Assembly (NCBI RefSeq): GCF_023555375.1 | Contig: NZ_JAJSEE010000001.1 | Span: 310,001 to 374,000, forward strand | Direction: 5' to 3' | Source: Guyparkeria hydrothermalis | GTDB lineage: Bacteria; Pseudomonadota; Gammaproteobacteria; Halothiobacillales; Halothiobacillaceae | Length of the DNA: 64,000 bases | Shown: piece by piece, positions 1-64,000 of the stretch | Layout of the letters: each line of letters opens with the position of its first letter | How positions within the stretch are numbered: the stretch's first letter is position 1 | Notes under the pieces: model-generated | What the model was told of the DNA's origin: nothing | What the model saw: only the letters and a program-made list of their open reading frames with translations | The model's database searches: none | Translations under genes and position numbers: made by a program

Positions 1-957
1 CGCTTTCGGCAGCTTGTCGCTCTGATCGAGCATCAGGGTGGGCTCGAACCAGCCCTCGCTGACCTTGGGATACTGAATGCCATCGAGGTAATAAATCCCA
101 CCATCCTTGAGGTAGACAAACCGCGAGACCCCAACCAGACACCCCTGGTAACTTTCCCTGATGGCCTTGGCCCGAGCGTCCTGCTCGTGAGCGGGCATGG
201 CTTCCCAGGCAGGACACCCCACTCCCTCTGGCCACCGGTTCGCCTTTTCAATCTGTTCCCTGGTCAGCACATTCAACCAGACATCCTTTCGCAGGTCTCC
301 GGTTACCACGAGCCCATGCAGCTGACCCACGAACCCCCCAAGACTGGGGCCTGCAGGCGCGCTGTGCTTGTCACTGAGCACGGTGCCGGCAAGGGATTTC
401 ATCCCCCCCTCAACCCGCTTCCCAGCAAAGGCGAAGTTCATCAGGGTCAGCATGAAGAGGGCCTGTTCACCCGAATCCAGTTCTTTTCCCAGCATGGTGT
501 GGGAGAGCATCGAGTTGTTGTCCGATGGAAGATCCGGATAGAAGCCGGCACCGAATGGCTTCGGTGCCCCTTTCTGTATCTCTTGCTTCTTCTTCCCGCG
601 CGTCTTGGCCTTCTTCAATCGGGCGTCCGTCCGGGCGGCGACCAAGGACTCCACCGTTGGCATCTGCAGGAAGGGGACTTCACCGAACAAAAAGAAGCGG
701 TGGCGCCACCTTTCCAGGTAAGAGAGACAGCGCGATGCCAGACCTTCAGGCCCCATCTTCCGCCACTCTTCCTCGTCTTCGGGCGTGCAGGCGGCCTGTG
801 CAATGGCAAGGAGCAGCTTCATGACGGCCAGCTTCTGGATCGGGTTTCCGCCCAGTGCACGGATGTCCGTGCGGGAAAAGATGTCTGCCAGACCTACCCT
901 GCCGTGGTCGGCCACCGGGATCCAAGGCTCGTCGATCAGGTTGTATTCATTTCTCAT
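1..957 (-). CDS. casA: Cse1/CasA, type I-E Cascade large subunit (3' part beyond window)
   Basis: Reading the minus strand from the ATG at 957-955 gives an open frame of 319 codons that continues past base 1. It starts MRNEYNLIDEPWIPV, the characteristic opening of Cse1 (Cas8e). In family knowledge Cse1 is the large subunit of the type I-E Cascade complex, recognises the PAM and recruits Cas3. Only the N-terminal part is visible; the usual protein is about 500 residues. It begins 6 bases after the cas3 stop, so the two are co-transcribed, and the order cas3-cse1 is the standard I-E order. The rest of the operon (cse2, cas7, cas5, cas6e, cas1, cas2) is expected to the left. No internal stop is seen. 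Confidence 0.9.
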   Translation of the reverse strand, partial: MRNEYNLIDEPWIPVADHGRVGLADIFSRTDIRALGGNPIQKLAVMKLLLAIAQAACTPEDEEEWRKMGPEGLASRCLSYLERWRHRFFLFGEVPFLQMPTVESLVAARTDARLKKAKTRGKKKQEIQKGAPKPFGAGFYPDLPSDNNSMLSHTMLGKELDSGEQALFMLTLMNFAFAGKRVEGGMKSLAGTVLSDKHSAPAGPSLGGFVGQLHGLVVTGDLRKDVWLNVLTREQIEKANRWPEGVGCPAWEAMPAHEQDARAKAIRESYQGCLVGVSRFVYLKDGGIYYLDGIQYPKVSEGWFEPTLMLDQSDKLPKA

Positions 958-963
958 GCTGTT

Positions 964-3573
964 TCAGTCCTTTCTGCGTTCGGCCTGATAACCCAGTTCA
1001 TGGCGATAGAAGGTCCGGAACTTATCGTTGGCGGCGTGACCATCAAGCCCGACCACTTCCCGCGCATCGTTCACCAATCCAACCCGAAATGACGAAACCT
1101 CGTCCTCCGGTTGCCCGAGATAGAAGCAGTTTCCCAATCCGTAACGCCGCAGTTGCCGCACCGGCAACGCCCTTGGAGCCTGATGTTCGGCCACTCTCAC
1201 TTTCTGTCGAGCCAACTGGACACTCAGAACCCGCCACTCGCGCCTTTGCAGGACATGACGGTCCCATGGAATCTTATGGCGGCTACCGTCGAGCAAGGTG
1301 ACGATCGTCTCGCGGTTGTCGGGCCGCGAGCGGATATCGCTCAAGAGGAGAACCTCGGTGGACTCCATGTCGCTGTAACGCGTGCCCGCCTTGTCCTCGG
1401 ATTGCGTCTTGCCACCGAGTGAAAGAGCCCCGCGGGCGAGTCGCCTCATGGTCGATATGCCCGTTTTTCGCCGGTTCCCTTCGTGCAATTCGTGCAGCCA
1501 TCGAGCCATCGGTCCGGTCTCTTCCCGGGCTCGATAGGTGGCATCGATCATCGGCCGGATATCCTCTGGCAGTTTGATCTCACCGCGGTCCTGCCAGACC
1601 CCCAGACTTCGGCACAGGACATAAGCGTCGTATACAGCCTCCGTGGAACCAAAAGCCTTCGACGGATTCTCAACAGCGTCGACCAGGGCGGGGGCCAAAA
1701 TGGCCGCCTCGCACCGGCTACCGGCGGGCCGTGCCGTTCCCTCGTGGCGCCAAAGCCGACCCAGACGCTGGAACAGCATGTCGGTGGGGCAAAATCGGGC
1801 AACAAGGTAATCGGCATCGATATCTAGGGACTGTTCCAGCACCTGCGTGCCGACGAGGATGCAGCCACCCCCAGATGACCCTGCCCGTCCACCCCGCCCG
1901 AAACGGCCAACCCATCGATCCTCGAGGCTTTCGCGATCGGACGCGGTAAAGCGGGAATGCAACAACCCGATTTCGATGCCTGCATCCCGGGCGCGCGCCG
2001 AGAGCACGCGGAAACGCTCCTGGGCCTCGAAGACCGAGTTCTCGATCCAAAGGATGTGCTGCCCATCGAACGCCCGTCGCAGCGCTTCCTCGATGACTGG
2101 TTCCGTTTCCCGGCACCAAGCAAGCTCCACCGATCGACTCCGTGGTCTTTCCAACGGAATCTCGGCAACGTCACCGGCTTCCGGTGCACTGGTCACCAAC
2201 GGATAATCGTCCCGATGAGCCTCTCTATGCAGCAACTGGTTCCGTCGTGGCCGGGACAAGGTTGCCGTGAGGATGATGACCGTGCAGCCGGCCTTGCAAA
2301 GAAAGTCGACCAACTCATCAAGCAAGGTGCCCGTATACGCGTCGTATGTATGAACCTCGTCGAGAACGACCACCTTGCCCGCCAGTCCGAAGGCCCGAAC
2401 AAAGCCATGCTTGACGTTCATCACGGCCATCAATGCCTGGTCGAGCGTACCCACCGCGAACGGGAACAAAAGTCCGCGCTTCGCATGGCTGAACCAGGAA
2501 CCACCCGGGCGTCCTTCTTCACCCATTTCCGATTCCACCAGCCAGGCACCGCTGTGTAGAAGCATGGCACGCGCCATCGGATCACCCGGCTCCAAAATTC
2601 CTTCCAGAAACCGCTGGAACCGAGCATGAATCCGGTTGGAAGTCAGTTGGGTCGGTAGCGCGAAATAGATACCGGTCGCCTTGCCAGCTGCCAACTGGCC
2701 GTAGGCCGCATACAAAGCGGCTTCCGTCTTACCCATCCCCATCGGGGCCTCGAGCAAATACACGCCCGGCCCCTCAACCGCCTCCGATAGCCGGGCCTGG
2801 GCCTCATTGGCACTGAAGGGGAATATGTCCTCGAACCCCAGTCCGGCCCGAACAGAAAAAGGTATATAACCCGCATCATGAACCGCCTGATCGACCCGAT
2901 CCTCCCATGGTTCTGACGGGTCATCGAAGTGTCGACCCGAACCGATCCAGTCCGCTACTGTCGTCAGCCCCGCGAGGACGCGGGCTTGAACGGGATCGAT
3001 GTTCTCCGGCCAGTCGGAGGCCATCGCCTTCTTGAGGGCCTCGACCAGCGCTTCGCGCTCACGTTGCCAGGCCGAACCACCAAACGACTCGTCATCTCCA
3101 GATCGGCCCTCGACCTGTGGGGAATAGCCGTGGTGCTGCCCCAGAATTTCCGGAACCGGTGGAGGGGCCCCCATGCTCGTTGCTGCGCACTGACTAACGC
3201 CCGCATGCCCACCCCAATTTTTCTCAATGTCAGGATCGAAACCGGCGACAGCCCTGAGTAAGGTGGGGTCGACGGCGCACTCGGAGTCAATCGCACGCAA
3301 GATCTTGGCTACGAATGTAGGGGAGACTTTTCCTAGGTCATGAGCCCCCGCCACCAACGGAGATCCATCCGGGAACAACAACTCTCGAAACGCCTTCGGA
3401 AACGCAACCTCTAACCGCGCGGCAACCGCACCGACCGTCAGACAATGCTCCAAGACATTGCGCCCGATGGATGTCCTTCCCAGTTGATCCGTACGAGTCT
3501 TCGCGGGGCAGTGAGCGAAAATCCCTAGAGGCAACTCTGGATCTGTCCTTGTATTCCTTCTGCGGCGCATCAA
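964..3573 (-). CDS. cas3: CRISPR-associated helicase/nuclease Cas3 (type I-E)
   Basis: An 869-residue protein with an N-terminal HD nuclease domain (His near residue 43, AHDLGK near 77-82) and a superfamily 2 helicase: Walker A APMGMGKTEAA near 276-286, DEVH box (VVVLDEVHTYDA) near 402-412, motif III ILTATL, and motifs V/VI in GTQVLEQSLDID and QRLGRLWRH. Cas3 is the effector that unwinds and degrades DNA marked by Cascade. Length matches the family. All key motifs are intact, so it looks functional. It is the first gene of the visible minus-strand cas operon. The start at 3573 is chosen because residues 15-40 (LGIFAHCPAKTRTDQLG) match the conserved Cas3 beginning. Confidence 0.95.
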   Translation of the reverse strand: MMRRRRNTRTDPELPLGIFAHCPAKTRTDQLGRTSIGRNVLEHCLTVGAVAARLEVAFPKAFRELLFPDGSPLVAGAHDLGKVSPTFVAKILRAIDSECAVDPTLLRAVAGFDPDIEKNWGGHAGVSQCAATSMGAPPPVPEILGQHHGYSPQVEGRSGDDESFGGSAWQREREALVEALKKAMASDWPENIDPVQARVLAGLTTVADWIGSGRHFDDPSEPWEDRVDQAVHDAGYIPFSVRAGLGFEDIFPFSANEAQARLSEAVEGPGVYLLEAPMGMGKTEAALYAAYGQLAAGKATGIYFALPTQLTSNRIHARFQRFLEGILEPGDPMARAMLLHSGAWLVESEMGEEGRPGGSWFSHAKRGLLFPFAVGTLDQALMAVMNVKHGFVRAFGLAGKVVVLDEVHTYDAYTGTLLDELVDFLCKAGCTVIILTATLSRPRRNQLLHREAHRDDYPLVTSAPEAGDVAEIPLERPRSRSVELAWCRETEPVIEEALRRAFDGQHILWIENSVFEAQERFRVLSARARDAGIEIGLLHSRFTASDRESLEDRWVGRFGRGGRAGSSGGGCILVGTQVLEQSLDIDADYLVARFCPTDMLFQRLGRLWRHEGTARPAGSRCEAAILAPALVDAVENPSKAFGSTEAVYDAYVLCRSLGVWQDRGEIKLPEDIRPMIDATYRAREETGPMARWLHELHEGNRRKTGISTMRRLARGALSLGGKTQSEDKAGTRYSDMESTEVLLLSDIRSRPDNRETIVTLLDGSRHKIPWDRHVLQRREWRVLSVQLARQKVRVAEHQAPRALPVRQLRRYGLGNCFYLGQPEDEVSSFRVGLVNDAREVVGLDGHAANDKFRTFYRHELGYQAERRKD

Positions 3574-3967
3574 TTAGTCCTGCAACAGGCTCCATCGTGA
3601 GCCACCCCAAACTGTTCACAACTCACTCCATACTAGGAGGTAGCGCGGGATGTTCTTGTCCATGCGGGTTCTGCCGCGTTTTTCGTGACAGCGACAGGGG
3701 CTATTCAGGCGGCCGAGGGTCTCCTACCGCGCCCTCCCCAGCTTTCCAAACACTTTCGTGCCGATTCAAATCCCGATGTTTGGACTCTACACGAGAGAAC
3801 TCGGCAGTGTTGCGATGACAAAGAACGCGGTTGGGAGACGCCGACCCGCTCCGAACACGATTGAGATAACGACGTAACCGATTGTATATTTGAGATATAT
3901 TCAGTTGACGCAGAGGTGTGCTTAGCTCAATCTTTGACCTTGCAGAGTTACCAGCAATGAAGGGTGA
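3574..3967. other. Intergenic region upstream of cas3
   Basis: About 390 bases with no convincing coding frame. It should hold the cas3 promoter on the minus strand; I could not fix -35/-10 boxes. AT-rich stretch near 3880-3915. No CRISPR repeats of the I-E type are seen here. Confidence 0.5.
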
Positions 3968-4093
3968 ATGAGCAACCTATCCATAGCCATCCTTGTAAGC
4001 ACGGTCTTCGCGGTGCTCTTGATCCAAGTAATGAAATGGATCGGCAACTGGGCAGACCGCAAGTACGAGGAGTTAGAAAGTCGGCGGGAGTAG
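3968..4093 (+). CDS. Possible 41-residue single-pass membrane peptide
   Basis: ATG at 3968 opens a 41-codon frame ending at TAG 4091-4093. The product starts MSNLSIAILVSTVFAVLLIQ and continues with VMKWIGNWADRKYEELESRRE: one hydrophobic helix of about 17 residues, then an amphipathic charged tail. This pattern (short N-terminus, TM helix, Trp/Lys interface, charged end) is typical of real small membrane proteins such as toxins or phage/plasmid accessory peptides. An AAGGG stretch lies just 5' of the start, with a rather short spacing. It is not assigned to any family, and chance occurrence cannot be excluded. Confidence 0.35.
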   Translation: MSNLSIAILVSTVFAVLLIQVMKWIGNWADRKYEELESRRE

Positions 4094-4514
4094 CCACTGA
4101 AGCTACCTGATGTCTTAGATGTCGTTTTGCCCTCTCGCTACCAGAGCCGCGGTCGATGTCATCTTGGCAGCTCTGGTTGCGGGCTGGACAGAGCCCCCTG
4201 GAACTGCAGAGTCGCAAGACTCCCAAACAAGCAATTTGAGATTTGTCGGCTCGCTCCAGCGATGAGTTCACTGCGTCTTATCCAATGCTGACCAGCATCG
4301 GTTACGTCACCTGTGTTCGATCTCAATGCGATGCTCCCAAGCGTGCAATTTGGAAGTCAGCGTGTTGGGTACGGTCAATCGCCAAACCTGCCCCACGGTG
4401 AGCCCTGCCGAGACTCGACACTAATATCGAGCGAGCAAAGACGAAGGCTCTTTTCCCCGCCCCGACATTTCTAGACAAGTTACGACTTAGTTACCTCAAG
4501 TTTTTCGATACACG
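4094..4514. other. Intergenic region, no gene recognised
   Basis: About 420 bases between the small ORF and the minus-strand HTH gene. Open frames here are short and have no family resemblance. Nothing else is recognised. Confidence 0.4.
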
Positions 4515-5135
4515 TTAACGGTCCAAGAACGCCCCAATTCGTATTGCGAGTTCCTCAACCAACCTGTCGAGCTGAAGAAGAACCTCGAGATCCGGTCGCG
4601 ATATCCCTTTTCGCCAGCGATAAATCGTGTTCACGTGAAGCTGCAGCAGATCCGCCAATGCCTCGTCATGAGGCTTGAACCCGCCAGGCCTCAGACCTAA
4701 ACGCTCCAGCCATTCATCTAGGAGATCAGCCATAACCACCTCGCGAAGGCGCTCAACACGCTTTAATCGTGCTTCGTCATTGAGCATCTCACGAGCCATC
4801 TGCAGGACATCATCGGGGATGCGCAGAATGCGACCATTCTCCATGTTGACGATGCGGGACCGGTTTACTCCAAGTGCCAACGCAAACTGGGTTTGCGACA
4901 AACCGACCTGCTCCCGAATCGAAATCAGCTCCAACTGTTCATCAGAGCGAAGTCGGCTCTTCACACGCCCCCTGGACGTCTTCGCGGAAGCGCTGGACTG
5001 GCCCTCTGCCGCTCTAGAAACACGTTTAATCGACCCGGAGGTGATGAGACCACTCAGCCCGGACCGACGTGACACTGTCTTCTTCGAAGCTTGCGCCATA
5101 GCGTTCAGATTTCCGTTTTTGCAATAGATTTGCAC
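4515..5135 (-). CDS. Double helix-turn-helix DNA-binding regulator (XRE-like)
   Basis: A 206-residue protein with two helix-turn-helix units. The first, near residues 70-105, reads ISIREQVGLSQTQFALALGV and continues NRSRIVNMENG, an XRE/Cro-type HTH. The second, near 160-195, contains ADLLQLHVNTIYRWRKGISR, again an HTH with the recognition helix next to RWRKG. The N-terminal 60 residues are basic and Ser/Thr-rich. The ATG at 5099 (MAQASKK) is an equally good or better start, which would give 194 residues. Its place beside a plasmid-type replication module suggests a maintenance or copy-control regulator, but that is inference. Confidence 0.75.
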   Translation of the reverse strand: MQIYCKNGNLNAMAQASKKTVSRRSGLSGLITSGSIKRVSRAAEGQSSASAKTSRGRVKSRLRSDEQLELISIREQVGLSQTQFALALGVNRSRIVNMENGRILRIPDDVLQMAREMLNDEARLKRVERLREVVMADLLDEWLERLGLRPGGFKPHDEALADLLQLHVNTIYRWRKGISRPDLEVLLQLDRLVEELAIRIGAFLDR

Positions 5136-5477
5136 TGCATTGTATCAGCCTGGTAATAATTTTAACCAACCACATCTGTGCAGGGATCACCCGGCTATAG
5201 CGTAAAGCCCCCTCCTCGAGCAGCGTTCAACGAAGAACTCCAGAGGGCTCAAGATCAACATACGGCCAGAGCATGAAAAGACTCGGCACAAACTGAGGGA
5301 GCCCGCCGACACAGGGTTAACACGAAATTTGGATCAAAAGGCCCTTTCTGGGAGAAAAACGCTTTAAGCAGACGAATTGGGTCAATAATCGCGGGGCCGA
5401 AATCTTTCTTTGTGATAACGCACCGCGCCACTAGTGACGATGTCTGCAACCAAAAACAGACCAGGAGACCAAGGCAG
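5136..5477. other. Intergenic region upstream of the HTH gene
   Basis: About 340 bases, AT-richer than the core genome. It should contain the promoter of the minus-strand regulator near 5130-5170. No recognisable gene. Confidence 0.4.
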
Positions 5478-5780
5478 ATGGATTTATTTTTGATAATCAC
5501 CATTATCAAAAAGAACCAAGCCGAAACGGCACCCTTGGCCGGTCAGATCAGCACCGAAGAGGCTCGAGACGCTCTTCTTGAGGAATTTATTCACTGGCTC
5601 AGAGGGCCAAATTTAGACACTCCGTACTCCAAAGCCACGATTCGGGCCGATTCGCGCTGGGCCCGCCGCTTTCTGGCGTTTGCGGCCTTCCACGCACTTG
5701 AGAGGCTTCGGATCCATCTATTCGCGCTTACGTCCCGGAGGAAACGAAAACGGCGAGTCGCCCCGCCCCCCGAAAGTTAG
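5478..5780 (+). pseudogene. Possible truncated N-terminal integrase-like ORF
   Basis: From ATG 5478 a 100-codon frame gives a protein whose middle (EEARDALLEEFIHWLRG, then KATIRADSRWARRFLAFAAF) resembles the SAM-like N-terminal DNA-binding domain of tyrosine recombinases. After FLAFAAF the sequence becomes a low-complexity basic tail (TSRRKRKRRVAPPPES), as expected when a gene is cut and read into unrelated DNA. There is no catalytic domain. The first 12 codons lie over a perfect inverted repeat at 5487-5512. A tentative call: it may be a fossil or not a gene at all. Confidence 0.3.
5487..5512. promoter_or_regulatory. 26-nt perfect inverted repeat, operator- or Fur-like
   Basis: Arms TTTTTGATAAT (5487-5497) and ATTATCAAAAA (5502-5512) are perfectly complementary, with the 4-base centre CACC. 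The core GATAAT-N4-ATTATC resembles a Fur box but lacks the standard 19-bp spacing. It could be an operator or a bidirectional hairpin. Confidence 0.5.
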
Positions 5781-5794
5781 GCCACGGCAGGTGA

Positions 5795-5959
5795 CTATCG
5801 GCACTGCCTCCCAGCCCAATCGGAAAACGCCATGTCGGCACCGGCGGCAACTGAACGCAGCACGAAGCCCAGCTCACGCAGACGGCGGGCCGACGCCCGC
5901 ATCGTCTTGAGAACCGTTTGGGGCGTCTCTCTGGAGCCGATACCTGCGTAGTAGTTCAC
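5795..5959 (-). pseudogene. Truncated SLOG/DprA-like phage-plasmid protein
   Basis: From a GTG at 5959 the minus strand encodes 54 residues beginning VNYYAGIGSRETPQTVLKTM and containing RRLRELGFVLRS and GADMAFSDWAG. The motif YYAGIGSRETP followed by a Leu-rich helix and LRS-GAD is the N-terminal half of small SLOG-superfamily (DprA-like Rossmann) proteins common on phages and plasmids. Those proteins are clearly longer, so this copy has lost its C-terminal half. A good ribosome site (GGAAGGGG, complement near 5967-5980) precedes the GTG. It directly follows the small membrane protein gene, with its start 5 bases beyond that stop. Confidence 0.5.
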
Positions 5960-5963
5960 GAAG

Positions 5964-6218
5964 TCACCGCCCCTTCCACAGCCTCCAAGCAGCCACGATT
6001 GCCGAGGCAACGAGCACGAACCACGCTGCCCAATCGAGACGGCGCACAATCCGGTCGGGAAGACGATCTGGAATCAAAGCAGATTCCTTCATCGTGACCA
6101 CAAGCGGCCCGACCGCCCACGGTAAAACGAAGTAGAACAACATGAATCCAACCACGCCGACAGCGAGGACAGCTTCCGGCGAGAGTCGCTTACGCTTGGA
6201 CGCTCTTTGCTTTCCCAT
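5964..6218 (-). CDS. Small two-helix membrane protein
   Basis: 84 residues from the ATG at 6218: MGKQRASKRKRLSPEAV, then a hydrophobic helix (VGVVGFMLFYFVLPWAVG), a polar loop containing KESALIPDRLPDRIVRRLD, and a second helix (WAAWFVLVASAIVAAWRLW). A basic N-terminus followed by two TM segments predicts an inner-membrane hairpin. An upstream in-frame ATG at 6239 would add seven residues. No family is recognised. Its neighbour downstream is the SLOG fragment, so both probably came in on the same plasmid-like element. Confidence 0.6.
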   Translation of the reverse strand: MGKQRASKRKRLSPEAVLAVGVVGFMLFYFVLPWAVGPLVVTMKESALIPDRLPDRIVRRLDWAAWFVLVASAIVAAWRLWKGR

Positions 6219-6237
6219 GTGCTCGGCTCCTCCCCTC

Positions 6238-6366
6238 ACCTGCCGGCCTCATTCGGTCACTTGATTGATTACCTCGGCCTCGCATTCGTCTGGATACCGC
6301 TGATTGCTCATGGCGCCTCATCACAACCTCTATGTGAAGCTTTTGAGGTGTCTAGTAAATTCGGGA
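6238..6366 (-). mobile_element. IS3-family end remnant with 5' fragment of orfA
   Basis: This stretch is closely similar to 26230-26367, the orfA start and right end of the complete IS3 element in this window. On the minus strand a frame begins MSNQRYPDECEAEVINQVTE and stops at once, against MSSQRYPDEFKVEAVKQVTD in the intact copy. The terminal motif around GAGGTGTCTAGTAAATTCGG parallels GAGGTATCTACGAAAGTCGG of the intact end. The rest of the element is gone, so this is a decayed relative, not a recent copy of the same IS. Confidence 0.75.
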
Positions 6367-6508
6367 AGATTGATCTTTAAGCATCCACTATCTCGCGCCG
6401 CCTCGGCGCCACACACTTTCAATCCTTTAAATACCTTTCTCACTTTCCACTTTGGGACGAACGTTTCCTTCGCGGGTACAACAGGTTATACCAGCCACTC
6501 ACCACAGA

Positions 6509-6662
6509 TTCACGACTAGCCCACCACGGATCCAGGACAGACACACCACAAACCAGGGACATCGTCACCACCAAATCAGGACATCTTCACCACAAAATCA
6601 GGACATCTTCACCACAAAATCAGGACATCTTCACCACAAAATCAGGACTCCTACACCACACA
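6509..6662 (+). repeat. Iteron array of the replication origin, seven 22-bp units
   Basis: Units start at 6509, 6531, 6553, 6575, 6597, 6619 and 6641, an exact 22-base period, with weaker half-units on both sides (6487, 6663). The core is ATCAGGACATCTTCACC followed by ACAAA; the three central copies are nearly identical and the outer ones diverge. There is no spacer sequence, so this is not CRISPR. Direct repeats of one helical-phase multiple just upstream of a Rep_3 initiator gene are the standard iterons of theta-replicating plasmids: they bind the Rep protein to open the origin and control copy number. Confidence 0.85.
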
Positions 6663-6770
6663 TTCGCGACTGCCTGAAGCGCAATAGAAAGTTGTTTGGC
6701 AACGCTAGTTGAGTGCATCTAATTTTCTGTTAGTGTTATTTGAACCACACCAATCGCGTGCACTATAGAC

Positions 6771-8033
6771 ATGATTGTGAACACCAGCAGAAACACTGGC
6801 AGGCCGTTGACGCTTGCGAACGACGAGCTTGTGGTCATGGCCAACGCACTCGCAAATAGCAGGTACATGCTGTCCCTCAACGGTTCCCGCCTACTCTCGT
6901 TGGCAATTACCAAGATCAATCGCCAACAACCGATCTCGTCCAGCGCCACCTTCCGAGTACACATGGACGACTGGCGAAAGATTTTTGGAGGAAACAGAAC
7001 AACCGCGTACGAAAACCTCCAGGCGGCAGCAAAGAACCTGCAGGAAGCACACATCACATTGAACCGACACCCAAACGGTGAATCGGGTGCTCCAAGCGGC
7101 GGCACGACCAAGCTGGTTGAGCAGTGTCACTACGAACCCTTAGCTGCACACGTCGAGATCGTCTGGTCACAAAAAATCAGCTCTTATTTGAGCGATCTAA
7201 AGTGCAACTTCCTTAAGCACGACGTGAGAGACATTTCTTTAATGACAAGTGCTTACGCGGTACGGCTATATCAGTTGTGTCTGGCCAACCAACCCCGAAA
7301 CTCCGCGTCATACACCCTGGATGAGCTGCTTTGGCTACTACGGCTAGAGACGTGTCCATCATATCGAGCCTCATGGAGGCTTCGTCAGCGGGTCATTGAC
7401 CCAGCAATCGCCCAAATCAATGCGCACACTCCGTTAAAACTGACCTCCACTCCCATTTATGAGGGTCGAAGAATCATCGGGATCAAACTCAACTGGGTTG
7501 TTTCCAACAAGGCCAGCGAGGCGAGCAGACTCCGCACCATGACGAAATCGGAGCGAAGAGACACCGAGATTGAAGCACCCAAGAGTCAGCATGAAAGCAG
7601 CACCACAACACGCGCTCTCAAAGCCACACCATCAAGAAGCCCGAGTATTCGAACCAACGAAACAAGGCCCGGGACTCGCCTACCGGAAGACTGGACGCTG
7701 CCCGAAAGCTGGCTTCAATGGGCCAGGGAGTATTTCGAAGCGAAAAAGCAACCGCTCACCGACGCGGAAATACTCGAGTGTGGCGACAACTTCGCCGACC
7801 ACTGGCACAGCAAGCCCGGGGAGGGTGGACTAAAGACCGACTGGGAAGCAGCCTGGCGCGTCTGGATCAGGAACGCAAGGACATTGATACCGCCGCGAAA
7901 GCGCGGGGCCAATCGCATTAAGCCATCAGGAATGGACGTGGTGCATCAGAGGATGCGGTACGAGGACGAGGGCGGGCCGACCACAATGGAGCGGGCCTTG
8001 GCGTTTCAACGAGCAAGGGGCAGCAACATCTGA
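6771..8033 (+). CDS. Plasmid replication initiator, Rep_3 family, with C-terminal extension
   Basis: A 420-residue protein. Residues 15-245 are a Rep_3 (RepA/RepB-type) initiator: LTLANDELVVMANALANSRY, MLSLNGSRLLSLAI, a first winged helix (FRVHMDDWRKIFGGNRTTAY), then SLMTSAYAVRLYQLCLAN and LRLETCPSYRASWRLRQRVI of the second winged helix. Such proteins bind iterons, and an iteron array lies directly upstream. Residues about 305-420 form a separate part (LPEDWTLPESWLQWAREYF, LKTDWEAAWRVWIRNA) like the DnaT/primosomal helicase-loading regions seen in phage and plasmid replication proteins. The next gene is a DnaC-like loader, which fits. The frame is intact. Confidence 0.85.
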   Translation: MIVNTSRNTGRPLTLANDELVVMANALANSRYMLSLNGSRLLSLAITKINRQQPISSSATFRVHMDDWRKIFGGNRTTAYENLQAAAKNLQEAHITLNRHPNGESGAPSGGTTKLVEQCHYEPLAAHVEIVWSQKISSYLSDLKCNFLKHDVRDISLMTSAYAVRLYQLCLANQPRNSASYTLDELLWLLRLETCPSYRASWRLRQRVIDPAIAQINAHTPLKLTSTPIYEGRRIIGIKLNWVVSNKASEASRLRTMTKSERRDTEIEAPKSQHESSTTTRALKATPSRSPSIRTNETRPGTRLPEDWTLPESWLQWAREYFEAKKQPLTDAEILECGDNFADHWHSKPGEGGLKTDWEAAWRVWIRNARTLIPPRKRGANRIKPSGMDVVHQRMRYEDEGGPTTMERALAFQRARGSNI

Positions 8034-8099
8034 TCTCGGTGGCACCCGGAGACCAGTGTTGATGCCAATGACAACGGCAACCAACGGGAGTAAGAAGCC

Positions 8100-8973
8100 A
8101 TGGAAAGAAGTATGCAGCAACCAATCCACCGATACAATATGAGGAAGAAGGACGATCCGCGAACCCCAGAGGAGAAGCGGAAAGCCAAGAAGACAATGGA
8201 CTTCGTGCTGGAAAAGCTCGGTGGAGCGCCTTGGGAAGAGAAGCCCCTGGTATGCAAGCGACATGGGATGTATGACGCTCTCGAGACAGCAGATGGGTGG
8301 ACAAGCTGCCCGGAGTGCGCGAGAGAGCACGAGGAGCAAAAGGCCGTCGAGGACATGGAGCGAAATCGGGCGCTGGCGAAGGCTGAACGCATCCAGCACT
8401 TCTTCGGCACCCGCCCTCTCCCGTTGAGATTCCGCAACGCCTCGCTCGCCAACTATCGCCCGCATAACGACACGCAGAAACAAGCCCTCGATCTCGCCCA
8501 GGCGCTCGCCGACCGGGTGGCCGTCGAGCCTTGCGGCGCACTGAACCTCATCCTGCTCGGGAGCGTGGGGATGGGGAAGACGCACCTCGGCTATGCCCTG
8601 TACCGCAACGCCCGTCAGGCCCGGCGCAGCGCATACCTCGACACGGTTCACGGCCTGATGGAGCGATTCAAGGCATCCTATAGTCACCGCACGACAGAAA
8701 CACCGAAGGAGCTGCTGGAACACCTGATCGAGGTTGATCTACTCGTTCTCGATGAGGTCGGCAAGTCGGCACAGACAGACCACGAGGGGGTCACCCTGCA
8801 CGGTGATCATCGACCGTCGCTGGGCGAACTCCCTTCCCATAGTGATCCTGAGCAACACGACCTTCGAGACGCTTGAGGATGCCGTGGGTGGATCGCCCGC
8901 CGTGAGCCGGTTGCTCTCCAATGGCGACGTGTTGCAGGTCAAGGGCGAGGACTACCGATTCCTCCAAGGCTGA
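8100..8973 (+). pseudogene. DnaC/IstB-like helicase loader, frameshifted
   Basis: The first frame (8100-8876, 258 codons) carries a Cys/His cluster (CKRHGMY...SCPECARE, residues about 57-80), Walker A LLGSVGMGKTHLG and Walker B LLVLDEVG, the AAA+ core of DnaC-type replicative helicase loaders. After DHEGVTL the reading continues as nonsense (HGDHRPSLGE). The +1 frame from about 8801 restores the family end: TVIIDRRWANSLPIVILSNT, through SRLLSNGDVLQVKGEDYRF to a stop at 8973. One extra base around 8787-8803, perhaps in the GGGGG run, explains this. Loss of the sensor region would inactivate the loader; a sequencing error is the alternative. It follows rep by 66 bases. Confidence 0.8.
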
Positions 8974-8996
8974 CAGCCAGCAACGCTCGACCCGAC

Positions 8997-9022
8997 AGCC
9001 CCGCCACCGAGCGGGGCTTTTT
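8997..9022 (+). terminator. Rho-independent terminator after the rep-dnaC module
   Basis: Stem AGCCCCGC (8997-9004) and GCGGGGCT (9011-9018) with a 6-base loop, followed by a T run. It lies 23 bases past the restored dnaC-like stop. Confidence 0.85.
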
Positions 9023-9129
9023 CATGCCCGTGACCCGGTTCAGATGAGCGCGAGACAAGTCCGTGCGTATTACTAATGGCGGAGCCTCCCCTGGCGCTGG
9101 TTCCGGCGGCGACCGTGAGAACCGCACAG

Positions 9130-9165
9130 CCAATGACCCACCACGGATTCACGACAAGACACCAC
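9130..9165 (+). repeat. Solitary iteron-like sequence downstream of the rep module
   Basis: The sequence around CCACCACGGATTCACGAC (about 9138-9155) closely matches the first units of the iteron array (6505-6535, with GATTCACGACTAGCCCACCA). It sits beyond the terminator, so the replication genes are flanked on both sides by Rep-binding-like sequence. Confidence 0.5.
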
Positions 9166-9912
9166 TCAGTTTCCGGCCCGCGACGGGGCCGACAAACTGG
9201 CCGCCGGGTGCCGCAATGCCGCTGCGCTCCGAACGAGACGGGGTGCCGCGCTGCGATGGCGAGGGGCGCAGGAAAAGCCTCGGGGGCAAGGATGGAGGGA
9301 GGCCCGGTTCAGGGGGAAGGGCAGGCCCCATTTGCATTCGAACCATATCAGGATCAGCCCGAACGCCGTGCAGCAACGGCAATCGCACTGCCTGACCCGT
9401 GCTAGGGCGCAAGGCCCATGCTGGTGCGGTCGCGGCAGGCACTCGTGCCGCCCGACACCCCTGGCGGGGGTTTTCCTTTAAGCCCTCCCTCCGCCGTTGC
9501 TCCGGTCGGGAGAGAAGCTGCTATCGCAGCTAGAAGGAGCATCTGCGATGCAAGGAGGAGCGCCTGCGGCGCATCCACGGCCTCAAGGGCGGCAGGCCCA
9601 AAGTCATCGCCTTTGGCGCTCTCGGCGCTTTTTTGCCCTACATACCCGAGCCAGGTGTGGCAAAGCTCGCCCCGGAGAGCGCCCCTTACGCAAATGGTCC
9701 CGACCAAGGATGCAGGGTCCAGAGGGGGATTGCTTGGTGGACACGCCTCCGGTTCACCACGCCCGAACCATCCTGGACCAGACGAATCGAGAGACGACGC
9801 ACTGCGCCGCTGGCCCCGGCAGGTTAATGGACGAGTACACACCAACGGTGCGGCCTTGGCAAAGGGGTCGGACAGCTAACCGAGGAGGAAGGATAATATC
9901 TACGAACTTGAA
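9166..9912. other. Intergenic region of about 750 bases, no gene recognised
   Basis: Several frames are open here on both strands, but none has a convincing start, codon pattern or family match. One plus-strand stretch near 9553-9655 reads KEERLRRIHGLKGGRPKVIA, faintly like a mobilisation-protein fragment, but I cannot support it. Probably decayed plasmid DNA at the junction with the siderophore island. Confidence 0.4.
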
Positions 9913-9931
9913 TACTATTGATTCTCATTTG
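9913..9931. promoter_or_regulatory. Fur box upstream of the siderophore operon
   Basis: TACTATTGATTCTCATTTG; on the minus strand it contains AATGAGAATCAATAG, which matches the strong half AATGAGAATCAT of the Fur consensus. It lies about 100 bases before the pvsA-like start. Iron-repressed expression is the expected behaviour for this cluster. Confidence 0.75.
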
Positions 9932-10028
9932 GCTTCTCTATACCGTACCTAGCTGCAGCGCCGAGCCTCTAGGGGCTCTCGTTCCCTCATTAGGCATCGC
10001 GCCTAAGCCACAGCAGAGGATCCAGCGG

Positions 10029-11240
10029 ATGCCACAGCCAATCGTTTTCGTCGCACACGTGGTCACCGAAACGCTAAATGAAGGCTTTCTAATCGCAGCA
10101 CGAGAGCTGGGACTTGACCCAGTGATCGTCACCGACCTGCCCGGCGATCACCGTAGACATTTCTCTCAGGAGGGTCTTGCCGCGTACCCAGAAAAAGTGC
10201 TCGGCTGCGACGTGTTCAACCCGATTGCCATTATCGAAACGCTACAAGAAGCCGATATCGAGCCGAAAGCGGTGTTTTCCCATAGCGATCACCTGCAGGC
10301 CCCGACGGCCATCGCAGCGGGTTACTTGGGCCTACCGGGAAAGGACTGGAGGGTATGCTTCGCCGCCAAGAACAAAGCGGCGATGCGTCAGCGCTTCGAT
10401 GAGCTCGAACTGTCGCCATGCTGGCACCGGCTGGTAACAACACGAGCAGAACTCACCGCGATCCTCCCCGACTGCCCGTTCCCCTGTGTGATCAAACCTA
10501 GAGAGGGCGTATCAAGCCTAAATGTCAGCCTAGTCGAGACTCAGGAAGCGTTAATCGCTGGTTGCGAGCACTTGTGGCAGAAGCATTCAGGTCAGCCGCT
10601 TCTGATCGAGGAGTATCTACAGGGCGAGCTCTACACGCTAGAAACCTTGGGCGACGGCGACCGGATTGAGGTCCTCGGCGGCTTCCGCGTCAATCTATCA
10701 CCCCCACCGCATTTCATAGAGTTGGCCGCCCACTGGGGGCTCGATCTCGCGCCAGAAATAATCGACGAGGTTGTCGATCAGATTCGCCGTTTCGGCATCG
10801 GCTTTGGCTCATGCCATACCGAATTCGTAGTGACACCAACCGGCCCCCGCCTGATCGAAATCAACTACCGCACTATCGGCGATGGCCGAGAGTTTCTTCT
10901 TGATGAGACTCTCGGCATTGAGCTGTTCCGCACGATCCTGAACCTGCACCTTGGCGAGGCTTTACCCCAACTCAATATCGCTCGTAAGGGACTTCACATT
11001 GAATACATCAGGGCAACCCGGTCGGGTCGACTGGTGCAAATTCCCGGACCATTTCGACGACGCTGGGAGGACGGTTTCATCGACTTCCGCCCCCTGCGCC
11101 AGACCGGTGAGAGCTTAAAACTAAGCCATTCGAATAAAGACTATCTCGGCGTAATACGCGCCTCGGGCGATTCCACCAGCTCGATCAAGGAACGTGTGTC
11201 AAAGACGCTTGCCTCACTTGAGTGGGAGATCCAGCCATGA
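10029..11240 (+). CDS. pvsA: ATP-grasp siderophore biosynthesis protein (PvsA-like)
   Basis: 403 residues from ATG 10029 (MPQPIVFVAHVVTETLN); the longer TTG frame from 9918 overlaps the Fur box and is rejected. It has an N-terminal pre-ATP-grasp region and an ATP-grasp fold: PFPCVIKPREGVSSLNVSLV, LLIEEYLQGELYTLE and the metal-binding LIEINYR. In vibrioferrin clusters the first gene, pvsA, is an ATP-grasp ligase thought to join an amino acid unit (alanine) to the citrate-based scaffold. Its order before an NIS synthetase, MFS exporter, second NIS synthetase and decarboxylase is exactly pvsABCDE. Its stop overlaps the next start (ATGA). Substrate is inferred from synteny. Confidence 0.85.
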   Translation: MPQPIVFVAHVVTETLNEGFLIAARELGLDPVIVTDLPGDHRRHFSQEGLAAYPEKVLGCDVFNPIAIIETLQEADIEPKAVFSHSDHLQAPTAIAAGYLGLPGKDWRVCFAAKNKAAMRQRFDELELSPCWHRLVTTRAELTAILPDCPFPCVIKPREGVSSLNVSLVETQEALIAGCEHLWQKHSGQPLLIEEYLQGELYTLETLGDGDRIEVLGGFRVNLSPPPHFIELAAHWGLDLAPEIIDEVVDQIRRFGIGFGSCHTEFVVTPTGPRLIEINYRTIGDGREFLLDETLGIELFRTILNLHLGEALPQLNIARKGLHIEYIRATRSGRLVQIPGPFRRRWEDGFIDFRPLRQTGESLKLSHSNKDYLGVIRASGDSTSSIKERVSKTLASLEWEIQP

Positions 11241-13117
11241 CTCACAACGCCACAGCGAGGGTTGAGGCCCATCGCTATATGCTTGAGCGCGTCGTGAATG
11301 CTTTTCTTCGCGAAAATGTCCAAGGCATCACGCAGCACGCCCGAGTGATGAACGAGGCACCACACGCGTCTAACGGCCGGGACATCGATTCCATAGGGCG
11401 GGGACGCTGGCTCGAGATCACGACACTTCCCTCCGGCACTCTGTGGCTTCCAGTAGCGCCCGAGTGCTTCATGCAACGATGGCGCTACCGTCAGGGCCCA
11501 GTGCTAGCCGTCGACACAGAAGGCGTGAAAACATTCACGGACGCGGCAAGCCTTGTCGATTGGCTCGGCGAGGGCTTGGCGGCCGAATCACGTGAGTACT
11601 ACCAAGCCTTTGCCGACGAATGTCGCCAAGCCGAGTGTCAACGAGTGGCTTGCCGCCAAGCCCAAAGCGATTACTTCACCCGCTGCCAAGATCAAGAAAC
11701 ACCACGTTTCCTCTCCAATGACTGGTGGACCCGTTTCATCCACTACGACTGCTTGGCGTCTTTCGTCGATCACCCCTACTACCCCACCGCGCGAGCAAAA
11801 CTCGGTTTTGATGCGGCGGCACTCGAGCGCTTCGCCCCCGAGTTCCAACCGCGTTTCAAGCTGCGCTGGCTAGCGGCACCGAAGGCACTCTTCCAACTAA
11901 ACGACACGGCGTTGCCCGACTGGTGGCCAAACTTCAAACAAGTGGGGCTCGAAAATGATCTAGCCATAGACCACCAACTCCTGCCCGTGCACCCCTTCCT
12001 GTGGACCTCTGACCTCGATCTCATGCTTCGAGAAACGGGCCTGTCCGAGACCCTCGTCAAGGCACCACTGCAAGCGGTTGAGGTCCAACCCACTTTGTCG
12101 GTGCGAAGCTTGATGCTTACCAAGCACCCCGGCACGCACATCAAGTTGCCACTGACGATTCGCACCCTGGGCAGCCGAAATATCCGGACGATCAAGCCCA
12201 GCACCATCGCTGACGGTCATCGAGTCCAATGCCTGCTCGGCACCATTGCAGAACAAGATGAACGAATCGGCGGGCGCCTGCTGCTCACCGATGAACACCA
12301 AGGGGGCCATGTCGCGAAGCAACCTCTCCTCGGTTTCATTCTGCGCCGCTACCCAAAGGAAGTCGAAGCGGCCACCATCGTTTCGGTAGCGGGACTCACC
12401 GCACCGAGCCCCTACGCGGTCCGTAACAACACACACAACTCAGCGAACGGTTCCGTGGTCTATGCGGAACTGGCCGAGCGTTTCTACAACGCCGATGTTC
12501 GCGGCTTCCTGCGGGAATATCTTCGACTCACTTTCGACATCCACCTAGCCCTCTGGCTGCGTTATGGCGTGGCCCTGGAGTCCAATCAGCAGAACTCGAT
12601 GCTGCTGTTATCCGAAGGCGAAGAAATGCGTCTGTTGCTGAAGGATAACGATGCACCCCGACTCCATCGCGCTAGCCTTGAGAGTCGTTGGCCGGCGCTA
12701 TATCGACTCGTAGAGACGATCGAGGATCAACGCATCTGGTGCGAGTCACCACAGGCACTCGAACAGATGTTCGTCACCATCACCCTGCAGCTCAACGTCG
12801 CTCCGTTGATCGAGCACATGGCCGCACACGGTTACGGCGAACGGACTGATCTCTATGGCGAAGTGCGACAGGCCATGACTGAAAGCCTCGCCACCATGCC
12901 ATCAGAAGACGGATCGCGAGTGACACGACTTTTTGAAAGCGACGTTCTCGATGCCAAGTACTTGCTGACCGCCGGCACCCTGACCAGCAAGAGGACGACC
13001 GGAGCGAAGGACATCAACAAGTTCTACGGCAAGACGGCGCCGAATTTCCTGAAAGAAGCGACTTTCGGGGCAGAGTCCACACCCTCCTCGGATACATCGC
13101 TCAGGGGCTCACCTTGA
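11237..13117 (+). CDS. pvsB: NIS siderophore synthetase, IucA/IucC family (PvsB-like)
   Basis: 626 residues from ATG 11237, overlapping the pvsA stop. IucA/IucC hallmarks are present: HPFLWTSDLDLML, the ATP-binding segment SVRSLMLTKHPGTHIKLPLT with TLGSRNIRTIKPS, and the C-terminal FhuF-like part with LRYGVALESNQQNSMLLL and KDNDAPRLH. NIS synthetases adenylate a citrate carboxylate and condense it with an amine or alcohol. In vibrioferrin assembly PvsB and PvsD make the two condensations. The C-terminus is polar and Ser-rich. The downstream exporter start is embedded in its stop (TTGA at 13114-13117), so translation is probably coupled. Confidence 0.9.
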   Translation: MTHNATARVEAHRYMLERVVNAFLRENVQGITQHARVMNEAPHASNGRDIDSIGRGRWLEITTLPSGTLWLPVAPECFMQRWRYRQGPVLAVDTEGVKTFTDAASLVDWLGEGLAAESREYYQAFADECRQAECQRVACRQAQSDYFTRCQDQETPRFLSNDWWTRFIHYDCLASFVDHPYYPTARAKLGFDAAALERFAPEFQPRFKLRWLAAPKALFQLNDTALPDWWPNFKQVGLENDLAIDHQLLPVHPFLWTSDLDLMLRETGLSETLVKAPLQAVEVQPTLSVRSLMLTKHPGTHIKLPLTIRTLGSRNIRTIKPSTIADGHRVQCLLGTIAEQDERIGGRLLLTDEHQGGHVAKQPLLGFILRRYPKEVEAATIVSVAGLTAPSPYAVRNNTHNSANGSVVYAELAERFYNADVRGFLREYLRLTFDIHLALWLRYGVALESNQQNSMLLLSEGEEMRLLLKDNDAPRLHRASLESRWPALYRLVETIEDQRIWCESPQALEQMFVTITLQLNVAPLIEHMAAHGYGERTDLYGEVRQAMTESLATMPSEDGSRVTRLFESDVLDAKYLLTAGTLTSKRTTGAKDINKFYGKTAPNFLKEATFGAESTPSSDTSLRGSP

Positions 13118-14337
13118 ACCAAGACGTAAAACAGCAGGTTCGGAGCGTCATGTTGAGCCACTTCGTGGCGTCCATGGCGGTACTGGGCATGCCACCCTTC
13201 TTTGGCATTCTGTTGAGTGAAGAATTCGCCTCTACCCAACTTCACCTCATCGGTTGGTTGTATGTGCTGCCCACGGTGTTTTCCGCCTTGGCCGCACCTT
13301 GGTGGGGGCGCTTCGCCGATCGCTATGGCGCCCGGCACTCCCTGATCCGCGCCCAACTCGGCCTCGCCTTGGGCTTTCTCCTGGCCAGCCAGGCGGACTC
13401 GGTGGGTGGCTTCGCTTTAGCGTTAGCCATACAAGGGCTTCTCGGTGGCACCTTCGCAGCCTCCAACATCTGGCTCGCCCGCGAGCTCGAAGGACGGCGC
13501 CTGACTCAGGCACTTACTGCCATGCAAGCCTCGGCCCGGGCCGCCCTAGTCGTCGCTCCGATCTTATTCGGTGCGCTGATCGGCGCGGTATCACCGTTGA
13601 ACCTATACGCTTGGCTCGCGCTGTTGCCGTTAGCAGCGGCGGTGTTGATGGCCACCCTCCCGGCTCGGAGGGCGACTCACAAAAGAGCGAACACCAGAAA
13701 CGCGACGGAAGGAAGCTCGCAACACAAGACACAAGATACGGTTGAAAGCGTGTCTCCGTGGCTGTTGCTGTGGCTGCAATTCGGCTTCTCCTTCGCCTGC
13801 GTAGTCACCTACCCCTACTTCATCCCCGACCTTCAAGTCCGCTTCACCGGACTCTCGACGGTCACGCTAGCTGCCCTGTTCAGTCTGCCCCATCTGGTGT
13901 ATCTCGCGCTTTCCGCCCCCCTTGGCAAGGTGCTGACGCGCCATTGCCCACGGCGGACTTTGTTACTCGCCTTCGCCGTCATGGCAATCGCCTGCGGCGC
14001 GCAGTATGGATTGACTGGGAATCATTGGCTTTCACAGCTCGGCATGTTTCTGGCGCGGCTGGCAATGGGCCTGGCCATGACTGCCGCCTTCATCGCACTC
14101 CATCAGCTGATGAGCGGAGCCAGACGGACGCAGGTCGGACGCATGTTTGGGCGCCTCGATGCCGCTGCCAAGTGGGCGGGTGTTTCGGCCGGGCTGTGTG
14201 CCGGCGTTCTGGCCTCCGCTTTTGGCCTGGCAAGCCCCTTTCTGGCCGCGACCGGGGTATTAACCGCGCTCTGCTTGAGCTTGAGCCCCCGGCTCACTGC
14301 TCTTCTTCCTTCGTCTTCTCAAAGGACGCGAACATGA
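13114..14337 (+). CDS. pvsC: MFS siderophore exporter (PvsC-like)
   Basis: 407 residues, about 12 predicted TM helices (for example LHLIGWLYVLPTVFSALAAP, SLLIRAQLGLALGFLLAS-like helices in the N half and LGMFLARLAMGLAMTAAFIA in the C half), with the MFS loop motif WWGRFADRYGARHSL between helices 2 and 3. Between NIS synthetase genes an MFS protein of this type secretes the finished siderophore across the inner membrane. The TTG start at 13114 overlaps the pvsB stop; ATG 13150 (MLSHFVASMAVLG) is an alternative that would remove 12 residues. The stop overlaps the next ATG. Confidence 0.88.
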   Translation: MNQDVKQQVRSVMLSHFVASMAVLGMPPFFGILLSEEFASTQLHLIGWLYVLPTVFSALAAPWWGRFADRYGARHSLIRAQLGLALGFLLASQADSVGGFALALAIQGLLGGTFAASNIWLARELEGRRLTQALTAMQASARAALVVAPILFGALIGAVSPLNLYAWLALLPLAAAVLMATLPARRATHKRANTRNATEGSSQHKTQDTVESVSPWLLLWLQFGFSFACVVTYPYFIPDLQVRFTGLSTVTLAALFSLPHLVYLALSAPLGKVLTRHCPRRTLLLAFAVMAIACGAQYGLTGNHWLSQLGMFLARLAMGLAMTAAFIALHQLMSGARRTQVGRMFGRLDAAAKWAGVSAGLCAGVLASAFGLASPFLAATGVLTALCLSLSPRLTALLPSSSQRTRT

Positions 14338-16190
14338 CCGCCACCTCGTCTGCTGTACTGCAACAAGCGTTCAAACGTCAAGACATTCAAGACCAAGCCG
14401 AAACCCGGATGATCTGGGCGCTGCTCAACACGTATTGCCGCGAGATCGCCGCGCCGGTCGCCGATCTCCACTTGGACTGTCCCTTCGGTGCTCGGTCTTG
14501 GCCCCAGGTGATCCAGCACCATCGACGTTTATGGGGCGGCCACGTCTTGCAGATCTCGTTACCACGCAGTGGCCAGGTGGTGCTGATAGCAATCGAACGC
14601 CCCTCGGTGACGCTTAACCACTCCTACCGCTCGGCACCCTACGGCGCCCGCTTCGGCAAACCATGGCAGCTACTGGACTGGGAGCGCCTGGCACGCATGC
14701 TGTTGGACGAACTGGCTTTGCGTTTCGATCAGCCGTTCAACGAAGAACTGTTAGCCCAGATAGGCAACAGTGTCGAGTTAATGGAAGAGTTCATCGCCGG
14801 CGCCCCTGACGACGACTGGGGCCAAGGCGAGGAGGCCTACCTGCGCTCAGAGCAATCGCTGACCTTCGGACACGCCTTCCATCCCACCCCCAAGAGCCGC
14901 GAAGGCGTGTCTCTCGACGCCATCCGTGCCTATTCCCCTGAGCTCGGCGCGGCGTTCCAACTGCACTATTTCGCAGTGGCCTCAGCCGATCTCGTACAAG
15001 CGTCTCATCTCAAAGAAGATGCCTACACACAGCTTGATCGCCAACTCCCGACTCTCGCTCTGCCGCCCGGATATCGAGCCGTACCGGTGCATCCCTGGCA
15101 AGTCGAGCATATCCGCAGCCTCGCGGCGGTGCGCCGGGCGCTCAAGAACGGTCGGCTACTGGACCTGGGACCGGCCGGCACTCCTTGGTATCCGACGGCC
15201 TCCGTCCGCACGCTGTTTCAACCCGGCCGTGACCGATTCCTGAAGTGCTCGCTCCACGTGCGGCTGACCAATTGTGTACGAAAGAATGCGTGGTACGAAC
15301 TCGAGAGCGCGGTCGCCATCAGTCGGCTCCTTGATGAAGAGGCGCACTCCCTGAGTGCAACCTTCCCCACGCTAACGCTGATGAGCGAACCCGGGTTCGT
15401 CACTGTCGATTTTCCCGACCACCCCTCGGAGACGCGTGTCGCCCTGCAGGAAGCCTTCGGTCTGATTCTGCGTCAAACCCCGGCCTGGGGGCAGAACGAC
15501 ACGCCGGTACTGGCGGCAGCGCTGTTCTCCGATACGGTCTCACCAGGATCGCCACTGGAACGCGAAGTCATGCGCGTGGCCCGTCACCAGGGCCTGTCCC
15601 GAACCGCAGCGGCACAGTGCTGGTTCGAGACCTATGTCGAGCAGCTGGTCCACCCAATGCTGTTCGCACTATGCCGACTCGGGGTGGTGTTCGAGCCACA
15701 TCTGCAGAACGTGGTGATCGGACTACGACAGGGTCTGCCCAGTCACATCTATATCCGCGACCTGGAAGGCACCAAGTTGCTGCCTGACCAGTGGCCCGAT
15801 GCGCGCTTGACGAGCCTCACCGAACGCGCCAAGGCTTCGGTGCGCTATCCCGAAGAATTGGGAATCAAGCGCATTGGCTATTGCCTGCTGATCAACAATC
15901 TCGCCCAAGCGGTGTTCTTCCTGGCGCGCGACGATGCCGAGCTTGAGACACGGTTATGGCGATGTCTCGGATCGAGCCTGAAACGATACCAGCGGCGTCA
16001 CGGCAACGCCTTCTCAGCAGGGCTGATCAGCCGGGTGCTCAAGGGGGCCCCTTGGCCCAACAAGACGAACCTGCTCAATCGCGTCCTCAAGCGCAGCGAT
16101 AGCGCCTCCGAATACGTGCCGCTGGTCAGCCCCTTTGCCAAATCCGTCGACACACAAGACCCCAGGAACCCGCAATGGAATTTCGACTAG
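14334..16190 (+). CDS. pvsD: NIS siderophore synthetase, IucA/IucC family (PvsD-like)
   Basis: 618 residues from ATG 14334 (MTATSSAVLQQAFKRQD), which overlaps the exporter stop as ATGA; the open frame further upstream is read through pvsC in another frame and is not coding. Family features: FGHAFHPTPKSREG, VHPWQVEHI, SVRTLFQPGRDRFLKCSLHV with RLTNCVRKNAWYELE, and in the C-terminal part FEPHLQNVVIGLRQGLPSHI. This is the second condensing enzyme of the vibrioferrin-type pathway. It differs clearly from the upstream paralogue, as expected for two different condensation steps. Confidence 0.9.
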   Translation: MTATSSAVLQQAFKRQDIQDQAETRMIWALLNTYCREIAAPVADLHLDCPFGARSWPQVIQHHRRLWGGHVLQISLPRSGQVVLIAIERPSVTLNHSYRSAPYGARFGKPWQLLDWERLARMLLDELALRFDQPFNEELLAQIGNSVELMEEFIAGAPDDDWGQGEEAYLRSEQSLTFGHAFHPTPKSREGVSLDAIRAYSPELGAAFQLHYFAVASADLVQASHLKEDAYTQLDRQLPTLALPPGYRAVPVHPWQVEHIRSLAAVRRALKNGRLLDLGPAGTPWYPTASVRTLFQPGRDRFLKCSLHVRLTNCVRKNAWYELESAVAISRLLDEEAHSLSATFPTLTLMSEPGFVTVDFPDHPSETRVALQEAFGLILRQTPAWGQNDTPVLAAALFSDTVSPGSPLEREVMRVARHQGLSRTAAAQCWFETYVEQLVHPMLFALCRLGVVFEPHLQNVVIGLRQGLPSHIYIRDLEGTKLLPDQWPDARLTSLTERAKASVRYPEELGIKRIGYCLLINNLAQAVFFLARDDAELETRLWRCLGSSLKRYQRRHGNAFSAGLISRVLKGAPWPNKTNLLNRVLKRSDSASEYVPLVSPFAKSVDTQDPRNPQWNFD

Positions 16191-17377
16191 CCCGCATGGC
16201 CCAGGAGGCGACTCGCCTGCAAGCGGCCAACGACACGCCGCTGTGCGCCTATCTCTATGACCTTCCGGCGTTGCGCCAATACGTCAACGACGTCATCACT
16301 GCACTGCCCGAACGCTGCGAGATGTTCTACGCGGTGAAGGCAAATGCCGAGACGCCAATACTGGACACCCTCGACGGCCGGGTTGCGGGATTTGAGGCCG
16401 CGTCGGGCGGAGAGCTGGCGTTGATTCGTGAACGCTTCCCGACGGCTCCGCTCGTGTTCGGCGGGCCAGGCAAACTGGTCTCGGAACTCTCGCTCGCCCT
16501 GGATCTCGGTGTCGAGCTCATCCATGTAGAGAGCCTCACAGAGCTTGAACGTCTAGCCCGCCTCTTGGAACACGGCGAGCGCCGCCAAGCGGTCTTGTTG
16601 CGCATGAACCTTCGCACCGACAACTTGCCCTCGACATCCCTGACCATGGGCGGCACCGCCACCCCCTTCGGCATTGACCCCGACGACCTCGAGGCCTGCC
16701 TCGCTTTCCTCGCGCAACATCCCAAAATCGAGCTGCGCGGCTTTCATTTTCATCTGGTTTCGCACCAACTCGACGCCGACGCCCATCTGAGGCTGCTCGA
16801 CGATCTGTTTCACCAAGTGGAGCAATGGCGCAAGCGGTATCGCTTGGATATCGAGGAAATCAACGTCGGCGGCGGCATCGGCATCAATTACCGCACGCCC
16901 GAGCGGCAATTTGACTGGACAGGCTTCTGCCACGGGCTCGAACGGCGGCTCGCAGAGCCTCCCATGCAACGCTATCGCATTCGCTTCGAATGTGGTCGCT
17001 ACTTGACCGCCCCCTGCGGCTATTACGTAATGGAGGTAATGGACCTGAAGCGCAACCACGGCGAATGGTTCGCCGTATGCCGAGGCGGCACCCATCACTT
17101 CCGCACCCCGGCAGCGCAAGGGCATAGCCACCCATTCGTGCAACTGTCCGGTGGTGACGGCGAAAAAGGGCTGACCGACACCACGGTAACCATCGTGGGC
17201 CAGCTGTGCACTCCCAAAGACGTGCTGGCGCGCCGAGTCGAGATCACCCATCTAGCCATCGGCGACATGCTGATGTTCACCTTCGCCGGCGCCTACGCGT
17301 GGAACATCTCCCATCAGAACTTCCTGCGCCACCCTGCACCCGTCATGCACTTCATCGACGACGGGGAGGACACCTGA
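16175..17377 (+). CDS. pvsE: PLP-dependent decarboxylase, fold III (PvsE-like)
   Basis: 400 residues of the Orn/Lys/Arg/DAP decarboxylase group III: PLP lysine in MFYAVKANAETP (near residue 52), phosphate loop in VGGGIGINYRTP, FHFHLVSHQLD, substrate/PLP loop ECGRYLTAPCGYYVMEVMD, and the Cys loop GQLCTPKDVLARR. In vibrioferrin biosynthesis PvsE decarboxylates serine to ethanolamine; the related SbnH of staphyloferrin B makes diaminoethane from a citryl-diaminopropionate intermediate. Because an SbnG-like gene follows, the substrate cannot be settled from sequence. It overlaps pvsD by 16 bases; ATG 16196 is an alternative start. Confidence 0.87.
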   Translation: MEFRLARMAQEATRLQAANDTPLCAYLYDLPALRQYVNDVITALPERCEMFYAVKANAETPILDTLDGRVAGFEAASGGELALIRERFPTAPLVFGGPGKLVSELSLALDLGVELIHVESLTELERLARLLEHGERRQAVLLRMNLRTDNLPSTSLTMGGTATPFGIDPDDLEACLAFLAQHPKIELRGFHFHLVSHQLDADAHLRLLDDLFHQVEQWRKRYRLDIEEINVGGGIGINYRTPERQFDWTGFCHGLERRLAEPPMQRYRIRFECGRYLTAPCGYYVMEVMDLKRNHGEWFAVCRGGTHHFRTPAAQGHSHPFVQLSGGDGEKGLTDTTVTIVGQLCTPKDVLARRVEITHLAIGDMLMFTFAGAYAWNISHQNFLRHPAPVMHFIDDGEDT

Positions 17378-18141
17378 TGCTTGGCATCAATCCAGTCAAG
17401 CGCCGTCTTGACCGGGGAGACTGCGTCTACGGGGTGCTCAACTCCGTACCCACACCTTGGCTCGTTGAAATGTTGGGCCATGCCGGCTTTGATTTCGTGG
17501 TGCTCGACATGGAACACCTTAGCGTCAATCCAGAAACCGTGGAGCATATGATCCGCGCCGCCGAGTGTGCCGACATCACGCCTTTGGTACGCGTGACCGG
17601 GGTCGATGCCGGGGCAATCCAGCGCGCCTTGGACGCCGGTGCAATGGGGGTGGTGGTGCCGCGAGTCGAGAGTGCTGAGCAAGCTCGCGAGGTCGTCGCG
17701 GCAGCCCGCTTTCACCCACTAGGCCGACGCGGCATCACCGGGGGGCGAACCACAGGCTTTGGCCGACTCTCTCTTGAGGATTATCTGGCACGCGCAAACG
17801 ACGAGCTTTTGGTGGTTCTGATGATTGAATCGTCCCTCGGGGTGGAAAACATCGACTCCATTGTGGAAGTGCCAGGGGTCGACTGGATACTCGAAGGCGC
17901 AATGGATCTGGCACACAACCTTGGCGTAGCCCCCGACACCAGTCATGACAGCGTACGCCACGCGTTGAAGAAAGTGGCCTGGAGCTGCACGCGTGCAGGA
18001 CGTCACTTCTGCGCGATTCCTCGAGCAAAAGGTCAGTACCAGAATTGGCGGGAATGGGGGGTGAGGACGTTCCTCGTGGGAGAGGACCGTGGCATCCTTT
18101 TCCGCCGACTCTGCGAGCTGCGCTCCTCATTCGAAACATAA
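17377..18141 (+). CDS. SbnG-like citrate synthase, HpcH/HpaI aldolase family
   Basis: 254 residues from ATG 17377, sharing one base with the pvsE stop (TGATG). It is an HpcH/HpaI-fold protein: DFVVLDMEHLSVNPETVEHM with PLVRV, DAGAMGVVVPRVESAEQAREV, a metal-binding acid in VLMIESSLGVENI, and GAMDLAHNLGV. The length and motif arrangement fit SbnG, which makes citrate from oxaloacetate and acetyl-CoA for staphyloferrin B, better than 2-keto-3-deoxy aldolases. The canonical pvs operon has no such gene, so this cluster combines a vibrioferrin layout with its own citrate supply. The citrate synthase role is inferred from context and family. Confidence 0.75.
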   Translation: MLGINPVKRRLDRGDCVYGVLNSVPTPWLVEMLGHAGFDFVVLDMEHLSVNPETVEHMIRAAECADITPLVRVTGVDAGAIQRALDAGAMGVVVPRVESAEQAREVVAAARFHPLGRRGITGGRTTGFGRLSLEDYLARANDELLVVLMIESSLGVENIDSIVEVPGVDWILEGAMDLAHNLGVAPDTSHDSVRHALKKVAWSCTRAGRHFCAIPRAKGQYQNWREWGVRTFLVGEDRGILFRRLCELRSSFET

Positions 18142-18380
18142 TGAATAACACTCCCCAAGCCTCTGTCAGGCGCGATCAATATCCGGTTCTCTCAGGCCTT
18201 CTATCGCTGCCGAGCCCCGCCAAACCGGAGACGAATCGAGACAGAAGCCCGTTGAGGACCGCCCCGGCGATCGCATCGCTCAGCCCCGTTGAGGTGCAAC
18301 AGACAGTCTCAACTAGCAACCGCATCACCATCATCGCGTCTGGCGCCGTCGTTGACGAACACATAGTCACGGATGATTGA
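18141..18380 (+). CDS. Possible 79-residue ORF coupled to the siderophore operon
   Basis: The ATG at 18141 overlaps the stop of the SbnG-like gene (TAATG) and opens a 79-codon frame (MNNTPQASVRRDQYPVLSGL...). No family is recognised; the product is polar and Ser/Pro-rich with one short hydrophobic patch (NRITIIASGAVV). The coupled start argues for translation, but codon use is unconvincing and a second overlapping short frame starts at 18373. Could be a remnant of a former gene. Confidence 0.3.
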   Translation: MNNTPQASVRRDQYPVLSGLLSLPSPAKPETNRDRSPLRTAPAIASLSPVEVQQTVSTSNRITIIASGAVVDEHIVTDD

Positions 18381-18842
18381 ACGTCTTCAGGAACGCCTCC
18401 GCCATTTACATTGCCCTGGGGGAGTTCGTGCTGTCGTCGCCGACGGAAAGCCGAAGGATCGGCAAAGGCCCCGATCGGATTCGATATGCATGGACCGGCT
18501 TTGTCCAAAAGCCACTGGACTGTATGAGACAGCCGGTGAATCGGGCTGAACCGCTGCTCGAGGCGTTGCAACATCAGGTTCTGAAGGCCCCCGAGAAAGC
18601 TCAGCTAGGGCCGTAATGCAAACCATTCCTCTTTCGCTTACAATTCTTCGCCCATTCATGCCGGACAGGGAGACACATGCGCCCATCAATTCCCTCGCAC
18701 CCGAGCCAGGCTCATTTCGCGACGCCCTGCCCACACGTTTCTGCGCACCTCGTGGCCCTAAGCCCACATTCCGATAACCCGACCCACGCTCCATGGAGCG
18801 GTCAACACAACAGCCATCTCCTCAGCACACGCCGCACACGCC
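18381..18842. other. Intergenic region before the uptake operon
   Basis: About 460 bases. Short frames (for example from 18373 and 18377) have no recognisable product. The stretch 18620-18842 should contain the promoter of the uptake genes; a clear Fur box was not found, only AT-rich words near 18625-18650. Confidence 0.4.
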
Positions 18843-19805
18843 ATGTCACGTTTTAGCACTCGCGCCGTCCGAAATACGGCTCTCTTCATTACCCTAGGAC
18901 TCGTTCTGGGCGTCAACGTCGATCAGAATGCTCTCGCCGAATCCTTGCACGATGATCGGGGCACCCCGATCAAGGCAATCTACGCCGAACGGGTCGCGGC
19001 CATTTCCACCTTCGCCGCCGACACATTGGTGGCACTCGGTGTTTCGCCCGTGGGTGCATCTACCTTCGGCAGCGAACCCTTACCTCATTTTCTTGGGAAG
19101 TCGCTGGACGAGACTCAAAGCCTCGGGCAGCGGGCTAACACCAACCTGGAACTGCTCGCCGAGTTGAACCCCGATCTGATTATCGGCATACACCGCTACA
19201 CCGAACCCCATGCCCGCCAAATCGAGGCCATCGCACCGTTCCTCGCTTTTGACGTAGTCAGCCTGGAAGACAGTCGACGTGCAATTGAAGGCGTAGCGGC
19301 GGCGCTTGGCCAGCGCGCCGAGGGTGAGGCACTGAACCGATCTTTCGGCGCACGGCTCAACGAATTCGCCGACGCTCCCGGAGAAGTGAGCGCGATTCTC
19401 CTAGCGGGCGCCGGCGAAACACCCTTCGCTTACTACGATCATTTCCTTAGCGCCGCATTACTAAAACACCTCAATGCCACGAACGCCGCCGGTGCATCGC
19501 CAACGCCGGAGCAAACCATACCCTTCGGCTACACCATTAGCCTGGAGAAGTTGCTCGCCCTCAATCCTGACGTCATCTTCCTGTTTGCCACGGGCACGGA
19601 ACGGGCCTTCGCCAACAACCCGGTATGGCCTTATCTCGATGCGGTGAAAAACGGCCGGGTCTTCGAAGTCGGCCCCCATTGGAAGGAGGGTGGCGGGCCG
19701 ATCGCTCGCCGCATGATCCTCGACGAGATGGCCTGGCGGCTTTACCCGGAAACTTTTGATCGCCCCGAGCTACCGGCCGACATCACCAGTCACGCATACC
19801 GATGA
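18843..19805 (+). CDS. pvuB: Periplasmic ferric-siderophore binding protein (PvuB/FecB-like)
   Basis: 320 residues with an N-terminal signal peptide (basic MSRFSTRAVRNT, hydrophobic ALFITLGLVLGVNV, cleavage around ALAES). The mature part is a class III substrate-binding protein: RVAAISTFAADTLVALGVSP, then LGQRANTNLELLAELNPDLI, the second lobe with ILLAGAGETPFAYYDHFLSA and SLEKLLALNPDVIFLFATGT. It captures the ferric siderophore after passage through the TonB receptor and hands it to the FecCD permeases encoded next. Its stop overlaps the permease start. Confidence 0.88.
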   Translation: MSRFSTRAVRNTALFITLGLVLGVNVDQNALAESLHDDRGTPIKAIYAERVAAISTFAADTLVALGVSPVGASTFGSEPLPHFLGKSLDETQSLGQRANTNLELLAELNPDLIIGIHRYTEPHARQIEAIAPFLAFDVVSLEDSRRAIEGVAAALGQRAEGEALNRSFGARLNEFADAPGEVSAILLAGAGETPFAYYDHFLSAALLKHLNATNAAGASPTPEQTIPFGYTISLEKLLALNPDVIFLFATGTERAFANNPVWPYLDAVKNGRVFEVGPHWKEGGGPIARRMILDEMAWRLYPETFDRPELPADITSHAYR

Positions 19806-20833
19806 ACAAGCCACTTGACTCATCCGCTCCCGGTGAGCCGGAAGCTCTCGCGCCCGGACGAATCCCATTCGCCTTGTGGAACGTAGGGCTTGTCATCGCC
19901 ATCCTCGGTGTTGGCGCGCTGGCGATGGTCAGCGGCAGCGTGCCGTTGTCGTCACATCAGCTCTTCGATGTGCTATCCGGACGCGACGGCGGCATGGCCT
20001 CCATTCTGGTGCTGGAATTGCGCTTGCCGCGCTTTCTTGTCGGACTACTGGTTGGCGCGAGCCTCGGCATAGCCGGCCAACTCATGCAGACCGTTACCCG
20101 CAATCCTTTAGCTTCACCCGGCATTACGGGTGTGGTCGCGGGAGCCTCGATGGCCGTGGTAATGGCGCAAGTGGCCTGGCAGGTGGACGCAACCTGGCTT
20201 CCCATCATCGGCATGCTCGGGGGAGCGGGTGCCGCCACTCTGACATTTCTCCTGGCCGCGCGCAGCGGATTCTCGCCGTTGATGCTGGCCTTGGCTGGCA
20301 TGGCGGTCACCGCACTGGCCTCGGCTCTGGTGACCGCCTTTTTATTGTTCTCTGGCGCCCAGGCCCAACTACTCTACACTTGGCTAGCCGGCGGCCTGCA
20401 GGGGCGCGGCTGGTACCACGCCGGCCAGATTCTCCCGTGGGCCCTTGCGGGGCTCGCGCTTTCTCTCGCCACCGCCCGGTGGCTTAACCTGATGCATTTA
20501 GAAGATAGCGTGGCGCGCTCCTTGGGTGGAACCGTTACATGGCTTCGCCTCGGTTTTGTGACGCTTGCCGTCGCGCTTACCGCCGCGGCGGTCGCCGTGG
20601 CCGGCCCCGTCGGCTTCATCGGCCTCGTCGCCCCCCATCTGGTTCGTCTCGTCGCCGGGGTCGACCAGCGCACAACCCTTCCGCTGGTGGCCCTGGTCGG
20701 CGCACTTCTCGTCACCCTAAGCGACCTACTCGCCCGAACTCTAACCGCCCCCCAGGAGCTTCCCCTGGGATTGTTCACGGCTTTGATCGGCGCTCCCTTA
20801 TTCATCGTTTTAATTCGGTCGAGAACACTGTGA
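19802..20833 (+). CDS. pvuC: Iron-siderophore ABC permease, FecCD family (first)
   Basis: 343 residues, about 9-10 TM helices, BtuC/FecCD type. Family motifs: LRLPRFLVGLLVGASLGIAG, QTVTRNPLASPGITGVVAGA, and the C-terminal VGFIGLVAPHLVRLVAGVDQ that contacts the ATPase. Start ATG 19802 overlaps the binding-protein stop (ATGA). It pairs with the next permease to form the heterodimeric channel of the ferric-siderophore importer. Confidence 0.92.
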   Translation: MNKPLDSSAPGEPEALAPGRIPFALWNVGLVIAILGVGALAMVSGSVPLSSHQLFDVLSGRDGGMASILVLELRLPRFLVGLLVGASLGIAGQLMQTVTRNPLASPGITGVVAGASMAVVMAQVAWQVDATWLPIIGMLGGAGAATLTFLLAARSGFSPLMLALAGMAVTALASALVTAFLLFSGAQAQLLYTWLAGGLQGRGWYHAGQILPWALAGLALSLATARWLNLMHLEDSVARSLGGTVTWLRLGFVTLAVALTAAAVAVAGPVGFIGLVAPHLVRLVAGVDQRTTLPLVALVGALLVTLSDLLARTLTAPQELPLGLFTALIGAPLFIVLIRSRTL

Positions 20834-21927
20834 CTCGCCTCTTTAACGCAGTTTCATCTGTATGGGTCCATCTGGCCCAACGCTCAACCATGCAATACCG
20901 GTTGCGGGTGGGAGCGATTTTCCTGCTGGGCCTGGTTTGCGTGTCAGCGATCGCGAATCTCCTGTTTGGTGCGGTTACCCTGTCTCCCGAGCGGGTCTGG
21001 TTCGCAATGATCGGGCACGGAGACCCGGCATCGGCAATCGACGATCCGGTTGCCGAGGAAATCATCTGGAACCTGCGTTTACCACGCCTTTTGGTGGGTG
21101 CCCTGATCGGAGCCCACTTCGCCATCGCCGGATCGCTATTGCAGGCGGTCCTGCGCAATCCTCTGGCCGACTCCGGTGTGATCGGCATCAACGCGGGCGC
21201 GGGCCTCGCAGCCGTGCTCGCCTTCGCGGTCGCCGAGCGCCTTGCCGGCGATGCCAACCCATACCTGCATGCGGCGTTAAGTCTCGATTGGCTGCCCTTG
21301 ATAGCTTGCGGAGGCGGTATCGTCGCGGCCGCCGTGGTCTACCGGCTAAGTTGGAATGGTGGGTCAACCCCGGTCAGACTGGTCCTCAGCGGGATTGCCG
21401 TCGCCGGATTGCTCAGCGCCCTGACAACCGGGATTCTGGCGGGCTGGGCACAGGCCAGTACCGAAACAGCGTTGGCGTGGCTGTCGGGAAGCCTCTATGG
21501 CCGAGATTGGGCGCACCTCTCGACGCTTCTACCCTGGACGGTGGCCGGCCTTTGCCTTCTTCCTCTGCTACTCCGTGGAGCAAATCTGTTGCAGTTAGGC
21601 GACGAGGTCGCCGCCACCCGTGGACTCCGAGTCGAACGTTCACGTTTCGCTCTACTACTAGTCGCGGTGCTGTTCGCCGCCAGTGCCGTCGGCGTCGTTG
21701 GCCCCGTCGGTTTCGTCGGGTTGATCGTCGCGCACATTGCACGACTTATGGTCGGTCCCGATATCAGGAATCAGCTCATTGTCAGCCCGCTGCTAGGTGC
21801 CCTGTTGGTGCTCGCCGCCGATCTGATCGGCCGTCTCGTATTGGTGCCCGCCGAACTCCCCATTGGGGTGGTGACCTCACTCCTCGGCGTACCTTTTTTT
21901 CTCGCCCTGCTGGCCAGGAGGCGTTAA
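20830..21927 (+). CDS. pvuD: Iron-siderophore ABC permease, FecCD family (second)
   Basis: 365 residues from GTG 20830, which overlaps the preceding stop (GTGA); ATG 20890 is an alternative. Motifs of the FecCD family: NLRLPRLLVGALIGAHFAIA, QAVLRNPLADSGVIGINAGA, and VGPVGFVGLIVAHIARLMVG with GPDIRNQL. About nine TM helices. The open frame continues upstream to 20539, but that part lies inside the first permease in another frame and is not real. It forms the membrane channel with the first permease. Confidence 0.9.
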   Translation: MTRLFNAVSSVWVHLAQRSTMQYRLRVGAIFLLGLVCVSAIANLLFGAVTLSPERVWFAMIGHGDPASAIDDPVAEEIIWNLRLPRLLVGALIGAHFAIAGSLLQAVLRNPLADSGVIGINAGAGLAAVLAFAVAERLAGDANPYLHAALSLDWLPLIACGGGIVAAAVVYRLSWNGGSTPVRLVLSGIAVAGLLSALTTGILAGWAQASTETALAWLSGSLYGRDWAHLSTLLPWTVAGLCLLPLLLRGANLLQLGDEVAATRGLRVERSRFALLLVAVLFAASAVGVVGPVGFVGLIVAHIARLMVGPDIRNQLIVSPLLGALLVLAADLIGRLVLVPAELPIGVVTSLLGVPFFLALLARRR

Positions 21928-21930
21928 GAG

Positions 21931-22827
21931 ATGCCGCTCCGCATACCTTTTTTTCCAACACGACACCGTCCCGCCGATGGTCACTTTGAAGACTTGGACG
22001 CCACACCGCCGATGCTCACTGCCCGAAACCTGCGCTTGGGGTATGCCGACAAGGTCATCATCCCCGACCTGACCCTCGATTTCGAACCGGCCAGAATTCA
22101 CTGCTTGGTCGGTCCCAACGGATGCGGCAAGAGCACGTTATTGCGCGCCCTGGCCGGGCTCATCCCCCCTCAGAACGGGGACATGCTCCTTGATGGGAAA
22201 CCGGTCACGAGTTGGCCGCGTCGCCCGCTGGCACGACGCCTTGCAATGCTCCCTCAACACCCTCAGGGCCCCGAGGGACTTAGCGTCGAGCAACTTGTGC
22301 GGTTTGGGCGCTTTCCGCACCAACGGCTCTTTGGTGCGCTAGGCGAACAAGACCATGAACAGGTTTGCTGGGCGATTCGGGTCACCGGGCTCGCCGGCTA
22401 CGAGCGCCGCCCCTTGTCGGCGCTGTCTGGCGGCGAGCGTCAACGCGCATGGATTGCCCTCTGCCTCGCTCAACAAGCCGACCTATTGATCTTGGATGAA
22501 CCCACCACGTACCTGGATCTCGGCCACCAACTTGAGATTCTGGAGTTGCTGAAGACGCTAAACCGTGATCAGGGACTCACCGTGATCATGTCGCTCCACG
22601 ACCTCAATCAGGCGGCTTGGGTCGGGCACAGACTGGTCGCGATGAATGCCGGCGCACTCGTGCAGGCGGGATCACCGACCGACGTGCTAACCGAACGACT
22701 CCTCGCTGATGTCTTCCGAATCCGAGCGCGCATCGTCAATGACGATGCGCTGCCCGATCTGGGTGCTCACGACGCAACCGCCCCGTACTTCATCGCCACG
22801 TCATCAATCAACGGGCCACCGCTCTAG
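21931..22827 (+). CDS. pvuE: Iron-siderophore ABC transporter ATPase
   Basis: 298 residues; Walker A VGPNGCGKSTLLRALAG, signature LSGGERQRAWIALCLAQ, Walker B DLLILDEPTTYLDLGHQLEI and the switch His in MSLHDLNQAAW, all typical of FecE/FhuC-type ATPases. It energises import through the two upstream permeases. The ATG at 21931 is 3 bases after the permease stop; the family core begins around MLTARNLRLGY at 22012, so the first 27 residues may not be translated. The end of the gene is 50 bases before the receptor's promoter region. Confidence 0.92.
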   Translation: MPLRIPFFPTRHRPADGHFEDLDATPPMLTARNLRLGYADKVIIPDLTLDFEPARIHCLVGPNGCGKSTLLRALAGLIPPQNGDMLLDGKPVTSWPRRPLARRLAMLPQHPQGPEGLSVEQLVRFGRFPHQRLFGALGEQDHEQVCWAIRVTGLAGYERRPLSALSGGERQRAWIALCLAQQADLLILDEPTTYLDLGHQLEILELLKTLNRDQGLTVIMSLHDLNQAAWVGHRLVAMNAGALVQAGSPTDVLTERLLADVFRIRARIVNDDALPDLGAHDATAPYFIATSSINGPPL

Positions 22828-22895
22828 CGCCCGAGACCCCCCCATGGCGCGCTCCAAGGGTTGCGCTTAGGAATCACATGCGTGTACGATTGCGA

Positions 22896-22915
22896 CCGAT
22901 TCTCATTCACGCTAT
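22896..22915. promoter_or_regulatory. Fur-like site in front of the TonB-dependent receptor
   Basis: CCGATTCTCATTCACGC; the minus strand reads GAATGAGAATCGG, the strong half of the Fur consensus. A -35-like TTGCGC (22861) and -10-like TACGAT (22885) lie beside it. Its position argues that translation starts at ATG 22932, not at 22878, which lies upstream of the site. Confidence 0.55.
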
Positions 22916-22931
22916 CAACAAGGACCATGCC

Positions 22932-25031
22932 ATGATAACGATTCCGTCCCCGCTGACAGCCCTTGCAGCTCACTCCCGAAAAACGGCAAGTGTTGCAGTC
23001 ATTGGCGTCACTTCCGCCTTGATAAACACCGGTGCATTTGCTCAGGAATCAACCGAGTTAGACGTAGTGGTCATTGAGGGCGATTGGCTGGGCAATCCCA
23101 CGGAAGAAGAGGTCAAGACCTACCCCGGGTCTCGAACGGTAATCGAAAACGAGCAGCTCCAGGATAGCGGTGCCTTGAACATCGAGGATGCACTGCGTTC
23201 GGTACCTAGCGTTCAAGTTCTCGACGAAACCGGCACGGGCGTATTGCCGAACATCAGCCTGCGTGGACTCAATCCGCTGCGAAGCGAGCGACTGATGATG
23301 ATGCTGGATGGGTACCCGCTCGCCATCGGCCCCTATAGCAACGTCAGCTCGTCATTGTTCCCGGTCACGATGCAAAGCATTGACACAATCGATGTCGTCC
23401 GTGGTGGCGCGGCCGTCCACTATGGCCCTAACAACGTCGGCGGCGTGGTCAATTTCATGAGCAAGCCGATTCCCAGCGAGGTGGAACAGACGGTATCCGA
23501 ACGGATCACCGTCGCCGAGGAGACCGGCCACGTATTCCACGACACCTATTATCGAGTTGGCGGGTTCGTCAACGACAAACTGGGCCTTCAATTCCAAGCC
23601 AACGTGCAAGGTGGCGAAGGTTTCCGGGAGCATTCCAATACCGACGTTCGGAATTTCCAACTGGATGCCGAATATTGGTTGAACGATCGCAACACGCTGA
23701 ACGGAAGTGTCCAATATTACGATGTCGATGCCGAGCTCCCCGGGGCGCTCAGCCCTCAAGCGTACGAGCGTGACCGTACGCAGTCCCAGCGCCCCCACGA
23801 TGCGTACGATGCCGACATGATGCGCGGCACCCTGGGTTGGACATTTCATCCCAGTAACGACGTGGAATTCACCTGGCGAAACTTCGCCCATAAAGCGGAC
23901 CGCACGTTCTTCTTCGGCCAGGATCTGGTTAGCGGTGGGCACTGGGCAGACCCAGAGGCCGAATCGTCCCACGTCGCCGACTCACCTCGCCTGTTTACCG
24001 TATGGGGCACGGAGCCACGCCTGACCGTCCGCAAGGGTATCCATACGCTAACGCTGGGCACGCGTTACGTAAGTGAAGAGGTTGATTTCGATGTCAATCG
24101 CGAAGAGTTGGCGACTGGCCAGTACAACGAAGTCCGCCAATGGGACCTGAGCACTGACGCGATCGCGTTCTATGTCAGTGACACGATGAGCCTGTTGAAT
24201 AATCGATTGGAGATCACGCCGGGACTGCGCTACGAAGACGTGCGCATGGATTTCACGGACACACTCAACGGATCGACCTCCAGCAACGACACCAGCGAAC
24301 TGCTTCCGGGCCTGACCGTCGGGCTACAAGCGACCGAAAACCTTTTCCTGTTTGCGGATGCGCAGAAATCTCTGGTGCCGGTGCAGATTGCTCAAGCCAC
24401 TCGCGATGGCGATGTTGCCAACGAGACGGCGTGGAACTACGAGCTTGGCGGGCGACTGGACGTGACTCCTACCGTGAGTACGTCGGCAACGTTGTTCCGC
24501 ATCGATTACGAAGACCAAATCCAGTTTGATAAAGCGAACGATCGCTTCGTCAACCTCGGAGAGACGCGCCATTCAGGTGTCGAGCTTGGGCTCGACTGGC
24601 AGGCTACCGAGCAGCTCGCTTTCGCGCTCAGCTACACCCATCTCGACACTGAGCAACTGAGCGGTGAATATGCTGGTAACGATCTGCCGAATGCACCTCG
24701 CCATCAAGTGGGTGCCCAGGTGCGTTACGACGCAAACCCTTGGGCGGCGAACCTCAGCATAGATCGGGTCTCGAGCAGCTACAGCGACGCCGCGAATACG
24801 GACAACGAGACCGCAAACGGAGACGCGGGCGAGCTGCCGGGTTACACCTTCGTCAACGCTCGAGTCGGCTACGACGTCCGGGTAGGCCCCGATACCAACC
24901 TGAACATTGGACTGGCTGTCAACAACCTTCTGGACGCCGACGCCTATTTCCGTGGCACAGACGTCAGCCCGGTCGGACGCATCCCAATGCCCGGCCGCGC
25001 CTACATGCTCGAGGCACGCCTGGACTTCTGA
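22932..25031 (+). CDS. pvuA: TonB-dependent ferric siderophore receptor (PvuA/FecA-like)
   Basis: 699 residues from ATG 22932. A signal peptide (SRKTASVAVIGVTSALINT, cleavage near GAFAQES) is followed by a TonB-box-like ELDVVVIEGD, the plug domain (YPGSRTVIENEQLQDSGALN, ISLRGLNPLRSERLMMMLDG, IDVVRGGAAVHYGPNNVGGV) and a beta barrel ending in aromatic MLEARLDF. The closing Phe is typical of outer-membrane proteins. It imports the ferric siderophore with TonB energy. No FecR-type N-terminal signalling extension is present, so control is probably by Fur only. A strong terminator follows. Confidence 0.92.
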   Translation: MITIPSPLTALAAHSRKTASVAVIGVTSALINTGAFAQESTELDVVVIEGDWLGNPTEEEVKTYPGSRTVIENEQLQDSGALNIEDALRSVPSVQVLDETGTGVLPNISLRGLNPLRSERLMMMLDGYPLAIGPYSNVSSSLFPVTMQSIDTIDVVRGGAAVHYGPNNVGGVVNFMSKPIPSEVEQTVSERITVAEETGHVFHDTYYRVGGFVNDKLGLQFQANVQGGEGFREHSNTDVRNFQLDAEYWLNDRNTLNGSVQYYDVDAELPGALSPQAYERDRTQSQRPHDAYDADMMRGTLGWTFHPSNDVEFTWRNFAHKADRTFFFGQDLVSGGHWADPEAESSHVADSPRLFTVWGTEPRLTVRKGIHTLTLGTRYVSEEVDFDVNREELATGQYNEVRQWDLSTDAIAFYVSDTMSLLNNRLEITPGLRYEDVRMDFTDTLNGSTSSNDTSELLPGLTVGLQATENLFLFADAQKSLVPVQIAQATRDGDVANETAWNYELGGRLDVTPTVSTSATLFRIDYEDQIQFDKANDRFVNLGETRHSGVELGLDWQATEQLAFALSYTHLDTEQLSGEYAGNDLPNAPRHQVGAQVRYDANPWAANLSIDRVSSSYSDAANTDNETANGDAGELPGYTFVNARVGYDVRVGPDTNLNIGLAVNNLLDADAYFRGTDVSPVGRIPMPGRAYMLEARLDF

Positions 25032-25055
25032 TGCATTTCGCAATGCTCGGATACG

Positions 25056-25083
25056 AAAACGGCGGCCATCAGGCCGCCGTTTT
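25056..25083. terminator. Rho-independent terminator after the receptor gene
   Basis: Perfect 12-bp stem AAAACGGCGGCC (25056-25067) and GGCCGCCGTTTT (25072-25083) with loop ATCA. The T run works for the plus strand and the A run for the minus strand, so it is probably bidirectional. Confidence 0.92.
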
Positions 25084-25165
25084 CCGTTCTATGCTCAATT
25101 TTTTGTCCAAGCCTTGTGTCCCACAGGCTCCGTCGGGTTCTACCCCGTGAATCGCCCCCGGTTTT

Positions 25166-26041
25166 CTAGACACTCGCGAGCCGGTTGAAATAGCGTTTCT
25201 CGAACTCTACCGGAGACAGCCCACCGATGTAGCCATGACGGCGGCGGGCGTTGTAGAAGAGCTCGATGTAATCGAATACGTCCCGGCGGGCTTCCTCCCG
25301 ATCCGGGTAAATCCGTCGTCGAATTCGCTCACGTTTGAGCAACTGGAAGAAGCTCTCCGCCACGGCGTTGTCGTGACAGTTGCCCCGCCGGCTCATGCTG
25401 CCCACGAGACCGTGTGCCTTGAGGAAGTCCTGCCAGTCGTGACTGCTGAATTGGCTTCCCTGGTCGGAGTGGACGACGACCGGGCCATCAGGCTGGCGTC
25501 GCCACACGGCCATCATCAACGCATTCATGGCCAGCTCCCGGTCCATGCGTGGACGCATGGACCAGCCGACGACTTGCCGAAAGAACAGGTCCAGAACCAC
25601 CGACAGGTACAGCCACCCCTCGTGGGTCCGGATGTAGGTGATGTCCGTGACCCAGGCCTGGTTGGGAGCGGACACGTCGAATTGCTTCTGCAAGTGATTC
25701 GGCGCCACGACGGCCGGGCGTCCACCACGAAAGTCGGGGCGGCGCCGGTAGCCAGTCTGTGATTTCAATCCCTCTCCACGCATCAGACGGGCCACACGGT
25801 GCTTGCCGCAGCGCTCGCCCAAATCCCGCAGGTCGTGATGGATCTTGCGGTAGCCGTAGACGCCACCGCTCTCCAGCCAGGATTGCTTGATCACGCCCAG
25901 CAGCCGCCGATCTTCCCGTTCTCGTCGGGAGTCCGGCTGACGCTTCCAGGCGTAGTAGCCACTCGGGTGGACATCCATCAAACGGCACAGACGGCGCACC
26001 GGATGGGCGCGTTCATGGTCTTTGATGAACGCGTACCTCAC
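25166..26041 (-). CDS. IS3-family transposase OrfB (DDE integrase core)
   Basis: 291 residues with the HTH_21 segment (VYGYRKIHHDLRDLGERCGK) and the retroviral-type integrase core: first Asp in WVTDITYIRTHEGWLYLSVV, second in VVHSDQGSQFSS, and Glu in NCHDNAVAESFFQLLKRE, spaced as DD(35)E. Catalyses strand transfer of the element, usually as the OrfAB fusion made by -1 frameshifting. The start at 26041 overlaps the orfA stop. All catalytic residues are present. Confidence 0.93.
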   Translation of the reverse strand: MRYAFIKDHERAHPVRRLCRLMDVHPSGYYAWKRQPDSRREREDRRLLGVIKQSWLESGGVYGYRKIHHDLRDLGERCGKHRVARLMRGEGLKSQTGYRRRPDFRGGRPAVVAPNHLQKQFDVSAPNQAWVTDITYIRTHEGWLYLSVVLDLFFRQVVGWSMRPRMDRELAMNALMMAVWRRQPDGPVVVHSDQGSQFSSHDWQDFLKAHGLVGSMSRRGNCHDNAVAESFFQLLKRERIRRRIYPDREEARRDVFDYIELFYNARRRHGYIGGLSPVEFEKRYFNRLASV

Positions 26042-26316
26042 CCGGACTGCTTGGCGAAGTACGCGGCCGCTTTTTTTAATATGTCGCGCTCCTCGGTGAC
26101 TTCCCGGAGTTGCGCATTCAGGCGGCGGATATCGTCGGCCTGGGCCTGCTGCTTCTGCTTTTCTTCATCCGGCTGCTGATACCGCCGGATCCACGCGTAA
26201 AGGCTGTGCTGGGAGACACCGAGATGCTCGGCCACCTCCTTCACCCGCCGGCCTCGATCGGTCACCTGCTTGACCGCCTCGACCTTGAATTCGTCTGGAT
26301 AACGTTGACTGCTCAT
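26038..26316 (-). CDS. IS3-family transposase OrfA
   Basis: 92 residues: MSSQRYPDEFKVEAVKQVTD, an HTH (VKEVAEHLGVSQHSLYAWIR) and a leucine-zipper-like helix (DEEKQKQQAQADDIRRLNAQ) ending ILKKAAAYFAKQSG. Binds the IS ends and provides the N-terminus of the OrfAB transposase. The slippery A run for frameshifting lies inside the ILKKAAA codons. Confidence 0.93.
   Translation of the reverse strand: MSSQRYPDEFKVEAVKQVTDRGRRVKEVAEHLGVSQHSLYAWIRRYQQPDEEKQKQQAQADDIRRLNAQLREVTEERDILKKAAAYFAKQSG
26071..26077 (-). other. Programmed -1 frameshift slippery site of the IS3 element
   Basis: On the minus strand the orfA end reads AAAAAAAG before CGGCCGCG. An A6-7G heptamer within the orfA/orfB overlap region is the standard signal by which IS3 elements make the OrfAB fusion. 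Confidence 0.7.
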
Positions 26317-26622
26317 GGCACCTCCTAGGAACTCTCAGTGTGAGGGTCTTGAGGTATCTACGAAAGTCGGGGCGATTGAGTCCCCGACGTTTCCTTTGGG
26401 AAAACCGCACGCACACGCATCACCTTTGGGCTTCCGTGACTCGGATTGCACCGGCGGGCAGCAAATCGCCTGGCACCGGCACCTCGAACCCGCGTCTCAG
26501 CAGAACGCGTGGGCACGGCATGATATTTGCTTGCCAATGCGGAAATATACTTCTCCGCCCGATAAGCTGCGGGCGTCCCCGACCGCCAATCCCCCGGAAG
26601 ACTAGGAAGTGCCTACCGACCC

Positions 26623-27207
26623 ATGCGCGTGATGCTCATCGATCAGGATCGTGGTCGGGCCGCGATCGTCGAACAGTCCCTGCAGGATGCCGGTCACGAG
26701 GTCGTCGCCCGGCTGGCCAGCGTCGAGCGGCTGGCCCAGGAGGTCGAGGCCCACCAGCCCGACGTGGTGATCATCGACATGGAATCGCCCGACCGCGACG
26801 CGCTTGAGCACATGTCGGTGGTCTCCCGCGACAACCCACGCCCGATCGTGCTGTTCTCCGAGGAGGACAGCGAGGAGGGCATCGCCCGCGCGATCAAGGC
26901 CGGTGTGAGCGCCTACATCACCGATGGAATGCGCGCCGAGCGGGTTCGTCCGATCGTCGACGTGGCCGTCGCCCGATTCCGGGAGTTCCAGGCGTTGCGC
27001 CACGAGCTCGACGAGACCCGTTCCCAACTCGAGGACCGGAAGCTGATCGAGAAGGCCAAGGGATTGTTGATGAAACATCGCAATGTCGACGAGGCCCAGG
27101 CCTACAAGGCCATGCGCAAGATGGCGATGGACCGCAACCAGCGACTGGTCGAGACGGCGCGCAACGTGATCGCGATATTCGACCTGGTTGGCGACAACGG
27201 CATCTGA
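26623..27207 (+). CDS. nasT: NasT-like nitrate response antiterminator (receiver + ANTAR)
   Basis: 194 residues: an N-terminal response-regulator fold (MRVMLIDQDRGRAAIVEQSL, PDVVIIDMESPDRDALEHM, ARAIKAGVSAYITDGM) and a C-terminal ANTAR RNA-binding domain (RKLIEKAKGLLMKHRNVDEA, then QAYKAMRKMAMDRNQRLVET). NasT binds hexaloop hairpins in the leader of nitrate assimilation operons and prevents termination; without nitrate it is held by NasS. The cognate leader lies downstream at 28606-28693 and nasS follows directly, so the full NasST switch is present. About 240 bases upstream hold its promoter, which I could not define. Confidence 0.93.
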   Translation: MRVMLIDQDRGRAAIVEQSLQDAGHEVVARLASVERLAQEVEAHQPDVVIIDMESPDRDALEHMSVVSRDNPRPIVLFSEEDSEEGIARAIKAGVSAYITDGMRAERVRPIVDVAVARFREFQALRHELDETRSQLEDRKLIEKAKGLLMKHRNVDEAQAYKAMRKMAMDRNQRLVETARNVIAIFDLVGDNGI

Positions 27208-27216
27208 GAGGCAGGC

Positions 27217-28473
27217 ATGCACGCAAGCGAGACCCCCGATCAACGGCCCGACTACCACCCCGAGAAGACCCGGCTCACGCTCGGGTTCATCCCGCTGACC
27301 GACTGCGCCCCGCTGATCCTCGCCCGCGAGCGCGGCCTGTTCGAACGCTGGGGGCTCGACGTCGAGCTCAGGCGCGAAGTCTCCTGGGCAAACATCCGCG
27401 ACCGGGTGATCGTCGGCGAGTTCGACGGCGCGCAGATGCTCGCGCCGATGCCGCTGGCCTGCAGCGCCGGATTGGGCTCGGTCACCAAGCCGATGCTTGC
27501 CCCGTTAGTGCTCAGCCTCAACGGCAACGCGATCACGCTTGCCGCGGGCCTTCACCGCGAGCTGCTCGAGCAGGCCGGCAGCAGCGACGAGCCGGCTATC
27601 GGACGGGCGCTCAAGCGACTCGTTGGCCGCGAGCAGGCCGAGGGCCGTCCCAAGCGCACCTTCGCCACGGTCTTCCCCTACTCCATGCACACGCTACAAC
27701 TGCACCTGTGGCTCGGCCACCACGGGATCGACCCGGATCGCGACGTGCGCATCGTGGTGATCCCGCCGCCGCAGATGGTCGCCAACCTCGACCAGGGCCA
27801 CATCGACGGGTTCTGCGTCGGCGAGCCGTGGAACACCCTAGCCGTCCAGGAAGGGGTGGGACACATCGCGATCACCGGCTACGAGATCTGGAACAACAGC
27901 CCCGAGAAGGTGCTCGGCGTCACCCGCGACTGGGCGGCAGCGCACCCACAAACGCTCAAGGCCCTGATGGCGGCACTCTACGAGGCCTGCGCCTGGCTGG
28001 ACGAACCGGCGCATCGCCTCGAGGCAGCCCGACTGATCGCCGAGGCACACGTGATCGACGTCCCGGAAGAAGCCATCGCCCCGGCCCTTGCCGGTCGCCT
28101 GCGAATGGGCCGGGACGAGCCGATCGTCGAATGCCCGGACTTCACCGTCTTTCATCGCCACGCGGCGAACTATCCCTGGTGGTCGCAGGCCTGGTGGATG
28201 CTCGAACGGATGCGCGTGAACGGCGATCTCGCCGGTGGGCCGCTTGAAGATGCCACCGGATTGGTTCCACTGGCCCGCCTGGCCGCCGAGGTCTACGACG
28301 ACCGCCCCTATCGCGACCTGATGCGGGACCTCGGCCAGGCGCTGCCGAGCGCTCGCGGCAAGCCCGAGGGCATTCACTCGCAGGGATGGCGGGACGCCGG
28401 TGGATTCCCGCTGGGCGCCGACCGCCTGATCGACGGCCAGACGTTCGACCCGCCCCGATCAGACGAGCCCTGA
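27217..28473 (+). CDS. nasS: NasS-like cytoplasmic nitrate sensor (NrtA-related)
   Basis: 418 residues, homologous to the nitrate-binding protein encoded two features downstream (LGFIPLTDCAPLILARERGL; QMLAPMPLACSAGLGSVTKP; VIPPPQMVANLDQGHIDGFC; GEPWNTLAV) but without any signal peptide, starting MHASETPDQRPDYHPEKTRL. A cytoplasmic NrtA-like protein encoded beside NasT is the definition of NasS: it sequesters NasT until nitrate or nitrite binds. It begins 9 bases after nasT, with GAGAGGCAGGC as ribosome site. Confidence 0.92.
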   Translation: MHASETPDQRPDYHPEKTRLTLGFIPLTDCAPLILARERGLFERWGLDVELRREVSWANIRDRVIVGEFDGAQMLAPMPLACSAGLGSVTKPMLAPLVLSLNGNAITLAAGLHRELLEQAGSSDEPAIGRALKRLVGREQAEGRPKRTFATVFPYSMHTLQLHLWLGHHGIDPDRDVRIVVIPPPQMVANLDQGHIDGFCVGEPWNTLAVQEGVGHIAITGYEIWNNSPEKVLGVTRDWAAAHPQTLKALMAALYEACAWLDEPAHRLEAARLIAEAHVIDVPEEAIAPALAGRLRMGRDEPIVECPDFTVFHRHAANYPWWSQAWWMLERMRVNGDLAGGPLEDATGLVPLARLAAEVYDDRPYRDLMRDLGQALPSARGKPEGIHSQGWRDAGGFPLGADRLIDGQTFDPPRSDEP

Positions 28474-28475
28474 TT

Positions 28476-28490
28476 GCACCAAGATGGCGA
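28476..28490 (+). promoter_or_regulatory. NtrC-type enhancer site
   Basis: GCACCAAGATGGCGA against the NtrC consensus GCACYAAAATGGTGC: 12 of 15 positions match. It lies about 90-100 bases upstream of the sigma-54 promoter, a usual distance for an activator site. Confidence 0.6.
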
Positions 28491-28576
28491 GCCACGTGAC
28501 CCCAAACGGGGCACTTCCCCCCGCCGCATCGGGCGGTGATTTTCATAACCCACTGTTCTATTTGGAAAAGAAAAAG

Positions 28577-28593
28577 TGGCACGACCCATGCTT
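28577..28593 (+). promoter_or_regulatory. Sigma-54 (-24/-12) promoter of the nitrate assimilation operon
   Basis: TGGCACGACCCATGCTT: GG at 28578-28579 and GC at 28590-28591 with exactly 10 bases between, matching TGGCAC-N5-TTGCW closely. Transcription should start near 28603. Confidence 0.75.
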
Positions 28594-28605
28594 TGAACCA
28601 AGCAG

Positions 28606-28627
28606 GTCTCACCAATGGCGGTGAGGC
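28606..28627 (+). promoter_or_regulatory. ANTAR (NasT) target hairpin with A1-G4 hexaloop
   Basis: Stem GTCTCACC (28606-28613) and GGTGAGGC (28620-28627), one wobble pair, closing the 6-base loop AATGGC with A at position 1 and G at position 4, as required by ANTAR proteins. A weaker hairpin TGCTT-TGAACC-AAGCA (28589-28604) lies just 5' but lacks A1/G4 and overlaps the sigma-54 -12 box. Confidence 0.75.
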
Positions 28628-28647
28628 AACCAATCCGATCGAGCAAC

Positions 28648-28693
28648 GGCGCTCACGCAACCGGGGAACCCCCGGCTCGTGAGCGCCTTTTTT
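28648..28693 (+). terminator. Leader terminator controlled by NasT antitermination
   Basis: Stem GGCGCTCACG (28648-28657) and CGTGAGCGCC (28678-28687) with an inner CCGGGG/CCCCGG stem, then six T. It precedes the first structural gene by about 30 bases. The GTGAG of the ANTAR hairpin could also pair with CTCAC here, giving an alternative fold. Confidence 0.9.
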
Positions 28694-28725
28694 ATGTCCA
28701 CGCCTTTTCAACGGGAGACCGTTTC

Positions 28726-30126
28726 ATGACCACCAACAATTCCTCACGACGCCGCTTTCTCAAGCACACCGCGACCGGTCTGGCCGGCATCGCGCTGGCC
28801 GGTAGCGGGCTGGCCGCTCTGCCCGCCCATGCCGAGGTCGGCTACCCCGAGAAGGAAGCGTTGACCTTTGGCTTTATCAAGCTGACCGACATGGCGCCGC
28901 TCGCCATCGCCTACGAGAAGGGCTATTTCGAGGACGAGGGGCTGTACGTGACGCTCGAGGCACAGGCCAACTGGAAGGTGCTGCTCGACGGCGTGATCAC
29001 CGGCCAGCTCGACGGCGCCCACATGCTCGCCGGCCAGCCGCTTGCCGCCACCATCGGCTACGGCACCAAGGCCGAGATCATCACGCCGTTTTCCATGGAC
29101 CTCAACGGCAACGGCATCACGCTTTCCAACGAGGTCTGGGAGCAGATGCGTCCCGATCTGCCCAAGCGTGACAACGGCAAACCGGTCCACCCGATCAAGG
29201 CCGATTACTTGAAGCCGGTGGTCGACGCGCGCAACGCGGCCGGCAAGCCGTTCAAGATGGGCATGGTCTTCCCCGTCTCGACCCACAACTACGAGCTGCG
29301 CTACTGGCTGGCGTCGGGCGGCATCCACCCGGGCTACTACGACCCGCGCAACGGCGATACCTCTGGGCTCATCGACGCCGACGCCCAGCTCTCGGTCACC
29401 CCGCCCCCGCAGATGCCGGCCACCCTGGAGGCCGGCACCATCGACGGCTACTGCGTTGGCGAGCCCTGGAACCAGCAGGCGGTGTTCAAGGACATCGGCG
29501 TGCCGGTGATCACCGATTACGAGATCTGGAAGAACAACCCGGAAAAGGTCTTCGGCATCACCCGCGAGTTCGCCGAAAAATACCCAAACACCACCGTGCG
29601 CCTGGTCAAGGCATTGATCCGTGCGGCCAAGTGGCTCGACGAGGACAACAACGCCAATCGGCCCGAGGCGGTCAAGATCCTCGCCAAGCCGAACTACGTC
29701 GGCGCCGACGAGGAGGTGATCGCCAACTCCATGACCGGCACCTTCGAGTACGAGAAGGGTGACGAGCGGCCGGTACCGGACTTCAACGTCTTCTTCCGAT
29801 ACAACGCCACCTACCCCTACTACTCGGATGCCATCTGGTACCTGACCCAGATGCGTCGCTGGGGGCAGATCGCCGAGCACAAATCCGACGACTGGTACCG
29901 GGAGACCGCCAAGCGGGTCTACCGCCCGGACATCTACGCCCAGGCGGCTAAGGAACTGATCGCCGACGGCGCGATGAGCGCTGAGGACTTCCCCGACTTC
30001 GGGAGCGAGACCGGCTTTCGCCCGCCGCAGGACGAATTCATCGACGGGGTGACCTACGACGGCCGCAAGCCGAACGCCTACCTCGAACAGTTCCCCATCG
30101 GTCTCAAGGCTGACGATCAGGTCTGA
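28726..30126 (+). CDS. nrtA: Nitrate ABC transporter substrate-binding protein, Tat-exported
   Basis: 466 residues from ATG 28726 (ribosome site GGGAG). The twin-arginine signal [20 protein letters not shown] is followed by cleavage near PAHAEV. The mature NrtA/CmpA-type protein contains [40 protein letters not shown] with CVGEPWN, and [18 protein letters not shown]. It binds nitrate (or nitrite) in the periplasm. First gene after the regulated leader; paralogous to nasS. The open frame upstream of 28726 covers the leader and is not coding. Confidence 0.93.
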
Positions 30127-30158
30127 TCGACCCGGCCAACCGCCCCCGGAGTGACTCC

Positions 30159-31163
30159 ATGAATCTGTCCCTCAAGACACCCGGCGCCATCGCCCCCGTC
30201 GTCAACCTGGTCCGCGGCGAGAACCGCCGCGAGCAGGTCGACATCCTGTTCCGCACCTTTGGCCTGCCGCTGATCGGCCTGGTGGTCTTCCTGATGATCT
30301 GGGCCGGCGCGGCCGCCAAGATCGAGACCTCGTTGGGCCAGTTCCCCGGCCCGACACAGGTCTGGCACCAGGCCGAGGCGCTCTATGCCTCGCACGTCGC
30401 CGAGCGCGACAAGGCCGAGGCGTTCTACGAGCGCCAGGAGCAACGCATCGCCGAACGGCTGGCCGACGACCCGGATTACGAACCGCGCATCCACGACTAC
30501 CCCGGCAAGCCGACGTTCTTCGACCAGATCATCACCAGTCTGATCACCGTCCTGTCGGGCTTTCTGATCGCCTCGGTGATCGCCATCCCGGTGGGCATCG
30601 TGATCGGCCTGAGCAACAAGCTCTACTCGGCGTTCAATCCGATCATCCAGATACTAAAGCCGGTCTCGCCGCTGGCCTGGTTGCCGCTGGTCACCATCGT
30701 GGTCAGCGCGGTCTACGTCACCGACGAGCCGATGTTCGACAAGTCGTTCCTGGTCTCGATGATCACCGTGGTGCTCTGCAGCCTGTGGCCGACGATGATC
30801 AACACCGCCGTGGGCGTGAACACCGTCAGCAGCGACCTGCTCAACGTCTCGAAGGTCCTGCGCCTGGGCTGGGTGACCCACGTGATCAAGATCGTCCTGC
30901 CCTCGTCGATCCCGATGATCTTCACCGGGCTGCGCCTGTCGCTGGGCATTGCCTGGATGGTGCTGATCGCCGCTGAAATGCTCGCCCAGAGCCCGGGTCT
31001 CGGCAAGTTCGTCTGGGACGAGTTCCAGAACGGATCGTCCAACTCGCTCGCCCGGATCATGGTCGCCGTGCTGGCGATCGGTTTCATCGGCTTTCTCCTC
31101 GACCGCGGCATGCTCGCGCTCCAGCGCGTCGTGTCCTGGGACAAGTCCGCCGTACTGCGTTAA
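30159..31163 (+). CDS. nrtB: Nitrate ABC transporter permease
   Basis: 334 residues, BPD_transp_1 family of the NrtB/SsuC type. N-terminal TM helix PLIGLVVFLMIWAGAA, a long periplasmic loop (about residues 55-120, charged), then five more helices with the EAA-like loop near RLGWVTHVIKIVLPSSIPMI and the conserved LGIAWMVLIAAEMLAQSPGL. It forms the membrane channel of the nitrate importer. The long first loop is usual for NrtB. Ribosome site GGAG before ATG. Confidence 0.92.
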   Translation: MNLSLKTPGAIAPVVNLVRGENRREQVDILFRTFGLPLIGLVVFLMIWAGAAAKIETSLGQFPGPTQVWHQAEALYASHVAERDKAEAFYERQEQRIAERLADDPDYEPRIHDYPGKPTFFDQIITSLITVLSGFLIASVIAIPVGIVIGLSNKLYSAFNPIIQILKPVSPLAWLPLVTIVVSAVYVTDEPMFDKSFLVSMITVVLCSLWPTMINTAVGVNTVSSDLLNVSKVLRLGWVTHVIKIVLPSSIPMIFTGLRLSLGIAWMVLIAAEMLAQSPGLGKFVWDEFQNGSSNSLARIMVAVLAIGFIGFLLDRGMLALQRVVSWDKSAVLR

Positions 31164-31175
31164 GGAAATTTCCCC

Positions 31176-32078
31176 ATGAGCGAATCCCATCTTGAACTGA
31201 GCGGCGTCGACATCGAATTCCCGACGCCCAAGGGGCCGTTCAAGGCCCTCGACGACATCAATCTGCGCGTCGACCGCGGCGAATTCGTCTCGCTGATCGG
31301 CCATTCCGGTTGCGGCAAGTCGACGGTGATGAACATCGTCGCCGGCCTGCACCAGGCCACCCGCGGCGGCGTGATCCTCGACGGCCGCGAGGTCGACCAG
31401 CCGGGTCCCGAACGCGCGGTGGTGTTCCAGAACCACTCGCTGCTGCCCTGGCTGACGGTCTACCAGAACGTCGAACTGGCCGTGAAGCGGGTCTTTCGCA
31501 AGACCAAGAACCGCAGGGAGATGCGCGAGTGGATCGACCACAACCTCGCCCTGGTGCACATGGAACACGCGGCGCACAAGCGCCCCGACGAGATTTCCGG
31601 CGGCATGAAGCAGCGCGTCGGGATTGCCCGGGCACTGGCGATGCAGCCGAAGGTGCTGCTGATGGACGAGCCGTTCGGCGCGCTCGACGCCCTGACCCGC
31701 GCCCATCTGCAGGACTCGCTGATGGATATCCAGGCCGATCTCGGCAACACCGTGATCATGATCACCCACGACGTCGACGAGGCGGTCCTGCTCTCCGATC
31801 GCATCGTGATGATGACCAACGGCCCGGCGGCGACGGTCGGCGAGATCCTCTCGGTCGACCTGCCGCGTCCGCGCGATCGCCTCGCCCTGGCCGACGACCC
31901 GGCCTACAACCACTACCGCCACGAGGTGCTCACCTTCCTCTACGAGAAACAGAAGAAGGTCGAAAGTGCCCCGGCCACCGCGCGCCCCGAGACGAATCAA
32001 ACGCCACCGGCCGCGCCGGAACCGGCCCGCGCCGCGACCGGCGAGGCGGGCCGCAAGGCGCGGGAGACGACCGCGTGA
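31176..32078 (+). CDS. nrtD: Nitrate ABC transporter ATPase
   Basis: 300 residues; Walker A GHSGCGKSTVMNIVAGL, signature ISGGMKQRVGIARALAM, Walker B KVLLMDEPFGALDAL, His switch MITHDVDEAV. NrtD/SsuB type. The last 45 residues (APATARPETNQTPPAAPEPA onward) are a Pro/Ala-rich low-complexity tail not needed for ATPase function. It starts 12 bases after nrtB. No NrtC-like sensor-fused ATPase is present, so the importer is the simple NrtABD form. Confidence 0.93.
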   Translation: MSESHLELSGVDIEFPTPKGPFKALDDINLRVDRGEFVSLIGHSGCGKSTVMNIVAGLHQATRGGVILDGREVDQPGPERAVVFQNHSLLPWLTVYQNVELAVKRVFRKTKNRREMREWIDHNLALVHMEHAAHKRPDEISGGMKQRVGIARALAMQPKVLLMDEPFGALDALTRAHLQDSLMDIQADLGNTVIMITHDVDEAVLLSDRIVMMTNGPAATVGEILSVDLPRPRDRLALADDPAYNHYRHEVLTFLYEKQKKVESAPATARPETNQTPPAAPEPARAATGEAGRKARETTA

Positions 32079-32133
32079 ACCCGCCCCTCGAATCGTTCCA
32101 TTTTCCCTTCAACATCCAACGGGAGCCGACGCC

Positions 32134-34608
32134 ATGACTCGTTCCGTTCCATCGACCCCCGAGACCAAACCGCGCCTGGTGCTGATCGGCAACGGCATGG
32201 CCGGGATGCGCACGCTCGAGGAACTCCTCAAGCTGGCCCCGGACATGTACGAGATCACCGTGTTCGGCGACGAGCCCTACGGCAACTACAACCGGATCAT
32301 GCTCTCGCCAATGCTCTCCGGCGAGCAGACCCTGCCCGAGATCATGCTCAACGACGAGGACTGGTACGCCGAGCGCGACATCACCCTGCGCAAGGGCGAA
32401 CGCGTCGAGCGCATCGACCGGCTTCGCCGCGAGGTGCTCACCCAGGATGGTGACCGCCTGCCCTACGACCGAGTGCTGATCGCCACCGGCTCGCGACCGT
32501 TCATCCCGCCCATTCCCGGCGCCGACCAGGACGGCGTGCTCGGCTTTCGCACCGTCGCCGACGTCGAGACGATGGTCGAGGCATCAGACGGCGATGACCG
32601 TCGCGCCGTGGTGATCGGCGGTGGCCTGCTCGGGCTGGAAGCCGCCGCGGGGCTCGCCGCCCACGGCATGCACGTCACCGTGCTGCATCGCAACGGCCAC
32701 ATCATGGACCAGCAACTCGACACGGCCGCCGGCCGCATGCTGGAGCGCACCCTTTGCGAGCGCGGCATCGACGTGCGCGTCAATGCCAACACCCGCCGGA
32801 TCGAGGGCGACGGTCGGGTCACGGGCGTGGAACTCGACGACGGCGAGCGGTTGCCGGCCGACCTGGTCGTGATGGCCACCGGCATCCGGCCCAACATCGA
32901 CGTCGCCGAGGCGAGCAAGCTTTACTGCGAGCGCGGCATCGTCGTCGACGACACCCTGCTGACCTACGACCCGAAGATCTACGCGGTGGGCGAATGCGCC
33001 CAGCATCGCGGCGACACCTACGGGCTGGTCGCGCCGCTGTTCGAGCAGGCCAAGGTCTGTGCCAACCACCTGGCGCACTACGGCATCGCCAAGTACGGCG
33101 GCTCGATGGTCTCGACCAAGCTCAAGGTCACCGGCGTGGACGTCTACTCCGCCGGCAAGATCGCGGCGGGCGACGACGAGACCGAGGAGGAGATGGTTTT
33201 CGCCGACGCGGCCCGCGGCGTCTACAAGAAGCTCGTCCTGCGCGACGACCGGGTCGAGGGCGCGGTCCTCTACGGCGACACGCTCGACGGCTCCTGGTAC
33301 TTCCAGTTGATGCGCGAAGGCACGAACATCTCCGACATGCGCGAGCACCTGCTGTTCGGCCAGGCCCACGTCGGGGACTCGGGCCACGGCGCGACCGCGC
33401 GCATCGCGAGCCTGCCCGATGACGCCGAGATTTGCGGCTGCAACGGCGTGTGCAAGGGCGACATCGTCCGGGCGATCAACGAGAACAAGATCTTCACGCT
33501 CGACGAGGTGCGCGCTCACACCAAGGCGTCCGCCTCCTGCGGGTCGTGCACCGGCATGGTCGAGGACCTGATGGCCTCGACCTTGGGCGGCGACTACTCC
33601 GCCGCGCCGTCGAAAAAGCCGGTCTGCGAATGCACCGATCACAGCCACGACGAGGTGCGCGAGGCGATCTACCGCCAAGAGCTCCACGATATCCCGGCGG
33701 TGTTCGCGGCGCTCGACTGGCGCACCGATAACGGCTGCGCGAAATGCCGCCCGGCGCTCAACTACTACCTGCTCTGCGCCTGGCCGGATACCTACCAGGA
33801 CGACCCGCAGTCGCGCTTCATCAACGAACGCGTCCACGCCAACATCCAGAAGGACGGCACCTACTCGGTCATCCCGCGCATCTGGGGCGGGGTCACCACG
33901 CCCAACCAGCTCAAGAGCATCGCCGAGGTCGCCGAGCGCTTCGAGGTACCGACGGTCAAGATCACCGGCGGGCAGCGCATCGACCTGCTCGGGGTGCAAA
34001 AAGAGCAGCTCCCGGCCATGTGGAAGGACCTCAACGACGCCGGCTTCGTCTCCGGACACGCCTACGGCAAGTCCTTGCGGACGGTGAAGACCTGCGTCGG
34101 CCGCGAGTGGTGCCGCTTCGGCACCCAGGACTCGACCGGGCTGGGCATCCAGCTCGAGAAGATCACCTGGGGCTCGTGGATGCCGCACAAGTTCAAGATC
34201 GCGGTCTCCGGCTGCCCGCGCAACTGCGCCGAGGCGACCATCAAGGACTTCGGCGTGGTCTGCGTCGATTCCGGCTACGAGCTGCACGTCGGCGGCAACG
34301 GCGGCATGAAGGTGCGGCCCACCGAGTTCCTCTGCAAGGTCGACACCGAGGCCGAGGTGATCGACTTCACCACCGCCTTCATCCAGCTCTACCGCGAAGA
34401 GGCGCGCTACCTCGAACGGACCGCGCCCTGGATCGAGCGGGTCGGCCTGTCCTACGTCAAGCGTCGCCTGCTCGAGGACCCCTCCGGGCGCGAAACGCTC
34501 TCCGAACGTTTCGCCAACTCCCAGCGGTTCGCGCAGCGCGACCCCTGGGCCGACCAGGTCGCCGCCGAGGACGACCACGAATACGAACCGATGATGGTGC
34601 TTTCATGA
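32134..34608 (+). CDS. nirB: Assimilatory nitrite reductase, large subunit
   Basis: 824 residues from ATG 32134 (ribosome site GGGAG). Order: FAD/NAD(P)H pyridine nucleotide-disulfide reductase domain (LVLIGNGMAGMRTLEELLKL; VVIGGGLLGLEAAAGLA), BFD-like [2Fe-2S] region (CGCNGVCKGDIVRAI; CGSCTGMVEDLM), then the nitrite/sulfite reductase half with siroheme-[4Fe-4S] cysteines in CVGREWCRFG and SGCPRNCAEATIKDFGVVC. It reduces nitrite to ammonium with NAD(P)H. It depends on siroheme, which cysG downstream can make. Translation of nirD is coupled (ATGA). A large antisense frame here is a GC-driven shadow. Confidence 0.95.
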   Translation: MTRSVPSTPETKPRLVLIGNGMAGMRTLEELLKLAPDMYEITVFGDEPYGNYNRIMLSPMLSGEQTLPEIMLNDEDWYAERDITLRKGERVERIDRLRREVLTQDGDRLPYDRVLIATGSRPFIPPIPGADQDGVLGFRTVADVETMVEASDGDDRRAVVIGGGLLGLEAAAGLAAHGMHVTVLHRNGHIMDQQLDTAAGRMLERTLCERGIDVRVNANTRRIEGDGRVTGVELDDGERLPADLVVMATGIRPNIDVAEASKLYCERGIVVDDTLLTYDPKIYAVGECAQHRGDTYGLVAPLFEQAKVCANHLAHYGIAKYGGSMVSTKLKVTGVDVYSAGKIAAGDDETEEEMVFADAARGVYKKLVLRDDRVEGAVLYGDTLDGSWYFQLMREGTNISDMREHLLFGQAHVGDSGHGATARIASLPDDAEICGCNGVCKGDIVRAINENKIFTLDEVRAHTKASASCGSCTGMVEDLMASTLGGDYSAAPSKKPVCECTDHSHDEVREAIYRQELHDIPAVFAALDWRTDNGCAKCRPALNYYLLCAWPDTYQDDPQSRFINERVHANIQKDGTYSVIPRIWGGVTTPNQLKSIAEVAERFEVPTVKITGGQRIDLLGVQKEQLPAMWKDLNDAGFVSGHAYGKSLRTVKTCVGREWCRFGTQDSTGLGIQLEKITWGSWMPHKFKIAVSGCPRNCAEATIKDFGVVCVDSGYELHVGGNGGMKVRPTEFLCKVDTEAEVIDFTTAFIQLYREEARYLERTAPWIERVGLSYVKRRLLEDPSGRETLSERFANSQRFAQRDPWADQVAAEDDHEYEPMMVLS

Positions 34609-35000
34609 GCCAGTCGAACGCCAACGATCTCACCTGGTACCGGATCGGCCCGGTCTCCGACATCCCGCCGCTGGGCTCGCGGGTAGTCCAGCACCAGGGC
34701 GTGCGTATCGCGATCTTCCGCGCCCACGGGGATGCGATCTTCGCCGTGCGCGATCAGTGCCCGCACAAAGAAGGGCCGCTGTCGCAGGGCATCGTCCACG
34801 GCCAGCGGGTCACCTGCCCGCTACACGGCTGGGTGATCGAGCTTGCCAGCGGCGAGGCGGTCAAGCCCGACGTCGGCTGTACGCCGCGCTACCCCACCCG
34901 GGTGGATGACGAGGGGGTGATTTCGCTGGGCGTGCCCGCACTGCCCCCCGAGCTCACGCCAGCCGACGACGTCGTCCACGATCTGGCCGACGACGCCTGA
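34605..35000 (+). CDS. nirD: Nitrite reductase small subunit, Rieske type
   Basis: 131 residues, start overlapping the nirB stop. A Rieske-fold protein with the full ligand set: CPHKEGPLSQ and CPLHGWVIELASGE (C-X-H and C-X-X-H). NirD of enteric bacteria often lacks these ligands, so this one probably carries a real [2Fe-2S] cluster and can pass electrons. C-terminal tail rich in Pro and Asp. Works with NirB. Confidence 0.93.
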   Translation: MSQSNANDLTWYRIGPVSDIPPLGSRVVQHQGVRIAIFRAHGDAIFAVRDQCPHKEGPLSQGIVHGQRVTCPLHGWVIELASGEAVKPDVGCTPRYPTRVDDEGVISLGVPALPPELTPADDVVHDLADDA

Positions 35001-35008
35001 GGGATTCC

Positions 35009-37726
35009 ATGGATTCGGTACGCACCACCTGTCCCTACTGCGGCGTCGGCTGCGGCGTGCTCGCCGAGCGGCAAGCGCCCGATGGCGAGTGGTCGGTCCG
35101 CGGCGACCCGGACCACCCGGCCAATCTCGGCCGGCTGTGCTCCAAGGGCGCGGCGCTCGCCGAAACCCTCGATCTGCCGCAGCGGCTCATCGAACCGACC
35201 CTGCGCGGTGCGGATGGCACGCTCGAAACCACCGACTGGGAGAGCGCACTCGAGCGCGTCGCGACCGGATTCCGGGAAACGATCGCCGAGCACGGCCCGG
35301 ACTCGGTGGCCTTCTACGTCTCCGGCCAGTTGCTGACCGAGGACTACTACCTCGCCAACAAGCTGATGAAGGGCTACATCGGCGCGGCCAACATCGACAC
35401 CAACTCGCGCCTGTGCATGTCCTCGGCGGTGGCGGCCTACAAGCGCGCCTTCGGTAGCGACACGGTGCCGGTTTCCTACCGGGATCTCGAACAGGCCGAC
35501 CTGGTCGTGCTGATCGGCTCGAACACCGCCTGGGCCCATCCCGTGGTGTTCCAGCGGTTGATCGCCGCCAAGGAGGCCCGGCCCGAGATGCGGTTCGTGG
35601 TGATCGACCCGAGGCGCACCGCCACCTGCGACATCGCCGACCTGCACCTGCCAATCGCCCCGGGCACCGACATCCTGCTCCTCAACGGCCTGCTTGCGCA
35701 CCTCGCCGACCGGGGACGAATCGATCGGTCGTTCGTCGAAGCCCACGTCGAGGGTTTCGATGCCACCGTCGAGGCGGCGCGCCACGACAGCCAGGACATC
35801 GAGAACATCGCCCAACGTTGCGGCCTGCCGGTCGACGACATCCAGCGGTTCTACGACTGGTTCACCGCGACCGAGCGAAGCGTCAGCCTCTGGTCACAAG
35901 GGCTCAACCAGTCCGCCAGCGGCACCGACAAGGGCAATGCGGTCATCAACCTGCACCTGGCCACCGGCCGGATCGGCAAGCCGGGCATGGGCCCGTTCTC
36001 GATCACCGGCCAGCCCAACGCCATGGGCGGGCGCGAGGTCGGCGGGCTGGCCAATCAGCTTGCCGCCCACCAGGATTTCACGCCGGCCGACATCGACCGG
36101 GTCGGTCGTTTCTGGCAGGCGCCGAACATGGCGACCGAACCGGGCCTCAAGGCCGTCGACCTATTCGAGGCGATGCGCGACGGGCGGATCAAGGCCGTCT
36201 GGATCATGGCGACCAACCCGGCCTTCAGCCTGCCGGATTCCACCACCGTGCGCGAGGCACTCGACGCCTGCCCGCTGGTGGTGCTCTCCGAGTGCCACGG
36301 TGGCACCGACACGGCGGGGTTTGCCGACGTGCTGCTGCCGGCCAACACCTGGGGCGAGCGCGACGGCACGGTCACCAACTCCGAGCGCTGCATCAGCCGC
36401 CAGCGCGCGTTCCTCGACGCGCCGGGCCAGGCCCGACCGGACTGGTGGATCGTGAGCCAGGTCGCCCGCCGCATCGACCCGAGCTGGGCGACGGCCTTCG
36501 ACTTCCCCGACTCGGCCAGCGTGTTCCGCGAATACGCCCGCCAGACCGCGTTCGAGAACGCCGGCAGCCGCGATCTCGACCTCGCCGGGCTGGCCGAGTT
36601 GAGCCGGGACGATTACCAGGCGCTGGCACCGACCCGCTGGCCGGTGCAAGCCGGGCGTGACGGCGAGCGGGAGACCATCGACCTGTTCGCCGACGGACGC
36701 TTCTTCACCGACGATCGCCGCGCCCGGATGATCCCGGTCGACAACCGCGGCGCCGCCTCGGCCCTGACCCCGGCCTTCCCGCTGCGTCTTAACACCGGCC
36801 GCTTGCGCGACCAGTGGCACGGCATGACCCGCACGGGGCCCGTGCCGCGACTCAACACCCATCGCGGCGAACCGACCGTGAGCGTGCACCCCTTCGACGC
36901 TGCCCGCTACCGGTTGCGAGGCGGCCAGATTGCACGGATCGGCAACGCCCAGGGCGAGATCCTCGCCCGGGTGAGCCTCGACGACGAACAGCGCCGCGGC
37001 TCGCTGTTCGTCCCCATGCACTGGAGCCACCTCACCGCCAGCCGTTCCGGCGTAAACAATGTGATCGCCAGCGACACCGACCCGGTTTCCGGCCAGCCCG
37101 AGTTCAAGACCCAGGCCGTCTGGGCCGAACCCTACGCGGCGCACTGGTACGGCTGGGCGCTGGTGTGCGAAGGCGCGACCCGCCCACCGGCCCTCGCCGG
37201 GTGGCCGGGCGACTACCGGGTCGTCATCCAGGGCGCCGGCCTCCAGCGCCTGGAACTCGCGGGCATCGACGCACCGGCCGACTGGATCGCCTGGGCGCAG
37301 ACCGAGCTCGCCCCGCCCGCCGACACGGCCCGTCAATGGATCGAGTTCGCCGACCCGAAAGGCGGCCAGTATCGCGTCGCCTGCCTGGCCGAAGGGCGGT
37401 TGCAGTCCGTGCTTTTCGTCAGCCGCCGCAGTCGTCGCCCCGACATCGGCTGGCTGACCGACCTGTTCTCGCACGCGCCGCTCTCCGACCAGGACCAGGC
37501 CGACCTGCTGGCCGGCAAGCCGGCGACACCCGGCGAGGATCGCGGCCCGATCGTCTGCGCCTGCTTCGACGTGGGTCAAAACACCCTGATCGATGCCATC
37601 GACACCCAACAGATCACCGATGCCCGCCAACTGGGCGAGTGCACCCAGGCGGGCACCAACTGCGGCTCGTGCATTCCTGAGCTCAAACAGCTCATTGCCC
37701 GGCGCCTGACCGAAACCAGCAACTGA
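35009..37726 (+). CDS. nasA: Assimilatory nitrate reductase catalytic subunit with fused BFD domain
   Basis: 905 residues. N-terminal [4Fe-4S] motif TTCPYCGVGCGVLAERQ and GRLCSKGAAL, the Mo-bisMGD catalytic domain (DTNSRLCMSSAVAAYKRAFG, WSQGLNQSASGTDKGNAVIN, GQPNAMGGREVGGLANQL), molydopterin-binding C-terminal domain (NTGRLRDQWHGMTRTGPVPR, VPMHWSHL), and a final BFD-like [2Fe-2S] domain (CACFDVGQNTL; ECTQAGTNCGSCIPELKQL) at residues about 845-900. Reduces nitrate to nitrite in the cytoplasm. The fused BFD domain accepts electrons and is usual in NasA-type enzymes. No separate electron-transfer partner gene is seen. Confidence 0.95.
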   Translation: MDSVRTTCPYCGVGCGVLAERQAPDGEWSVRGDPDHPANLGRLCSKGAALAETLDLPQRLIEPTLRGADGTLETTDWESALERVATGFRETIAEHGPDSVAFYVSGQLLTEDYYLANKLMKGYIGAANIDTNSRLCMSSAVAAYKRAFGSDTVPVSYRDLEQADLVVLIGSNTAWAHPVVFQRLIAAKEARPEMRFVVIDPRRTATCDIADLHLPIAPGTDILLLNGLLAHLADRGRIDRSFVEAHVEGFDATVEAARHDSQDIENIAQRCGLPVDDIQRFYDWFTATERSVSLWSQGLNQSASGTDKGNAVINLHLATGRIGKPGMGPFSITGQPNAMGGREVGGLANQLAAHQDFTPADIDRVGRFWQAPNMATEPGLKAVDLFEAMRDGRIKAVWIMATNPAFSLPDSTTVREALDACPLVVLSECHGGTDTAGFADVLLPANTWGERDGTVTNSERCISRQRAFLDAPGQARPDWWIVSQVARRIDPSWATAFDFPDSASVFREYARQTAFENAGSRDLDLAGLAELSRDDYQALAPTRWPVQAGRDGERETIDLFADGRFFTDDRRARMIPVDNRGAASALTPAFPLRLNTGRLRDQWHGMTRTGPVPRLNTHRGEPTVSVHPFDAARYRLRGGQIARIGNAQGEILARVSLDDEQRRGSLFVPMHWSHLTASRSGVNNVIASDTDPVSGQPEFKTQAVWAEPYAAHWYGWALVCEGATRPPALAGWPGDYRVVIQGAGLQRLELAGIDAPADWIAWAQTELAPPADTARQWIEFADPKGGQYRVACLAEGRLQSVLFVSRRSRRPDIGWLTDLFSHAPLSDQDQADLLAGKPATPGEDRGPIVCACFDVGQNTLIDAIDTQQITDARQLGECTQAGTNCGSCIPELKQLIARRLTETSN

Positions 37727-37736
37727 GGGAACCCCC

Positions 37737-39188
37737 ATGGACCAGCTTCCCATCTTCATGAACCTGCGCGGCAAGCCCTGCCTGGTCGTCGGCGGGGGCG
37801 CGGTCGCCGCTCGCAAGGCCGACCTGATGCGCGCCGCCGGCGCCCGGGTGACGGTCGTCTCCCCCATGATCACCGGCGAGACCCGCCGCATGGTCGACGA
37901 CGGCCGGCTCACCTGGCAGGAGGCCGTGTTCGACCCGGCCATGGTCGTCGGCAACCGGCTGGTGATCGCGGCGACCGACGAGCCGCAGGTCAATCACTCG
38001 GTGTTCGATGCCTGCGAGGCCCGCGGCATCCCCGTCAACGTCGCAGACGAACCGGACCTATGCAGCTTCATCCTGCCGGGCATCGTCGATCGCAGCCCGG
38101 TCACCATCGCCCTGTCGACCGGCGGGCGCTCGCCGGTGCTCGCCCGGCTGATGCGCGCCCGGCTCGAGACCCTGATCCCGGCCGGATTCGGCCGGCTAGC
38201 CGATCTGCTCGGACGCTACCGCCAGCGCGCCAAGGACCGCATTCTCGGCCTGGAGACCCGCAAGCGGTTCTGGGAGGACGTCATCGACGGGCCGATCGGC
38301 AACCTGGTGCTCGCCGGCAAGGACCGCGAGGCGGAGGACAAGCTCGCCGGTCTGCTCGACGACCGCGAGGCGCCCACCGATACCGGCGAGGTCTACCTGA
38401 TCGGCGCCGGCCCCGGCGATCCCGACCTGCTGACCTTCCGCGCGCTGCGCCTGCTGCAAAAGGCCGACGTGGTCGTCTACGACCGGCTGGTCGCCCCGGC
38501 GATCGTCGATCTGGCCCGGCGCGAGGCCGAGCGGATCTACGTCGGCAAACGGGCCGGCAATCACAGCTGTTCGCAGGGCGATATCAGCGGTCTGCTGCGC
38601 GACCTCGCCGCCGAGGGCAAGCGCGTCGCCCGGCTGAAGGGCGGCGACCCGTTCATCTTCGGCCGCGGCGGCGAGGAGATCGACGTACTCGCCCGCGCCG
38701 GCCTGCCCTTCCAGGTGGTGCCCGGCATCACCGCCGCCAGCGGCTGCGCCGCCTATGCCGGCATCCCGCTCACCCACCGCGATCACGCCCAGTCGGTGCG
38801 GTTCGTCACCGGCCACCGGCGTGGCGAGCGGCTGGATCTCGACTGGCAGCACCTCGCCTCGGGCCAGGACACGCTGGTGTTCTACATGGGGCTTGGCAAT
38901 GCCCGCGAGATCTGCGCGCAGCTGATCGCGCACGGCATGCCCGCGGACCGGGGGGCGGGGCTGGTCGAGCATGGCACCACCTCGCGCCAGCAGGTGCACG
39001 TCGGCACGCTCGCCACCCTGCCCGATCGCATCGCCGCCGCCCAGTCGCCCGCGTTGCTGATCATCGGCGACGTGGTCGGCCTGCACTCGCGACTCGCCTG
39101 GTTCGAAGGGTCGGCGAGTGCCGATCCGAGCTTTCTCTCCGGTTCTATCGAGCAGAGCGATCCGTTGTCGGTCCGCAGTGCCGCATAA
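37737..39188 (+). CDS. cysG: Siroheme synthase (dehydrogenase/chelatase + uroporphyrinogen methyltransferase)
   Basis: 483 residues, trifunctional CysG. N-terminal NAD-binding precorrin-2 dehydrogenase/ferrochelatase (FMNLRGKPCLVVGGGAVAAR, DEPDLCSFILPGIVDRSPV), and C-terminal SUMT (VYLIGAGPGDPDLLTFRALR, RLKGGDPFIFGRGGEE, GIPLTHRDHAQSVRFVTGH). Makes the siroheme needed by nirB. Starts 10 bases after nasA with ribosome site GAGGGA. Within a nitrate operon it is a dedicated copy; a second cysG may exist for sulfite reduction. Confidence 0.95.
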   Translation: MDQLPIFMNLRGKPCLVVGGGAVAARKADLMRAAGARVTVVSPMITGETRRMVDDGRLTWQEAVFDPAMVVGNRLVIAATDEPQVNHSVFDACEARGIPVNVADEPDLCSFILPGIVDRSPVTIALSTGGRSPVLARLMRARLETLIPAGFGRLADLLGRYRQRAKDRILGLETRKRFWEDVIDGPIGNLVLAGKDREAEDKLAGLLDDREAPTDTGEVYLIGAGPGDPDLLTFRALRLLQKADVVVYDRLVAPAIVDLARREAERIYVGKRAGNHSCSQGDISGLLRDLAAEGKRVARLKGGDPFIFGRGGEEIDVLARAGLPFQVVPGITAASGCAAYAGIPLTHRDHAQSVRFVTGHRRGERLDLDWQHLASGQDTLVFYMGLGNAREICAQLIAHGMPADRGAGLVEHGTTSRQQVHVGTLATLPDRIAAAQSPALLIIGDVVGLHSRLAWFEGSASADPSFLSGSIEQSDPLSVRSAA

Positions 39189-39275
39189 GCCGCGCTACAA
39201 GCCGACACCTGATCTGAATTCAACACGCGTTCGACACACAGCAGACACACATCCGCCACTCACGGGGAATCCACC

Positions 39276-40118
39276 ATGGCCGACAACACGCAAGGCATGC
39301 ACGCCGATTACGTCCCGCCCAACGATCTCGCCAAGAAGATGGTCGATGCCGGCGAGGCCAAGATCCGGGTCTCGACCCGCGACACCCTGATTCGCGCCTA
39401 CATGGCCGGCGCGATCCTCGCACTGGCCGCGGCCTTCGCGATCACGGTCACCATCAACACCGGCTCGCCGCTGATCGGCGCACTGCTGTTCCCGGTGGGT
39501 TTCATCCTGCTCTACCTGCTGGGGTTCGACCTGCTGACCGGCGTATTCATGCTGGTGCCCCTGGCCCTGCTCGACCGACGACCCGGGGTGACCGTCAACC
39601 AGGTGTTGCGTAACTGGGGCCTCGTGTTCGTGGGCAACTTCGCCGGCGCGGTCACGGTGGCCTTCATGATTTCGTTCATCCTCACCTTTGGCTACTCGGC
39701 CCCGGGAGGCGCGATCGCCGAGAAGGTCGGCCATATCGGCATGGCCCGCACACTGGGCTACGAAGAGCACGGCCTGTCGGGCTGGTTCACCATCTTCATC
39801 CGCGGGATCCTGTGCAACTGGATGGTCTCGACCGGGGTGGCAGCCGCCATGCTCTCGACCTCGGCCATCGGCAAGATCTTCGCCATGTGGATGCCGATCA
39901 TGCTGTTCTTCTACATGGGCTTCGAGCACTCGGTGGTGAACATGTTCCTGTTCCCCTTCGCCCTGATCATGGGCGGCGATTTCACCTTCGGCGACTACCT
40001 GTTGTGGAACGAGCTGCCCACCGCGCTGGGCAACCTGGTCGGCGGCCTGATGTTCGTGGGACTGATCATGTACGTCACCCACTACAAGACCGCCCCGCAG
40101 CGGGAACTGGAGATCTGA
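39276..40118 (+). CDS. Formate/nitrite transporter family channel (NirC-like)
   Basis: 280 residues, six TM helices of the FNT fold: RAYMAGAILALAAAFAITVT, LIGALLFPVGFILLYLLGFD followed by LLTG, GNFAGAVTVAFMISFILTFG, GILCNWMVSTGVAAAMLSTS and FEHSVVNMFLFPFALIMGGD. The conserved H of FEHS and the N of CNW are the channel-gating residues in the family. In a nitrate assimilation operon the likely cargo is nitrite, taken up or released to balance NasA and NirB. Confidence 0.9.
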   Translation: MADNTQGMHADYVPPNDLAKKMVDAGEAKIRVSTRDTLIRAYMAGAILALAAAFAITVTINTGSPLIGALLFPVGFILLYLLGFDLLTGVFMLVPLALLDRRPGVTVNQVLRNWGLVFVGNFAGAVTVAFMISFILTFGYSAPGGAIAEKVGHIGMARTLGYEEHGLSGWFTIFIRGILCNWMVSTGVAAAMLSTSAIGKIFAMWMPIMLFFYMGFEHSVVNMFLFPFALIMGGDFTFGDYLLWNELPTALGNLVGGLMFVGLIMYVTHYKTAPQRELEI

Positions 40119-40191
40119 AACCATTGCCTGCCCGGGCCGATCGACCACCGGCCAAACGCCCGGGCGCCGCAGACCCTAGGAGTGACTTGCC

Positions 40192-41115
40192 ATGACCGCT
40201 CGTCTTGACGCCAATGCCTTCGCCGGCCGACGCATCGCCCTGCCCGAGACCCGGCAGCTCGACGTGCTGGCCAACCTCCTGCTGCGCCGCGGCGCCGAGG
40301 TGGTGCGATGCCCGCTGATCAGCATGCACGACAGCCCCGATCAGGCGGCCGTCCGCGACTGGCTCGATCGGTTCGTCTCCGATTCCCGTATTGGCGACCT
40401 GGTCATCCTCACCGGCGAGAGCGTCGCGCGCCTGGACGCCGCGGCCGAGCGATTCGGCCTGCAGGAGGCCTTCCGCCGACGGCTCGCCGAGGTGCGCCTG
40501 ATCGTGCGCGGGCCCAAGCCGGGCCGGGTGCTCAAGCACTGGGGTATCGCCGCCGACGTGGTCGCCGACGAGCCGACTTCGGCCGGGATCATCACCACGC
40601 TGCAACGGCTGGACAATCCGGCAGCGGTCGTCGGCCTGGCAATGTACGGCACCGAACCCAATCGGCCGTTGATCGAGGCGATCGAGGCGCTGGGCACCGA
40701 ACCCTTCCCGGTCTGGCCCTATATCTACGCGAGCGAGAGCGAGACCGACACCGTGCTGTCCCTGGTCGACCGACTGATCGCCGGGGAGATCGATGCGGTG
40801 GCCTTCACCAGCCAGCCGCAGATCGACCGGCTGCTCAAGGTCGCCCGCGCCCACGACCGCGAGCCGGCCTTGCGCGAAGCACTCGCCGACCGGACCGCGG
40901 TCACCGCCATCGGCCCGGTGATGGCCAACCGGCTGACGGAACTGGGGATCGACGTCGACGTGATGCCGGAAGGGCGCTTCTTCATGAAGCCGCTGGTGGA
41001 TGCCCTTGCCCACCACTTGGCTGATCACCAAGGCGATCACCAGGGCGATCAGCCGGGCAATGCCCCGACCGACCACCCGAATCATCGCCCGCAAGACCGG
41101 GAAGCGACCTCATGA
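40192..41115 (+). CDS. Uroporphyrinogen-III synthase-like protein (HemD family)
   Basis: 307 residues with the two-lobed HemD fold: FAGRRIALPETRQLDVLANL, VILTGESVARLDAAAERFGL, LIVRGPKPGRVLKHWGIAAD in lobe one and AVAFTSQPQIDRLLKVARAH, TAVTAIGPVMANRLTELGID in lobe two. Uroporphyrinogen III is the substrate of CysG, so a HemD homologue here either supports siroheme supply or has a regulatory role, as HemD-like proteins in some nitrate clusters do. The last 40 residues are His/Asp-rich (ALAHHLADHQGDHQGDQPGN and onward) from short tandem repeats in the DNA (41020-41060), suggesting metal binding or just repeat expansion. Stop overlaps mobA start (ATGA). Confidence 0.8.
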   Translation: MTARLDANAFAGRRIALPETRQLDVLANLLLRRGAEVVRCPLISMHDSPDQAAVRDWLDRFVSDSRIGDLVILTGESVARLDAAAERFGLQEAFRRRLAEVRLIVRGPKPGRVLKHWGIAADVVADEPTSAGIITTLQRLDNPAAVVGLAMYGTEPNRPLIEAIEALGTEPFPVWPYIYASESETDTVLSLVDRLIAGEIDAVAFTSQPQIDRLLKVARAHDREPALREALADRTAVTAIGPVMANRLTELGIDVDVMPEGRFFMKPLVDALAHHLADHQGDHQGDQPGNAPTDHPNHRPQDREATS

Positions 41116-41747
41116 GGCCCGCCCTCAAGCTAGAACTCAAGGCCGAGACCCCGTTGAGCGCACTGGTGCTCGCCGGGGGCGCCAGTCGGCGAATGGACGG
41201 CCGCGACAAGGGCCTCGAGCCGTTCCTCGGCCAGCCCATGGTCAGCCACGTGATCGAGGCGCTCGCCCCGTCGGTCGCCGAGCTGGTGATCGTCGCCAAC
41301 CGCCACCTGGATGCCTACCGTGGACTCGGCCATCGCACCATCACCGACCCGGACCGGGTGCGGCGCGGCCCCGCGGCGGCCGTGCACGCCGCAATGGGCC
41401 GGTTGCGGCACGACTGGGTGCTGCTCGCGCCTTGCGACACGCCGCACTATCGGCCGCAGTGGCCGGCTCGCTTAATCGCCCGCCAGCGGGCTACCGGCGC
41501 CCCGGTAGTGATCGCCGACGACGGCCATCGCCTGCAACCCGGCGTGGCGCTTTTCCACGTCCCGTCGCTCCGCCGCCAGCGAGTCGGACCGGTGCCCGAA
41601 AGGCTGACCGACCTGCTCACCGGCGGGCCACACGCCTGCTGCGATCTCTCCGAGGACCGAAATGCGTTTCTCAACGTCAACACCCGGATCGATCTATTGC
41701 GGGAATCAGCCATGCCAGGCTTGGGAATAGGGAGAAGCGACTCATGA
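41112..41747 (+). CDS. mobA: Molybdenum cofactor guanylyltransferase
   Basis: 211 residues; NTP-transferase motif LVLAGGASRRMDGRDKGLEP near residue 18, then VIVANRHLDAY, DPDRVRRGPAAAVHAAMGRL and LLAPCDTPHY. MobA attaches GMP to molybdopterin to give the bis-MGD cofactor that NasA needs. It overlaps both neighbours (hemD-like stop, moeA start), confirming one operon. Confidence 0.93.
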   Translation: MRPALKLELKAETPLSALVLAGGASRRMDGRDKGLEPFLGQPMVSHVIEALAPSVAELVIVANRHLDAYRGLGHRTITDPDRVRRGPAAAVHAAMGRLRHDWVLLAPCDTPHYRPQWPARLIARQRATGAPVVIADDGHRLQPGVALFHVPSLRRQRVGPVPERLTDLLTGGPHACCDLSEDRNAFLNVNTRIDLLRESAMPGLGIGRSDS

Positions 41748-42952
41748 CCAACTGCCATTGCGGCACGTCCAGCCCCAGCGCTGCGGAAGCGATTATGACG
41801 CTGAGTGCCGCTGCGCCGGCACTTTCCGAACTGGAACTTCCCCTCGACCAGGCACTAGGACGGGTACTCGCCCGTACGATTCACGCCCCCCAAGCCTACC
41901 CGCCATTCAACCGAGCCATGATGGACGGTTATGCCGCCCGCCTGGCGGACGTCACCTGTGGCGGGGAATTAACCATCCGAACCGGATCACAAGCGTGCCT
42001 CACCATGCCGGAATCCCTTCACTCTGGGCAATGTGTGCCCATTGCCACGGGCGCACCCTTGCCGCCCGGGGCCGACGTGGTTTTGCGTCGGGAAATCGTC
42101 GCCGTCTCGGCAGGAAAACTGCGGGCAACGGCCCAGGTGAAACGTTGGGCCGACTGTGAGGGCGTCGGGGCAATCAACATGCCGGGCGCGACCGTACTGT
42201 CCGTAGGCATTCGACTGCAACCGGGCCACCTCTCGCTCGCCGCCCGACACGGTTTAGCAACCCTGCCGATACGCAGACCGCCACGAGTAGCCGTGCTGGT
42301 GACCGGCGACGAGCTGGTCTCTCCCGACCAACCCTGCTCACCTGGCGGCATTCATGACAGCAACAGCATTCTCCTGGAAACTACTCTCGTTCGCTTTGGG
42401 GCCGACGTTATCGGACCATTCGGGCCGATCGCCGACCATCTACCGACAATAGAGGCCGAGGTACGACGGCACCTCGCCAGTGCCGACCTGGTGTTGCTCG
42501 TTGGGGGGAGTTCGGTGGGTGTCCATGACTTCGGACGCACCGTTCTGCGTCGCCTCGGCACTCCACTCTTCGAGGGCGTCTCAATGCGTCCAGGACGTCC
42601 CACCAGCGCAGCCAGGAGTATCGGCGGCACGATCCTCATGTCGTTACCTGGCCGACCGACCGCACTGCTGACCGCACTGCATGGGGTCGTTCAACCGGCT
42701 CTATATGAAATGATGACCGATGGCGTCTCGCCCCCTCGAGTCACCGCTCGATTGGCGCAATCTCTCGAATCCGCATCTGTCGACCGCTATGTTCCAATCC
42801 AACTCGACTCACGAGAGGGCACATGGTGGGCACGGAGTGAGTCGATCGACCCGGAGGAAGCGGCTGCGCTCGCAATGATTCCAGCCCGAATGTCTCTCAA
42901 GACGGGTGCATGCGTATCAGTGCTAATAATGAACTGTGTTTCAGACCGTTGA
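41744..42952 (+). CDS. moeA: Molybdopterin molybdenumtransferase
   Basis: 402 residues from ATG 41744, overlapping the mobA stop. MoeA order: LDQALGRVLARTIHAPQAYP, PPFNRAMMDGYAAR, IATGAPLPPGADVVLRRE, then the MoCF-binding domain VAVLVTGDELVSPDQPC with GGIHDSNSILLETTLVRFGA and VGGSSVGVHDFGRTVL. It inserts molybdate into adenylylated molybdopterin. The DNA is visibly poorer in GC and uses more A/T-ending codons than hemD-like/mobA just upstream, so it seems to have a different history although the overlap is neat. The upstream extension of the open frame is a shadow of mobA. Confidence 0.93.
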   Translation: MTNCHCGTSSPSAAEAIMTLSAAAPALSELELPLDQALGRVLARTIHAPQAYPPFNRAMMDGYAARLADVTCGGELTIRTGSQACLTMPESLHSGQCVPIATGAPLPPGADVVLRREIVAVSAGKLRATAQVKRWADCEGVGAINMPGATVLSVGIRLQPGHLSLAARHGLATLPIRRPPRVAVLVTGDELVSPDQPCSPGGIHDSNSILLETTLVRFGADVIGPFGPIADHLPTIEAEVRRHLASADLVLLVGGSSVGVHDFGRTVLRRLGTPLFEGVSMRPGRPTSAARSIGGTILMSLPGRPTALLTALHGVVQPALYEMMTDGVSPPRVTARLAQSLESASVDRYVPIQLDSREGTWWARSESIDPEEAAALAMIPARMSLKTGACVSVLIMNCVSDR

Positions 42953-42956
42953 ATCG

Positions 42957-42975
42957 AGTTCCTTAGAACTTTTTT
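42957..42975 (+). terminator. Probable terminator at the end of the nitrate operon
   Basis: Short stem AGTTC (42957-42961) and GAACT (42966-42970), loop CTTA, followed by T5. The stem is weak, but the position 5 bases after the moeA stop is right. Confidence 0.5.
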
Positions 42976-43015
42976 ATAAACCCTCATACGTACGGTTTCG
43001 GTGCGATCTCATAAA

Positions 43016-43714
43016 CTATCGATTAGTTCCTCGAGACACCCGCAACCCGCCGTGTGCAAACATGTTATCCGAATCATGCGAACCGAGTTTACTCACCCGG
43101 CTTCCTTCCAGCACATACGACAGGCTCAACAGCATGTCCTCGCCATCCGACTTCTCCTGAGCACGGTCAACCAGCCGCTCGATCTCCCGGCGCACCGTCT
43201 TGGCGTGCATCGCATTCGACCGGCCCCGTTCCTCCCCGGAGAGCTGCAACTCCCGACCGCGGGCCAACACCTGGCTTCGCCTGGCAATCAGTCGCTTCGC
43301 CAGCAACACCGCCTCGCGCACCTCATCTGAGTGGCGCTCAAACCCACCCCATGACTCCACGCTCTTTTCCGCCCGCGTACCCAAACGGATCGTCTGCCAC
43401 CCACGGCGCACCTGCTTCCACTTCACCAGGTACGGCTCCACGGCATCACCATCCGAACGGGAAGGAGTCTTGCGCCACAGCACACGAATCCGGCCCGTCG
43501 CCGGGGGCTGCAATCGCCACAGCAAACGATCCACGGCAAGGATGCTTCGGTTGAGCATCTGAACGGAGGAGAGCAGGCCATCAACACCACGCTCCAAGCG
43601 GGCACGAAAGCCAGCCTCCGAACGGGACACAAGCTCAAGAACACAACCCTCGTATCCATCATCCCCAGCGTCACTCGAAGCACATCCGAGCGGGGAAAAG
43701 TCATCGTTAGCCAT
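43016..43714 (-). CDS. Hypothetical protein of a mobile-element remnant
   Basis: 232 residues from ATG 43714 (MANDDFSPLGCASSDAG), chosen because GGAGGT stands 10 bases upstream on the minus strand; a GTG at 43777 would add 21 residues but lies inside one of the direct repeats. The protein is basic and largely helical (SILAVDRLLWRLQ, VREAVLLAKRLIARRSQVLA, RREIERLVDRAQEKSD), with no TM helix. I do not recognise a family with confidence; short ICE-encoded proteins found near topB have similar size and layout, but this is only an impression. It is the terminal gene before the nitrate island. Confidence 0.55.
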   Translation of the reverse strand: MANDDFSPLGCASSDAGDDGYEGCVLELVSRSEAGFRARLERGVDGLLSSVQMLNRSILAVDRLLWRLQPPATGRIRVLWRKTPSRSDGDAVEPYLVKWKQVRRGWQTIRLGTRAEKSVESWGGFERHSDEVREAVLLAKRLIARRSQVLARGRELQLSGEERGRSNAMHAKTVRREIERLVDRAQEKSDGEDMLLSLSYVLEGSRVSKLGSHDSDNMFAHGGLRVSRGTNR

Positions 43715-43909
43715 CGCGGCCAATACCTCCACAAGCAGTTCGGAAAGGACATCTGAACGGCGAGGAGAAACAAGCACTCACGGCATCAATTCCACACCGG
43801 GTAATCGAAGCGCATCTGAACGGCGAGGAGCCAATCAATGCCACACGATCATCCATCTGCCCGCAGGTTGTAGATAAAGCCAGCACAGGCCCATCTGAAC
43901 GGCGGGGAG
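43683..43909 (-). repeat. Spaced direct repeats of an 18-bp unit
   Basis: Plus-strand CATCTGAACGGCGAGGAG at 43750-43767 and 43813-43830 (identical), 43892-43909 (one change) and a degenerate copy CATCCGAGCGGGGAAAAG at 43683-43700. Start-to-start spacings are 67, 63 and 79. Further degenerate copies occur inside the gene (for example 43557 and 43450). They occupy the upstream region of the hypothetical protein gene. Confidence 0.75.
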
Positions 43910-44000
43910 GCCAGTCGGATGCAGCACGGGGAGAGCTTCTTAACCGGCAGGGTTCTCGCACAGGTGTTTAGGGCTTCCGGCGCATGGTGCTGTTCACGCT

Positions 44001-44159
44001 GACTGTCACAGTCGCCATGATGAACACACGACGATTAGAGGGGCTTTGCATACACATGTATTTTTCTGAGTGTCACATTGACAGTTAATGTGACTGTGAC
44101 TCTCACAGTTCATGTTGCCTGTGCATGTGATTGTCACTGTCACAGTGACAATCACATGC
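44001..44159. repeat. Cluster of four palindromes built from a GTCACAGT motif
   Basis: Four inverted repeats in 160 bases: GACTGT/ACAGTC at 44001-44013; GTCACATT/AATGTGAC at 44072-44094 (7-base loop); ACTGTGA/TCACAGT at 44093-44109 (3-base loop); and a perfect 17-bp-arm repeat at 44123-44159 with arms GCATGTGATTGTCACTG and CAGTGACAATCACATGC around TCA. All share the words TGTCAC/GTGACA. No coding frame spans them. Confidence 0.9.
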
Positions 44160-44273
44160 GACTTTGATCCTCACAACAAATCGCGCTCCTCACCCTCACC
44201 CGCCGTAATAGAGCGCCGTGAACACGCTAACTAACGTGATCATGCGATCCGATTCACAGCTCACACCCTTCGC

Positions 44274-44399
44274 CAGCTGCAGGTGAACCCCGACATCACG
44301 GCCAAGTGGGAGATGGACTTGAAGAAGATCGCGTAGGGGAAGATGTCACTGGCCGACTTCGAGGCCAGCATCAACCGCTTCGTGGCCTACATCCTCTAA
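44274..44399 (+). pseudogene. Topoisomerase III C-terminal fossil
   Basis: Reading from 44274: QLQVNPDITAKWEMDLKKIA, stop (TAG 44334-44336), then GKMSLADFEASINRFVAYIL and stop at 44397. This is the C-terminal signature of TopB-type enzymes (a ...P.vTAkWE..L..I..G..sl..F...i pattern). The in-frame stop and the missing upstream part show it is dead. TopB genes of this type sit on integrative conjugative elements, so this supports an ICE origin for the island. Confidence 0.65.
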
Positions 44400-44466
44400 T
44401 AGGCCAGTGATAGCCAAAGGAGCCTATCGATCTCCGGGGGGAGCCACGAAATCCGGGCGTAAAAAA

Positions 44467-44494
44467 GGGCAGGCCCGCAAAAGGCCCGCCCGTA
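44467..44494 (-). terminator. Terminator of the XRE regulator gene
   Basis: On the minus strand GGGCGGGCC, loop TTTTGC, GGGCCTGCCC and then six T. It lies about 30 bases past the stop of the minus-strand regulator. Confidence 0.8.
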
Positions 44495-44525
44495 GTGGTA
44501 CGTCGAATCGAGGCAGGAAGGCCGG

Positions 44526-45053
44526 TTAGCCTTCGTCCTCGTCGTTGACCACCTCGACAATGGGGGTCATGTCCAGCAGCGCCTCTTGGGCGAGCTTCTG
44601 GTACATGAGCCCCATTGTTACTTTCGCCTGCTCGTCCATCGCGTCCCACACCTTGCGAGTCGGGGCCAGGTCGCGCCAATCAGGATGGCGACACATCGAG
44701 GCGTAGACCGCCTCAAGCTGGTCCTCGAGATCACGCTCCTCCTCCATCACGAAGTCGGATGGCTCAAGAATCTCGGCGAGCATCAAGACTTGCGCAAAGG
44801 GGATGCCGAGGAACTTTCCGATGGAGCGCAGGCGCTTGTGGGAAATCTTCGGCACTTCCCGCGATCCGTTCAGGATCAGGATGAGGTAGCTGTAGGTCAG
44901 GCCTGACTCTTCAGCCATGCCGTGACGGTCAAGACCAAGCTCTTCGCCTTTTTCAAGAATCGCTCGGGTAAGAGCCGAACCTGGAAGGTATCGCGGCTTG
45001 CTTTCGGCACCTTCCTCGAGCAATTCCTCGTTCGCCGCATCTTCTTTTCCCAT
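44526..45053 (-). CDS. XRE-family transcriptional regulator
   Basis: 175 residues from ATG 45053 (MGKEDAANEELLEEG), preceded by AAGGGGG; the longer frame to 45437 is an extension without signals. Residues 30-95 form an HTH of the XRE type: RAILEKGEELGLDRHGMAEE, SGLTYSYLILILNGSREVP, SIGKFLGIPFAQVLMLAEI. The rest is acidic and helical, ending in VVEVVNDEDEG. On the minus strand TTGACT and TACTTT near 45105-45080 are plausible promoter boxes. Likely controls the nearby element genes. Confidence 0.75.
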   Translation of the reverse strand: MGKEDAANEELLEEGAESKPRYLPGSALTRAILEKGEELGLDRHGMAEESGLTYSYLILILNGSREVPKISHKRLRSIGKFLGIPFAQVLMLAEILEPSDFVMEEERDLEDQLEAVYASMCRHPDWRDLAPTRKVWDAMDEQAKVTMGLMYQKLAQEALLDMTPIVEVVNDEDEG

Positions 45054-45590
45054 AACTTTCCCCCTTGTTAATGACCCCACAAAGTAAGGCAACGAATTCC
45101 AAGTCAACTTAAGCCCAGCCAGAACAACAGTTGCGATGAGTTGTGACAAAGGCCAGCGTGGGGGCGAAGAAAACTTTAGTGTTGCTCCAACGGACCCATG
45201 CGCGGGCGTTCGCCTGCAGCAATCCTCGACAAGGCCCCAATGCCCAACCACCCGGATTGGCAAAAGGCCTTTAATACCTTTCACTTCACTCCAGAGCGTT
45301 AATCGACACCCGATGCCCACCGATTTTTGGGGGACTCTCTTTGCTCCCCTCCTAGCAACACAAAGCTCCTCTTTGCCGCCTCTAGGCCAACTTACCACAT
45401 ATGCCCCATGCATACACACAGCGCAACTCACACACATTGTTGATCTTTTTTACACCAATGGTATTGTCGCCGAAGTGCAGAGCACCCGCGGCTCTGTACT
45501 AAGAACTGGTGCCTATACAAAAGGGAGCCACGCCCGCGTGCCCACCATGCAACCCGTCAGAGGACAACTGCCACTAGCAATGAGGTTTTG
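45054..45590. other. Divergent intergenic region of the integrase island
   Basis: About 540 bases between the XRE gene (minus) and the AlpA-like genes (plus). The one long frame (45136-45591) has no sensible product. Promoters for both directions should be here; near 45440-45465 TTGATC and TATTGT with 16 bases between could serve the plus side. Confidence 0.45.
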
Positions 45591-45806
45591 ATGAAAATCG
45601 AAAGAGGAATCGAGGCAAGGGCAATGAATGCACAAGAAGTCGCAGCCCACTGCGGAATGGGTCGGAGCACGCTCTATCAAATGATCAGATCAGGGGAGTT
45701 CCCCGAAGGAATGATGGTCGGCTGGGGACGACGATGGCTTCGAGAGGAAGTTGACGCCTGGCTTGACCAACAATTTCAGGTCGCAAGCGAAAGACAGACG
45801 GATTGA
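45591..45806 (+). CDS. AlpA-like HTH excisionase/regulator
   Basis: 71 residues from ATG 45591, or 60 from ATG 45624 (MNAQEVAAHCGMGRSTLYQM). Typical AlpA/HTH_17 layout: EVAAHCGMGRSTLYQMIRSG, then EFPEGMMVGWGRRWLREEVD and AWLDQQF. Such small MerR-like winged-helix proteins activate the integrase or act as excisionase on P4-like islands. It lies close to the P4-type integrase gene, facing it. Confidence 0.85.
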   Translation: MKIERGIEARAMNAQEVAAHCGMGRSTLYQMIRSGEFPEGMMVGWGRRWLREEVDAWLDQQFQVASERQTD

Positions 45807-45816
45807 GGAACAACAA

Positions 45817-46062
45817 ATGCCCATGCACTCAAATGAATCAACACCGACGATGCTTCAACGCCGGCCGCCGCATTTGGACCGCTACATGAAGACCAGCGAG
45901 CTATGCGAACGATACGGACGAAGTGTTCGCACACTCATCCGCTGGCAAGAAACTCGCGGTTTTCCACAGCCGATGATTCAAGGCGGGGGCGGCACCGAGC
46001 ACCGCTGGCTGGCGCAGGACGTTATGGAGTGGGAGGAGTCTTTGCGGAAACAATCTGCATGA
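45817..46062 (+). CDS. Second AlpA-like HTH protein
   Basis: 81 residues from ATG 45817, with GAGGAA 7-8 bases upstream. Contains RYMKTSELCERYGRSVRTLI, RWQETRGFPQPMIQGGG and EHRWLAQDVMEWEESLRK, an HTH_17/AlpA-type fold like the preceding protein. It starts 10 bases after the first AlpA gene. Its last 40 bases overlap the 3' end of the convergent integrase gene. A pair of such proteins probably controls excision and expression. Confidence 0.75.
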   Translation: MPMHSNESTPTMLQRRPPHLDRYMKTSELCERYGRSVRTLIRWQETRGFPQPMIQGGGGTEHRWLAQDVMEWEESLRKQSA

Positions 46063-47251
46063 GACGATCCCACCACTTCCGATAGACCTCGGCCTGCTCC
46101 TCGAGATAGTCGTGTCGGTCGTAGACCTGCCACACCCCCGGCAGGGAGTGGCCCAGCATCACTTCGCACACATGGGGCGGTCCGAGCGAACTCCAATTCG
46201 TTCGGGCCGTCTTGCGTAGGTCGTACAGACACATACCCGGCAGCGGCGCGTTGAGCTGCCTCTCGGCGGCATTGAGGATCGAGCGATGGAAGGACACCGT
46301 AGATCGATCACCTAGCTCGGTGGGCTTGCTCTCACCGCTGAACAGCATTCGTGGATTCATCGAGAGCGCCATCGCCTCCTCAATCCACGGGATCACTTCG
46401 TCGATCAGGGGTCGGCGGAGCGGTCGCTTGGTCTTCTGCCCAGTCTTGTGGCGTTCCGGCGGGATTTCCCACACCTTGTTCTCGAAATCGAACTCGGAAA
46501 CTGCGGCGGTGCGAAGCTCGCCAGGACGGCAGCCGAAGAACAAGGTCAGTTTCACGAATAGCTTGGAGCGGGCGGCCAAGCGAGAACGCTCGGTCGCGTG
46601 CCACACAACCCACAACTCGCGGTCAGTGAAGGCCCGCCCGGAATCCTTGTTCTTGTGGATGTTGAGGTCGGCTCGGGCTGTCATGTTCGCCACTGGCTCT
46701 TGGGACATGTAGCCCCAGCGACGCGCCCACTTGTGGCATTGGCGCACATTCGTCAGAAGGCGGGAGGCTATCGAGGGAGACGCATCCCTCACGGATTCCA
46801 GCAGGCCCATCCAAGCATGCGTAGTCGTGTCGTCGGCGGGGAGATCACCGATTTCCGGGAAAACGTACCTCTCGAAGCTACGTAAAATCTCGTCAGCCCC
46901 GACCTTGTTAATCACGACGTACTTCTCATGCCAAAGACGAAGTAGCGTCTCGTTAGTGTGCTGCCCCTGAACGGCTCTCTTCTCGACTTCGCGGCGCACC
47001 CGCGGATCATGCCCCTCTTCGAGCTGCTTTCGGCGACTTACGACCTCCTCCCTAGCTTCCTTGAGGCTCATCACGGGGTAGGCACCCAAATCCATACGAG
47101 CAGCCTTGCCGTGGTAACGAAAGCGGTACTGGAAGACGATCTTGCCCTTACGGCTGACCCTCACACTCAGCCCATCACGATCAGACTTCTCAAGGACCGA
47201 ATCACGATGTTTTTGATAGGCGTTTTTTAACCAAAGATTCGTGATTGACAT
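46022..47251 (-). CDS. P4-type tyrosine integrase
   Basis: 409 residues. N-terminal arm-binding domain (SDRDGLSVRVSRKGKIVFQY, KAARMDLGAYPVMSLKEARE), core-binding domain, and catalytic domain with Arg in GCRPGELRTA, LYDLRKTARTNWSSLG (the usual H of HxxR is Tyr here, the Arg is kept), His in VMLGHSLPGVWQVY and the nucleophile Tyr in VYDRHDYLEEQ. Integrates the island. Start ATG 47251 gives the standard beginning MSITNLWLKNAYQK, although no good ribosome site precedes it. The gene's 3' end overlaps the second AlpA gene by 41 bases. Confidence 0.9.
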   Translation of the reverse strand: MSITNLWLKNAYQKHRDSVLEKSDRDGLSVRVSRKGKIVFQYRFRYHGKAARMDLGAYPVMSLKEAREEVVSRRKQLEEGHDPRVRREVEKRAVQGQHTNETLLRLWHEKYVVINKVGADEILRSFERYVFPEIGDLPADDTTTHAWMGLLESVRDASPSIASRLLTNVRQCHKWARRWGYMSQEPVANMTARADLNIHKNKDSGRAFTDRELWVVWHATERSRLAARSKLFVKLTLFFGCRPGELRTAAVSEFDFENKVWEIPPERHKTGQKTKRPLRRPLIDEVIPWIEEAMALSMNPRMLFSGESKPTELGDRSTVSFHRSILNAAERQLNAPLPGMCLYDLRKTARTNWSSLGPPHVCEVMLGHSLPGVWQVYDRHDYLEEQAEVYRKWWDRLMQIVSAKTPPTP

Positions 47252-47273
47252 GAGGAGGCCAATGAATCGAGTG

Positions 47274-47322
47274 TGTACATAAAATGCCAGACCAGCAAGA
47301 CGATGTACACGAACATGTACAC
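47274..47322. repeat. TGTACA repeats upstream of the integrase
   Basis: TGTACAT at 47274-47280 and ATGTACAC at 47303-47310 and 47315-47322, the last two 12 bases apart. They lie directly before the integrase gene and may be operator or integrase arm sites. Confidence 0.5.
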
Positions 47323-47742
47323 AAAAGCATCTACCGGCAGAGGTTGTCGCTGACCAACAATGACCGCTTGTGGCGCATTTATAGCCTTATTTATCAATAC
47401 TTTACGCGTTTCTTTTCCTGCGCAACCCCGACCAATACCGCGTGATGATTATCGACGTGGGCGATAATGGCGATATTACGAAGATTGGCGATCACAAAAA
47501 ACGGTCCAAGGGATTGAAATAAGGGCGCGCAGTATAAACACAAAAGGCGAACCGACCGAGGCGGAAAACCAAAAGTCGGCGCCAACCCCGCCACGATGGC
47601 GCAAACAAACCGGCAAGGTCCGCAAACGTCGGCAAGATCGCGCCTTGGGTGATATACCTAACGGACCTGGTCGCCGAGCATCCCACTCGGGAATCCGGCG
47701 ACGCCGCCCGATAAAAACGAACGAGAACGCAGGGAGCCCTCC
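47323..47742. other. Intergenic region between integrase and BCCT gene
   Basis: About 420 bases, with an AT-rich stretch (47380-47420). No gene is seen. The island's attachment site may lie here, but no tRNA gene or obvious core duplication is present. The BCCT promoter should be near 47640-47720. Confidence 0.4.
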
Positions 47743-49833
47743 ATGAGCACCACCCCCACTGCCGGCAAACGCACGATGCTGTTGATGCCGGTCTTTCTGC
47801 CCGCGGTGATCGTCATCGCGCTGCTGGTCATCGGCACGGTGATCAACCCGGAACGCGCCGGCGACGTCTTCGCCAAGGTGTTGGACTGGATCACCAGCGA
47901 TTTCGGCTGGTTCTACATGCTGGCCGTGGCGATCTTCCTGATCTTTTTCATCGCCGTGGCGATCTCGCCCTGGGGGCGGATCAAGCTGGGCCCGGACCAC
48001 TCCGAGCCCGAGTACAGCTTCCCGGCGTGGTTCGCCATGCTGTTCTCGGCCGGCTACGGCATCGCGCTGCTGTTCTTCGGCGTGGCCGAGCCGGTGCTCC
48101 ACTTCGCCAGCCCACCCAACGGCTCGGCCGAGACCATCGACGCGGCCAAGCAGGCCCTGCAGATCTCGTTCTTCCACTGGGGCTTTCACATCTGGGCGAT
48201 CTACGGGCTGGTCGGCCTGGTGCTGGCCTACTTCGCCTTTCGCCACGGGCTGCCGCTGTCGATGCGCTCGGCGCTCTACCCGCTGATCGGCGAGCGCATC
48301 CACGGCCCGATCGGCCACACGGTGGACGTGTTCGCCATCCTCGGCACCATGTTCGGTATCGCCACCACGCTGGGCCTGTCGGTCGCGCAGATCAACGCGG
48401 GCCTGAACTACCTGTGGCCGACCATCCCGGTGAACACCACCGTGCAGATCATCGCGATCGCCGTGATCACCGCGGCCGCCACCGTCTCGGTGGTCGCGGG
48501 CATGGACAAGGGGATCAAACGCCTGTCGCAGCTGAACATGATCATGGCGATCGCGCTGGTGCTGTTCGTGTTCGTCATGGGCCCGACCATCTTCCTGCTC
48601 GAGGCCTTCGTCGAGAACACCGGCTTCTACCTGTCGAACATCGTCGAGCGCACCTTCAGCCTGCAGGCCTACGAGTCGAGCGACTGGATCGGCAACTGGA
48701 CCCTGTTCATCTTCGGCTGGACCATCGCCTGGGCGCCGTTCGTCGGCCTGTTCATCGCGAAGATCAGCCGCGGGCGCACCATCCGCCAGTTCGTGCTGGG
48801 CGTGATGTTCGTGCCGACCATCTTCACCTTCTTCTGGTTCACCGTCTTCGGTGACACCGCGCTCCACGCGATCATGAACGAGGGCGCCGACGCGCTGATC
48901 GGCCAGGTGCAGACCGACAAGGCAATCGCCCTGTTCAAACTGTTCGAGATGCTGCCGCTCACGCCGATCATCTCGTTTCTGACGATCGTGCTGATCATCA
49001 CCTTCTTCGTCACCTCCTCGGACTCCGGCTCGCTGGTGATCGACTCGCTGGCCTCGGGCGGCGCGATCCAGACCCCGGCCCTCCAGCGGGTCTTCTGGGC
49101 CGTGCTCGAGGGCGTGGTCGCCTCGGTGCTGCTGCTCGCCGGCGGTCTGGGCGCGCTGCAGACGGCCTCGATCACCGCGGCCCTGCCGTTCGCGATCATC
49201 ATGCTGATCGCCGCGGTCGGCATGTGGCGCGCGCTGCAGATCGAGGGTCATCGCGAGGTGAGCCTGCAACACCACATGAACGCCGGCCGCCACGGCAGCC
49301 TTGGCGGGGTCGACAACTGGCGCAAGCGCGTGACCAACATGGTCAGCTTCCCCAAGCGCGAGCCGGTCGCCGCGTTCATCAAGAACGACGTCGTCGAGGC
49401 GATGGCGCAGGTGAGCGAGGAGTTGAAGGGCCAGGGCTGGCCGGTCGGCACCGACTTCGACGAGGAGCGCTGCCGCGCCCACCTGAACGTCACCAAGCCG
49501 GGCACGATGGAGTTCATCTACGAGGTGCGCCTGCGCGGCTACGCCAAGCCGGGCTTCGCTTTCCCGGAGCAGGACCGCTCGCTCGATGGTGACAGCCACT
49601 ACTACCGCGCCGAGGTCTACCTGCGCCGCGGTGGCCGCTCCTACAACATCTACGGCTACGACCGCGAGACGGTCATCAGCGACATCCTCGACCAGTTCGA
49701 GAAGTACATGCACTTCCTGCACACCTCCCCGGCCATCCTGCCGTGGAAGATGGAAGAGCATGACGAGGACCTGCACAGCGAGCGCATCCGCCAACTGGGC
49801 AACGGCAAGGCCGGGCCGACCGCCGACAGCTGA
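47743..49833 (+). CDS. betT: BCCT-family choline/betaine transporter (BetT-like)
   Basis: 696 residues with about 12 TM helices and the BCCT signature in [20 protein letters not shown] followed by GRTIRQF; also [12 protein letters not shown] and [17 protein letters not shown]. Residues from about 510 on form a long hydrophilic C-terminal domain ([40 protein letters not shown]), typical of osmoregulated BetT proteins. It imports choline or glycine betaine by cation coupling, which suits a saline habitat. Ribosome site GGGAG. A 795-codon antisense frame is a composition shadow. Confidence 0.9.
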
Positions 49834-49866
49834 TCGCAGCCCCGGCCCCACCGGTGGCTTCAAACC

Positions 49867-49894
49867 AACCCGTCACCCCGGTGGCGGGTTTTTT
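49867..49894 (+). terminator. Terminator after the BCCT gene
   Basis: Stem AACCCGTCACC and GGTGGCGGGTT (one G-T pair), 2-base centre, followed by T run and CG. Confidence 0.85.
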
Positions 49895-50005
49895 CGTGTC
49901 CGCCCCGTGAAAGACGGACCCACGCGACGCGGTCACCCCTCCGCGGCGTGGCCTCGAATGATAGAATCGCGACAGGTTTCCAACCCGATCACGACGAGGC
50001 ATTTC

Positions 50006-50890
50006 ATGGCCGACCGGCTGGCTTTCACCAAGATGCACGGACTGGGAAACGACTTTATGGTCGTCGATGCGGTCAGTCGTCCGCTCCCGGTTGCCGAGTG
50101 GCTGACCCCCGACCGCATCCAGTCCTGGGCCGACCGCCATTTCGGCATCGGCTTTGACCAGCTGTTGCTGATCGAGCCGCCCCGCGGCCGGAACGCCGAT
50201 TTTCGCTACCGCATCTTCAACGCCGACGGCGGCGAGGTGGAGCAATGCGGCAATGGCGCGCGCTGCTTTGCCCGCTTCGTGGCCGAACGCGGTCTCACCG
50301 ACCGGCGCGACATCCGGGTCGAGACCGCCGGCGGGCCAATCGTCCTACACCTGACCGACGACAATCGCGTCCGGGTCGACATGGGCCGGCCGCGCTTCGC
50401 CCCCGAGGCCATTCCCTTCAATCCGCCGATCACGGCAAGCGGATCGCCCTACACGCTGATGCTCAGCGGGCTGCCCGGCGGGCTCGATCGGGTCACGCTC
50501 GAGGCCGTTTCGATGGGCAACCCGCACGCGGTGGTCCAGGTCGAGGATCTCGAGCGTTTCCCGGTCGAGGCCGTCGGCACGGCTCTCGAGTCGCACCCGG
50601 CCTTCCCGCGTCGGGTGAATGTCGGTTTCGTCGAGCAACATCGTCCCGACCACATCGCCCTGCGGGTGTTCGAACGTGGCGCCGGCGAGACACTGGCCTG
50701 CGGCACCGGGGCCTGCGCGGCGGTCGCCGCGGGCATCCGCGCCGGACGACTCGACTCGCCCTGCCGGGTCGACCTGCGCGGCGGCGCGCTCTCGATCGAC
50801 TGGTCCGGGCGCGACGAGGACTCGCTGTTCATGACCGGCCCCGCCACCTTCGTCTTCGACGGCGAGGTCGCGGTCGACGCGACCGAATGA
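50006..50890 (+). CDS. dapF: Diaminopimelate epimerase
   Basis: 294 residues from ATG 50006 (GAGG 9 bases upstream). Opens [17 protein letters not shown]; first catalytic Cys in [14 protein letters not shown], second in [17 protein letters not shown]. Converts LL- to meso-diaminopimelate for lysine and peptidoglycan. It heads the conserved dapF-DUF484-xerC group. TAGAAT near 49961 could be its -10 box. Confidence 0.95.
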
Positions 50891-51005
50891 TCCACATCGA
50901 CCCTGCCCGAGCCACCGCATTGCCGAGCCCGGCGCGCGGGGGTAAGGTGGGAGATCAGAGCGCCCGGAGAGGCGCCGTGCTGCCAACAATCACCAGGGAA
51001 TACGC

Positions 51006-51707
51006 ATGAGCGAGAACGTGGCCTTCGAACTTGCCGACACGGACGCCGGAGTCGACAACGGCCAGGATGTAAGCGCCGAAACGGTGCTTGCCTACCTGCG
51101 CACCCACCCGGACCTGTTCCTCGAGCATCCGGACGTCCTCGATCACATCGAACTGCCCGGCCCGCCGCAACCGGCCGTCTCGCTGCACCACTGGCAGCTG
51201 CGCCGCTGGCGCGGCCAGGCGATCCGGCACCGCGACGCGCTGGACCAACTCCACCGGGTTGCCGCCGACAACGCCGCGGCCGACCGGCTGCTCCACCGCT
51301 TCTGCGAGGGCTTGCTGGCCGCCGCGGACCGCTCGACGACGACCCTCGAGGGGCAGCTCCGCGCCCACTTCGAGATCGACGCCTGCCGCGTCGTGCCGTT
51401 GGCCGAGCTCGACGCCGAGACCCGCGGCCTGCTCGCCGGCTGGCTGGACAATCCCACCCCGTTCTGTGGTCGCCCGCACGACACCGTGCGCGAGACCCTC
51501 TTCGGTGACACACTTCCGCAAACCGGCTCGGCGGCCCTGATCGCCATTCCCTCGGCGGCCACCGGCCCCGCCCGCTACGTCGTCGCCCTGGGCCGCCGCC
51601 TGCCGGACGGCTTCAACCCCGCCCAGGGCACGCACTTTCTCGAGCAGATCGGCGAACTGGCCGGCGCGTTTCTCGGGCAGGCCGCGAGCGACAGCACCGA
51701 CCGCTGA
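51006..51707 (+). CDS. DUF484 (GAF-like) protein
   Basis: 233 residues with the DUF484 pattern: VLAYLRTHPDLFLEHPDVLD, LRRWRGQAIRHRDALDQLHR, and a GAF-like C-terminal part ending GRRLPDGFNPAQGTHFLEQI. Found next to xerC in most gammaproteobacteria; the biochemical role is unknown. It ends 5 bases before xerC, so the two are co-expressed. Confidence 0.92.
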   Translation: MSENVAFELADTDAGVDNGQDVSAETVLAYLRTHPDLFLEHPDVLDHIELPGPPQPAVSLHHWQLRRWRGQAIRHRDALDQLHRVAADNAAADRLLHRFCEGLLAAADRSTTTLEGQLRAHFEIDACRVVPLAELDAETRGLLAGWLDNPTPFCGRPHDTVRETLFGDTLPQTGSAALIAIPSAATGPARYVVALGRRLPDGFNPAQGTHFLEQIGELAGAFLGQAASDSTDR

Positions 51708-51712
51708 CCCCA

Positions 51713-52723
51713 GTGCCCGCCGCCGCGCTCAACACGGCGTTTGAACGGGCCGGCGAGGCACTGGCCGCCGACCACCGACTCAACTCGCTGACCCGCAAGG
51801 CCTACCTGGCCTCGTGGGCGCGTCTGGCCGACCATCTCCACGCCCAGGGCATCGAATCGAGCGCCGCGGTCGACGACCGGTCGCTGCGCCGCTTTCTCGC
51901 CGAGCTCGCCCGTGCCGGCCAGTCGCCCCGCTCGATCGCCCGCCACGTCAGCGCGGTCAAGCGCCTGCTGGGTTTCTGGAAACGCCTGGGGCTCGACTGC
52001 GCGGCCGACCCGCTGCTGCTCAAGGCGCCGAAAGCGCCCCGACGCCTCCCCGACGCCCCGGATGTCGAGACGCTCTCCCGCCTGCTCGACCGCCCGGGTA
52101 CGGACCAGTCCACTCACTCGGCCAGGACCCCGGCCCAACGGCACGCCACGGAAATCCGCATGCTGCGGGATCGCTGCCTGTTCGAGTGGCTTTACGGCAG
52201 CGGTCTGCGACTGGCCGAGGTCGTCGGCCTCGACCTAACCGATCTGGACCTCGCCGCCGGACAGGCGCGGGTCACCGGCAAGCGCGACAAGACGCGCATC
52301 GTGCCGGTCGGACGGCAGGCCCGTGCCGCGATGCAGGACTGGCTGGGCGCCCGTCGCGACTGGGACCGTACTGGCAGCCCGGCGGTATTCATCAACGACC
52401 GGGGCCGGCGGCTGTCGGCCCGCTCGGTGCAGCTGCGACTCAACCGCGCCTCGCGCCAGGCCGGCCTCGAGGCCCCCCTGCACCCCCACCAGCTCCGCCA
52501 TGCCTTCGCCACGCACGTGCTCGAATCCTCTGGCGACCTGCGTGCCGTCCAGGAAATGCTGGGCCACGAGAGCCTCTCGACTACCCAGATCTATACCCAC
52601 CTGGATTTCCAGCACCTGATGGGCGTCTACGAGCGCGCGCATCCGCGGGCCCGGCATCGAACCCGGGAGGCGATCCAGGAGGACACCCCAAAAGACCCCA
52701 AGCGCGACGACGAGCCGGGTTGA
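51713..52723 (+). CDS. xerC: Tyrosine recombinase XerC
   Basis: 336 residues from GTG 51713. N-terminal SAM-like domain ([20 protein letters not shown]) and catalytic residues: Arg in [19 protein letters not shown], Lys in [31 protein letters not shown] with both His and Arg, His in [17 protein letters not shown], and Tyr in the same stretch. Resolves chromosome dimers at dif with XerD. The somewhat long C-terminus ([20 protein letters not shown]) is Asp/Lys-rich. Confidence 0.94.
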
Positions 52724-52803
52724 AAAGCCCATCCATCGCCTACACTGTCTCCCCTTCAGATCGCCCCATCGGCCCACCCATCAACCGGACCCGACCGTTT
52801 TCC

Positions 52804-53352
52804 ATGGCTCACCACGAAGACACCCTCTACGGCACCACCATCCTCTGCCTGCGCAAGAACGGCCAGACCGTCATCGGCGGCGACGGCCAGGTCACGCTCG
52901 GCCACACCGTGGTCAAGGGCAACGCCCGCAAGGTACGCACGCTCTACGACGGCAAGGTGCTCGCCGGGTTTGCCGGCGCCACCGCCGATGCCTTTACGCT
53001 GTTCGAGCGTTTCGAGGCCAAGCTGGAGAAGTACAGCGGCAATCTGCTGCGCTCGGCCGTGGAGCTGGCCAAGGACTGGCGCACCGACCGGATGATGCGC
53101 CGGCTCGAGGCGATGCTGGTGGTCGCCGATCGCAGCGCCATGCTCACGATCAGCGGCAACGGCGACGTGATCGAACCGGAGGACGCGCTGATCGCCATCG
53201 GTTCGGGCGGCGCCTACGCCCAGTCGGCCGCCACGGCGCTGATGCGCCACTCCGAGCTCTCCGCCCGCGAGACCGTGGAAACCGCGCTGCACATCGCCGG
53301 CGACATCTGCATCTACACCAATCACAAGCTCACCATCGAAGAACTCGACTGA
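52804..53352 (+). CDS. hslV: ATP-dependent protease peptidase subunit HslV
   Basis: 182 residues from ATG 52804. After the short propeptide [10 protein letters not shown] comes the catalytic N-terminal threonine [20 protein letters not shown], then [20 protein letters not shown]. Forms the hexameric peptidase rings of HslVU (ClpQ). Its stop shares a base with the hslU ATG. The upstream in-frame extension to 51814 runs inside xerC in another frame and is rejected. Confidence 0.95.
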
Positions 53353-54683
53353 TGAACCTGACACCCGCACAGATCGTCTCGGAACTCGACAAGCACATCG
53401 TTGGCCAGCAGGCCGCCAAGAAGGCGGTCGCGATCGCCCTGCGCAACCGCTGGCGTCGCCAGCAGGTCGACGAGCCGCTCAAGAGCGAGATCACCCCCAA
53501 GAACATCCTGATGATCGGGCCGACCGGCGTGGGCAAGACCGAGATCGCCCGTCGGCTGGCCAAGCTCGCCAACGCGCCATTCCTGAAGATCGAGGCGACC
53601 AAGTTCACCGAGGTGGGCTACGTGGGCCGTGACGTCGAGTCGATGATCCGCGACCTGGCCGAGTACGCCCTGAAGATGGTGCGCCAGGAGGCCATGGTCG
53701 AGGTACGCGACCGGGCCAAGGTCGCCGCCGAGGACCGCGTACTCGATGCCCTGCTGCCCGCCCCGCGCGACCCGTGGCAGAACGAGGACAGCCACGGCCA
53801 GGAGGCCTATCGCAACACCCGCGAGAAGTTCCGCGACAAGATCCGCCGCGGCGAGATGGACGACCGCGAGGTGGAGATCGAGCTGCGCCAGGCCCCGGCC
53901 GGCATCGACGTGATGACCCCGCCGGGCATGGAGGAGATGGCCAGCCAGCTGCGCTCGATGTTCCAGAACATGGGCCAGGACAAGACCCAGACGCGGCGCA
54001 TGACCGTCGCCGAGGCGCTCGCCGCGCTGACCGACGAGGAAGCCGCGAATCTGGTCAACGAGGAGGAGATCCGCGCCGAGGCCGCCGACCGCGTCGAGCA
54101 GAACGGCATCGTCTTCATCGACGAGATCGACAAGGTCGCCAAGCGGGCCGAGCATGGCGGTGGCGAGGTCTCCCGCGAGGGCGTGCAGCGCGACATGCTG
54201 CCGCTGATCGAGGGCTCGACCGTCAACACCAAGGTGGGCATGGTGCGCACCGACCACATCCTGTTCATCGCCTCGGGGGCCTTTCACGTCTCCAGCCCCT
54301 CGGACCTGATCCCCGAGCTGCAGGGTCGCCTGCCGATCCGGGTCGAGCTCGAGGCACTCACCAGCGACGACTTCGTGCGCATCCTCACCGAACCCGATGC
54401 CGCGCTGACGCGTCAGCACACTGCCCTGCTGGCCGCCGACGGCCTGAGCATCCAGTTCAGCGATGAGGCCATCCGGCGGATCGCGGAGATCGCCTTCGAG
54501 GTCAACCATCGCACCGAGAACATCGGTGCACGCCGCCTGCACACGGTGATGGAGCACCTGCTCGAGGAACTCAGCTTCGAGGCAAGCGGCGAGGACAAGA
54601 CCCTCACGCTGGATGCCGACTTCGTCGAGGAACGCCTGGGCGAGCTGGCGCGCGACGAGGACCTGAGCCGCTACATCCTGTAA
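53352..54683 (+). CDS. hslU: ATP-dependent protease ATPase subunit HslU
   Basis: 443 residues; starts [20 protein letters not shown], Walker [19 protein letters not shown], substrate-pore motif [11 protein letters not shown], Walker [17 protein letters not shown], and the C-terminal end DEDLSRYIL that inserts into HslV. AAA+ unfoldase of the HslVU protease. Length is that of the family. Confidence 0.97.
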
Positions 54684-54697
54684 GTCCGAGGTTCCGC

Positions 54698-55126
54698 ATG
54701 GCACAACACCACCCCGCACCGAAGCAGATCCGTCTCGCCAAGGACCGCCGCTCGCTGCACCTGGTCTTTCCCGACGACGCGGCATTCGACCTCTCCGCCG
54801 AGTACCTGCGCGTGTTCAGCCCGTCGGCCGAGGTGCGCGGTCATGGCGGCGGGGAGATGATGCTGGTGCTGGGCAAGGAACGCGTGAAGATCGTCGACGT
54901 GCAACCGGTGGGCCGCTACGCGGTCAAACTGGTGTTCGACGACGGCCACGATTCCGGGCTTTACGACTGGGGGCTGCTGCGCGAACTGGGCGAGCGGCGC
55001 GACGAGCACTGGAACTACTACCTTGGGCGTCTGTCTTCCGCAGGCATCGAGCGCGATCCCGAGCGTGAAGAACCGCCCACGCCCTACGATGTATTATCGT
55101 CCCCCGGACCGGCCAAGCCGGAGTGA
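54698..55126 (+). CDS. DUF971 protein (gamma-butyrobetaine hydroxylase-like N-terminal domain)
   Basis: 142 residues: PKQIRLAKDRRSLHLVFPDD, DLSAEYLRVFSPSAEVRGHG and VKLVFDDGHDSGLYDWGLLR define DUF971. It follows hslU by 14 bases, its usual place in gammaproteobacteria. A role in iron-sulfur related metabolism has been suggested for the domain; nothing in this sequence settles that. Confidence 0.9.
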   Translation: MAQHHPAPKQIRLAKDRRSLHLVFPDDAAFDLSAEYLRVFSPSAEVRGHGGGEMMLVLGKERVKIVDVQPVGRYAVKLVFDDGHDSGLYDWGLLRELGERRDEHWNYYLGRLSSAGIERDPEREEPPTPYDVLSSPGPAKPE

Positions 55127-55160
55127 TCCCACCCCGTTCCCCTGACGAGAGAACCGACGC

Positions 55161-55904
55161 ATGACCGAGAAGACGCACTTTGGCTACCGGGAAGTCCCGC
55201 GCGAGGAAAAGTCCCGGCTGGTGGGTTCCGTCTTCGACTCGGTCGCCGCTCGCTACGACCTGATGAACGACGCGATGTCGTTGGGCATCCACCGGATCTG
55301 GAAACGCGTGGCCCTCGAGTACACGGGCCTTCGGCGCGGCGGCCAGGCGCTCGACCTGGCATCCGGCACCGGGGATCTGGCCGCGCGCATGGCGCGCCTG
55401 GTCGGCGACACGGGGCTGGTGGTGCTCTCCGACATCAACGCCAGCATGCTCTCGATCGGCCGCGAGAAGCTCGATGACCAGGGCATCTTCAACAACGTCG
55501 AGTACAGCCTGGCCAATGCCGAGGACCTGCCGTTCGAAAGCAATCGCTTCGACTGCGTGACCATCGGCTTCGGGCTGCGCAACGTCACCGACAAGGCGCG
55601 TGCGCTTGCCGAGATGGCGCGTGTGGTCAAGCCGGGCGGTCGCGTGGTGATCCTCGAGTTCTCCAAGCCGACCAACCCGCTGGTCGAGCGGGTTTATGAC
55701 GCCTACTCGTTCTCGGCCCTGCCGGTGATGGGCAAGCTGCTGGCCAACGACGCCGACAGCTATCGGTATCTGGCGGAGTCGATCCGCATGCACCCCGACC
55801 AGGAGACGCTCGAGCGCATGATGCTCGACAACGGCTTCGATCACGTCGACGTGCACAACCTGACCTTCGGCGTGGTCGCCATACACGTGGGCTTCAAATT
55901 TTGA
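55161..55904 (+). CDS. ubiE: Ubiquinone/menaquinone C-methyltransferase UbiE
   Basis: 247 residues; [43 protein letters not shown] motif [20 protein letters not shown], and the second signature [20 protein letters not shown] with EFSKPTNP. Adds a methyl group to the quinone ring. The mltF start overlaps its stop. Confidence 0.96.
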
Positions 55905-57370
55905 CCGAGGCACGGGCGCGAGGTGGGATCGGACGCTGGCTGATCCCGCTGATCGGCGTGGGCGCGCTGTTCGCCGCGCCACTTTCCTGGTGGGTTCATA
56001 CCTGGACGCCCGCCGACCGGCCGGCCCGGCTGGCCGCGATCGACGTGGCCGAGAGCTTCAAGCGAAGCCCGCAGCTCGAGCAGGTACGCGAGCGTGGCGT
56101 ACTGCGCGTCGCCACCCTGATCGAGCCGACCCTCTACATCCCCGACAGCTACCGCCCCCAGGGGCTCGAGTACGACCTCACCGGCCGCTTCGCCGATCGG
56201 CTGGGGGTCGAGGTCGAGTACGTGGTGGTGCCGACGATCGAGGCGGCCTACCAGGCGGTGGCCGACAACCGGGTCGACCTGGCCGCGGCCGGGCTCGCCA
56301 TCGACCCGGCGCGCATGAAGCGCTTTCGCTTCGGGCCGCCCTACCTGACGGTCAGCCGCAAATTGATCCATGCCACGGACCTCCCTGTCCCCACCGGGCT
56401 CGACGACATCGATGGAGACACGCTGGCCCTGCCGACCGGCTCCGCAAGCCGGTCGTGGCTCGAGCGCGTCATGGCGCAGGACGACTCCGTTCGTCTTGAG
56501 CTGGTCGAGGCGCAGGACAAGCTCGCGATCCTGGAGGGCATTCGTCACGGCAAGATCGACTACGCCCTGGCGCTGTCGCACATTGCCCTGCTCGCCCACA
56601 AGCTCTCCGACGAGGTCGCCGTCGGCCCGATCGTCGGCCCGCCGGTCGCGCTGGCCTGGGCATTCTCCCGCCAGGCCGACGAGTCACTGCATGGCATGGC
56701 GCGCCGTTTCTTCGCCGAGGTGCGCAGTGACCAGCAGCTCAAGATGCTGGTCGACCGCCATTACGCCCAGTTCGAACGGCTCGACGAATCGCTCTCGCGG
56801 CGGTTTCTGGAAGACCTGGAAACGCATGCCCGCCCCTATCTGGCCACCTTCCGGCGGGCCGGCGAACGCTACGAGATCGACTGGCGTCTGCTGGCCTCGC
56901 TCGGCTATCAGGAATCCAAGTGGCGCCCCGACGCCGTCTCGCACCAGGGCGCCTACGGGCTGATGCAGATCGTCCTGCCCACGGCCCGGGATCTGGGGCT
57001 TGCGAACCCCGCCGATCCCACGGCCAACATCATGGCCGGTGCCAAGTACATCGCCCAGCTGCGCGAGCTGGTGCCCGAGGAAGCCACCGAGCCCGACCGC
57101 ACCTATCTCGCGCTCGCGGCCTACAACGTCGGGATCGGTCACCTGAGCGACGCCCTGGATCTGACCCGGCAGCAAGGGGGCAACCCCACGCAGTGGGCCG
57201 ACGTGCGCGAGCGGCTGCCACAACTGTCCGATCCGGCCATCTACCGCGAGATGCGCTACGGCTACGCCCGGGGCAGCGAGACGGTGAATTACGTCGAGAA
57301 CATTCGGGCCTTCCATGACCTGATGATCTGGGTGGCGACCCGCGAGGACCTGCTCGCCGTCCGCAACTGA
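55901..57370 (+). CDS. mltF: Membrane-bound lytic murein transglycosylase F
   Basis: 489 residues from a TTG at 55901 overlapping the ubiE stop. N-terminal membrane anchor ([20 protein letters not shown]), an ABC-type binding-protein domain ([40 protein letters not shown]) and a C-terminal SLT domain with catalytic Glu in [20 protein letters not shown], then [17 protein letters not shown] and [10 protein letters not shown]. Cleaves peptidoglycan at the outer membrane. Domain order is that of MltF. Confidence 0.93.
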
Positions 57371-57397
57371 CGTCTCGAGCACCCACGAGCCAGACAT

Positions 57398-57436
57398 GAA
57401 AAAACGCCCGTCTCGCAGCGCGAGGCGGGCGTTTCG
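57398..57436. terminator. Bidirectional terminator between mltF and pyrF
   Basis: Stem AAACGCCCGTCTCG (57402-57415) and CGAGGCGGGCGTTT (57421-57434), one mismatch-type pair, with A and T runs outside. It separates the convergent mltF and pyrF genes. Confidence 0.9.
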
Positions 57437-57475
57437 TCGTTCTCGACCGATCGCGAAGGCCGCGGCCAGTCACCG

Positions 57476-58180
57476 TCACAACTCGGCGACGATGGCCTCC
57501 AGCGCCTTGCCCGGCTCAGCCGCCGCCGTGACGGGGCGGCCGATGACCAGGCTGGTCGCGCCGTTGGCCAGCGCCTCGGCCGGCGTGACCACACGCCGCT
57601 GATCGTCACGGGCACTGCCCGCCGGCCGCACCCCGGGGGTCACGACCAGGCCGGATTCGCCCGGGAACAGCGCTCGCATCGCGGCCGCTTCGCGAGCCGA
57701 ACAGACCACGCCGTCCAGCCCCGTGTCGGCGGTCAGGCGCGCAAGCCGCTCAACCTGCGCCTCGGCACCATCGATCACGCCAACTTCGACCAGGTCGGCG
57801 TCCTCCATCGAGGTCAGCACCGTCACCGCGATCAAGGCCGGGGCATCCGCGCCCGGGGCGATCGCCTCACGCGCCGCCTCCAGCATCCGTCGCCCGCCGC
57901 TGGCATGCACGTTGACCAGCGCCACGTCCAGATCGGCCGCGGCCCGGCAGGCCTGGGCCACCGTATTGGGGATGTCGTGGAACTTGAGATCGAGGAATAC
58001 CGGGAACCCGCGCTCACGGGCCCATTCGACCGCGCGCGGGCCCAAGGCGGTAAACGCCTCCTTGCCGATCTTGACCCCGCAGAGCGACGGATCGAGCACC
58101 GCAAGCAGATCGCGGACGCGTCCCTCGTCGGCAGTATCCAGCGCGACGTAGATGCGTGGCTGGGAACGGTGGCAAGCCAC
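57476..58180 (-). CDS. pyrF: Orotidine 5'-phosphate decarboxylase
   Basis: 234 residues; [20 protein letters not shown], catalytic [32 protein letters not shown] and the phosphate-binding [20 protein letters not shown] with [10 protein letters not shown]. Makes UMP. It starts 2 bases after the ihfB stop, a common gammaproteobacterial pairing. Confidence 0.96.
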
Positions 58181-58182
58181 GC

Positions 58183-58479
58183 TCAGTCCTCCCGCTTCAC
58201 GGCCGCGTTGACCCGCTCGCGCAATTCCTTGCCGGGCTTGAAGTGAGGCACGTACTTCGCCCCCAACGAGACGGTCTCACCCGTCTTGGGGTTACGGCCC
58301 AGGCGCGGGCGACGGTAGTTGAGCGAGAAGCTGCCAAAACCGCGGATCTCGATCCGGTCGCCGCCGCTCAACGCGTCCATCATCTCGTCGAGCATCAGGC
58401 GTACCGAGGTCTCGATATCGCGCATGGGCAGGTACTGCTGGCGATCGGCCAGCCGTTCGATCAGTTCCGACTTGGTCAT
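58183..58479 (-). CDS. ihfB: Integration host factor beta subunit
   Basis: 98 residues; [40 protein letters not shown] and [20 protein letters not shown] show the DNABII fold with the DNA-wrapping arm. Bends DNA together with IhfA. The sigma-54 promoter and integrase in this window are processes in which IHF commonly acts. Confidence 0.97.
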
Positions 58480-58649
58480 CGGTCACTCTCCGGTTGCCGC
58501 CCCGAAAGGCGCACAGCTGAAATGAGGTGGCAACCGCCGCCCAGGGCGACGATTGCCGGGAATTCACAGGGTTGCCCGTCCCCGGTGCACGAGGTCCGAT
58601 TCTCGGCCTCGCTTCGGCCAGTGGCCGAGGGATTGTCGGGGTTACCCAT

Positions 58650-58680
58650 AAAAAACGCCATCACGAAGGATGGCGTTTTC
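58650..58680. terminator. Terminator downstream of rpsA
   Basis: AAAACGCCATC and GATGGCGTTTT around ACGAAG-like loop, with A and T runs on both sides; on the minus strand it follows the rpsA stop by about 20 bases. Confidence 0.9.
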
Positions 58681-58699
58681 CGGGATCGCAGGATCCGGA

Positions 58700-60373
58700 T
58701 TACTCGGACTTGCCGAGCTGTTCCTTGAGCAAGTCGCCCAGGGTCGGCGACGAGGTGCTCGGCGCCTTGTTCAGCTCTTCCATCGCCTCGGCTTCCTCGG
58801 CGTGGTCCTTGGCGCGGATCGACAGGCTGATCATGCGGTTCTTGCGATCGATACCCATGAACTTGGCCTCGACTTCCTCGCCTTCCTTCAGGACGGTGCG
58901 GGCGTCGTCGATGCGCTCGCGAGCGATATCGGAGGCACGGATGTAGCCTTCGATGCCTTCGGCCAGCTCGACCACGGCACCGCGGGCGTCAACTTCACGC
59001 AGCGTGCCCTTGACGATGCTGCCCTTCGGGTGCTCGGCCGCCCAGTTGGACAGCGGGTCGTCCTCGAGCTGCTTGAGGCCCAGGGAGATGCGCTCGCGCT
59101 CCGGGTCGATGGCGATGACGACCGCCTCGAGTTCCTCGCCCTTCTTGAACTGGCGAACGGCTTCTTCGCCCGGCTCGCTCCAGGACAGATCGGAGAGATG
59201 AACCAGACCGTCGATGCCGCCTTCCAGGCCGATGAAGATGCCGAAGTCGGTGATCGACTTGATCTGACCGACGACCTTGTCGCCCTTGGTGTGCGACGCG
59301 GCGAAGGCATCCCACGGGTTCGGCTGGCACTGCTTCATGCCCAGCGAGATCCGGCGGCGGTCCTCGTCGATATCGAGGATCATCACCTCGACCTCGTCGC
59401 CGACGTTGACCAGCTTGCCCGGGTTGACGTTCTTGTTGGTCCAGTCCATCTCGGAGACGTGTACCAGGCCCTCGACACCATCCTCGATCTCGACGAAGCA
59501 GCCGTAATCGGTGATGTTGGTGACCTTGCCGAACAGGCGGGTGGAGGTCGGGTAGCGACGGGAGATGTCGCTCCACGGATCTTCGCCCAGCTGCTTGAGG
59601 CCCAGCGAAACGCGGTTGCGCTCGCGGTCGAACTTGAGCACCTTGACGTCGATCTCGTCACCGATGTTGACCATCTCGGACGGATGCTTGACGCGCTTCC
59701 ACGCCATGTCGGTGATGTGCAGCAGGCCGTCGATGCCGCCGAGGTCCAGGAACGCACCGTAGTCGGTGAGGTTCTTGACGATACCGCGCAGCACCATGCC
59801 TTCCTGCAGCTGCTCGAGCAGCGCTTCGCGCTCGGCGCTGTACTCTTCCTCGACAACCGCGCGGCGGGATACGACCACGTTGTTGCGGCGCTGATCGAGC
59901 TTGATGATCTTGAACTCGATATCCTTGCCTTCGAGGTAGGTGGTGTCCCGGATCGGGCGCACGTCGACCAGCGAGCCCGGCAGGAACGCGCGGACGTCGC
60001 CGAGCTCGACGGTGAAACCACCCTTGACCTTCCCGGAAATGCGGCCGGTGACGATCTCGTCGTTCTCGAAAGCCTTCTCCAGCTTCTTCCACGCACGGGC
60101 ACGCAAGGCCTTCTCGCGCGACAGGCGGGTCTCGCCGAAACCGTCTTCGACGGCGTCGAGGGCCACTTCGACCTCTTCGCCGACGTTGATGTTCAGCTCG
60201 CCGTTCTCGTCACGGAACTGGTCGGTCGGGATGATCCCTTCCGATTTCAGGCCGGCGTCGACGGTGACGTAATCATCGTTGATGTCCACGACCTTGCCGT
60301 AGACAATCGAGCCCGCCTGCATGACGGCATTCTGGAGGCTTTCTTCAAAAAGCTGGGCAAAACTTTCAGACAT
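58700..60373 (-). CDS. rpsA: Ribosomal protein S1
   Basis: 557 residues with six S1 RNA-binding repeats: for example [80 protein letters not shown] and [20 protein letters not shown]. Brings mRNA to the 30S subunit. Size and repeat number are standard. A 568-codon antisense frame is a composition shadow. Confidence 0.98.
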
Positions 60374-60535
60374 TAATCCGCATTTCCAAAGGGTTGACGA
60401 CTGGACGTTCCAAACGCTGTCCGTCGTGGTAAAAAAACACTGGCGTATCCGATCCCTGGGTTTGCCAGACTGACGGGTTGTTGAGCGGGCGGAATTGCCC
60501 GTACAAAAACACGAGTCAATGGCCCCGCCGTATCG
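60374..60535. promoter_or_regulatory. rpsA upstream region
   Basis: About 160 bases between cmk and rpsA (minus strand). It contains a small hairpin CGGGC-AATTCC-GCCCG (near 60490-60505). rpsA is often autoregulated through its leader in gammaproteobacteria; no specific structure is proven here. Confidence 0.35.
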
Positions 60536-61204
60536 CTACGCGTCCTGATCGGCAAGCCGATCCTGGATGTAGCGCCACAGCGTGGCCTCCACCTCGTCGA
60601 TCGAAAGATCACTGGAATCAACGACTAGCGCATCCTCGGCCGGCCTCAGCGGCGCGACCGATCGATTGCGATCCCGCTCATCCCGTTGGCGGATCTCCTC
60701 GACGAGGGCGGTAAAACTAGCATCGAATCCATTCTCGATCAACTGCTTATAACGGCGATCGGCGCGCACCTCCGCGCTGGCATCGAGAAAGATCTTCGCC
60801 GGCGCGTCCGGGAACACCACCGTCCCCATGTCACGGCCGTCGGCGACCAGCCCCGGGGCCTGGGCGAAGTCGCGCTGGCGCTGCAGCAGCGCCTCGCGCA
60901 CCTCGGGGCGGGCGGCGATCTGCGAGGCGATCGCGCCCGTGGTTTCGGTGCGCAGTTCCCGGCTGACGTTTTCCTCGTTGAGAAAGACGTTGCCCTCCTC
61001 GTCGAACCGGCAGGCGAGATGACGGGCGATGTCGATGATCTCCGGGGCCTGCGGCGCCAGGCCGGCCTGCTGGCTGGCCAGAGCCGTCAGACGGTAGAGG
61101 GCGCCGGAATCGAGCATGCCGTAGCCCAGCCGCGCGGCGAGTCGACGGGCGATGGTGCCCTTGCCGGACCCGCTGGGGCCGTCGATGGTGATGACGGGGA
61201 CCAT
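60536..61204 (-). CDS. cmk: Cytidylate kinase
   Basis: 222 residues from ATG 61204. Walker A ITIDGPSGSGKGTIARRLAA, GYGMLDSGALYRLTAL, LVADGRDMGTVVFPDAPAKI. Phosphorylates CMP and dCMP. The longer frame to 61276 overlaps aroA and is rejected. It starts 19 bases after aroA. Confidence 0.96.
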   Translation of the reverse strand: MVPVITIDGPSGSGKGTIARRLAARLGYGMLDSGALYRLTALASQQAGLAPQAPEIIDIARHLACRFDEEGNVFLNEENVSRELRTETTGAIASQIAARPEVREALLQRQRDFAQAPGLVADGRDMGTVVFPDAPAKIFLDASAEVRADRRYKQLIENGFDASFTALVEEIRQRDERDRNRSVAPLRPAEDALVVDSSDLSIDEVEATLWRYIQDRLADQDA

Positions 61205-61223
61205 GGGATCTCCTCCAATGTGT

Positions 61224-62579
61224 TCAGTGGCGCGACAGCTCCAGGCAACCGCCGAGGCGATTGAACAGCTCGGCAAACCCCGGGAACGAGGTCTCGACGA
61301 ACTGGCAGTCGTGGATGGTGACCTCGCCGCGGGCCTTCAGGCCGGCGACCGCGAAGGCCATCGCGATGCGGTGATCGCCCTGGGCGTAGATGGTCGCCGA
61401 GCCAAACGGGGCCGGCTCGCCGCGCCCCTCGATGATCATGCCGTCCTCGGTCGGGGTCGCGTCGATGCCGAGCTTCTGCAGGCCGTCGGCCATCACGGCG
61501 ATGCGGTCGGATTCCTTGACCCGCAGTTCCTCGGCGCCGGTCAGCACCGTCCGGCCCTTGGCGCAGGCAGCGGCGACGAAGATCACCGGGAACTCGTCGA
61601 TCGCCAGCGGCACCAGCGCCTCGTCGATCTCGATGCCGTGAAGCTCGGCGCTCTTCACGCGCAGATCACCGACCGGCTCGCCGCCCACTTCGCGGCGGTT
61701 TTCGATGCGAATGTCCGCGCCCATCGCCTGAAGGATGTCGATCACCCCGGTGCGGGTCGGGTTCAGGCCCACGTGGGTGAGCAGGATGTCCGAATCGGGA
61801 ACGATGCTGGCGGCAACCAGGAAGAACGCCGCCGAGGAAATGTCGGCCGGCACCTCGAGCGCGCGCCCGACCAACCGACGCTCGCCGGCGTCGCCCTGCT
61901 CGATGCAGACCCGCGCCCCGTCACGCTGCATACCAACACCCAGCCCCGAAAGCATGCGTTCGGTGTGATCGCGGGTCGGGGCCGGTTCGGTCACGCAGGT
62001 GCGGCCCTCGGCGTACAGGCCCGCGAGCAGCACGCAGGATTTCACCTGGGCGCTGGCCATCGGCATGGCGTAGTCGATCGCCTTGAGCGACTGGCCGCCG
62101 TGGATCTTAAGCGGAGAACGCCCCTCGGGGCCGGACTCGATCCGTGCGCCCATGGCGGTAAGCGGGTCGATCACCCGCTTCATCGGCCGGCGCGAGAGCG
62201 AGGCATCGCCCTCGAGCACCGAATCGAACGCCTGGCCCGCGAGGATGCCCGACATCAGTCGCATCGAGGTGCCGGAGTTGCCCACGTACAGCGGTTTCGC
62301 CGGCGCCTTCAGACCGTGCAGCCCGACGCCCTCGATGGTCACGCGCCCGTCGACCGGGTCGGTAATGGATACCCCCATCGCCCGGAAGCAGCGCAGGGTG
62401 TTGAGGCTGTCCTCGCCCTCGAGAAAGCCGCTGACCTCGGTGGTGCCCTCGGCGAGCGAACCGAACATGATCGAGCGATGTGAGATCGACTTGTCCCCCG
62501 GCACGCGCGCCTCGCCCTCGAGGGACTGGGCCGCGGTGCTGCGGAACGTCAGGGAAGCGGGGTCATGAGCTGCGGTCAT
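61224..62579 (-). CDS. aroA: 3-phosphoshikimate 1-carboxyvinyltransferase (EPSP synthase)
   Basis: 451 residues; EARVPGDKSISHRSIMFGSL near the N-terminus, PLYVGNSGTSMRLMSGILAG, KSCVLLAGLYAEGRT, and RVKESDRIAVMADGLQKLGI. The GNSGTSMR form with alanine-like spacing resembles class II enzymes, and the glyphosate class cannot be decided by eye. Sixth step of the shikimate pathway; grouped with tyrA and hisC. Confidence 0.96.
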   Translation of the reverse strand: MTAAHDPASLTFRSTAAQSLEGEARVPGDKSISHRSIMFGSLAEGTTEVSGFLEGEDSLNTLRCFRAMGVSITDPVDGRVTIEGVGLHGLKAPAKPLYVGNSGTSMRLMSGILAGQAFDSVLEGDASLSRRPMKRVIDPLTAMGARIESGPEGRSPLKIHGGQSLKAIDYAMPMASAQVKSCVLLAGLYAEGRTCVTEPAPTRDHTERMLSGLGVGMQRDGARVCIEQGDAGERRLVGRALEVPADISSAAFFLVAASIVPDSDILLTHVGLNPTRTGVIDILQAMGADIRIENRREVGGEPVGDLRVKSAELHGIEIDEALVPLAIDEFPVIFVAAACAKGRTVLTGAEELRVKESDRIAVMADGLQKLGIDATPTEDGMIIEGRGEPAPFGSATIYAQGDHRIAMAFAVAGLKARGEVTIHDCQFVETSFPGFAELFNRLGGCLELSRH

Positions 62580-62621
62580 GGCGCGGTCATCCGAGGTTGA
62601 ACGGGATAGGAATGCGGGGCG

Positions 62622-63530
62622 TCAGGCGCCACGCGTGTCGGGGCGGCTCGTCAGGTCGGCCTGCGCCGCCGGGTAGAGCGCGTCGCGCACGGCCTTGGCC
62701 TCGGCAAAGTAGGACTCGATCGCCTCGCCATCCGCGCTCTCGAGCATGTCGCGCAGGCAATCGAGCTCGGCGCGGTAGTGATCGAGCATCGCGAGGATCT
62801 CGTCGCGGTTGTCGAGGCAGATGTCCCGCCACATCACCGGGTCGGAACTCGCGATGCGGGTGAAGTCGCGAAAGCCGCCGGCGGCGTAGCGGAACACCTC
62901 GTAGCGCTCGGCCAGGCGGGCGAGCGACGAGACCATGGCGAAGGCCGCGGCGTGCGGCAGGTGCGAGGTGGCCGCGAGCACGTGGTCGTGGTGGGCGACG
63001 TCCAGTTGCTCTACCCGGGCACCCACCGCCTGCCACATCGCCTCGATGCGGGCGACGTCCTCGGCACGGTTTTCCGCGATCGGGGTCAGGATCACGCGGT
63101 GGCCGCGATAGAGCTCCGCCGTCGCGGCTTCCGGGCCGCTGCGTTCGCGACCGGCGATCGGGTGGCCCGGAACGAACCGGGCCAATTGCGAGGCCGAGAG
63201 ATGCGCCCTCGCCCGCTCGACCACCGCGCCCTTGACGCTGCCGCCGTCGGTGACCAACGCGTCGTCCGGCAGGCAAGTGGCCAGCTCACCCAGTACCGCG
63301 TCCATCGCCTTGACCGGCGTGGCCAGAAAGACGATGTCGGCGCCGGCGACCGCCTCCGAGATCGAGTCGGCCGGTCGGTCGATCAGGCCAAGGCGCTCGG
63401 CGGCCAGGCGGGTATCGAGGCGCCGCGAGTAGCCGACCACCTCGCCCACCTCGCCACGCTCGCGCAGGGCCAGCGCCAGCGACCCGCCGATCAGGCCGGT
63501 GCCGATCAGGGCCAGGCGGCGGAACATCAT
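62622..63530 (-). CDS. tyrA: Prephenate dehydrogenase
   Basis: 302 residues; NAD-binding LALIGTGLIGGSLALALRER, FLATPVKAMDAVLGELATCL, VTDGGSVKGAV, the catalytic His in FVPGHPIAGRERSGPEAATA and HHDHVLAATSHLPHAAAFAM. Monofunctional (no chorismate mutase domain). Makes 4-hydroxyphenylpyruvate for tyrosine. Its start overlaps the hisC stop by 4 bases. Confidence 0.94.
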   Translation of the reverse strand: MMFRRLALIGTGLIGGSLALALRERGEVGEVVGYSRRLDTRLAAERLGLIDRPADSISEAVAGADIVFLATPVKAMDAVLGELATCLPDDALVTDGGSVKGAVVERARAHLSASQLARFVPGHPIAGRERSGPEAATAELYRGHRVILTPIAENRAEDVARIEAMWQAVGARVEQLDVAHHDHVLAATSHLPHAAAFAMVSSLARLAERYEVFRYAAGGFRDFTRIASSDPVMWRDICLDNRDEILAMLDHYRAELDCLRDMLESADGEAIESYFAEAKAVRDALYPAAQADLTSRPDTRGA

Positions 63531-64000
63531 GCCGAGCCGTCCTCGTCAGCCAGACGGGCCAGCACCCGCTCGAGCGCCTCGATGGCCCGACGGTTCTGCT
63601 CCGCGGTGCCGATGGTGACGCGCAAGGCCTGCGACAACCTGCCCTTGGCCTCCATACCCCCGAGCGGCCGAACGATCACGCCCTCGCGCAGTAGCGCCTC
63701 GAATGCGCGTCCGGCGGCGAACGGGGTGATCACGGTGATGAAGTTCGCCCGGCTGGGCACGCTCTGCCAGCCATTGGCTTCGGCCGCGGCGGCCCACTGA
63801 GCCAGGCCGGCGCGATTGACCTCGCGGCTCTCCACGATGAACGCGTGATCCTCGAGTGCCGCCTCGGCGGCGCGCAGGGCGAGCGCGTTGACGTTGAAGG
63901 GATGACGCACCCGGTCGAGCAGGCTCGCGATCATCGGATCGCTCACCGCGAAACCGACCCGCAGGGCGGCCAGGCCGTAGATCTTGGAGAAGGTGCGCGT
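63527..64000 (-). CDS. hisC: Histidinol-phosphate aminotransferase (5' part beyond window)
   Basis: The minus strand is open from base 64000 to the stop at 63527 and reads RTFSKIYGLAALRVGFAVSD, the PLP-lysine segment of HisC, then ANFITVITPFAAGRAFEALL and EGVIVRPLGGMEAKG. Fold I aminotransferase; in this operon it may serve histidine and aromatic amino acids. Only about 157 C-terminal residues are visible. Confidence 0.93.
   Translation of the reverse strand, partial: TRTFSKIYGLAALRVGFAVSDPMIASLLDRVRHPFNVNALALRAAEAALEDHAFIVESREVNRAGLAQWAAAAEANGWQSVPSRANFITVITPFAAGRAFEALLREGVIVRPLGGMEAKGRLSQALRVTIGTAEQNRRAIEALERVLARLADEDGSA

Follow-up and report, generated by a model that had tools for sequence, protein, structure and literature searches.

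The cluster of palindromes at positions 43985-44160 of the window (the whole 64-kb stretch of Guyparkeria hydrothermalis DNA analyzed here) almost certainly represents the parM upstream region of a mobile element like the one found in Thioalkalivibrio sp. ALMg11. Judged from its sequence, the block is probably an orphaned parM-proximal centromere/operator array of a plasmid-like mobile element, with ParR as the probable binding protein. This reading is preferred because repeat arrays ahead of parM bind ParR in known ParMRC systems. The coordinates of the block, its neighbors and the corresponding features of ALMg11 are collected in Table 1.

Table 1. Features of the window and of the ALMg11 element
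Feature	Position	Strand	Basis or context
Window: 253-aa ORF	43016..43777	-	relatives divergent to parM in ALMg11, pAt1 and EbN1
Window: second repeat family, CATCYGAACSG-type	43450..43909	+	inside and upstream of the 253-aa ORF
Window: block, degenerate ACWGT array with four palindromes	43985..44160	.	ACWGT positions; words common to the ALMg11 parM upstream
Window: palindrome GACTGTCACAGTC	44001..44013	.	sequence
Window: palindrome GTCACATTGAC/GTTAATGTGAC, 11-nt arms, 10/11 paired	44072..44094	.	sequence
Window: palindrome ACTGTGA-CTC-TCACAGT, 7-bp arms (ACTGTGA/TCACAGT)	44093..44109	.	sequence
Window: perfect palindrome, 18-bp arms, 1-nt center	44123..44159	.	sequence
Window: deletion-junction stretch	44160..44250	.	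colinear DNA and protein matches on either side
Window: topB 3' fossil, stop-broken, 5' part gone	44250..44438	+	ALMg11 topB codons 544-606, 56%; also pAt1 topB
Window: XRE-like helix-turn-helix gene, far side of topB	44526..45053	-	48% over 176 aa to ALMg11; weak HTH_19 match
Window: AlpA/excisionase-like gene	45588..45806	+	Pfam HTH_17, Phage_AlpA
Window: second excisionase-like gene	45751..46062	+	PHROG excisionase and DNA-binding families
Window: tyrosine integrase	46022..47251	-	Pfam Phage_integrase, Arm-DNA-bind_3
ALMg11: ACWGT cluster 1	near 179875		upstream side of F-type tra genes, ~2 kb from traU
ALMg11: ACWGT cluster 2	183207		inside the Rep_3 ORF reading frame, behind its Rep domains
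ALMg11: ACWGT cluster 3	189440-189620		parM upstream
ALMg11: parM	189687-190709		
ALMg11: parR-like gene	190712-191161		
ALMg11: topB	191161-193044		
ALMg11: ACWGT cluster 4	201403		between an AAA ATPase gene and a YqaJ gene (likely start 201565)

Inspection of the sequence confirmed all four inverted repeats that a first-pass annotation had placed in the block, the last of which is indeed a perfect hairpin, although its arms measure 18 bp and not the 17 bp given there. The block is non-coding, as that annotation held, in that no ORF of at least 60 aa crosses it (three mechanical ORFs of 34-49 aa touch it), and it contains no terminator-like site, in agreement with the statement that the palindromes are not a terminator series. 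No Rfam match at gathering score was obtained anywhere in the window. The G+C content is 46% in the block vs 63% in the window, and inverted 6-mer pairs within 60 nt number 30, vs a shuffle mean of 11.9, a count reached by 1 of 500 shuffles. When the window was tiled (3192 tiles), the block overlapped 5 of the 12 tiles richest in such pairs; the richest tile of all, at 57501-57561 (57521), ranks ahead of the block. The predicted RNA fold of the block has a z-score of −4.49, and an equally good fold was obtained in 1 of 200 shuffles.

Underlying these palindromes is a 5-bp dyad, ACWGT, which together with one variable base steps by 6 nt. Copies start at 44002, 44008, 44081, 44093, 44105, 44136 and 44142, so that 7 of the 34 copies in the window fall inside the block; the best other 176-nt tile of the window holds 2, and no tile held more than 4 in 200 length-matched sequences simulated with a first-order Markov model. 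Among adjacent ACWGT pairs no more than 40 nt apart, the step is a multiple of 6 nt in 4 of 5 cases in the block, in 18 of 18 in the ALMg11 clusters and in 5 of 6 in a second array of the G. hydrothermalis genome; steps of 31 and 73 nt also occur in the block. Since ACWGT and GTNAC both have dyad symmetry, arrays of this kind are nearly palindromic by themselves. Tandem Repeats Finder reported nothing on the window block, which is therefore not a clean satellite, and returned periods of 6, 12 and 24 for ALMg11 cluster 3. At position 6 of the GTNACN hexamer, A or T was counted in 84 of 90 cases from six arrays (both strands); the controls, which include the arrays themselves, gave 90 of 346 for the window and 130 of 364 for 60 kb of ALMg11.

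Relatives were reached through the genes flanking the block. The product of the 253-aa ORF is related to proteins of ALMg11 (59% identity over 184 aa), pAt1 (35%) and EbN1 (33%), and was found in 1 of 96 genomes searched, its own. A structural model of this protein gave no PDB match at E ≤ 0.001, and an assignment to Csx1_HEPN was rejected (22.5 bits vs a cut-off of 23), the relatives in pAt1 and ALMg11 having no match to that family. Five exact copies of CATCYGAAC, which in the second repeat family runs on into C/G-rich letters, lie beside the block; in ALMg11 there are 17 copies, all within 181219-191028 around rep and parM, with none in the 20-kb flanks on each side. Two further copies were seen in the window, one at 9046 near a Rep_3 gene and one in moeA. 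On the other side of the block, the two neighbors named in the first-pass annotation are both real: the tyrosine integrase, and topB as a 3' fossil with an internal stop, which is 66% identical to ALMg11 topB over 44 aa and scores 24.5 bits against the NCBIfam topB model, under the cut-off. A search for an empty insertion site found none: moeA was matched in 4 of the genus's 10 other genomes, but the flanks fetched there lacked the BCCT gene. The longest exact repeat common to the two flanks compared measures 10 bp and gives no evidence of att sites. Elsewhere in the window, a Rep_3-type initiator ORF (6771-8033) is 27% identical to an ALMg11 Rep_3 protein, with a 22-bp tandem array (6500-6660) just upstream and an ATPase-like ORF (8100-8876) behind it; the stretch 6500-8876 is read as an integrated plasmid replicon, perhaps of the same element family.

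A scan of a genome collection with three relatives yielded two loci, in ALMg11 (contig NZ_KB898873.1) and Allochromatium humboldtianum, the former being the closer. The ALMg11 mobile element is colinear with window positions 43016-45053, as is, at a greater distance, plasmid pAt1 of Allochromatium tepidum. The ALMg11 order is 253-aa homologue, gap, parM, parR-like gene, topB and XRE-like gene, and at the DNA level window positions 43217-43564, 44259-44406 and 44659-44903 are colinear with ALMg11 188591-188935, 192799-192946 and 193221-193465, respectively. The window lacks about 3.2 kb of this order: parM and the parR-like gene are gone, as is topB as far as about codon 544. A tblastn search with the ALMg11 ParM and ParR found no trace of either at the block, the best match in the window being no better than E 0.5, and no ALMg11-type ParM was found in the G. 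hydrothermalis genome at E ≤ 1e-5, in a search that finds ParM in two other genomes (G187 and G188). Because the cognate parM and parR are absent in cis, the block was not classed as a working parC.

In ALMg11, the gap between the 253-aa homologue and parM (about 189440-189620) is packed with the words of the block. Over 180 nt, hexamers drawn from ALMg11 alone score 32 in the block and at most 7 in the rest of the window, with a mean of 0.88. In the reverse test, the ALMg11 parM upstream scores 22 with words of the block, and the next best score in that 16.6-kb locus, 14, falls on another array; the same words score 26 at the second array of the G. hydrothermalis genome, 8 at the pAt1 locus, 7 in A. 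humboldtianum and 4 in EbN1. ALMg11 is the only intact relative that carries them. The ACWGT unit occurs 7 times in the block and 10 times in ALMg11 cluster 3. In ALMg11 the array lies upstream of parM, and the window keeps the colinear place with parM gone. The hairpins behave otherwise. The first-pass annotation had proposed conservation of the hairpins as a check, and the ALMg11 counterpart has a fold z-score of −0.91, vs −4.49 in the block, and 11 inverted pairs against a shuffle mean of 9.9, a count reached by 202 of 500 shuffles. As the counterpart shows neither fold excess nor inverted-pair enrichment, the hairpins are not what has been conserved. The perfect 18-bp palindrome may have arisen locally and later, e.g. 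by template-switch correction of a near-palindrome.

Direct searches with the block itself returned little. BLAST against its own genome and a set of 96 genomes that includes it and its relatives gave short weak words only, plasmids gave one weak match and phages none; matches over query positions 38-63 were taken as chance, one place that was read (L003) resembling membrane-protein coding sequence. The mobile-element homologue that the first-pass annotation proposed to search for was recovered, but through gene order and word content only. The pattern GTSACWGTSACWGTSAC is present in 5 of 187 genomes, the G. hydrothermalis genome itself and G083, G090, G097 and G127, with no occurrence in the family's 26 other genomes; by eye, the occurrences in G083, G090 and G097 have the appearance of simple repeats in coding sequence, and the match list for G127 indicates an array of one hexamer. 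BLAST of the ALMg11 parM upstream against plasmids gave short matches in 4 records. The best of these, 39 nt at 87% identity (E 3e-3), was observed in Erwinia amylovora pEA60 (9399-9437), where it falls at the beginning of a hypothetical gene followed by a ParB-like gene. A ParM match at E ≤ 1e-10 was obtained in 4 of the 144 genomes around ALMg11, namely ALMg11 itself and three at 28% identity, and no relative of the ALMg11 ParM or of the 253-aa family was found in viral contigs.

More distant relatives keep the place of the repeats and not their sequence. On pAt1 the order is 253-aa homologue, gap, ParM, a hypothetical gene, topB, another hypothetical gene and the XRE-like gene, and on plasmid 1 of Aromatoleum aromaticum EbN1 it is 253-aa homologue, gap, a divergent ParM and an annotated ParR. 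Both parM upstreams contain repeats at the matching place, in other sequence than the ACWGT words, and the repeat words of each form one cluster. A 15-letter pattern from EbN1 (at most 1 mismatch) has 14 of its 22 matches ahead of parM, the other 8 being single, and the three exact copies of the pAt1 pattern all lie ahead of parM, its other 13 matches having 3 mismatches each and being no more numerous than those of a control pattern. Palindromes were surveyed at 13 loci from 34 plasmid records with ParM relatives, together with EbN1, pAt1 and ALMg11. The observed number of inverted pairs was reached by at most 8 of 500 shuffles at L053, L058 (which is AT-rich), L059, EbN1 and pAt1, and by at least 35 of 500 at the other 10 plasmid loci, with 202 for ALMg11; a 7-mer repeat score over the parM upstreams gave a mixed picture. 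Conserved palindromes were accordingly rejected as a mark of parM upstreams, since 10 of the 13 plasmid loci and ALMg11 are not clearly above shuffles, and a conserved word array takes their place in our description because palindrome enrichment is not general. Some other plasmid parM upstreams have palindromic words of their own, among them GCAATGCGCATTGC in Burkholderia pBVIE01 and TGCACTGCACACTGCACAGTGC in Pseudomonas p716811-VIM; within the own-word upstreams L053, L059 and L050, inverted pairs are clearly enriched in the first two and not in L050.

The motor encoded beside the ALMg11 array is actin-like: ALMg11 ParM matches Pfam ALP_N with 67 bits (cut-off 26) and, in the PDB, the pCBH ParM (E 7e-8). 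ParR proteins have a strand-helix-helix layout with a C-terminal helix. The model of the 149-aa ALMg11 ParR-like protein contains a strand, two helices and a C-terminal helix at low confidence (pLDDT 60 for the model, ~60-77 for the strand-helix-helix part), and no PDB fold match at E ≤ 0.001 was found for it; its sequence profile gave one weak PDB match (E 0.88), to 2q2k, which we take to be the ParR of pSK41.

The parM upstream is not the only place where the unit is concentrated. Four clusters account for 23 of the 34 ACWGT copies in 60 kb of ALMg11; the tra genes on whose upstream side cluster 1 lies were identified by Pfam as TraU, TrbC, TraN, TrbI-like and TraC. The pattern GTSACWGTSACNGT has one match elsewhere in the ALMg11 genome. 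The second array of the G. hydrothermalis genome (C3:141019-141125) belongs to an island in which a tRNA-Phe gene is followed by the integrase, and which also has a CHC2-type primase fragment and a DUF3987 protein. A 203-aa protein of this island, which itself has no Pfam match, shares 35% identity over 118 aa with the YqaJ protein encoded behind ALMg11 cluster 4, and no parM relative was found in the 20 kb around the array.

The data presented above have led us to propose a model in which ParR, as an RHH-like adaptor, would cover the 6-nt-phased ACWGT array of the intact element, and the array so coated would serve as the centromere pushed by actin-like ParM filaments. Standing ahead of parM, the array would also be an operator through which ParR limits its own operon, and with other arrays lying close to Rep_3, upstream of tra and ahead of yqaJ, the same protein may act at several places. 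Among the four options of the first-pass annotation, a multi-site operator comes closest to this reading, as the site is the ALMg11 parM upstream place with the same words. Both the identity of the binder and the centromere and operator actions are what we infer. In the window, the deletion that took parM, the parR-like gene and the greater part of topB has deprived the array of its motor; it is now presumably inert, or could at best be bound by a ParR from another element. Against this model stand the single intact relative with these words, the arrays away from parM, one of them inside the Rep_3 frame, the single cluster formed by the words in EbN1 and pAt1, the low-confidence ParR model, palindrome enrichment that is not general, and the second array of the G. 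hydrothermalis genome with no parM nearby and no ParM of this type found in that genome.

Alternatively, the arrays may be operators of another element-wide regulator, such as the XRE-like protein, with parM as one of several promoters. This is an unlikely though not far-fetched reading, favored by the position of the four ALMg11 arrays near tra, rep, parM and yqaJ and by the XRE-like gene, which survives in what the window retains and whose relatives occur in 37 plasmid records. However, no array was seen upstream of the XRE-like gene in the window (by eye) or in ALMg11 (from a list of GTSAC sites), which counts against XRE because an autoregulator is expected to have one, and the words of EbN1 and pAt1 cluster ahead of parM only. 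We consider it improbable that the block is a degenerate hexanucleotide satellite, produced by slippage and rearrangement in mobile DNA with no bound protein. Its 6-nt period, the tandem periods detected in cluster 3 and the GTGACA-type hexamer arrays in other genomes would fit such an origin, but the silence of Tandem Repeats Finder on the window block, the unequal positions of the unit (the A/T preference at position 6 of GTNACN) and an array place ahead of parM kept in two genera argue against it.

The remaining three options of the first-pass annotation, an origin of transfer, a single-strand origin and a structured RNA, all build on the hairpins, and we regard them as very improbable. The strong fold of the window block and an integrase 2 kb away speak for them, whereas the ALMg11 counterpart folds no better than shuffles and lacks an excess of inverted pairs, the element has four arrays and not one, Rfam gave no match, and none of the five neighboring window proteins scanned for the relaxase proposed as a check matches a Pfam relaxase family. 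A fossil coding stretch of Val-Thr repeats (GTN ACN) is scarcely credible: one frame of some arrays does give VTVTVT over roughly 10-20 codons, but no ORF of at least 60 aa lies over the block, the 31- and 73-nt steps break the frame, and the bias at position 6 greatly exceeds that of the window and ALMg11 controls, which include the arrays.

Should ParR bind all four ALMg11 arrays, an actin-type partition system would have a multi-site centromere doubling as a regulon, an arrangement that, in the parts of the literature examined, is described for the Walker-type system of pSM19035. A broader proposition, which we advance as doubtful, is that 6-nt-phased dyad ACWGT arrays, several per element, constitute an undescribed type of centromere for actin-based partition that also supplies operators of rep, tra, parM and recombinase genes; a literature search found no description of such arrays. 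In that case, the arrays orphaned in two islands of the G. hydrothermalis chromosome might capture the ParR of an incoming element, and either hitch-hike on the partition of that element or interfere with it. The palindrome cluster is now testable with one named protein, the ALMg11 ParR, and one motif. It also illustrates that an orphan centromere can be recognized after loss of its motor by the gene order and word content of relatives, and not by BLAST of the site.

Of the systems compared, the ALMg11 element is the closest: it matches the window in gene order and in the words ahead of parM, and differs in having parM, the parR-like gene, a full topB, Rep_3 genes and F-type tra genes, the window keeping only the two ends of the par-topB stretch. 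Chromosomal ParMs are known (PMC12270681), and the srpMRC locus of SXT/R391 ICEs is an actin-type partition locus on an integrating element, whose centromere, srpC, lies upstream of srpM, contains direct and inverted repeats and is bound by SrpR in EMSA (PMC4489591). In the portion of that report drawn on here, srpC comprises four 13-bp repeats in one place (PMC4489591), whereas the present arrays are 6-nt-phased ACWGT and number four in ALMg11; the likeness is drawn by description. Similarly, the parC sites of R1, pB171, pSK41 and pCW3 are repeats upstream of parM bound by an RHH ParR, but as set out in the parts of the source consulted they are direct repeats of 10-20 bp, in contrast to the short dyad units found here, which read alike on both strands (PMC9426499). 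The multiplicity of sites has a parallel in the omega/parS system of pSM19035, in which short units in direct and inverted order form six arrays per plasmid that overlap promoters and act as both centromere and operator through an RHH protein (PMC9499535). There, according to the sections used, the units are contiguous, non-palindromic 7-bp WATCACW heptads, in place of 6-nt steps, and the motor is a Walker-type ParA (PMC9499535), whereas the motor beside the ALMg11 array is actin-like (Pfam ALP_N); this parallel too is drawn by description: short repeated units, in several arrays per element, that would serve partition and regulation together.
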